Shown here: positions 1 through 64,000 of the stretch, one piece after another
Layout: the number at the start of each line of letters is the position of its first letter
How positions within the stretch are numbered: the first letter of the stretch is position 1
Assembly: GCF_947623445.1 (NCBI RefSeq)
Contig: NC_135240.1
Coordinates: 6,758,001-6,822,000, forward strand
Direction of reading: 5' to 3'
DNA length: 64,000 nucleotides
Source of the DNA: Clavelina lepadiformis
Taxonomy: Eukaryota > Chordata > Ascidiacea > Aplousobranchia > Clavelinidae
Made by a program: the position numbers and the translations under genes
Notes under the pieces: generated by a model
Told to the model about the DNA's origin: nothing
What the model saw: only the letters and a program-made list of their open reading frames with translations
Databases searched by the model: none

Positions 1-3000
1 AAATGTTATTTTTGTCAATTTGGAGAGTTTCCAAATCGATGGAGAAACAAAATCGAATTACTTCTGACTGCAGCATACCATGCAGGAAACTACACAAAGT
101 TAACTGGAGAAGTTCTTCGGGAATCCAAGGTCAACTGTTTATTAAGTTTTATTTTTAATATTTTTGAGTTGTACAGAGATAGGCGAAGAGAATAAGAACC
201 TTCGTAACATGCGTTTGTCTGCCACAAAACTTATTTTTTTTAAAAAAAACTGCAATGCACAAAAATCACAAATGACACCAAAAGGGAAGAAGCCTAAAGT
301 GTGGGAAAAGCGTTCCTCATATACCTGCCTATGGTTATCCAATCAAGTAACACACAAGTCTTTTCACTACTGTTTAAGTATTGGTTAACAATACAACATA
401 ATCCACTATTGTTACGAAATAAAACGCGTATTGTGACGCTTTGATTGACAGGATATTGTTCATGAAAAGTGGAAGTTGTATTTTCCTGCTGCGAGAAAAG
501 TGAAGCCTGTATTCTAAAACGTTTGGTGGTCTTGTGGCTAACCTAACAGTACTCACAGGCGATTTACGCAACTCAAATCCTCACTACGATTGGTGCAATT
601 GAATTGCTTATTTAACCAGCGCGGTAAACAAAAAACAGCAAAAACAGATTTGTGATGCCAGTTTAGCCGTGGCCAAGTCTTGTCCGTGTAAAAATCTGGG
701 TCGACAATCAATCCTCGATGAGTTGTTTATGAACGAACTTCTACCGGCTAATTCCTATTGCATGGCGTTGTTTTCAAAGCGTGGCTTTTCTCTCATTTGG
801 CTTTAGATTTAACGGACGGAATTAGCGGTTTTCGGAAGAAGTTTAGCTTTATGTGATCTCGACCCATGTCATTGGATGCACTATTTTTAGCTGTTGTAAT
901 CCAGTACGATTAAGACCTTTTTCTACATTAAGGAATTTTTTCTTTGAATTGGAGAGATTTTGAGCAAAATCGGGCTTTCTCGTGACACATGAAATACTTT
1001 GTAGTAACGTATCTACAGTATATGGGTACGTGTGAATGAGACATCAATGGAATGTATTTAATTTGGTTTATTAAATGACAACTATTTATTCTTCAAGGTT
1101 TTTCGCTTTTTTCCCGAAGTTAAGCGAGATGTATCGACAATTTACTCGAAATTAAGTTAAGGCTTAAGCCAATTCAATAATTCGTTTTCCGTCTGGCTAC
1201 TGAGACTTAACCGTACAAATGTTGCACTTTGAAAGAGAAAAACTTTATTGAGAAGTTATAAAACCGACAACACAGTTCTTAAAAGAGTAAATTAAATAAG
1301 GCAATCACATGGGCCAAGTTGGGAGAAATTTAAGTGCAAAAACATGTTGGTGGTTTTTTGCTCGATTCGTTTTTGTCCAACTTGGACACAAAAACGACCT
1401 TATCTTTACAACAAAACTTTGTAATTGTCTAATCTAGAACAAAAAAACGTCCCGTCACGTGAGATTGCGTAATTCTCTTGCATAATAAATGGCACGATTT
1501 TAGTTTCTTGACGCATGCATAATTGAAAACATCAAGTATATCGCCATGTTTCAAGTTTACAAATTACAACAGGGCTCCTTAAACGTGACAACTTGTTTAA
1601 ATTAAATGGACAAGAGAATGTCCCACAAAATTATATTTTTAGATTTGGGTGAAATTTTGTCATGTTTGATGATTTTGTATAGCAAATTGTGTAAGAATTA
1701 TTACACAATATAGTGTACATATATATATGTACATGTATGTATGCATTTGTGTCTACTATAATAGTAAAATGTTTTTCAATGACAGCATACCAGCCAAAAA
1801 TAACCCAGTCTAAAATTCGTTTTGGTTAAATTTGAACAAACTATAGTGGAAAAAACCCTTCGCGTGATACTACTGGTATGTACATAAGCATATGTCAACT
1901 TTGGTTGAGTTATAAGTCACTTTTTATTTCCTCTATGCCAACATGTGACTAAAGCCATCTGGGTTTTATGCACGGATATAGGATATAGCGCGAACGATTT
2001 TGCTGAGACTATTTTCCCTTCGTGTTCCAGTTCGTCTTTATTGTTCCCCGGTCGCTTTTCCTTTATCATATGGTCGTATCCTATTTAATTACGTTACAAT
2101 AGATACGATTGTGACGGTATAATGGCGCGCCGTTGCGATATGATATAGATTAACAAACTGGAAGGAAACTTACTTTCCTATACAAGCTTCTAATAATCTA
2201 AAACATGGTTTTACGCCTGGTCTGTTGGCCGAGTTTTACCCGAACTAGCTTACCAAGGGTTTGTAACTGGATTCCCTGTATGCACTCTTCGCTTGCAGCT
2301 GGGGTCGGGCAGAAAGTTCATAATCATAACGATTCAATCCCTTCTCTTCCATAACTGGTGTCGATCCTATAATAACTGTCTTTATTTATCTTTGTGGTTT
2401 ATGGGGGAAGGCGTCGGAAATCTTTCTATTATTTAAAAATATTTTTGAGTTTAACCGAAAACTAACTTGTCTTAAAACAAAGGATATATAAAGTTTACGT
2501 ATAGGTTCTAATAATTAACTTTATATGCGTAAAGGATGACCTTTTAAGACGGTTTTGGGATTAACAAAATCAAGTTATTGATTTTTCAGTGGGAAAAAAT
2601 CCAAATCTTGATACAAATTGCTCGCGACAAACACAGCATTAATTTATTAGTCAAGGATTATTCCATTAATATTTGATGCGGTAGTTAAGATTAAATGGTT
2701 TAAAACGTTATTTTTTCGAACCAGATTACGTCTGTGTGACACCAGGGCTCAAAGTGATGTTATTTATTACAAATTTAAAATAGGCCGCATGATAAGAAAC
2801 AAATATCGAGGAGCCATGTGCGCTCTGCTAGCCGTGTTTGCTCTTTATACAGCGCATTTATAAATCATTTAGATTCGGACAAGACCTTGGGAAAGATTTG
2901 GGGCGGAAAAGAGCGTCAGTCTCTTAAAAAGGCTGAGAAACGGGACACCCAAGCGATGGTTTTGTGGCCTCCAGTTTACTGTCGTTTTCTTAATAAAGCG

Positions 3001-6000
3001 TTGCTGCCTTCATCTGAGAGGCTTTGATGTTTAGGACAGGCCCACAACGATTTTTCCTGTTATTCCGACGGAAAAACGGGAAAAAGAAAGTGGAAACGCA
3101 TAAATTATTGAACTTTGCTTCATAATGAACCAAACTTGAAGTAATTTGATTTTGCCGGATCGCTGTCATTTGTGACGCAACATTAAAGCTTCTATTACGC
3201 AACTAAAAAAAGCACTCTTTCAATGTGACTTAGTCGTTCAGTTTGTGAATTTGACACTTTTTCAGCTCCCCTGAGATTTGAACCTGCTAAATCACCGATG
3301 CGTGAACGTCACGTGACGCCTGCCAACTGTCATTTTTTCTCCAGGGACAATAGTGACGCGCAAGTATTGCGAAGTTGCATGTCTTCATAAGAGCGATATG
3401 TTTTTATGGCTTTTCACTGAGTTTTAACGTTAATGGAACTGCATTGATTAAAATCATTCAAATGAAATCTCACAGCGTATTATAGTCGACCGGTTTCTAG
3501 TTTTTCTTCATACGACACCTAGATCGGTGACGCATGTTATGTACACGAGGGATATGTCCTGAAACAAAAAACGGTTAAAACGCGCTACATCCCACCTTTC
3601 TTAAAATAGTTGCGTTATTTATAGTTACTATAAGTACTATGCCCACAAAATACTTTAATATTAAGTACTTGAAACCTAGTCGTCTGCTTTTCGTGGTTTA
3701 CCATCACTTGTGTTGCTCTTTAGTCGCCCGGGACGTCCCCCGAAACGATACCCAGTCTTGCCGCCCTCCAATGACATGATGTCACATCATTCCAGCCTAA
3801 GAGGGGGAAACGTAAGCGAAATGTTTCTAAGTTTTTTATAAAAATCTTTACATTTTTGTTTTGTTTCATAAGTTTTGATTTGATTCACTCAAATTCTTCG
3901 AAGTTCATTTGAAACAAAATTTGAAGTTTGGTTTGGCGAGAAGTGTCCAACTTTTCAAAACATGTTTCTCTTTCAGACATTGCTTAATCAAACTGATCTC
4001 TCTGCTTTTCACAAACGAATTCGTCTTAGTCAAAGCCTCGATCAGAGTCACGAAAGAAGAGGTAATTTCTTATGATACATATCTGAATTATTTAAATAAA
4101 CATGAGATATCTTTACTGTAGTTCAAGTGTTTAAGATGGGTTCCAAAAAAAAGTAGACCGTAAAATTGCAATGGTTATAAAATTTATGATCACGGGTAGA
4201 AAATGTCGTCGAATCGCGGAGTAAAATTTTCTCCACCTGGCTAAAACAGAATTTTTCGTGGCCGATTACTGCGACAACACTACGCTGTAAAGGTATAAGG
4301 CTTGGGTCTGTCGTTGTGGGACCGATTAACGCTTTAAAATCTGTTAAGATTATCTGCCCAGGAGAAAGGTATTCTAATGCGTTTTTAATTGCCGTATTTT
4401 GAAAACGCGATGCTTTGGACAACAGCACCAAATTCTTATCAAAAACAAATTCCTGTTAGAGTGAAACTTTACAACATTGTTTGAATATTGCCATTGCAGT
4501 TCGGTTGGCGGCGCAAGTTTATTGTCGCCAGTTAATAGCGCTCAGTTATGGACAAACATACAGTGCTTTGTCGCGATTGAAAAAGTGGTAACCACGTTGC
4601 CAAAACAAGCTCTTGCTTGCGCGTAAGCAGCTATTTAGACAATAAGTTACAGATAAACTTTTATCAGCGACGGATAAAAGTAGTCAGCAAATATAAACTT
4701 CTCTCGCGATAACAATACCTTAATGTATAACAAATTGAAGTCTCGAATCGTAAACACACTCGATTGTAATCCAACCTGTTGACCTTACTAACCCGCGACG
4801 GGCCCATTAATTCAATCGCTTGTTTGATTTTCGATAAATTTTTACCGATAAACGCGCCCCGCGCTGAGAAATGATAAACGATTTGGACAAATAGTCGCAG
4901 CTAGTCTGCTGATTAGTGATTTAATATTTTATTTGATTTCATCTAACTAAATGATAAAAGCTTACTCTGGCTTGATTACAGCCTATTTGCCAAACAGTTT
5001 AAATTGAGAGACTGAAGCGGTTTTTTACGAGATTGTGATGTCACACAGGTCATTAATCACATAACAAAGATTGGATTTTAGACCTATTTAATGTAATAAA
5101 AACTGCTTTGCTACACCACGCTTGCTAGCGTTTTTTAAGGCGTATTTATGATGGTGTCACAATGTTTATTGAAGTAATTCGGAAACTAAGCAAACTGCTA
5201 TTGACAATAGCGACTGTGATTTGCTCATTTTATGAGCGTCTTTGCTCGTAAAATTTTTGCCCAATCGTCTCTTCTTCCGGCGGCAAATCATCTTTTGAAA
5301 CTGTTGTTGGGATTTGTTCTCAGACAAACAACAAGTGTGAACCATATGACCGTGTGCGATACAACACTCTGTTTAACTCTAGAAAAGTTTTATAATTCTA
5401 TAAGTGGATTACAGTTCTCTGTCTCAACTGTAATAGACTTGTCAGATTTTTTTGAAAACAAAACGTTTGATTTTTATGGACCGGGCTTGTTCAATCACTT
5501 TCTTTGTCATCGTTTTACGCTTCGTTGAACACCAATGGAGCGAATGCAATTGGCTTTGATTTCATCCGAGGTCAAATAAAGGCCACGAAGTATTTCTTAA
5601 CAATTCGAACAATTGCATTGTAGATTGTTGCATAACCATGAACAACATTATTACAAAGCGTGATGCCTGTTTCATGCGCATTGTCGCGTCACTATTGGCA
5701 TTGTGGTGTAACAATGTTCTAATTTCTTTGATTCGTCTTGATGAAAGTATCGTGTGTGAGATTACGTCTGTTCGTATTACGAGAAATGGAAAAAATTGCT
5801 CGTTTTAATGCGAAAATGTGATATCATTTTTATCAAAAATACCAGTAACCTTTGATGAAATATGATGAAATTGCACAAAATCACGACCCACATGACATTG
5901 TCACCGGTGTTTTATTGCAATTTTATCAGAGCGGTCATGCTGAAACTATCACCGCGTCTGGCTTAGCAATGTTACCATTTAACTCTTATAGTGTTCGTTA

Positions 6001-7447
6001 CAAGTGTTAGTGATGTTTCATACTGGGATTGGATATTTTATCAGTTACTTTAGAGTTGTTTAGTTATTTTGTGAGGTTTCCTGAAAGTACTGCTAGTTTC
6101 TGAATTTGCTATTAATCCACAAACCGCCCAGTCAGGATAAATAATAGGTGCATTCATAAAATCATTTGTTGGTAAGGTGGCTACTTATCCGTAGATTTTA
6201 TCTCGTAAAATTCGCTCCCCAGAAAAGCAAATTTACACAAAACCCCAAGATAATGCTGGTTGTGTGCGACATGGTAACAATTACATGGCAAATGCCACGT
6301 TAAGTTCTTGCTGTTTAAGCGCCTTTACTGACATACGCCATATTTATCTGATAACTCTGCTAAGGTAATCAGCTTTCAAGTTAATGCTCGTTCAGTACAG
6401 TGTCATCCATTTTGTATAAGGGCTGACAAAGGTTTTTTGAATTAACTTTTTTTTTAATTTGGTATTCATGTCGTATTTTTTTTCACATTGGTTGCGCAAC
6501 CACCTATTATTATTTTAGCTAATCGTTAAAAACGTTTTCTTTGAAATTTTGTCAAAAATCCAAAAGTTTTTAGAAAAGTTCGTGCAAACATAAAAGGGTG
6601 AACGACTTTAAACCTTTTTTCTCATTTCTTTTAACTCAACTTATATTTAAAAACTTAAAATGTCGCAATCGCGTTGCCAACATCTCCTTGGAAATTCTGA
6701 AATTTGCATCAAATTTCGTGGAGTGAATAATTCGTGATTCTATTCGATTATTTCCTGTTCCATGCCTAAAGAAAAGCACACATAGATGAGTAATACAGTT
6801 GTGCGTATTAATAGCGATTTCAGACCAAATTGTGAACCCAAAGCCGTCCTTTTCTCTGTCTCTGTCGTGCAACCCTTTGTTGTCTTTTTATGATTTCGTG
6901 TTTTTGTTCAGGACGTTTCGAGCCAACTGCGTTTGTTCCATTTCCTTTGCTCGCTGTTTTTTTAATTTCTTTTCCTATTTTTTCTGCGACATTGTTTTCC
7001 TGAAAAAAAGAGAATTTTTTGCATGTTGGGTTATTGCATATTTGCCGGATATCTTAAACTCAGCTTGCTTTGAAAAAGTTATACCTTTCGTTTGGCAAAG
7101 AAGAAACTGGCAAATAGTGGCATAAAAGTTTGTCTTATTTTTAACTTGGTTTAAAACTATGAAGATTTTTATAAAGTATAACTTAATGCAGACAAACGAA
7201 GCTGTGGCATCAAATAACACGATTTTAATTAGATTCAGTTATGACAACTTAAACGCCGCCAATGTTTAAGGAAAATATCCAACTTTTATACTGATGTCAT
7301 CAGCCCTAAATGACTTAGCTGTAAACCAGCTACCGCATAAGCTTTTCAACCCACACCTTTTAAATATTGACGTAATAGAGGCGTCTTATTACGTTATAAA
7401 CGGTATAAAGCATTATCATTATTGAAGAAATGTGATGTTGTTTACAG
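1..7447. other. Long non-coding stretch, probable intron upstream of the first visible dachshund exon
   Basis: I see no supportable gene here. The open frames are short (under about 110 codons), lack family similarity and show no convincing exon pattern. The dachshund exons downstream begin in the middle of the protein, so the DD1 (Ski/Sno/Dac) exons should lie upstream of the window or, less likely, hidden here. The first 130 bases are open in frame 1 and end near a possible but weak donor (AAG|GTCAAC). I could not match that peptide to the DD1 domain or any other family. An AT-rich, partly palindromic run (ACATATATATATGTACATGT) lies around 1717-1740. Confidence 0.5.
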
Positions 7448-10400
7448 CGAGCAGTAGCCCAGTAAAGGAGAATGAGAAAAATCACTGCGGCGTTCCAGGT
7501 CTTTCCACCGCCGATCTTCACAACAACACTACAGCAAATCTCGCGTATTTGCAGGTATCATGCCATTATCCGTCTAATCTATGATGTATCTATATAGGCA
7601 GATTAGCAGGTATTGGCACTTATATAACTCTTGCCACGATTTCACACGCTGCCGTACGTAAAAACTCATGCATTTATTTCAACATCAGTTGACTTACCAT
7701 TTGCGTGTATAGCAGGCTTTGAGGCAACAGTACCAGCAGGCTGCAGGACTTCACAACGGGCTTGATGCACAGCAAATCAATCCGGCTCTCGCTCCGTTCA
7801 TGATGATGTCACATCCCGGTATTTTCTCACCTGGTATTCCACCAACATCAATGGCAATGCCGTTGATCAATCACATCAACCAGGTAAGATCGATAGAGAC
7901 ATCACCAGTAGTTTAATACTCGATCGATTGTTGATACAAAGCGAAATATAGACCGATTTGCGTCTTCCGTCATCATCGAAGTATGAAGTTTGTGCAGTAA
8001 AAAGTGTTCGGTTTGTTATACTTAGTGAGCTTCAAACCTTGGAGTGTTAGATACTTATTCGGCTGTGTTCTGAATTTGAATTCTTGCAATTTCTTTCAGT
8101 TGGCGCAAAATCACGCAGCCTCCGGAGCTATGACGTCAGCGGCGGCTGCTGCTGTTGCTCAGATAGCCGCCAGTGGCGCACCTCTGCAGTCGGACTCCGC
8201 CCAGTCGTCTTCGCCGGTTGGTTTTTATTGTTTGAAGTGAAACTTATTTTGCCGACGCGTTTGAAAGTTTAACGTTGCTGAAGATTAAAGATTGTCACAA
8301 TCGGGGTTTGCTTGTAATAGTCCGTTGCTGTTTTTCCTCGTAGTTTAGCGTCCGTCCGAATGCAAATAATTTGAGGAAATCATACATTGAAGCATTAATA
8401 GACGAGTTAGTTCCACAAAATCGCAAACTAAGCATATTTATTATTGTTGCATCGCAGACGGGAAGAAGATCACATTCACCACGCATTGAAAAGGACTCGG
8501 ACGCGGAAGAAAACCACGCGCCCAGGTTGATAAAGTTTTCAGTTTACGTTTTGTCCGAAGCGTTTATACTCTCTCTATTCTTGTTTTCATATCTGACCCC
8601 ACTATTTTTCATCGCGTTTTAGAAACTACGGCAACACGATCGGACTTAGCAACGGTGTGGGTAGCGATGGAAGGACCTCACCTGCCAGCAGCCTCGGCTC
8701 AATGCATGGAAGTGGAACTGGCCACGCTGGAGAAGGAAATGACAGAGCGCACGGATACGAAAATTCCCTTCAAACTTCGCTGGGTAAGTCAGTCAGATGT
8801 TTTCGGGAGAAGCTTTTTTGTTTTCAATTTAGAAAAAATAACTTTAAGTTTAGAAGAAAAACTTCCGCCGTGTTTCCTTGAACGTAAAAGTTCACTCGTA
8901 GGTCGTACTCTCAAGAAGGTGACATTTTGCGGCGTGAAAATTTTCTTTTTCTCGCCCAAATCAAAACATTCCCTTTTGTGTCACGACCGATAGTTCAGCC
9001 TCGTTTTTACTTTGATATCGCTATCGCTTTGTGACGTCACCATCTTGCTTATCCAAGGAATGCGTGCGATGAAAGAAATCTTGCATTGGTCTTGTTGTAT
9101 CTCGAAAGGTTTGGGGAGTTCAGAGTGGCAGAACCCACTTTACACTTGTCAAAACGAGATAATGGTCTCATCGAATACGCAAAAGAATTTAATTAAATCA
9201 ATGATCGACTCCTATAGAAAATTGAGACCATTTTGAAAAAGATCTTTGTCGGATTGTAAATTAGACGCCTATTTGTTTTTGCAAAAAACCGAGCCTTCGA
9301 AATACGGCCATAACAAACGCTTTTTATACAGATAAACAGCATCTTAAACCTAGTATTTACGTGTTTATTTAATAAGTCATGGAAAAGGCGTTTTTTTCTT
9401 GGAATCGGCTTAATATCCAAATCCCAGTGGTCGCACTGAGTCTAAGGAGTGTTTATTGACATCAAACCACACTTGTAACCATCTTGATAATTGAATTCTG
9501 AGATAACCCATGACAGCGTTGTTGACTAATTACCTTCAAAATCTTCGCAATTTTGAAAACTTTTCGAACCTAAACGCGAATTCCGGTTCTTGAAACTAAT
9601 TATGACGTCATATACAGGTATTGTGGAGTCATATTTGTGAATTGTGTTGCCTTTTGCGAACAGCCAGAGCACTTGGATTTTGATAAACATTTCTTGGTTA
9701 TGAGCAAGGAATTAAGTTATAATAACGTCCGTAGTGGTAACGTAAAGCTCTTTGAACATGACCGCTTCTTTGCCTGACTCCACCCGGTATCGTATTTGTT
9801 GTGGTTATTAACAAGATACAGTCAGTGTAGAGATTTGTTTGGGCACAGCAAAGTGCTACCGGTTAAAGAATTTAAGTTAAAATCGGCCATTTTGTAAAAC
9901 GTCCTTCTATCGTCTGCGTACGGTTACGTTTTATTCGATAATACCAGAAGCAGATAAAAAGTGAAATATGAAAACAATACGGTCAGAGCAGCAGCCAGAG
10001 TTAGGTATTTCCTTTTATTTTTCCTTCCTGGAACGTGCCTAAAAAAGTTCCATATTGCATTGTCTTGCGAAGGAACTAGAATACCGCCAATTTCGATATC
10101 AACATATTTGCTTGCATTCGCATTTTGCCTTTCAACCAGAAATCCCCCAGTTGGACTTAGGCGTTTCCTTTGTATGCAGAAACGTGAGCTCTGCTATTTT
10201 GAAGAATAGTTAGGGCCCGCGTAAAAGGTTGTTTTCCATTCGCACTGGAGCTGATTCAATAAGCGTTTTCTTTGCAAATTACCGTCAGCGCAAATTGAAT
10301 ATCATCACCTTTATTTTTACCTCTTGTTTAAAGGGAGATCTACCAGTTTCAAAAATGTGATTTACGGAAATTCCTGTAAGTGACACTTACCTATGCACAC

Positions 10401-13400
10401 GTGCTATGATATTTCTATTATGTCGCCATATTTATCATCCGGTTTCGTACATTGTCCTCAGTTAGTCTCCTTGCAGCAGCAGGAAGTTTGGTTTTGAAAA
10501 ACAACGATTGCGTAACTACATTCTCATTTTGTGAACAGCACAACACGGCAACATGCTCGTTGCTGTTCAGTTAAAAGCAAAACGTTTCAGTCAATTATCA
10601 TTCTTTTTTGGATCAGCGCTCTTTTTTTAGAAAAAGACGCTTTTCACGTTGAAACGGTATGAAAAACGTCCACCTAACAACAAATATACCTTTTTTGTTT
10701 GATGACGTAATCCTTTTGCCATAATCACGTGGCGTAAATAATTGTGATCACGTGGCGGTTACGGCTGATTGAACGCAGTTTCCAAACGTTCAGTAAAACA
10801 TATGTTTCAGGCCTATGTTGACTTAACTGATTACTTCTCTTGGCTTGAGCAATAGTCACTTAGAAGTAGGGTATTAACGCGTTTCATGTTGGTTTCCTTG
10901 TTCGAATTCTTCTTCCTTTTTATTAACCGTTGCCGAAACTGTTGTCTTTGGACCAACTACAAAAGGACCGTACTGGGAGTCGGTTCTAAATACCAGACAT
11001 TTCTTTTCTAATCAAAAACTTGCCGAGATTTTTTCCTTTTGTTCTATTCAGGGGTACAATTGTTCGATTTAGTCAAGTTATATTTACGTCATAGCCTTTG
11101 TTACGTCATAGTCAATGTTACGAGTCTTGTTAAGCGGGGTCACCAAAATATTTAGTTTGATGAAACAGCTGTAATGTTAACTGCGTGGATAAGCATCTTT
11201 TTTGATGTTTTGATTTTTAGACTGTTGCTGATATTATTATACTTTCAATGCAGAAGAGACATGAAATTTTAGGCTTTTAAACATCTAATACACTTTATTT
11301 GTTATTTGAAAGAAAGAATGTTATCTGTTGTGGGAAATAGAGATATATATTCTTCAAATATTTTTACCAAAACTAATCCAATATTCCTTTCTCAGGCGGC
11401 AAAGTCACTGATCTGTCCAAAGTAGTCAATCAGCTAGCTAAAGCTTCCAAGCTGGCGCCATCTAACGACAACCAAATAAAATCTTTGGAGACTTCCACCA
11501 ACGTGTCTTCGATGCAAACCTTATTGACCAACATCCAAGGACTTTTAAAAGTGGCAGCAGACAACGCAAGCCTGCAGGAAAAGCACGCATCAATTGAAAT
11601 AGGTTTGATGAAGACTTCTTATGTACTTTGTGAAACCATCTGCTCTATAATGTTGGTTGATTGGTCTGATTAAAGTCGCCGCAGTGTTCTCTTTCGTTTT
11701 GTGTTTGTGGTAGTGTTGCACTTGTGGTCTTTTGACTAATATAAAGCTTACTTTTTTTGTTTCTTTGGATGTTCTTTCGCGTTGTCGCCATTTAAGGCGG
11801 AATTTACAATTTAATTCATCACATTGCTTTCACAGCTGAGTTGAAGTTGAAGCTGACGCAGGAACGACAACTTCGGGAAAACTTCGAACAAAAGTTGTTG
11901 GAATTCGAAAAAGAAAAAGGTGAGAGAGTTAAGCAGGTCAAGAAATGATTATCTGCAAAACAAAAACGGATTTTAAGTCTGTAACTGGGTTTAAGGCGTC
12001 CGTTCTTGCTAGGCCGATTCGAACGGCAAAGCGAAACAAAGCAAAGCGAACAACCCAGTAAAATCTGAACAAAACGTAAGTGTTAGGTCATTGATAATTC
12101 TGTCACAATTCGACTAAGCTTCTTTCAATTTTCAACCAAAAACGGTGCGAATAAGAAGACATAGAACGACTGCCAGCCCTTCACACGTTTTTACTTGTGT
12201 GCATGTAGAAGTCTTGTGAAAATTCATCCCTTTTTTAAATCTCATTTTCTTGCCTTTCATTGTTGGTGGTCGAGTGGATTCGCAAAACTTAAATCGGAAA
12301 AGTTTTTATTTGCTTTTGTCGTTGAAATCGTAACGGTCTATTTCATTCTGGCGTCCCGCTCACTATTGTCACGTCACAATGCCCTACATCATATTGTAGA
12401 TGACAACTCGCGAAGTCGTAAATTTCTTCCAACCCCAATCGAAATAAGATAAACAAAACAAAAACTTGTGCCAGTGCTATATTATCTACATGTCTCAGAA
12501 TGATAAAGTGTTGAAATTCGTGCATTTTTTCTTCTGAGGATTTGAATAATTACTTTAAGTCCATTTCGACCGCAATGAAGCGTGTCTTGAGGTAATTCAA
12601 CGTCAGGGAAAACGTCTTGGCAGATTGGCGAAAAGTTCTCAAAAGGAAAAATAAATACTAATCATTTTTCCTCAATGCGATTCAAATGTCATTCGGGTGA
12701 TGATTGTGCGTGACCACGTTGTAATCTTCGCTCGTAATTCCACAACTTTTTCTTCGAAATTGACTTTTGTATACATCTGGTGATCGACGTTTTTGCCCGT
12801 TTTTTTACCACATCACCAGATTTTATGTATTCAGCTTAACAAACATCAACATACTGTGGCGCTACATTACAAATAAATAATTATCATAAATTGAATATTA
12901 AACCATGCTTGGAGGCGTATTATCAGTTGCATATATCGAGGTCTGACACATGTACGCGTTAATTAACAAGGTGAAGTCACCCTTAAGGCAAATCGTCGAA
13001 TTGTGTTTGTTTGGGCTGTACCTTGTCACCAAACGAAACGAACTATTTTATCGCATTGTTACAGGACAATTGATTGTCTGTTGCCGTGTGCTTATGACTC
13101 ATACACGAGAATTGTTAAATAAATAATGGTCTGTTCGGGTCAAGGTCACAAATATACGGGGTTTGAAATGTCACTTGGTTTGACTAATATGCGGGCAATA
13201 AATAGGCACGTCGAGATGTGTCCATTTCTCCTGCATATTTCTCAGATAAACAACGCTGTTCCGCAAGCAATCACAAAAGCGTGACTAGGCTTAAAATCAA
13301 GCCTGTTCGAGATGGATATCTAAATGTTCGCATTTTTCCGTAATCTCGACCAAAATTCTTTTTCTCCCATATTTCTGTAGCTGGTGGCATTAATTAGAAC

Positions 13401-16400
13401 GAAGATTGTCGTTTGGCCTGGCTTGTCGTATTTATCCTGAAGTTTATTTCCCAAATAACGGCCTCGAGACAGATAAGAAATACTTTATTTTGTTTAGGGA
13501 TCGATCCAACTGTACACAATGCCTGTCCTATTTTAAACGCACCAGTTGTTATCAGCAAAAACATTTTTCCGATTTCCCCCGCTTATGAATGTGCTCAAAA
13601 GTATTTAAAAATATTTCTAAAAAATCATGTTTTTAGTCGTGTGCTCTATCTTTGCTAATCTCCAGTCCGTTTGGGCTAATTGCTTTCATCTACTAGGACT
13701 AATTATGACGTCATAAGCTGTGTTGTTTACGAATAATGCCGTGTCGTATGTAGCTGTGTCGAAGTTGTGGTGAGGAAAGAAAGGTGTAAGCAGATTTGGA
13801 AAAAATATCAAACAGAAATATTTTAATCTATCGAGTCCTATAAGATGTTTGTGCTTTTCCCAAAATTAATTTATCCATTTGCGGATCTTCGAATCAGAAA
13901 AGAAAAAAATGTGAGAAATTTTAGTTTGAGACTTCAAGATCTTCTCATAACTTTAAAATATGTAAATAGTAATTGTCACCGTGAATTTTTGCAAAGCAAT
14001 GTTTCTAAGCCGATTGGCTCTTTTATCTGCAAACGTATGTAATTAAAACCACAATTGGCAGCTTTCGAGTGGGAAAAGAATGATCCACATCCCAAAAACA
14101 AGATCGAAGTCGTGCCAAAAAAACACGGACCGCTGTTTAATTGGAGAGTTTTAAGGTTACAAGGACTTCAATACGATCTCATAAGGCTGCCACTGGCTGT
14201 CACGATATTTTGTTATTGACTACAACCCAAGAGAGATATGTCGTGTATTTTGTGTTTCTTTAAAAGAGCTCAACTTGCGAACAAAGAAATCAAGATTTAA
14301 ATCGCGTAAAATTATCGCACGAGACGAAGTCTCATTATTTGTATATGCCCCATTCTCCCCTCCCGAAGTTCCTGGAAACTGTTACGATTTCCTCTAATCC
14401 GAAGCAATCCGCTAATAACGTGCATTTAATTTCAATAGTGGGTTTTGCAAAGCGATTTACCTTGATATAATACCTTTTCTCCCGAACCGCATACAACGAG
14501 CAAAGAGTATTTCCAGGATTTCAAATCTGACCTTGTATTTACATACTTCGTGTTCTAGTCGGATTGTGTTTCTGTTATCTCATCCGAAATAATACCCACC
14601 TTGTAAACAGTCACGTTCGTCAACAACCTTGACCAAAATCTGTCCCAAAAATTTCAGCCAAATCTTATACGATTCAACGCGGGAGATTAGGCGTGTAAGG
14701 TTGTTGTCCGGCCACTTCAAGTAGTTTGTCTGTCTTGCGTCCTTGAATATTAATATTTTTTGATCCGTTTCTTGAGTGATCTCCAATGCCATTGTTAGGA
14801 TTAATGTAGACGAAAACGCGTCAGAAATTTTAACATCCGGATTGTTCACGTTTGTTTTTTTTTAAAACATTTGCATTCTGCTGCGTTTGTTTGTCGTCTA
14901 TTTTAATCGCACCACTTTAATTCTGTCTCATTGTTTTTTTGTTCTTATGAATATCAACTCAAACAATTCATTTTTAATTTATGCGATTTTTATTCACAGT
15001 CGAGGTTGAAAGAAAGTTTTCGAAGGAAAGAAAAGAGAACAAAAAATTGCACGGAAAATTGCTTTCTATGCAGCAACTGATCGGCCATGATTTGAACAAC
15101 AACACTCAGGGTAAGATGTCTATGTATAAACTTCAAATTACATTCCTGGAAAAATCGCGTTTGCTTCGGTTCAGCGGAAAAAAGTTAGGTGTAAAATTCC
15201 AACCGCGAGCTGGCTCCCTGCCTAACAATTTTACACTTATAGACAGATAAGTGTGTTGTTATCGTGCCCTTCAGTTTTGTTACTGCGCTGAGTTAGTTGA
15301 CCGGTGTCATGGCCATTAGTAGCCGCGGTTTAAAACCGTTTTTTATGTCATTTTACTTTGGTATTTCTGAGTTTTAACCGTTTACTGTTAGTAAAAACAA
15401 GTCTTATTTTGAAGTTTTTATAAGCCGACAGGGTAGAGAGGCTACGTTAAGGGACGCGTAACACAATTCTGGTCTTTAACTTAGACCCTGTATAATCCAC
15501 CCAGTGTCACAGCTGTCGATTCTTGTTTTTAGGTAGAAAGCAGAATGCTTTGGTTTAAGCGTCGCAATCAGCAAAATTTATTTCTCAAATCGTTTAAAAT
15601 TTAACCTTTTCTCACAGATGGAGACGTTGAGATGCCCCCGTCGCCTATTGCGTTATCGCCCGCACCAAACAGTGCGACTGTAAGCGATGCCCAATCCGAA
15701 AGCTCCCCTCCTCCCGTCACCGGTACGTCACCGATGACGTCATTTCCGGTTTCGTCATCGTTTGATGCGGCCATGTTGTCGGCGAAAATTGCTGCGGCTG
15801 TTCAGCAACAAAGCAGTAAGTAAAAGACGCACTCCGACACTCATTTGTAGAAAATGTAAAATTTCGATGTAGTCAACGCAGTTGTGGTTGTCCCAGGTAA
15901 CCAGGCCCATTCGCCGTCGCCGTCCCCTACAAGTTTACCTGCGCCATCTACCGGCAACAATCTTAACAACAGCAACAACCGCTTGTTGGAGGAACAGAAA
16001 AGTCCGGACTATTTGAGGCGCTCTATCTTGTCAGGTAACCGTCTTTTTCAACGCTGCTTATTAGTTATTTGTTAACATGGAATTTAAATCTCACTTACGT
16101 GCGAAGCTTAGTGCAATAGATAAACAAATTCTTTTTATTACGTCACAGAACATCGCACACCAGAACTTGCCGTCGACTTGGGGGTTTCCCGTACTGAACA
16201 TTCAGTGATGCAAGGTAAGTTGCTGAAACGGTATAATTGCGAATGAACACGTCTGTGTATGATCTTTACGTATGCGCACATACTCGATTCGTGTTAGGTT
16301 AAGTGCTCCAAGTATGATTATATCTACATGTAAAGCTAAAATTCTCGTGTTTTGCAGATAAACAGCGATTGTTTTTCAACAATCCTCTCCTCTTTCAACA

Positions 16401-16431
16401 AGCTTCACAACAAGCCGCCAATGGGCGCTAG
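7448..16431 (+). CDS. DACH: Dachshund homologue (DACH1/2-like), 3' part, 12 exons
   Basis: Nuclear transcriptional cofactor of the Ski/Sno/Dac family. Exons I place: 7448-7554, 7716-7883, 8100-8216, 8458-8525, 8623-8783, 11396-11602, 11836-11919, 15000-15110, 15618-15815, 15897-16034, 16149-16214, 16358-16431 (stop TAG). All junctions keep one frame, about 499 codons. Conserved points against vertebrate DACH are SSPVKENEKN...VPGL, PFMMMSHPGI...PTSMAM followed by an Ala-rich stretch, and above all the DD2 core MQTLLTNIQGLLKVAADNAS continuing into the coiled coil ELKLKLTQERQLRENFEQKL. The helix continues with ERKFSKERKENKKLHGKLLS. After that the protein diverges into a Ser/Pro-rich tail without the vertebrate C-terminal motif. 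The DD1 domain and the start codon are not in the window, so this is partial at its 5' end. Confidence 0.9.
8784..11395 (+). other. 2.6-kb DACH intron
   Basis: This is non-coding sequence between the fifth visible DACH exon and the DD2 exon. I see no nested gene. Several TGACGTCA or ACGTCA-like cAMP-response-type words occur here (for example around 9034 and 9604). Such words are common throughout the window and are not strong evidence of regulation. Confidence 0.6.
11396..11919 (+). other. DACH: DACH DD2 domain exons
   Basis: The exons 11396-11602 and 11836-11919 encode the Dachbox-C/DD2 segment, the strongest match in this gene. The motif TLLTNIQGLLKVAADNA is almost identical to vertebrate DACH proteins, and a charged coiled coil follows it. 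In the family this region mediates partner binding. The intron between them is 233 bp, and both junctions are phase 1. Confidence 0.9.
11920..14999 (+). other. 3.1-kb DACH intron
   Basis: Non-coding sequence between the two coiled-coil exons. Their direct joining keeps the frame (G|TC gives Val) and the charged helix, so no exon needs to be missing. An open frame on the - strand at 14580-14849 has no ATG (it begins with GTG) and no recognisable family. Confidence 0.6.
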
Positions 16432-17941
16432 AGGTTTTCTTTAGTTTACTTCACGCTTCGATTAAGCTGCGCAATGAATATGCTTTTGTCTTGCTCATGA
16501 AGCCATTGCCAGAACACTTGAAATTCACCAAGACTGAGTCGTCTGTATTGTTTTCTTATCTGGATAAACCTGAGATGAAACTCTTGCTTTGTGGGAAAAC
16601 TTCAATAATGATCTCACAAAGATGTTTCATTACGTCATAATCAAAAAGTTCAAGTGTGTCAGGAATACCTCAAAGAACTCAGGATAAAAATGCTAAGGAG
16701 TTGAGCGGATAAACCGATTCAATTAACTAACTTTTAAACACAAATCAAAGCATGGACGCAAAAAACAGAGTTTCTGCGAACAACATTATAAACTGTACTG
16801 TATAGATATTGGAAAAGTTTTCGTTCGTTTATTTCGGCTGAATCCACTGCCCGGAAAATTTTGCCATACTTGCATTTTGTGTTCGATACAGAAGCTTATA
16901 ATATTTTTGTGCTTTCGAAATTCAGCCCAATTAAAATGTTGCCGTCTATATCGTTTTATTCTCGTTATATTGCTTTTATTCAGTGCAAAAGATGCGTTGT
17001 TTATTGCCATGACTACCGTGTGTAATTAGTTTGCCCTGTAAATATGTTTAATGGAACCGAAGTTTCGCAGTACGGTATAAAAACCTTGTATAGGTATCCT
17101 TTTATTTTTGTGTGTGTATGGATGGTGTAACAGTACCGTATATGGTTGGTAAACGCCACAGATAAAATGCTCCTATAATAGGACAATATGTGCGTGTGTT
17201 TGTGTGTTAATTATCCGGGTTGCATTTCACCAATTTATTATTAAAAGACCGGTAATATTGGCTGAAAGTTATATTACGTGTTTTTTAGAACAAAGAATTC
17301 GACTTTTTTGTATATTTGCTTAAAGCGCATTTTAAAGGAACTTGTACACAGGGCATAAACTAGACCTGCTTTTTTTGACTGTTTTCAATTAAAAAAAAAT
17401 TCCTCGGCATTAACACATGACTTTGATATAGGCTACTTGGTGAACTAAGAATTGCGACACCTTTTTTGTATTGTGGAACCTTCATTGAAACAATCTACAC
17501 AATACACATTGCAACTACTTATATGTAAAATAAATTAATGGAAAACACTATGAGGTCCACTAACAATCAAAACATGCAAGATGAACCAAAAAGATGAGCC
17601 GTCTAATAGAGTACCATGTTCAACCTTTGGTAAGAAACGCATTAAAATATTTGACGTAAAATGGTGGAAAGTTGACAGAAAGTGAAATCAGAGTTCCTTG
17701 TGATCGACGACAGGTGACCATCAAACTGGATGAGTTTTACAACTTGTCATAAATAGTTGCGCCTTCTAAATGCTTTTCTTCACTTTTGCTGTTGGCCTGA
17801 AACGGAGAATAACTTAATAATGCATTGTGTTCAAAGAGTAAATTGGCTTACAACTGTTTAGACTCAAAATCATTTTCAACAATGAAAGAAATCATGATAA
17901 TCTTTAAATTAACTACAAAATATCCGAAATCTAAACAGGTT
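16432..17941. other. Convergent intergenic region between DACH and GlyR gene A
   Basis: This stretch separates the stop of dachshund (+ strand) from the stop of GlyR-like gene A (- strand), so both 3' UTRs must lie in it. An AATAAA word on the + strand near 17528 could serve a long dachshund 3' UTR. I cannot place the polyadenylation sites with confidence, and I see no further gene. Confidence 0.5.
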
Positions 17942-20900
17942 TTATAAACATTCGCTTGAATGCCAAATACCAACTATGCAGCGGAGAAAATAAGCTAAAG
18001 TTTTATTTTTAGCCTTAAGATCTACCAGGTAAGAGATCCAGTAAAAAAGATTGAAGATAGCGAAAACAGACGGGAAAAGAATGCGCGAAATCCGGTCAAC
18101 GAGCGCGGCTTTCTGTTGGTATTTTTTTGCCAGTTTCTCATTTTCTTTTTCATTATCCTGTGATAAAAAGACAAAAAGGAATCGGTAGAGTAACATTTAT
18201 CGGCAGCACTAGGCAAGAAACTGATTGACTACGGTTGCATTGCAGGTTGGGGCATTCTTTCTACAACGATTGTTTGCCAACGGCTTTTATTATGACGTAA
18301 TCGTGGTTGCACATTTTGATTGCGAGACTTAACTTTCCAAGCTTGACTTTGGTACCATAAGCATAAGAAGTTAAAGTAACTTTTGTAAAATAACCAGTTA
18401 AACACATTTCCAAGTTCTCTTTTCTTAGTTTGTTCAATCGAATTAAAGGTATAATGGTTAGCTCGAGAATCAGATGGGTAGTCAAGGTACAGTACTGGTA
18501 GCCTATCTGCAACCCTTAAACTCGTTATAAGACCAAGTGGAAACTTTCAAGGTAAGCTTAGTAGTTAAATACTAACTGTATGCCTCTAGAGGGGACAGCT
18601 AGGCTAGGAGCCAGGCACAATTGTACGAACTTGCTGGAACTTTTGTGTGAACACTGGACAATGGACATCGGTGTTTACATTTACTTCTTGATTATGTGAA
18701 CTTTTAGATAGCAGACTAGATGTCGTTACGCTTTACATTACAGTAATGGTTAACTGAAACAAGTTTAGTGTCGTTTTGCTTAACAGGTTTTAACCGTAAC
18801 ACCGGTTTGCTTGAACACCTCTACTTGTCATTCGTTTATCGTTATCACTGTCTGTGATTATGCAACTTACTGCAGTAATACCTTCAAAGGTGGATTGCCA
18901 ACTATCCAGTTTTGGTGAAATTCCGTAAATTCGTCCGATTTTGAAGTCACAATTTTCGAGTCGGTTCGTTGATGCCTGTCGGGTTTCTTTAGAAACGTTT
19001 GCCTGAACGCTTGCTGTGACGAAATTAGAGTCCAACTTAGCGTACTAGCCTACTACATGTAGTAATGATAACCTGCTGGTAAATTCTAACTGAGGTGTTG
19101 CACGATTGTGCAGACAACTAAACACCAGTTTACTTAATCGGGATTCATATTGTATGCTGACGCAAAGAAATGTATTGTAGGTTAAGGCAGTCAACCTTAT
19201 GCTTAGATCTTCGTTTTATTCAAAGAGAATCTCGCAGTTTTGTCGTAAGAATTTGAAGCGTAGAATTTTTGCGGACTCACCGTTTGTTTGGACAACCAAC
19301 TTCTCTTTAAGAGATTCTTTCTCTGACGAGAGAGGAAATTGACGGCAGCGAATTCGAGAAGAGCTGCGAAGACGAAAAGAAGGCAAACTGCCATCCACAC
19401 ATCGATAGCTTTTACGTACGAAACCTTACAACAAATGACATCATAATGACATAATCATATTTGTTTTGTCATAAAGGTATCGAGGATTTGGCAACCTTAG
19501 GCAAAGAAGCTCTTGCCCCTGAGCTCTGCGTGGTCATAGTGAGGACGGTGGTGATCCCAAGAGCGGTTCTGGCGGGAGCAGCATCCATGTTGATCCAGAA
19601 GGATACCCAGGATAGGATGACGATGAGTGTAGATGGGATGTAAGTCTGGATCATGTAGTATCCCTTCTCTCTCTTCAGGATAAAGGTTACCTCAATGCAA
19701 GTGAAAGACCCTAAGAAAGGTATACACTGTATTTTTAACTGGAGTCTGGAAAAAATGGTTGCGCTTTTGCCATAGTTTACACTCGCGCAAGGTTGCGCCC
19801 ACCACTTGAAGGTAAACAGATGCAATGACGATATGACTTAATATGCTCTTAATGGAAATATTTACGTTCATTTTTGTATTAAGGCACAGTATTTTTCAAA
19901 CAGCCTTGCCGTCGTTTTCGTTTTTAACCTCTTACCCGAGTCGTAGACCTTAGTACAGGAATTAAGCTTCCAACCGAGTATCTTGAACTGTGGAAGAAGT
20001 AGTTTGTCTGCCATCAGTACCGCCTTCTCTTTCTGCCACTCGAACACTAAATCGTTCATGTCATAAGCATCTGTCGATATAAAGATTTCGGTGACTTCTA
20101 AACTTCAGTTAAAAATCACTTCAACTATCAGTAACAAATATTAGGAGATACTTACCATAAATATCTACACATGCCAGTTTAATACTTTATCACCATTCAT
20201 ACTTGTTACAACATTGTACTGGTCAATTAGTGGCCTACCAGCCAAAAAAACAGGTCTTTAAGAGTTTCCCGCAAAACAATTTCTATAAATGGCAAAACCA
20301 CGATCTGCATCACTGTATCTCGTGCTTTCATACGTATAAGTTTCCAAATCAATCACGAATTAGTGCAGTGCTTGTGATTGCAAGGATTTAGTTTGCTAGA
20401 AAACTTTGTGAAATATACATTTGTAGTCAGAGGTGGGGAGTACCGCGGTACTTTCCCAGTACCGATACCGTCGGTACTTTTGGTATGTAAACCACCTTGT
20501 GACCGGAATTCTTTTACACTCAATAACCGCGTCCATTTATCTTATTTGTTCTCCTGATTTTAGGTCCCTCTTGTTCGAAAGTTGGTGGACACCTGACGTC
20601 CCTGAAAATTGGTCCTTGGCGAGGACTATAATTTAATTAGGATTTTGTCTTTGAAAAAATGTATTTTTAGAAAGAAGAACAAACTCCCAACAAAACAACA
20701 TCAAACTATGACGAAAATTCAGTGCTTGTTAGAAAAAGTTGTCACTAAAACATGGCGACGAAGAGCACGTTTAGCGCAAGGTACTTACAGCTTTCCAGCT
20801 GCATTTTGCACAGTTGTGTGTCCATTGGGAAATTCTGTAGATGCATCGCACAGGCCAAGGTCAAGCTTAAACGAATGCTCGTGTAAACGTCACCGTTTCT

Positions 20901-23900
20901 GTAGACTCGAAGCAGCTTGTTTTCCGTCGTCACCTACATAAGAAAGCACGATGACGTCAAACTTGTTACGGTTGGGTTTTCATTGCAGCTAAAACGTCAC
21001 ATGACATGTCAGTAACAAGGTAACTGACGAATGCAATGCAATTTCAAATGTCCTTTGCACAAAATACCCTGCGCTCAAACCTTTCATATTTGTCTTAGCT
21101 TTTGCAAGTCGTGGAAAGCTGCTATGGAACCCTTGATACCTACAAGCACGCTTGTGCATGCATGACGAAGATGAGAAGAAATAATATACCCTGCATGCCC
21201 CTCTGTTTTGTGACGGTTATATATTGGAACATTTGATGACGTTATCCTTTAATCAGACGTATATTTATCCTTTCTCAAGATCGCCATACAGATGTAATGT
21301 AGTCACGTTTTAATTTGGATTTTTGCCAATACAATACCAATTCCGCCGCTCTGTGACGACAGAACAGGCAATTTTTTTTTATCGTAGCCTGTTGAGTTAG
21401 GATCGGTGTTCGCATCCAGTAGCAAATGCGTTCTGGTCGAAAATAGACATGCACTTAATTTGATTACTTCAGTGAAGATGCTTTACGCTTGATTAAAGCT
21501 CGTTCGTGACGTGTCGAATGAACTTGTTGTATTGCTGCCGGTTTTGATGCGTTGCTCTGCGGTTTTAAACATGATTTTTGCCATTTAATTTGATTTTGTT
21601 GCCGGCAAGAAAGAGGCGAAGTTTTCTATACATTGCTTGTAACATTACACAGAAATCATATTTACTTGAAATTGTGATGGACCAGCGCGTTTGTTACGGC
21701 CAAGCAAAAGAAAACAATGGACTAGTTGAATAAATACCAGCAGTCAGGCTAGTTGCTAATTGTTGCCTTAACAATATAGTTAGCCCTAAAACGTGATGTT
21801 CCACCACTACACCTTGTGAAAGTCGGCCTTCTTTTCATTGGTAAAGAATAAATCCGGTCTCCAAATCTCTTCCATCATAGAGGGGTGTAAGGACACGGTG
21901 TCGTCCGGGTAGTCGTCTTTGTACGCTAATCTCGGATCATTCCATCGACATCGCAGAAATATATTTACCCTGTAGTCCTGTTAGTATAGATCTTTGAAGT
22001 TAATTTATCAGGATTTATAATTAAGTAGTTATACCCTTGGGATTTTCGTTGGTAGATTAAGACATCAAGCACGTAAGATACAAGGTTTGTCCAATGCATG
22101 ACTCAGTATTGATCAAGGTGTGGAAACAATTGTAGAATGAATTTTTTGAAAGAGTCACTGTCAATGACCTGTTCATATTTGTTATGCAATATAACTTCAA
22201 AACCCATTAAAATTATTTATCCAACAACGTTTAACACGCAAAAACACAGCATGCGTTTTCGAAATCAAAGCATAAACAATTTACACTTCAAACTTAACTA
22301 TTGTAGCAAGCGACCGAGCATCACAAACCAAATCACATTGTACTTCACTGCAGACGACGTGAAACGCAAATCGCTCTAAACGTTCGAGAATGCTGAATGG
22401 CGCATGCAAAATTGATAACTGGTAATTGTACAAGACTCGCGAGAGAAACAGCCTCTTTACGATTTCTACTCACCATGGTCGTCTCCTGTATCGAACCAAA
22501 ACTGTTAATGAAAACATTGACCGTATTGTTGACTGGGGCCCCTGATTTTTACAAGAAAAAAGATATTAAGCGGATGAAATATTTTTTCCCATTTTGTGGT
22601 ATTTCCGCTTAAAAATGAAAGTTTTTTTGACACGAAAGCCATTAAAACGCGGTAATCGGTGGACGGATGCAAACACAAATGCGGTAGGTTAATCCAAGCA
22701 TATGGCAGGCTGCTTATGTATCATATCATTGATAACAAAACGATGATGTTAGGATAACGCAAATAAGGTTAGTACAATGTAATAACAAAAACATTGTATT
22801 TGTAGGCTAATTGTTAATAACATAATGCAATGGCATGAAAACATGGTTAAAACACTGCAAAGTATACATAAAGGGCTTACCATACTAGTAGCTACTAAGT
22901 CATAAAACGTGTTAACGTAGACGCTTACAGTAGCGTTAACCCGTTGCTCTGGAATTGCAGCAAACATAAAACTTTACTTTGCAGTAATTGGACAAAGACA
23001 TTTTGAAACGCAGTATAGGTCGGTCTAATTATTGTTTAACGAAAGAATAACCTGTCTTAGGCTATGGAATGCATATAGTCAAAACAAGTTAAATATAAAT
23101 ATTAACCGAAGTACTGTACTCACTTTTATGATGAGGTCGAACACGTTTATCGTAACCCACAAGTAGGTTGCTGAGAAAATGGGACACATCGTCTGTCTCC
23201 GATTCTCCGGCTTTCGGAATCGAATTTGTCATTCTTGACGCCACCGTCTACAAATTACAGGTTTATATTCACATATTAATGGAAGACAAAACTTTTGACA
23301 GAAGAAACATCAATACGGTACCTCTCTGGCTGTGTCTTTGTCGTCATAATAATCAACCCAGTAATCATCTGAGTCGACTGATCTTTTCTGATATTTTTTG
23401 GAAGCAAGATTATGCTGAAATCCTTCAAAACGAATTCTGGCAGACAAGAAGCAATTTACCATAAGTAAGATAATATCAAAGGTGTAGCGTATCATCCGAA
23501 ATTCAACTGTCATCAAACACTTCTGTAACAAATCAATATTGATTGTATCATTAGTGGCTAAAAGGTAGGTAACTTTAGAAAAAACAAGGTTACACTTGCA
23601 AAACCAATCGTTTCAAAAAGAATGCAAGCCCTAATGCGTGCTTGTGGTTTGGTTGAAACAAGTTTATAAGTTTTCTGGGATGGTAACATGCGACTGCATC
23701 AGCACTGCATTAGCTTACGACGTCAGAGCATAAAGGTTTCCCGCCCTTACGTCACACGTCTATACATATCATCAAGACAATACAGAGACCTATGTTAACA
23801 TATTTACTCTTACGAAGTGTTTCCTGGATTTTAACTATTCTCTGCTATTGTGGGAATGTTTCATTTTCTTTCCAACGCGTTTTTTTAATCATTCACAACG

Positions 23901-24479
23901 GGAATAGAGAGTAGGGTTTCCATAATTGTGATCAAAAAGTAAGTAATCTGCTTTAAATAAAAACAGTTATACATACATTTTAGAAATTACGGTCCATAAA
24001 ACCGTATAACGAATGCCATCGAGTTTTGAGTAATAAACAAACAAAAGAATGTTTTTTCAGACCAAAATTCGATTTTGTTCCAACTATACTCTATATATTT
24101 TTAACACATTAAGATACATTAAAATTTTCCATTACTTTTGTCAATTTATAAGATTTTCAAATATCTCAGTTTATATAATTTCAAATAAATGGAAACTATC
24201 GTTTCTAAAAACGCCTTATCATTATCTTGTCTATATGCATATTAAATAACACATCAAGTGTGTTGCGGAACGCGGAGGAAATAGCTTCCATTTTAGATGT
24301 GATTATGCGTTTATACCGTTCTAATAAAAATTTCATCAAATTATGGATATATTTGAATAATTTATCAGCTATATACCGAAATAATAATTTACCTTTCGTG
24401 CTTACCTTTCAGTAGCCGAACTCCTGCCAAGTGCAAAGGTCACGAGAAATAAAAACGTCATCTTCAGCATTGCTTTCAT
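17942..24479 (-). CDS. Glycine receptor alpha-like Cys-loop channel subunit, gene A (complete; alternative exon 4/5)
   Basis: Ligand-gated chloride channel subunit of the plasma membrane. Exons in order of transcription: 24406-24479 (start, signal peptide), 23322-23436 (acidic insert), 23124-23247, 22881-22948 or 22474-22541 (alternatives), 21813-21977, 20789-20933, 19936-20070, 19496-19710, 19281-19424, 17942-18157. With one alternative exon the frame is continuous and gives 466 residues. Visible features are the [19 protein letters not shown]ys loop, loop [14 protein letters not shown], and a complete TM2 ([20 protein letters not shown]) with the basic residue of [10 protein letters not shown]3 and TM4 ([20 protein letters not shown]) are intact, and the cytoplasmic loop is short. 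The PAR motif before TM2 predicts anion selectivity. It is a tandem paralogue of gene B. Whether glycine is the true agonist is inferred from the family. Confidence 0.93.
20428..20495 (+). mobile_element. hAT-like element end (CAGAGGTGGG terminus), fragment
   Basis: The sequence CAGAGGTGGGGAGTACC followed by repeated GTACCG words looks like the terminal inverted repeat and subterminal repeats of an hAT-type element. A related end in the opposite orientation is at 29162-29254. I found no matching second end nearby, so this is a fragment inside an intron of GlyR gene A. Confidence 0.5.
22474..22541 (-). other. GlyR gene A alternative exon 5 (68 bp, canonical copy)
   Basis: This 68-bp exon has acceptor ATCAG| and donor ATG|GTGAGT, phase 1 in and phase 0 out. 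It encodes [22 protein letters not shown], close to the vertebrate GlyR alpha sequence at the same place ([14 protein letters not shown]). The single 68-bp exon of gene B at 28482-28549 has the same length and phase and the same core VNVFINS. Confidence 0.88.
22881..22948 (-). other. GlyR gene A alternative exon 4 (68 bp, divergent copy)
   Basis: This 68-bp exon has acceptor CCAG| and donor ATG|GTAAGC, starts in phase 1 and ends in phase 0. It encodes [15 protein letters not shown] then YDLVATSM. It aligns position by position with the exon at 22474-22541, including the Asn-X-Thr sequon, VNxF and the terminal Met. It is clearly less like vertebrate GlyR alpha than the other copy. Using it together with exon 5 would shift the frame (136 nt), so the two are expected to be mutually exclusive. 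Confidence 0.8.
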
Positions 24480-26280
24480 CTCAACTCTTTCTTGTCTCGA
24501 GTTGCAGAGATCTGGCAACTTAGCATGCGATGTTCGATGACAAGATGGGACCGAATGAAAAACGCTCTCTCTTTCTTTCTGTCTTTCTTACTCTCTCTTG
24601 CAGAAAATTTTTGAAAAGTCAAGACATACTTGGCAGCCGTGCAATGTGGATAGGATAGAACATAACTTTCTGATGATTTTCTGTCATTTACTCTGTGTGA
24701 TATATACATAGTCAGAGCGTGATGGTAAACGACAACAAAAAGGTTGCAGTTGAAAACATTTATCGATCATGTCCTAGCAAGGACGAATAACAATCGACGG
24801 ATTTTTCATCCGCTATCTTTAAACTCGTCAAATTACGTTATTAGCTGTTGAAGGTTTTCACTTTATAATTCTGGTCTTGCAAAGTGTGCTCGCTGCGTGC
24901 ATTGCGCGTCTGAGGTGTGCGGCTAAATGCAGTAATTGGTGCCACTGGTTTGACGTTCGAAGATCAATATTAAACGCAAATTTCCTTCGCAACTAATAAC
25001 AATGGAAAATTACCTTTCAATTGACGGCTGATGGGGCGTAAAATTGTCAAAGTGAATTTCTAATTTATAGAAATCGTCAAAATGGTAATGTAAGAAGACA
25101 AATTTGATTTCGAGATCGATTGTTTTAACATTCGGATGTTATCATGGCGGTTGATGTTTAGTTTTATTGTCGGTCTAATTTAATTCACTGGGTGATTGAT
25201 TTGCGAAGACAGATGTTTATACAAATGCAATAGAAAGTTATTTTTGCCAAAGTTTCATGATGTTTCTGGGAACGAAAAAATCAACTTTTTTTGACACCTC
25301 GTCAGGTAACAGGTAAACGTTATAATCTCACCGAACCTCACTACCGCCATTGTGTTGATAACGCAATCGGTTCAAAATCTGCTTAATTTAACTTGGGTAC
25401 ATTTCACTTCTTATTTTCGGCTGCTCTGACGTGAAGACATAAACATCTTACGACAAATTATAGCATAAACGCAACAGGATGTATTATTTTGAATACCTTT
25501 GTTGGATGTGCAACGATTACGACGTAATGAACAAATGGAATTGTCAATAAAAGGCCTTTCCGCATATTAGGATGAGAAAGAGAAATAAAAAACAATTATA
25601 TTATTTTGAAAAATCTCTTTTTAACGACAACAAAATCAGTGTAAGCGAAGGAATGTTGACATTTTTGTGTCATTTTATAATTGAATAAAATTCCAAAGTG
25701 GCAACATATGTTCTTGAGTTATTCGATAAACTCTGTTGTCTTAAGAGCTATGAAATTTCATGTGGAAAGTGTTTAAAATCCATAAAATATTTTTGTTAGC
25801 TAGTCTTGTAACCGACCAAATATTTATCAAGTAAGTTATATAGTTTTTACTAGTACAGTAAATGCCAATGGTGACTGTATAAGCTAATTTCTTTCAAAAG
25901 CTGACCTACTTTCCACATCGTTGCTTAAAGTATCTTAAAACCTTTGACTTCATTATAAGTTACCGCAAAAAATAACTGGGTTTTTATTTATGTACGTTAT
26001 GATGGGAGCAGTGCAATGATTTGAGTAAGAAATTCACCATTCATGCTTATAAAGCTTGAACTTCATGCGAACATCTCCTATACAAGCACGATTGTATATC
26101 ATCAGGAACGAATTAGTGAAGAAACTGACAAAAAGGATGCGTAGAAACCGTACATCATCAAACTGTTAAAGAGAATTGACGATAACTTCAGTTTGTAAAA
26201 GTGCCCGCGTCGTTTCTGTCAGACTGAAAAGTTATCATTGTGTAAACATTTTATTTTTTCATATTCAAATCTAACAATTT
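24480..26280. other. Intergenic region between GlyR genes A and B
   Basis: This holds the upstream region of gene A and the 3' flank of gene B, both - strand. A pyrimidine-rich tract (CTCTCTCTTTCTTTCTGTC) at about 24562-24602 would be a purine-rich tract in the 5' leader of gene A. A - strand AATAAA (TTTATT at 26250-26255) sits about 26 bp past the stop of gene B and is a plausible polyadenylation signal. No other gene is seen. Confidence 0.6.
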
Positions 26281-29200
26281 TTATTCTTTTACCAAGTATG
26301 TGGACCAGTAGGTGATGTTGAAGATGACAAAGATCATTGGGAAGAGGATTCTGGAACATTTATCCATCTTAATCGCTCTTCTCCTGCAACTGTTTGCTTT
26401 CTGAAATTTTCCAATCTGTTAGTTCTAAAGATTTGTTCGGATTTCACATCAAAAAAGTCAAATATGCTTATTATGGTGAATATCGATAAACAGCTCGACA
26501 GATAAAAAGTTCAGAAGCAAACACTTTGTAACAAATGAGAGAGCTTAAATAGTACGCTGAGGTTTAGAATAAAAGCTTCATAACTAAATGTAGTTGATCA
26601 CGATTATGACCACTACAATGCCTCTGTCTAGGACCTACCATCTTCGATTTTGCGTTAAGCACTCCTTGCTTGCCCACCGATGACTCACTTGCTACCTCCA
26701 ACTCTTTGCTGTTCATAGAAGAAGTGCTTTGCGATTTGTACGACATCACCTAGCATTCGGAGTAGAATGACAAACGCTACAACAAGTTTGAAATCAAGGG
26801 AAAAAAACGCGAACAACGAGAAAACACTGTTTGTCCTTGTCTAGGATGACTTTCGTGCATCCACTTTACGAAAATAAAGTATGACACAACGTAGTCTGAC
26901 CTGCTTTCTCGAAAGGTAGTTGACGGCTGCAAACTCCACCAGCGCTAAGAATACAAAAGTAAGGCAAACAGCCATCCAAACATCAATAGCTTTCACGTAT
27001 GACACCTTTGATGAGGATAAAAGGTATAACCTTCATGCCTAGACGCGCACACACACAAAGAAAGCGCACGAAAGCACAGCAACCACGCATGACGTCAGAA
27101 ACAAACCTTCGGCAGCGAGGCTATAATCCCCGAGCTCTGCGTGGTCATAGTAAGGACGGTGGTGATCCCAAGAGCGGTTCTGGCGGGAGCAGCATCCATG
27201 TTGATCCAGAAGGATACCCAGGATAGGATGACGATAAGAACCGAAGGGATGTAGGTCTGGATCATGTAATATCCCATCTCTCGTCTTAAAAAGAAGATCG
27301 CCTCGATGCAAGTGTATTGCCCTGTGGGAGAGAAGAAAGAAAATCTGCACCTCGGCTGTTACCAAAGATTGTCATAAAATTTGGGTCGTTTCAATTATTT
27401 CAGAGGGCTGTATTAAACTAAACCTGTGTCGTAAGTCTTGGTACAAGTCTGAAGTTTGTGGTCTAAGATTTCAAACTGTGGCAAGATCAGGTCCTCTGCT
27501 ATCTGGATGGGATTATTTTCGGCCCAAAAAAAGAAAAGGTCGCTCTGGTTGTAGCCATCTGCGAAGTATAGAAACATTGGAAGTATTCCAAAATATGAAC
27601 AAAAAAGTCTTGTATGTTCAGTCAATTTTAGTCCTTTATGAAGTGAACCCTCGATCATTTCAGCCCCTTTTAAAAATCTGGTTGAACAATGTTATATAAT
27701 AATAATAGGTCAAAGTTGTTATATAATAATAGGTTAAAGTTTACAGGGATTGAATCTCCCCGGTCAATGATTAATCCTTTCAAAATGTCTTACAACTCTC
27801 AAGTTGCATTTTACACATCTGTGTGTCCATCGGGAAACTTTGAAGAAGCATCGGGCAAGCCAGCGTGAGACTCAGTCGAATGCTCGTGTATACGTCACCA
27901 TCCCAGTGTAAACGAAGCAGTTTGTTTTCGGTCGTCACCTGTACGACGGAACTTGTAAAAGATTTGTAACCTTGTTGTTCTTCTTTTATATGCTCCTCGG
28001 ATGTACATTAAAGTTTACATGTTGCAAAGTGGATATTTCATTTTATAGATTTGGGATAAAAATAACCATCTTTTGGTGTTACCAGGTCTTCTATATGTAA
28101 ATCCTCTATGATTGTATGGTTAATCATTAAATTATTATCTACTTTTCTTAAGTCAAAATATTAACTTGTGAAATCAAGGAAATGCTCTGACCTTGTGAAA
28201 ATCTGCTCTTTTCTCATTTGCGAAAAATAGATCCGGGATCCAAATCTCTCTCATAAAACCAGGATGCAAAGTCATTGATTTACCATTTGATATATTATAA
28301 CGAAGTCGTTCGTCGTTCCAGCGACACCGGAGGAAAATGTTCACTTTATAATCCTATCGCGTAGTAGCAGTACAGAGAATTGGAACAAATTACAATAGAA
28401 CAGGGTTGCTTTACAAAATTATTTTGAACTTTGACTGTTTTTCGTATAAAATTTTTGATTACAATTACAGTAAAATCTTACCATTGATGCTTCTGTGACC
28501 GAACCTATGCTGTTGATGAAAACGTTGACAGACACATTTATGGGTGCAGCTGAAACGATTATATTTACCTGTAGTTAGAGCTATGTCGTGACATATGGGC
28601 TCACCCACCAAAGATTTCGTCAAATGAGTTTTGTTATGTCATTTACTATACACCACAATTGCACACAAAGATAAAATAATGACTTCTAATTTATGAAAAT
28701 TACAAGCATGTAAATTAGAACTATATCTATAAGAAATTACGAGATTAGACCCATAATATACTTCTATAATGTGGTCGAACGTGTTTGTCGTATCCAAGGA
28801 AAAGATCGTTCAAAAAATCAGCCGCTTTGCTGACTTGAGCCTTCAGCTTCAACGAAAATTTAAAATCAAAATATTACATATGTCATCCTGCTATTATATG
28901 GGTCTAAGGGTTGGAAATAACATGCTAATTAACGACAGTTTACGACACCAACAATAACAACTATTCAGTATTGACTGCGGTGAATGATGTTGTTGCTAAC
29001 ACTGTAAATTGGATGAGTGAAAAGATTTAATTTACTTTTTTTACGTGGTGAGACGTTCTAGAAGTTTTTCCCGAATGGCCATCCGGTCCTGCATATACCC
29101 TGAAACATAAATATTTCAAATTGAAATGAACGCTCTCATAAACAAAACATAAAAGCCAGTTTAGGTACCGAATACCGGAACCGTCGGTACATTTTTTGCC

Positions 29201-30363
29201 AAGTACCGGTACCGTTACCGACGGTACTTCCAAAGTACCGATTGCCCACCTCTGTCTTTAGACGACATAAGTTTTTCATTGTTAGTAGAATCAATGTGAT
29301 TATTTCCCGTTGCACAAAATTGCCTCATAAAATTCCAGGTAAAAAAGCCTCTAGCATAAATTAATATAAGGCTATAGGCTGTAAATATTTAATGACTGCA
29401 ATCCATCTTAAGTGCGTTGACACTGCGTAGGGAATGATCGTTTTAACGCAGAGATTTGAAAAGCTTTGCTTCAGAGTGCCAATCGCAATCGTCTTTGAAA
29501 ATATGTGTTTCATATTTTATCATTTCATTGTTAATAAAATAGGCCTACACTGTGGTTATTTGACATAAGGATTAATGAAGAACGTAAATACTGTATAACT
29601 ACGACTATAGCCTTTAATTTCTGCACATCAATATTTTATATTGCTGAAGGAGTTTGTTGACCCAAACTTAGCCATATATAGGTCTATACCGAAACATGAA
29701 CTTTAATTTACACTATAATTTCAAACAGGGTTGTCAAAAGTGATTAGGGTGTCCATTTCAGAGAAGGAAATGTCGCGCGCACCTTTTAAAATTACAAATA
29801 TGAGTGAATTACGTTTCCGAATGTGTATAAAAGTGCCTTAGGACCTGTCAGTAAGTATGGAAACTGCAAAGTCCCACCAATCTTGTGTCTCGCATCACGT
29901 TGTCATAATTTCTGTCGGCCTACGCCAAGTTTTAAAGTTTTTGCAAAAAAACGTTTCAAACAATTTTGGAAAAATCTGTTACAATGCATGGAACAAAACT
30001 TTTATTTGAAAAACTTAAAGTGTTTCAGTAGTAACACTCCCAATTTTCCTTAGGCTTGGTAGCCTAATTAAAACAAGAAATGACGGAAGTTGTTATCGTT
30101 TCATTACAAGAAAGATTACTTAAGTTATTAAGTTACATTAGTTTTAACCAGAAAAAATAAAAACACGGAATCATTTTAAAAACGTGACCTAACGATCAAC
30201 AAAAATTTCCATCCAATATCGTAACTTTAAGGACGTTGAGTAATTCACAGCGGTATATTTTTCGCAAAAGCCATACTCACAGGTTTTTGTGCACGCCGTA
30301 GATGCTCTCAAATAACGTCACTAAAAGCACGAAACAGACAATAATCAGGCTTGCCCTGGCCAT
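26281..30363 (-). CDS. Glycine receptor alpha-like Cys-loop channel subunit, gene B (complete)
   Basis: Paralogue of gene A, 430 residues in 11 exons: 30281-30363 (ATG, signal peptide [20 protein letters not shown]), 29036-29099, 28762-28846, 28482-28549, 28192-28353, 27794-27938, 27424-27558, 27107-27321, 26901-27005, 26639-26749, 26281-26400. Core exon lengths match gene A exactly (68, 145, 135 and 215 bp), which supports both models. It has loop D VNIFLR, a Cys loop, loop [14 protein letters not shown], and a TM2 of [22 protein letters not shown]4 is [20 protein letters not shown], ending in KE. Unlike gene A it has an extra 37-residue exon in the TM3-TM4 loop. The residue pair after the TM2 SSG motif is Gly-Ile-Ile-Ala-Ser, so the usual basic residue is missing. 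The acceptor of 28762-28846 and the donor of 27424-27558 are weaker than the rest. Confidence 0.92.
27693..27742. repeat. Short AT-rich direct duplication
   Basis: GTTATATAATAATA occurs twice, each followed by (ATA)GGT-CAAAG or GGTTAAAG, about 27 bp apart. This is a small local duplication in an intron of GlyR gene B with no sign of function. Confidence 0.5.
29162..29254 (-). mobile_element. hAT-like element end (CAGAGGTGGG terminus), fragment
   Basis: Read on the - strand this begins CAGAGGTGGGCAATCGG and continues with several copies of GGTACCG or CGGTAC. It shares its terminus and repeat words with the fragment at 20428. It lies in the first intron region of GlyR gene B. Confidence 0.5.
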
Positions 30364-31557
30364 TCTTCGGGATCTGCTAAACTTAACTTTACCAAACTTA
30401 TCAGCGTAAGCAAATAAGATTGATAGATTGCAAGTAAGCTTACTTAATTTGATGAGCACATCGTCACAGAAACACTTGCTGAGAGCTGAAAATGAAAAAG
30501 AATATTGTACCTTTTTTCTTGTATGCAATGCTGTGCAATGAATTTTTTCTTTTGTGCTATTTTTTCTATCCGTTATAATTGTTTTTCTTTGCAATAGAAT
30601 CTGGGGCAGATGACCTACATGGCCATGAGGTCTTTTCGCTGTCCCACACCAATAAATTATGTTAGAATTATGTTATGATCCTTTTTAGATTGTTTTGAAT
30701 AGTGAAATAAACTCTCTCTCTGCAAGCACGTAAGTTTCTCTTTTAAGGTTAACCAATTTTTGGGTCTTCTAACTTTTATAGAAAAGATTTGCACAAAAGT
30801 CCTTTTAGAGTAGCTTAGTGATAAAGTTGCTGATTATTTTATATTATTTTAAACAAACTACACAACCTGTTGTCTTTAAGTTTGTTTGGTTTCTTTTACT
30901 TGCGGCAATAATTGGATTTTTATTAAAATTATTTGCAAGTTTGTGTCTCTGTACAGGGAATTCCCTTACCCAATATTGTGATTCTCTTTCGCAACTGGCT
31001 GGTGTCTCGTAATTTGATCTTATTGATTTGCCGATGCAGACTTGCCCTAAATTATCCTTAAATACATTGTCGTTCAGCTAAAATTCATGCTTTTATAAAT
31101 TTTACTAACTTGGATGTTGCTTGTAGTAATCTAAACAGTCTATAACAGTTAACATCATAACTTTCGCTCCGCACAGTGCGACAGTTAATGGCGAAAAATA
31201 AACAATACAAACAATTTTCCACTGACTGACTGAATGACCATAAACGGGTGCTTGGGTCCCTCTTAATAATATGTGCGAAGTAATTATAGAATTGCAGCTC
31301 TTGCACTAAATAAATAGTGCAACTTAATCACCTATTTTTAACAACAGACTGCGTGACCTACATATAGAGAAATAGGCCTAGGCTATAGTCAATTCGGTCT
31401 TCAAATCGTGTGGTAATAGACTGAAAATGTTGATCTTGTCGTTTTTGAACACACGGTGGCTATTAGTCTGTTGAAGATTATTTGAACTATAACCTAATCT
31501 TATTGGTTTTAGCTTCACAGCTGGTAATGTAACCTAGCTATATAGGTTGATAGCTGA
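30364..31557. promoter_or_regulatory. Divergent intergenic region between GlyR gene B and RECQL5
   Basis: The ATG of GlyR gene B (- strand) and the ATG of RECQL5 (+ strand) lie about 1.2 kb apart and point away from each other, so both promoters should be here. I see no coding sequence and no decisive TATA or initiator motif. The motif GAAATAAACTCTCTCTCTGCAAG near 30702 looks like the tail of a small retroposed element or an unplaced 3' end, but this is weak. Confidence 0.45.
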
Positions 31558-49324
<17,767 letters not shown>

Positions 49325-50422
49325 TTAGTCATCTTATCGCTTTAAGTTATTTATTCTCTCTTTTGTTTTCTAAAAGTCAATGTTTTCGGCTGATCGAGCC
49401 TAGCAACCTCTACGTTCTCTCATCCAATTTACCCTGTTGACCACCGCACAAATGTTTGTCGCTGTTTTTCCGTGGGACTGTCATACCATGTTGCAAGTTG
49501 CCATAGTATTAGCACAACGCATTTTGTTACGTCCGACAAAACGTTTCCTGGCGGTCCATTTTGGCTGTGTCCATTAACAACAAAGTGTGGAATCTATTTT
49601 ATTTCTTCAAGTTTCCTCCACGGGGAAAAGCACATTCAGCTCCCCTGCGATGTAGGCTCATATTTACTGGTTAGTTTCGTGACGTAACAACTTGCTGGAC
49701 AATTGATTTTGTTGGTTGTTGTTGTTCTAGTGTGTTTATTACCACAGAAGGACATCTAGGCTACTTGCTGCTGGTCTAAGTGTTTTACTTTACAAACGGT
49801 GCCTAGGTTCTAATCCTTTAATTCTACAGCTTCGAATCAAGGAGGCTTTTGCTTGCTTTTATTTATTAAAATTCTCAAACACGTGACGGCTGAAAATACG
49901 CAAATAGCCAATTTTGGGCAAAATCTTTTACGTAGGCCTACGGGTTGACGACACGATAATTATACGGTTAGTGGAACTAAAGAGCAAAGAGAGTTATTAA
50001 ATTATTTCACTTTGAGTAAGTTACGCAAACCGTTGTTAAAGACAGGCGATTAAGTTAGGAGAATGAGTATGAAAAAAGTTGATCTTAGTTATTTAGAGTG
50101 TAATTAAAGCTAGATTTAGACAAGTATGAAGATTTGATTAGGATATCATAACATTTAAGTTGGGAATGCGCGATTTCCCCAGTGAAATGGTGGCAACCTA
50201 AGGCAAATGGCTAAACTATAACGAGACAAAGAGCATGGCTTGGATTGAAAGCAAAGATCTTTTATTCAGCAGTAAGGCAGGATAGACAAAGATAAAAACG
50301 AAGTCTCAATTTCAAATGTAACAAGAATGTTCGCGTTGCAAAAACCCATCACAATGTAAAACGTGCAATATAACAACACGGTAAAATGAACGAAAGCATA
50401 AGTCAAAGTTTTTCGAGCACCT

Positions 50423-51303
50423 TCAAGAGATAATGCAACAGTTTTTCTTGGACGATTTCTTTTTCTTCTTCTCCACGCCTAAATTCTTTGTCATTTCCTC
50501 CAGAAGACAACGGAAAGCTTTGGGAACTTCAGCGTTGCAAGTTGCCGCCGTCTCAAAGAAACCGACGCACGAAAGGTCACGTGACAAAGCATTACCGATA
50601 TCTTGCTCGATTTCTCTGGACATCTCAGCCTCATCCACTTTATTGCCCACAAGCACCACCGGTATGCTTAGGCCCGCTGTGGCTGGAGACCTTGTCGGCG
50701 TCTCCACCGGGTTCTGCCCGTCATTTCTTGCCCCTTCTGGGTCGTTATTTTCGGCAGGGGCTTCAGCTTTTGACCCGAGGTTTTCGAAAAGTTTCTGAAG
50801 CGCTGTGGTCTTGAGTAATTGAAACGACGCCTTATCCACGACCGAGTAAACGACCATCACGCCTTGACAGTCTTTCAACCTCTCGTCGTCCAGGTCACGA
50901 AAGACAAGGACTTTGACGTCATATTTCCCAGTGTCGAGTTGGACGATCTTGGAAGGGTTGTCACCGGGTTCTGTGAATTATAAATCAGAAATAGAGATTT
51001 ACCGAAACGTAGTAAAACTCTAAAAACCTTTGCAATTTCGTTACAAAGTCGCGGGATGTTAATTCATACATCAAACAAGAGTTTATTTTTCTATAAGGGC
51101 TGTAGAGGTAGCGTAACTATTATCGAATGCACTGTTCTTCTGATGAAATGTCGTCACAAAATAAACTAAATCACACCCAACTCACCGTTAGAATCCCTGG
51201 GAGCAATCCAGCCGTTTGCAAATTGATGACTCAACGAATACTTTCCGACGCCCGAAGTACCCACTACAGCAATCTTCAGCTTTGGCAGAGATTTCTTTCC
51301 CAT
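50423..51303 (-). CDS. Ras-like small GTPase, array copy 1 (P-loop Ser to Tyr)
   Basis: Two exons, 51186-51303 (ATG, MGKKSLPKLKIAVVG) and 50423-50970, 221 residues. The P-loop is GTSGVGKYS, where Ras proteins have Ser/Thr in place of Tyr22. NKVD is present (149-152), as is the ETAA form of the SAK motif (179-182). A polybasic KKKKKSSKK stretch precedes a C-terminal CIIS CaaX box, predicting prenylation and membrane attachment. Switch I has no recognisable Thr, and the DxxGQ motif is replaced by FRDLDDER. A Pro/Asn/Glu-rich insert of about 40 residues precedes the NKVD strand. An AATAAA on the - strand (50261-50266) lies about 160 bp past the stop. Confidence 0.8.
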
Positions 51304-51990
51304 TTTCGTAGTAATTGTGCGCAGACTGAGCTCAGTAACAGTAGCAAGATGTAACAAGTGGTATTACAGCATTTCGAAAGTCTTTTATAGGCTGCGTGTG
51401 TAGAAAAATTTAGAAAAAGGTTTAATTGAAAGTCTGATAACGTTATAGATTATGATAACGAGGTTTGTTTACAAATCCATGATCTGTTAGAATTTATCTC
51501 CAGTCCGTCACAACGACAGATAATAATGGAACGAGATCTTTTTAAGCGATTTTTGTTATCGTCAATCATCGACTCGACGTGACATTGCACCACTACCAAA
51601 TACCTTCAAAAGTCACGTTGGGAGTTTGTCTTTTGATACAAGACTGAACCATTGCATCGACTATCTGCTCTGGAACCACTGCTTTGTTCCACAAGCAACA
51701 AAAACAAGAAGTATCTTGTTAAAACTAAAAGCAAATCAAACCCTTTGATTTTATGTTTTCGCGTGCTAGACTTTGTTGCCATAACACAATGGTTCACAGC
51801 CTAATTCTACCTGTGGACATCTGGCCGTAATAATTCCTATCTTGTGAACTCCGACTTCAAAATTGTTACTTAATAGTGTGTTTATGAAGAATTAAAGTAT
51901 AACTCGCGTACCCCTGCACCACCTTTGCTAACTTCAGCTTGGGAGCCACTGCTCTAATCCTAAAGCACTCGATTGTATTTGTTTAACCAG

Positions 51991-52097
51991 GACAGTTGAT
52001 GACGACGACTTGTGCGATGGTTGGGGTTGCGGTAGAAATAACGAAACCATCTCCAAATTGGAATGAGACAACTTCTTCAAAGAGCAGTTTTCGTTAA
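51991..52097 (+). pseudogene. Decayed copy of RECQL5 exon 13 (array)
   Basis: The acceptor TTTAACCAG| and the reading VDDDDL are kept, but a TGA replaces the Trp codon of the real exon (GAATGA against GAATGG), and the exon 3' end runs into unrelated sequence after CGTTAAG. It is flanked upstream by a copy of the intron 12 hAT-like segment. Confidence 0.8.
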
Positions 52098-52762
52098 GGG
52101 CCTGTTGTACCATTTTGAACAATTTTGAAACCGCAACACGGCAATTGTGACGAAATTCGCATGCTAGACGTCACTATAGAAAAAGTATAAATGGTTTCGG
52201 TCCAGTGCGCATGTGACTTTAATTTGTGATGGTTTGTTGTTGTTATGGCGTTTGCTGAATGTAGGTCCAGACTAAAGTTGATATTTTGTGTTGGTTCAAA
52301 ATTAAGGCTGTTTGGCTGCGTTTTTGAAAATATGCAAGGAAAAAAGCTGTTTAAAACTCAAAGCATTTGGTGTGAGAATTCCAGATACGAGAATTTGCTC
52401 AAAATACTGCATTAAGTCCTTTTATCCTACATCTCGGAGGATACAAAACTCAGCTAGGTTACCGGGCTTGTTTAGTAGCAAATTCAAATTGAAAAAATGT
52501 TACTTTGCATTGTATAAGATAGGCCTTCGTATGGGCCTACAGTTTCTACCGCGTTTTACTGAAGCTTTTGTCCTAACTAGTTTGACACGCGTGGTTGAAA
52601 GTTCTTGGGTGTTCATTATTGCCTATTATTGGCAAAGACAATTTTAAGGATCCCAAAATTATATTCTATCGACAAATTTTTATTCATAAGAACATTTTTG
52701 AACTTTATTGTAAAAAAATTGTTTATGAGGTTTTTATGAACACGCTACTTTTTGTCTTATAG

Positions 52763-52890
52763 TGAAAGAAGTTGTCAAGGCTACAATCAAATCATATTTC
52801 AAGCACGGACCCAAACAATGCAAAACTTCTGAAGACATAGAAACATTAAACACAAGTTATAACAAAATTGTCGCAACTTTCTATTCTTAG
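52763..52890 (+). pseudogene. Duplicated RECQL5 exon 20 (SRI end), open frame intact
   Basis: This 128-bp copy includes the acceptor TCTTATAG| and the final TAG, and seems identical to the true exon 20 at 49197-49324. It could act as an alternative last exon of RECQL5 if splicing skips the proximal copy. Called pseudogene only because it is detached from the rest of the gene. Confidence 0.7.
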
Positions 52891-54001
52891 TCCGTCGATT
52901 TATCGCTATAATTTATTCATTCTCTCTTTTCTTTTATTTTCTGAAAAGTCACTGTTTTCGGCTGATCGAGCCTAGCAACCTCTACGTTCTCTCATCCAAT
53001 TTATCCTGTTGACCACCGTGCAATTGTTTGTCGCTGTTTTTTTCGTCGGTCTGTCATACCACGTTGCAAGTTGCCATAGTATTAGCACAAGGCGTTTTGT
53101 TACGGCCGACAAAACTTTTCCTGGCGGTCCATTTTGGCTGTGTCCATTAACAACAAAGTGTGGAAACTATTTTATTTCTTCATGTTTCTTCGACGGGGAA
53201 AAGCACATTCAGCTCCCCTGCGATGTAGGCTCATATTTACTGGTTGGTTTGGTGACATAACAACTTGCTGGACAATTGATTTTGTTGGTTGTTGTTGTTC
53301 TAGTGTGGAGTTTTACCACAGAAGGACATCCAGGCTGCTGGTGTAAGTGTTTTACTTTACACACTTGGTCTTGGTTCTAATCCCTTAATTCTACAGCGTC
53401 GGATCAAGGAGGCTTTTGCTTTCTTTTATTTATTAAAATCTTCAAACACGTGACGACTGAAAATATGCAATTAGCCAATATTGGGCGAAATCATTTACGC
53501 ACGGGTTGAGGACACGGTAATTATGCGGTTAGTGGAACTGTAAGGCAAAGAGGGTTATAAATTATTTCACTTTGAGTAAGTTACGCAGACCGTTGTTAAA
53601 GACAGGCGGTTAGGTTAGGAGAATGATTATGTAAAAAGTTGATTTTAGTTAATTAGAGTGTAATTAAAGCTAGATTTAGACCAGAAGGAGGATTTAGGTC
53701 AGAATATCATAACATTTAAGTTAGGAATGCGCGATTTTTCCCGGTGAAATTGATGGAAGCGTAAAGCAAATGGCTAAACAATAATGAAACAAAGAGCATA
53801 GCTTGGATTGAAAGCAAAGATCTTTTATTCAGCAGTAAGGCGGGACAGACACAGATAAAACGAAGCCGCAATGTTAAATGTAACAAGATTTTTCGCGTTG
53901 CAAAAACCCATCACAATGTAAAACGTGCAATATAACAATCCTGTGCGTTAACAACACGGTAAAAACGAACGAAAACATAAGTCAAAGTTTTTCGAGCACC
54001 T

Positions 54002-54882
54002 TCAAGAGATAATGCAACAGTTTTTCTTGGACGATTTCTTTTTCTTCTTCTCCACGCCTAAATTCTTTGTCATTTCCTCCAGAAGACAACGGAAAGCTTT
54101 GGGAACTTCAGCGTTGCAAGTTGCCGCCGTCTCAAAGAAACCGACGCACGAAAGGTCACGTGACAAAGCATCACCGACATCTTGCTCGATTTCTCTGGAC
54201 ATCTCAGCCTCATCCACTTTATTGCCCACAAGCACCGCCGGTATGCTTAGGCCCGCTGTGGCTGGAGACCTTGTCGGCGTCTCCACCGGGTTCTGCCCGT
54301 CATTTCTTGCCCCTTCTGGGTCGTTATTTGCGGCAGGGGCTTCAGACTTCGACCCGAGGTTTTCGAAAAGTTTCTGAAGCGCTGTGGTCTTGAGGAATTG
54401 GAACGACGCCTTATCCACGACCGAGTAAACGACCATCACGCCTTGACAGTCTTTCAACCTCTCGTCGTCCAGGTCACGAAAGACGATGACTTCGACGTCA
54501 TATTTCCCAGTGTCGAGTTGGACGATCTTGGAAGGGTTGTCACCGGGTTCTGTGAATTATAAATCAGAAATCGAGATTTACCAAAACGTAGTAAAACTCT
54601 AAAAACCTTTGCAATTTCGTTACAAAGTCGCGGGATGTTAATTCATACTTCAAACAAGAGTTTATTTTTCTATAAGGGCTGTAGAGGTAGCGTAACTATT
54701 ATCGAATGCACTGTTCTTCTGATGAAATGTCGTCACAAAATAAACTAAATCACACCAAACTCACCGTTAGAATCCCTGGGAGCAATCCAGCCGTTTGCAA
54801 ATTGATGGCTCAGCGAAGACTTTCCGACGCCCGAAGTACCCACTACAGCAATCTTCAGCTTTGGCAGAGGTTTCTTTCCCAT
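54002..54882 (-). CDS. Ras-like small GTPase, array copy 2 (intact P-loop)
   Basis: Exons 54765-54882 and 54002-54549, 221 residues with no indel against copy 1. This is the only copy with the canonical P-loop GTSGVGKSS (codon TCT at 54817-54819). NKVD, ETAA, polybasic tail and CIIS are kept, and the same degenerate switch regions are present. The polyadenylation word on the - strand is at 53824-53829. If one copy binds nucleotide normally, this is the best candidate. Confidence 0.82.
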
Positions 54883-55569
54883 TTTCGTAGTAATTGTGCG
54901 CAGACTGAGCTCAGTAACAGTAGCAAGATGTAACAAGTGGTATTACAGCATTTCGAAAGTCTTTTATAGGCTGCGTGTGTAGAAAAATTTAGAAAAAGGT
55001 TTAATTGAAAGTCTGATAACGTTATAGATTATGATAACGAGGTTTGTTTACAAATCCATGATCTGTTAGAATTTATCTCCAGTCCGTCACAACGACAGAT
55101 AATAATGGAACGAGATCTTTTTAAGCGATTTTTGTTATCGTCAATCATCGACTCGACGTGACATTGCACCACTACCAAATACCTTCAAAAGTCACGTTGG
55201 GAGTTTGTCTTTTGATACAAGACTGAACCATTGCATCGACTATCTGCTCTGGAACCACTGCTTTGTTCCACAAGCAACAAAAACAAGAAGTATCTTGTTA
55301 AAACTAAAAGCAAATCAAACCCTTTGATTTTATGTTTTCGCGTGCTAGACTTTGTTGCCATAACACAATGGTTCACAGCCTAATTCTACCTGTGGACATC
55401 TGGCCGTAATAATTCCTATCTTGTGAACTCCGACTTCAAAATTGTTACTTAATAGTGTGTTTATGAAGAATTAAAGTATAACTCGCGTACCCCTGCACCA
55501 CCTTTGCTAACTTCAGCTTGGGAGCCACTGCTCTAATCCTAAAGCACTCGATTGTATTTGTTTAACCAG

Positions 55570-55676
55570 GACAGTTGATGACGACGACTTGTGCGATGGT
55601 TGGGGTTGCGGTAGAAATAACGAAACCATCTCCAAATTGGAATGAGACAACTTCTTCAAAGAGCAGTTTTCGTTAA
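55570..55676 (+). pseudogene. Decayed copy of RECQL5 exon 13 (array)
   Basis: Nearly identical to the copy at 51991, with the same TGA and the same downstream breakpoint after CGTTAAG. The shared defects show the defect preceded the duplication. Confidence 0.8.
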
Positions 55677-56340
55677 GGGCCTGTTGTACCATTTTGAACA
55701 ATTTTGAAACCGCAACACGGCAATTGTGACGAAATTCGCATGCTAGACGTCACTATAGAAAAAGTATAAATGGTTTCGGTCCAGTGCGCATGTGACTTTA
55801 ATTTGTGATGGTTTGTTGTTGTTATGGCGTTTGCTGAATGTAGGTCCAGACAAAAGTTGATATTTTGTGTTGGTTCAAAATTAAGGCTCTTTGGCTGCGT
55901 TTTTGAAAATATGCAAGGAAAAAAGCTGTTTAAAACTTAAAGCATTTGGTGTGAGAATTCCAGATACGAGAATTTGCTCAAAATACTGCATTAAGTCCTT
56001 TTATCCTACATCTCGGAGGATACAAAACTCAGCCAGGTTACCGGGCTTGTTTAGTAGCAAATTCAAATTGAAAAATGTTACTTTGCATTGTATAAGATAG
56101 GCCTTCGTATGGGCCTACAGTTTCTACCGCGTTTTACTGAAGCTTTTGTCCTAACTAGTTTGACACGCGTGGTTGAAAGTTCTTGGGTGTTCATTATTGC
56201 CTATTATTGGCAAAGACAATTTTAAGGATCCCAAAATTATATTCTATCGACAAATTTTTATTCATAAGAACATTTTTGAACTTTATTGTAAAAAAATTGT
56301 TTATGAGGTTTTTATGAACACGCTACTTTTTGTCTTATAG

Positions 56341-56468
56341 TGAAAGAAATTGTCAAGGCTACAATCAAATCATATTTCAAGCACGGACCCAAACAATGCA
56401 AAACTTCTGAAGACATAGAAACATTAAACACAAGTTATAACAAAATTGTCGCAACTTTCTATTCTTAG
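56341..56468 (+). pseudogene. Duplicated RECQL5 exon 20, open frame intact
   Basis: Same 128-bp exon copy with acceptor and stop. It has one replacement, GTT to ATT (Val to Ile), near the start. Confidence 0.7.
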
Positions 56469-57578
56469 TCCGTCGATTTATCGCTATAATTTATTCATTC
56501 TCTCTTTTCTTTTATTTTCTGAAAAGTCACTGTTTTCGGCTGATCGAGCCTAGCAACCTCTACGTTCTCTCATCCAATTTATCCTGTTGACTACCGTGCA
56601 ATTGTTTGTCGCTGTTTTTTTCGTCGGTCTGTCATACCACGTTGCAAGTTGCCATAGTATTAGCACAAGGCGTTTTGTTACGGCCGACAAAACTTTTCCT
56701 GGCGGTCCATTTTGGCTGTGTCCATTAACAACAAAGTGTGGAAACTATTTTATTTCTTCATGTTTCTTCGACGGGGAAAAGCACATTCAGCTCCCCTGCG
56801 ATGTAGGCTCATATTTACTGGTTGGTTTGGTGACATAACAACTTGCTGGACAATTGATTTTGTTGGTTGTTGTTGTTCTAGTGTGGAGTTTTACCACAGA
56901 AGGACATCCAGGCTGCTGGTGTAAGTGTTTTACTTTACACACTTGGTCTTGGTTCTAATCCCTTAATTCTACAGCGTCGGATCAAGGAGGCTTTTGCTTG
57001 CTTTTATTTATTAAAATCTTCAAACACGTGACGACTGAAAATATGCAATTAGCCAATATTGGGCGAAATCATTTACGTACGGGTTGAGGACACGGTAATT
57101 ATGCGGTTAGTAGAACTGTAAGGCAAAGAGAATTATAAATTATTTCACTTTCAGTAAGTTACGCAGACCGTTGTTAAAGACAGGCGGTTAGGTTAGGAGA
57201 ATGATTATGTAAAAAGTTGATCTTAGCTAATTAGAGTGTAATTAAAGCTAGATTTAGACCAGAAAGAGGATTTAGGTCAGAATATCGTAACATTTAAGTT
57301 AGGAATGCGCGATTTTTCCCGGTGAAATTGATGGAAGCGTAAAGCAAATGGCTAAACAATAATGAAACAAAGAGCATAGCTTGGATTAAAAGCAAAGATC
57401 TTTTATTCAGCAGTAAGGCGGGACAGACACAGATAAAACGAAGCCGCAATGTTAAATGTAACAAGATTTTTCGCGTTGCAAAAACCCATCACAATGTAAA
57501 ACGTGCAATATAACAATCCTGTACGTTAACAACACGGTAAAATGAACGAAAACATAAGTCAAAGTTTTTCGAGCACCT

Positions 57579-58459
57579 TCAAGAGATAATGCAACAGTTT
57601 TTCTTGGACGATTTCTTTTTCTTCTTCTCCACGCCTAAATTCTTTGTCATTTCCTCCAGAAGACAACGGAAAGCTTTGGGAACTTCAGCGTTGCAAGTTG
57701 CCGCCGTCTCAAAGAAACCGACGCACGAAAGGTCACGTGACAAAGCATCACCGACATCTTGCTCGATTTCTCTGGACATCTCAGCCTCATCCACTTTATT
57801 GCCCACAAGCACCGCCGGTATGCTTAGGTCCGCTGTGGCTGGAGATCTTGTCGGCGTCTCCACCGGGTTTTACCCGTCATTTCTTGTCCCTTCTGGGTCG
57901 TTATTTGCGGCAGGGTCTTCAGACTTCGACCCGAGGTTTTCGAAAAGTTTCTGAAGCGCCGTGGTCTTGAGGAATTGGAACGACGCCTTATCCACGACCG
58001 AGTAAACGACCATCACGCCTTGACAGTCTTTCAACCTCTCGTCGTCCAGGTCACGAAAGACAAGGACTTTGACGTCATATTTCCCAGTGTCGAGTTGGAC
58101 GATCTTGGAAGGGTTGTCACCGGGTTCTGTGAATTATAAATCAGAAATAGAGATTTACCAAAACGTAGTAAAACTCTAAAAATCTTTGCAATTTCGTTAC
58201 AAAGTCGCGGGATGTTAATTCATACTTCAAACGGGAGTTTATTTTTGTATAAGGGATGTAGCGATAGCGTAACTATTATCGAACGCACTGTTCTCCTGAT
58301 GAAATGTCGTCACACAATTAACTACATCACACCAAACTCACCGTTAGAATCCCTGGGAGCAATCCAGCCGTTTGCAAATTGATGACTCAACGAATACTTT
58401 CCGACGCCCGAAGTACCCACTACAGCAATCTTCAGCTTTGGCAGAGATTTCTTTCCCAT
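57579..58459 (-). pseudogene. Ras-like small GTPase, array copy 3, nonsense-mutated
   Basis: Exons 58342-58459 and 57579-58126 have the same lengths as the other copies (118 and 548 bp), but codon 125 (Gln, CAG elsewhere) is TAA at 57870-57872. This removes NKVD, ETAA and the CaaX box. Tyr is at the P-loop position. The splice sites remain intact, so decay seems recent. A truncated product of 124 residues is possible in principle. Confidence 0.82.
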
Positions 58460-59129
58460 TTTCGTAGTAATTCTGCGCAGGCTGAGCTCAGTAACAGTAG
58501 CAAGATGTAACAAGTGGTATTACAGCATTTCCAAAGTCTTTTATAGGCTGCGTGTGTAGAAAAATTTAGAAAAAAGTTTCATTGAAAGTCTGATAACGTT
58601 ATAGATTATGATAACGAGGTTTGTTTACAAATCCAAGACCTGTTAGAATTTATCTCCAGTCCGTCACAACGAGAGATAATTGAGTGATTTTTGTTATCGT
58701 CAATCATCGACTCGATGTGACATTGCACCACTACCAAATACCTTCAAACGTCACGTTGGAAGTTTGTCTTTTGATACAAGATTGAACCATTGCATCGACT
58801 ATCTGCTCTGGAGCCACTGCTTTGTTCCACAAGCAACAAAAACAAGAAGTATCTTGTTAAAATTAAAAGCAAACCAAATCCTTTGATTTTATGTTTTCGC
58901 GTCGTAGACTCTGTTGCCTTAACCCAATGGTTCACAGCCTATTCCTACCTGTGGACATCTGGCCGTAATAATTCCTATCTTGTGGATTCCGACTTCAAAA
59001 TTGTGACTTAATACACTGTTTATGAAAAATTAAAGTATATCTCGCGTACCCTTTGCGCCACTTTTCCTGACTTCAGCTTGGGAGCCACTGCTCTAATCCT
59101 AAAGAACTCGATAATATTTGTTTAACCAG

Positions 59130-59236
59130 GACAGTTGATGACGACGACCTGTACGATGGCGGGGGTTGCGGTGGAGATAACGAAACCATCTCCAAGTCGG
59201 TATGAGACAACTTCTTCAAAGAGCAGTTTTCGTTAA
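59130..59236 (+). pseudogene. Decayed copy of RECQL5 exon 13 (array)
   Basis: The most diverged array copy: DLYDGGGCGG is nearer to the true exon, but a different change (TCGGTATGA) also creates an in-frame stop. The downstream breakpoint is the same. Confidence 0.78.
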
Positions 59237-59903
59237 GTGCCTGTTGCACCATTTTGAGCAATTTAGAAACAGCAACATGGCAATTGTGACGAAATTCGCA
59301 TGCAACTAGACGTCACTATAGAAAAAGTATAAATGGTTTCGGTCCAGTGCGCATGTGACTTTAATTTGTGATGGTTTGTTGTTGTTATGGCGTTTGCTGA
59401 ATGTAGGTCCAGACTAAAGTTGATATTTTGTGTTGGTTCAAAATTAAGGCTGTTTGGCTGCGTTTTTGAAAATATGCAAGGAAAAAAGCTGTTTAAAACT
59501 TAAAGCATTTGGTGTGAGAATTCCAGATACGAAAATTTGATCAAAATACTGCATTAAGTCCTTTTATCCTACATCTCGGTGGATACAAAACTCAGCTAGG
59601 TTACCGGGCTTGTTTAGTAGCAAATTCAAATTGAAAAATGTCACTTTGCATTGTATAAGATAGGCCTTCGCATGGGCCTACAGTTTCTACCGAGTTTTAC
59701 TGAAGCTTTTGTCCTAACTAGTTTGACACGCGGGGTTGAAAGTTCTTGGGTGTTCATTATTGCCTATTATTGGCAAAGACAATTTTAAGGATCCCAAAAT
59801 TATATTCTATCGACAAATTTTTATTCATAGGAACAGGTTTGAACTTTATTGTAAAAAAATTGTTTATGAGGTTTTTATGAACTCGCTACTTTTTGTCTTA
59901 TAG

Positions 59904-60031
59904 TGAAAGAAGTTGTCAAGGCTACAATCAAATCTTATTTCAAGCACGGACCCAAACAATGCAAAACTTCTGAAGACATAGAAACATTAAACACAAGTTA
60001 TAACAAAATTGTCGCAACTTTCTATTCTTAG
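59904..60031 (+). pseudogene. Duplicated RECQL5 exon 20, open frame intact
   Basis: Same 128-bp exon copy with acceptor and stop. It has a silent change in the Ser codon of IKSYFK (TCA to TCT). Confidence 0.7.
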
Positions 60032-61142
60032 TCCGTCGATTTATCGCTATAATTTATTCATTCTCTCTTTTCTTTTATTTTCTGAAAAGTCAATGTTTTT
60101 GGCTGATCGAGCCTAGCAGCCTCTACGTTCTCTCATCCAATTTATCCTGTTGACTACCGTGCAATTGTTTGTCGCTGTTTTTTTCGTCGGTCTGTCATAC
60201 CACGTTGCAAGTTGCCATAGTATTAGCACAAGGCGTTTTGTTACGGCCGACAAAACTTTTCCTGGCGGTCCATTTTGGCTGTGTCCATTAACAACAAAGT
60301 GTGGAAACTATTTTATTTCTTCATGTTTCTTCGACGGGGAAAAGCACATTCAGCTCTCCTGCGATGTAGGCTCATATTTACTGGTTAGTTTGGTGACGTA
60401 ACAACTTGCTGGACAATTGATTTTGTTGGTTGTTGTTGTTCTAGTGTGGAGTTTTACCACAGAAGGACATCCAGGCTGCTGGTGTAAGTGTTTTACTTTA
60501 CACACTTGGTCTTGGTTCTAATCCCTTAATTCTACAGCGTCGGATCAAGGAGGCTTTTGCTTGCTTTTATTTATTAAAATCTTCAAACACGTGACGACTG
60601 AAAATATGCAATTAGCCAATATTGGGCGAAATCATTTACGTACGGGTTGAGGACACGGTAATTATGCGGTTAGTGGAACTGTAAGGCAAAGAGGGTTATA
60701 AATTATTTCACTTTGAGTAAGTTACGCAGAGCGTTGTTAAAGACAGGCGGTTAGGTTAGGAGAATGATTATGTAAAAAGTTGATTTTAGTTAATTAGAGT
60801 GTAATTAAAGCTAGATTTAGACCAGAAGGAGGATTTAGGTCAGAATATCATAACATTTAAGTTGGGAATGCGCGATTTTTCCCGGTGAAATTGATGGAAG
60901 CGTAAAGCAAATGGCTAAACAATAATGAAACAAAGAGCATGGCTTGGATTGAAAGCAAAGATCTTTTATTCAGCAGTAAGGCAGGATAGACACAGATAAA
61001 ACGAAGCCGCAATGTTAAATGTAACAAGATTTTTCGCGTTGCAAAAACCCATCACAATGTAAAACGTGCAATATAACAATCCTGTGCGTTAACAACACGG
61101 TAAAAACGAACGAAAACATAAGTCAAAGTTTTTCGAGCACCT

Positions 61143-62023
61143 TCAAGAGATAATGCAACAGTTTTTCTTGGACGATTTCTTTTTCTTCTTCTCCACGCCT
61201 AAGTTCTTTGTCATTTCCTCCAGAAGACAACGGAAAGCTTTGGGAACTTCAGCGTTGCAAGTTGCCGCCGTCTCAAAGAAACCGACGCACGAAAGGTCAC
61301 GTGACAAAGCATCACCGATATCTTGCTCGATTTCTCTGGACAGTTTAGCCTCATCCACTTTATTGCCCACAAGTACCACCGGTATGCTTAGGCCCGCCGT
61401 GGCGGGAGATCTTGTCGGCGTCTCCACCGGGTTCTGCCCGTCATTTCTTGCCCCTTCTGGGTCGTTATTTGCGGCAGGGGCTTCAGACTTCGACCCGAGG
61501 TTTTCGAAAAGTTTCTGAAGCGCTGTGGTCTTGAGGAATTGGAACGACGCCTTATCCACGACCGAGTAAACGACCATCACGCCTTGACAGTCTTTCAACC
61601 TCTCGTCGTCCAGGTCACGAAAGACGATGACTTCGACGTCATATTTCCCAGTGTCGAGTTGGACGATCTTGGAAGGATTGTCACCGGGTTCTGTGAATTA
61701 TAAATCAGAAATAGAGATTTACCAAAATGTAGTAAAACTCTAAAAATCTTTGCAATATCGTTACAAAATCACGAGATGTTAAATCATACTTCAAACGGGA
61801 GTTTATATTACTGTAAGGGCTGTAGAGGTAGCGTAATTATTATCGAATGCACTGTTCTGCTGATGAAATGTCGTCACAAAATAAACTAAATCACACCCAA
61901 CTCACCGTTAGAATCCCTGGGAGCAATCCAGCCGTTTGCAAATTGATGGCTCAGCGAATACTTTCCGACGCCCGAAGTACCCACTACAGCAATCTTCAGC
62001 TTTGGCAGAGGTTTCTTTCCCAT
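61143..62023 (-). CDS. Ras-like small GTPase, array copy 4 (P-loop Ser to Tyr)
   Basis: Exons 61906-62023 and 61143-61690, 221 residues. It has the P-loop GTSGVGKYS and keeps NKVD, ETAA, polybasic stretch and CIIS. Small replacements against copy 2 include AKLSRE for AEMSRE after NKVDE. The upstream flank of this last unit diverges from the others beyond about 62.2 kb, so its promoter may differ. Confidence 0.78.
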
Positions 62024-63018
62024 TTTCGTAGTAATTCTGCGCAGGCTGACCTCAGTAACAGTAGCAAGATGTAACAAGTGGTATTACAGCATTTCGAAAG
62101 TCTTTTATAGGCTGCGTGTGTAGAAAAATTTAGAAAGAAGTTTCATTGAAAGTCTGATAACGTTATAGATTATGATAACGAGGTTTGTTTACAAATCCAA
62201 GACCTGTTAGAATTTGCCCCCAGTCCATCACAGCGACAGATAATCAAGTGTATTTTGCTATCGTCAATAATTGACTCGACGTGACATTGCACCACTACCA
62301 AATACCTTCAAAAGTTACGTTGCGAGTTTGTATTTTGATACAAGATTGAACCATTGTATCGCCAATCAGCTCTGGAGCTGGCAGTTAGAGAAGACGATGT
62401 CTAAAACGATTTTCAAAACAAGTCACTAGTCCATGGTTCTTCTAATGCTGCAAACGCTTATCAATATTTTCGCACGCACGGCCTGCACATTCGTGTCATG
62501 TGCTATGCTGATGATACCAAAACATTACAAACTAAAGCGATCGCAGAACCGGCTAAAGAAACTGATTATTCGGCAAATTCATACCCACAGGCCAAGTACA
62601 TAATTTGGAAACCCTTAGGGCAACACGGCAGAAAATTCTATTACTTACCCTGTAAATAAACAATACAGCGGTGGCTGCAACGCATCAGTTTTTTATTAAC
62701 AAATGATATTATTATAGCGTTTGATCGTTTGAAGGAAGTAATTACGTGAATGTGCATTTTCGCGTGCTCGTTAGGCCATACCACTGCGTGCCACCAGGCT
62801 GCTTACCTGGAAGTCGTTTGTTATTAGAGCAGTTACACTTCAGGGCCCAAACACATCTTAAAATGCAGTTGTTTATTTGCGTTTCAGAGATAATTACCAT
62901 TGGCTACATAGTTGGTATTTTGTGGTCATTGATAGCACATTCGCTGGGCGTTAATAGTCTCGCATTTGTGTAGTCGGGTGATGCTGAAAATTGTTTTTTT
63001 TGAAATTATTTTCAACAC

Positions 63019-63363
63019 CTAGCAGATGTAATCGATTTCAAGGGAAAATGGTTGATCATGTGTTTGTTTTTCCCCATTCATTGAAAATGTAACTACTATA
63101 AGATTTCTGACTGACAAGGTTAAGCACGAAAATAACTCTGTATTGTCCACGAAAATAACTCCATTGCTCTGATTTAACCTGAATACTTCCACGGCGGCTT
63201 GCGGAAGTGCAGAGTTTGTTGATAAATTAAGCGCAAAACAAATCACGTCAGTTGTTGACTCCGAAAAATCAAGTCGATGTTTACGACAATGCTTGCTACA
63301 GTTTATAGCCTGTTTGCTATAAATAGCATTTTCTCCTTGAAAGCGAAACTGAATTTTTGCCAT
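63019..63363 (-). CDS. Unassigned open frame, 114 aa
   Basis: It starts with a true ATG at 63363, and a TATAATATA word lies 8-16 bp upstream. The product begins MAKIQFRFQGENAIYSKQAI, is rich in Ser/Asn/Cys and has no signal peptide or membrane span. I do not recognise it. It may be a single-exon gene, a first exon or chance. Confidence 0.25.
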   Translation of the reverse strand: MAKIQFRFQGENAIYSKQAINCSKHCRKHRLDFSESTTDVICFALNLSTNSALPQAAVEVFRLNQSNGVIFVDNTELFSCLTLSVRNLIVVTFSMNGEKQTHDQPFSLEIDYIC

Positions 63364-63619
63364 CTCACGTCTATATTATACTACATATGGTAGCCTATAA
63401 ATACGCAGCCAATTATAACTGTCTGCATCTCACAGGCAACAACTGTCATGTAGAATTATGTCATGAATTACGACAATTGCTGTAGTCTTAAGGACAGTGT
63501 AGATTAGGCGTGTTTAATTTTCATTAAATAACGTGACTAATCAACAACAGACGACGTCGTTTTCTGCAATCGGCTGTTGGTGCAGTATAGGCTAACCAGC
63601 CAATGCAAATCGTGCCTCG

Positions 63620-63779
63620 CTACACTATACCGATTGAGGTTAGTTCATCAGGTTTATTTTCTATCCTCATTGTAAATGCCGTTGCACCATACCATACATC
63701 CGTCAATTCACGCAGAGGTTTTTCCTGTAATATGTCAAGCCACGTCGCGTTACGTCTGAGGTTTTTTTCTTTGAAAAGA
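63620..63779 (-). CDS. Possible 3'-terminal exon of a gene starting beyond the window
   Basis: After a possible acceptor (TACTTACAG|) the frame reads LFKEKNLRRNATWLDILQEK then PLRELTDVWYGATAFTMR and ends at TAG (63620). The composition looks protein-like and the frame lacks an ATG, so it would be a last exon. No family recognised. Confidence 0.25.
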
Positions 63780-64000
63780 ACTGTAAGTAGGCGTTCCTGC
63801 CTGCTGTGTTCGCAGTTTGATGGAGCTTCCGTTTTATCAATTATCACGTTCGAGAGAAAATTTATTTTTTGTTGAAATCTACTCTATTCATCAACCGCGA
63901 TATCATACCGGATAAACTCATAACAATATTAACCTACATTTTATACAAAAATCAACCACAACATGTAATAATTATAATTATTAACCTTTGTAATGGCATA

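What the first reader, a model, noticed from the sequence alone, without database searches (positions are those of the whole stretch)
22474..22948. Mutually exclusive duplicated 68-bp exons in a glycine-receptor-like gene
Gene A has two 68-bp exons in tandem, both phase 1 to 0, both with good splice sites and an Asn-X-Thr sequon at the same position. Including both (136 nt) or neither breaks the frame, so exactly one must be used. One copy is GlyR-like ([10 protein letters not shown]), the other strongly diverged ([10 protein letters not shown]). Vertebrate GLRA2 is known to have alternative exons 3A/3B at this same place, but they differ by only two residues. Here the two differ at more than half of positions, suggesting receptors with different properties from one gene. 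Either the arrangement is ancient or it arose twice.
Basis: partly seen in the sequence, partly recalled or inferred. Interest (0 to 1): 0.88.

Follow-up and report, generated by a model that had tools for sequence, protein, structure and literature searches.

The report
Swappable exon in sea-squirt glycine receptor
A sea-squirt gene for a glycine-receptor-like channel carries two very different versions of one small exon, of which only one fits the reading frame at a time, so one gene should make two receptors that differ in a part linked to channel opening; the same trick is known in insects and vertebrates, but I found no report of it in sea squirts.

Summary
Gene A (minus strand) has two 68-nt exons, 22881-22948 and 22474-22541, both phase 1 to 0, with good splice sites and a sequon at the same place; 9 of 23 residues match. 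Shuffled and real-DNA controls exclude chance. Both or neither gives an early stop with seven junctions downstream. The species is Clavelina lepadiformis: my spliced gene A with the diverged exon equals an NCBI protein named isoform X2.

Exon 3 of Cys-loop chloride channels is a known hot spot: GLRA2, insect RDL and GluCl (68 bp in Tribolium), nematode avr-14. This is a new member of a known kind, unusually diverged. A Styela clava isoform X2 carries a similar exon (Y44, Y49, no E53), hinting at an old tunicate origin; the exon tree cannot decide and warns of long branches. Ciona RACE found no splice variants. Neither intron pairing nor NOVA-motif enrichment was found; decay of out-of-frame products is the likeliest enforcement. 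No RNA reads were available, and functional consequences are inferred.

The parts
24406..24479 (-). Gene A coding exon 1 (signal peptide)
   Evidence: Spliced model identical to protein P0001
23322..23436 (-). Gene A coding exon 2
23124..23247 (-). Gene A coding exon 3, shared donor upstream of the alternative pair (GTGAGT)
22881..22948 (-). Alternative 68-nt exon, diverged version ([22 protein letters not shown]); corresponds to exon 3 of vertebrate GLRA genes
   Evidence: Splice sites and phase; present in NCBI isoform X2; one match detected in the genome
22542..22880 (-). 339-nt intron between the two alternative exons; no YCAY enrichment, no pairing above shuffles
22474..22541 (-). Alternative 68-nt exon, ordinary glycine-receptor version ([22 protein letters not shown])
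   Evidence: Splice sites and phase; keeps 14 of 16 positions invariant in 181 GlyR-like proteins
21813..21977 (-). Gene A next shared exon (DYRVNIFLR...), acceptor for both alternatives
20789..20933 (-). Gene A exon
19936..20070 (-). Gene A exon
19496..19710 (-). Gene A exon, M1-M2 ([19 protein letters not shown])
19281..19424 (-). Gene A exon, M3
18882..19013 (-). Gene A exon, intracellular loop
18026..18157 (-). Gene A exon, M4
17737..17796 (-). Gene A last coding exon with stop
   Evidence: matches the end of P0001
28482..28549 (-). Single 68-nt exon 3 of the tandem paralogue, gene B ([22 protein letters not shown]); no second copy found

Best explanation
Gene A is one of the two close glycine-receptor alpha-like genes found in Clavelina lepadiformis. 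Its exon 3 is tandemly duplicated, and productive transcripts must use exactly one copy, because 68 nt is not a multiple of three: double inclusion or skipping gives an early stop and should be removed by nonsense-mediated decay (frame logic shown; decay inferred). One copy codes for a canonical glycine-receptor segment, the other for a strongly altered one. The swap replaces strand beta1 and the beta1-beta2 loop (loop 2, part of the gating transition zone), leaving loop D, the pore and the sequon at position 38 in place. The altered copy changes the spasmodic site (A52), which is also a GLRA2 splice-variant site, together with G49 and E53, which are constant in the GlyR rows surveyed. I infer two receptors that bind glycine with largely the same pocket but differ in how binding is coupled to opening, and possibly in assembly or surface density. 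Which RNA-binding factor makes the choice is unknown.
For: Exon anatomy, phases and frame consequences. Chance excluded in shuffled and real DNA. NCBI isoform X2 of C. lepadiformis is letter-identical to the model with the diverged exon; the ordinary exon keeps 14 of 16 positions invariant in 181 GlyR-like proteins. Both isoforms (C-terminus not yet corrected) pass the Pfam ligand-binding and membrane domains far over cut-off; the ordinary one aligns over residues 80-484 with the solved GlyR alpha-3. Loop 2 and A52 in gating: PMC3162021, PMC3222680, PMC3484359 passages. RDL clones lacking exon 3 are known and truncated (PMC6121307 passage), the fate predicted here. Exon 3 choice changes GABA potency in RDL and, as cited in PMC12960926, response size and probably surface expression in Bombyx GluCl (passage). 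Styela clava isoform X2 carries a similar altered exon.
Against: No junction reads were available; the isoform with the ordinary exon was not seen as a protein record (the cluster of P0001 has five members, only its representative is readable). Isoform names of this form come from a prediction pipeline (recalled), whose read support I could not inspect. No known exclusion device was found: the middle intron is 339 nt, both donors are ordinary GT sites, intron pairing is no stronger than in shuffles, YCAY not enriched. On function: PMC10380907 suggests that exon 3 splicing of GluCl may not affect binding of glutamate and insecticide, and PMC12960926 cites similar ivermectin sensitivity of two exon 3 variants. 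The structure prediction of the diverged isoform is of low confidence (mean pLDDT 56.9).
Confidence: 0.9

Rival explanations
1. The altered exon arose once, before the split of the Clavelina and Styela lineages, and was lost or is unused in Ciona; the vertebrate GLRA2 pair arose independently.
For: Of 218 retrieved proteins whose segment could be read (219 less P0002), only the Clavelina isoform and Styela clava P0008 have Y at both 44 and 49; 212 of 212 other GlyR-like rows have F44, G49 and E53, which both lack. The best exon tree joins the two. No second Styela protein was seen in the best 120 rows of two searches, so an ordinary Styela exon, if any, would be in the same cluster.
Against: Support is weak (72/5), the program warns that these two are long branches that meet, and a Clavelina-only duplication is not rejected (p-AU 0.10, 0.076 with gene B added); the two are only 9 of 22 identical, no more than the diverged exon with its own neighbour or Ciona (9 of 22 each). 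I could not see whether Styela has both exons. Ciona RACE found no variants (PMC2822779 passage) and two Ciona proteins are of the ordinary type. Y44 also occurs in one mollusc and two GABA-A-like rows, and those GABA-A-like rows lack E53 too.
Confidence: 0.55
2. The altered exon duplicated within the Clavelina lineage and diverged fast; the Styela likeness is convergence at a site under repeated diversification.
For: Not rejected by the exon tree test (p-AU 0.10); exon 3 diversified repeatedly in insects, and related events are listed for nematodes and vertebrates. Gene B, tandem sister of A, has a single ordinary copy.
Against: 100 nt on either side of the two copies show no clear residual likeness (35% and 31% ungapped), so the duplication is not young; shared Y44, Y49 and loss of E53 with Styela.
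Confidence: 0.35
3. The altered exon is a decaying relic that is spliced in only by noise.
For: It keeps only 6 of 16 otherwise invariant positions.
Against: Open frame, sequon, intact splice sites, use in an NCBI isoform, similar altered exon in Styela.
Confidence: 0.05

Closest known systems
Vertebrate GLRA2 exons 3A/3B
   Same: Same gene family, alternative exon 3, mutually exclusive; GLRA2 T59, equivalent to alpha-1 A52 (PMC3162021), lies in the segment changed here
   Different: GLRA2 copies differ at two residues (PMC3484359 passage; that they are 58 and 59 is recalled) and are regulated by NOVA1 (PMC6079032 passage); here 14 of 23 residues differ and no YCAY enrichment is seen
Insect GluCl exons 3a/3b/3c
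   Same: 68-bp exon of 23 residues just upstream of loop D, alternatives strongly diverged (56.5-73.9% identity in Tribolium; PMC10380907 passages)
   Different: Glutamate-gated insect channel, three copies in Tribolium; here a glycine-receptor relative, two copies, 39% identity
Insect RDL exons 3a/3b(/3c)
   Same: Alternative exon 3 near loop D, splicing changes GABA potency or affinity; skipping truncates the frame (PMC2064938, PMC6121307 passages)
   Different: GABA receptor; [quoted passage not shown] additional alternative exon 6
Ciona Ci-GlyR
   Same: Tunicate GlyR, 56% identical to gene A
   Different: Authors report a single-copy gene and no splice variants in larval RACE fragments (PMC2822779 passages)

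Membership tests
Glycine receptor alpha-type subunit | Cys-loop ligand-binding and transmembrane domains | tested here: met
   PF02931 162 and 167 bits, PF02932 160 bits for the two isoforms, C-terminus not yet corrected
Glycine receptor alpha-type subunit | Groups with GlyR alpha; pore motif [19 protein letters not shown] | tested here: met
Glycine receptor alpha-type subunit | Glycine-gated chloride current, strychnine block | not testable with these tools
   needs expression and recording
Mutually exclusive exon pair | Two adjacent homologous exons of equal length and phase between constitutive exons | tested here: met
   68 nt each, phase 1 to 0, 36/68 bases and 9/23 residues alike
Mutually exclusive exon pair | Both or neither destroys the frame | tested here: met
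   stops at codons 154 and 118
Mutually exclusive exon pair | Each copy used in transcripts, never both | tested here: inconclusive
   Diverged copy is in NCBI isoform X2; ordinary-copy isoform and exclusivity not seen in transcript data
Mutually exclusive exon pair | Known enforcing device (intron pairing, too-short intron, incompatible splice sites) | tested here: not met
   Pairing as strong in 66, 31 and 77 of 100 shuffles, intron 339 nt, both donors ordinary GT; such pairs need not have one of these (recalled)
GLRA2-type exon 3A/3B | Common origin with the vertebrate pair | tested here: inconclusive
   GLRA2 copies differ at two residues only and all GLRA2 rows seen are of ordinary type, which points to independent origin; the exon tree has only 22 columns
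GLRA2-type exon 3A/3B | NOVA (YCAY) regulation | tested here: not met
   YCAY 1, 9, 6 in the three introns against 2.4, 6.7, 6.8 expected; in-silico count only

The most novel reading that the evidence does not exclude
The altered exon turns the same gene into a second kind of subunit, with a rebuilt loop 2 and changed residues beside the glycosylation site, that co-assembles with the ordinary isoform: one gene supplying both partner types of a heteromeric glycine receptor, the part that a separate beta gene plays in vertebrates, and conserved across tunicates since before Clavelina and Styela parted. (A protein search of the assembly with gene A found only genes A and B as close relatives, the other four matches being 35-50% identical; a beta subunit was not searched for by itself.)
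Probability: 0.15. Interest if true: 0.72.

Novelty: new member of a known kind. Interest (0 to 1): 0.5.

Why it matters
Tunicates are the sister group of vertebrates, and a glycine receptor is involved in their larval swimming (PMC2822779, title and passages). A deep, frame-enforced swap of the gating loop in one gene would give a natural pair of receptors for testing how loop 2 couples glycine binding to channel opening, and adds a chordate case to a site where exon duplication has recurred in animal chloride channels.

Tried and rejected
Chance duplicate: rejected by shuffles and by a real-DNA control. Third copy in gene A or second copy in gene B: none found. Duplicate exon 3 in other Clavelina Cys-loop genes: 17 regions scanned, exon-3-like hits in 5 of 17, one each; the other 12 gave no hit, so the scan misses distant forms, and regions were at most 10 kb. 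Intron complementarity and YCAY clusters: nothing above shuffles. A region-limited protein search with the altered exon returned only the species' own record, because one candidate alone shared enough short words; it is no evidence of absence. Exon-only tree: 22 columns, AU tests inconclusive, long-branch warning. AlphaFold of the altered isoform: strand 108-118, loop, strand 129-140 as expected, but mean pLDDT 56.9, so no fold search was run and nothing rests on it. I first let gene A's last exon run on into the intron (510 aa); the end of P0001 corrected it, after the queries had used the longer form. In one search the row labelled GABA_P0007orP0011 is in fact from P0010, and exon 3 columns were not left out of the whole-protein tree. 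In the exon survey 35 of 219 proteins escaped the pattern: 31 are ordinary GlyR on inspection, P0003, P0007 and P0011 are not of ordinary GlyR type, and P0002 could not be read; P0010 fitted the pattern but is GABA-like and was set aside.

Full report
Source. The 209-Mb assembly holding the window is Clavelina lepadiformis, inferred from a protein search: with the C-terminus corrected, my spliced gene A carrying the diverged exon is letter-identical to P0001, named by its source 'glycine receptor subunit alphaZ1-like isoform X2 [Clavelina lepadiformis]'. The published assembly is 210.1 Mb (PMC10884593, search listing and passages).

Anatomy. Gene A lies on the minus strand, twelve coding exons in each isoform, 24479 to 17737. 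Between the shared exons 23124-23247 and 21813-21977 lie two 68-nt exons, 22881-22948 and 22474-22541, separated by 339 nt. Both start in phase 1 and end in phase 0, with ordinary AG and GT sites (donor matches 7/9 and 8/9). They share 36 of 68 bases and 9 of 23 residues. Both or neither gives a stop at codon 154 or 118, with seven exon junctions more than 50 nt further downstream.

More than chance. Scanning 230,715 bases of the window and 17 other Clavelina regions, both strands, gave 377 open AG-68-GT windows. Scores against three ordinary GlyR exons: 111 and 78 for the ordinary exons of genes A and B, 50 for the diverged exon, 37-39 for four exons in other Cys-loop genes, and 10 or less for the rest. 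In 40 Markov strands of 64 kb the best score was 23; allowing GC donors, two plus-strand windows in the real sequence reached 24. One match to the diverged exon was detected in the assembly, itself.

What the swap changes. Residue numbers follow mature mammalian alpha-1, fixed by N46 and A52 in PMC3484359. In 181 GlyR-like proteins that fitted the pattern, out of 219 retrieved (the two altered rows and P0010 also fitted and were set aside, 35 did not fit), 16 of 22 positions never vary. The ordinary exon keeps 14 of these, gene B 11, the diverged exon 6, the Styela protein 8. The diverged exon has Y44 for F, Y49 for G, D50 for S, V at 52 and A53 for E. Adding 31 pattern misses that are ordinary GlyR on inspection, F44, G49 and E53 hold in 212 of 212 rows. 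These rows are mostly vertebrate; only two tunicate proteins, both Ciona, are among them. Position 52 is the spasmodic site, corresponds to T59 of GLRA2, and has been tied to the pre-open state and to agonist sensitivity (PMC3162021 passages; PMC3484359 passages). Loop 2 belongs to the transition zone of gating (PMC3222680 passages). N38 stays a sequon in both Clavelina exons; Styela lacks it. That E53 takes part in electrostatic coupling, and that exon 3 holds assembly-box residues, is recalled, not from a call.

Origin. Genes A and B are sisters (95/91) within a tunicate group (87/90) beside vertebrate alpha subunits, with gene B and Styela flagged as long branches. A protein search of the assembly found 12 matches: eight in genes A or B, four in more distant channels on C1 and C8, 35-50% identical. 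Styela clava P0008, isoform X2, has VQIYVNSFYSVIQASM, like the diverged exon in its two Tyr and in lacking E53. The best exon tree joins them, but with support 72/5 and a warning that long branches meet, and a Clavelina-only duplication is not rejected (log-likelihood 5.2 lower, p-AU 0.10). Identity is 9 of 22, no higher than between the diverged exon and its own neighbour or Ciona. Y44 occurs also in a mollusc and two GABA-A-like rows, and those two lack E53, so Y49 and the combination carry the weight. Against an old origin: Ciona has a single-copy gene, and RACE found no splice variants (PMC2822779 passages). The Styela ordinary exon could not be looked for.

Known counterparts. GLRA2 3A/3B (two residues; PMC3484359), NOVA1-regulated (PMC6079032 passage). 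RDL and GluCl exon 3 in insects (PMC2064938, PMC6121307, PMC12960926, PMC10380907 passages); TcGluCl exon 3 is 68 bp for 23 residues, with alternatives 47.1-66.2% alike in DNA and 56.5-73.9% in protein. [quoted passage not shown] Four searches of an open-licence library for this in tunicates showed no report (listings of 3 of 3, 6 of 6, 12 of 35 and 12 of 20 papers, of which I opened PMC2822779, PMC8699752 and PMC9741552 for passages).

Function in counterparts is mixed: exon 3 choice shifts GABA potency in aphid RDL and, as cited, response size in Bombyx GluCl, but ivermectin sensitivity of two GluCl variants was similar, and the Tribolium authors suggest that binding may be unaffected.

Regulation. 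Best pairing between the three introns was matched by 66, 31 and 77 of 100 shuffles; YCAY counts were 1, 9 and 6 against 2.4, 6.7 and 6.8 expected. The only exclusion device I can show is the reading frame.

Verdict. Confirmed, new member of a known kind; the functional reading is inferred.

Noticed in passing
window 19496-19710 and 27107-27321 (-): Genes A and B share 180 of 215 bases in the M1-M2 exon, with 85 of 86 alike in bases 87-172, while six other exons share 61-77%: looks like a gene-conversion tract over the pore, though strong constraint is not excluded.
   Followed up: partly
window 50423-50977, about 57541-57970, 54002-54556, 61143-61697: Tandem copies of a Ras-like small GTPase exon, about 3.5 kb apart (three open frames on the minus strand hit PF00071; a fourth copy is seen by its opposite-strand frame).
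   Followed up: partly
window 31558-31980 and 44094-44531 (+): DEAD helicase and RecQ zinc-binding pieces (the latter just over its cut-off) of what looks like a RecQ-like helicase gene on the plus strand.
   Followed up: partly
L022, L023, L035, L036, L038: In 5 of 17 regions with other Clavelina Cys-loop genes a single exon-3-like unit was found, 68 nt in four and 65 nt in L022, in the phase searched for, so the exon unit looks like an old, conserved module.
   Followed up: partly
window 26281-30363 (-): Gene B, a fast-evolving tandem GlyR paralogue (branch 1.72 against 0.56 for A); its N-terminal exons were not settled.
   Followed up: partly
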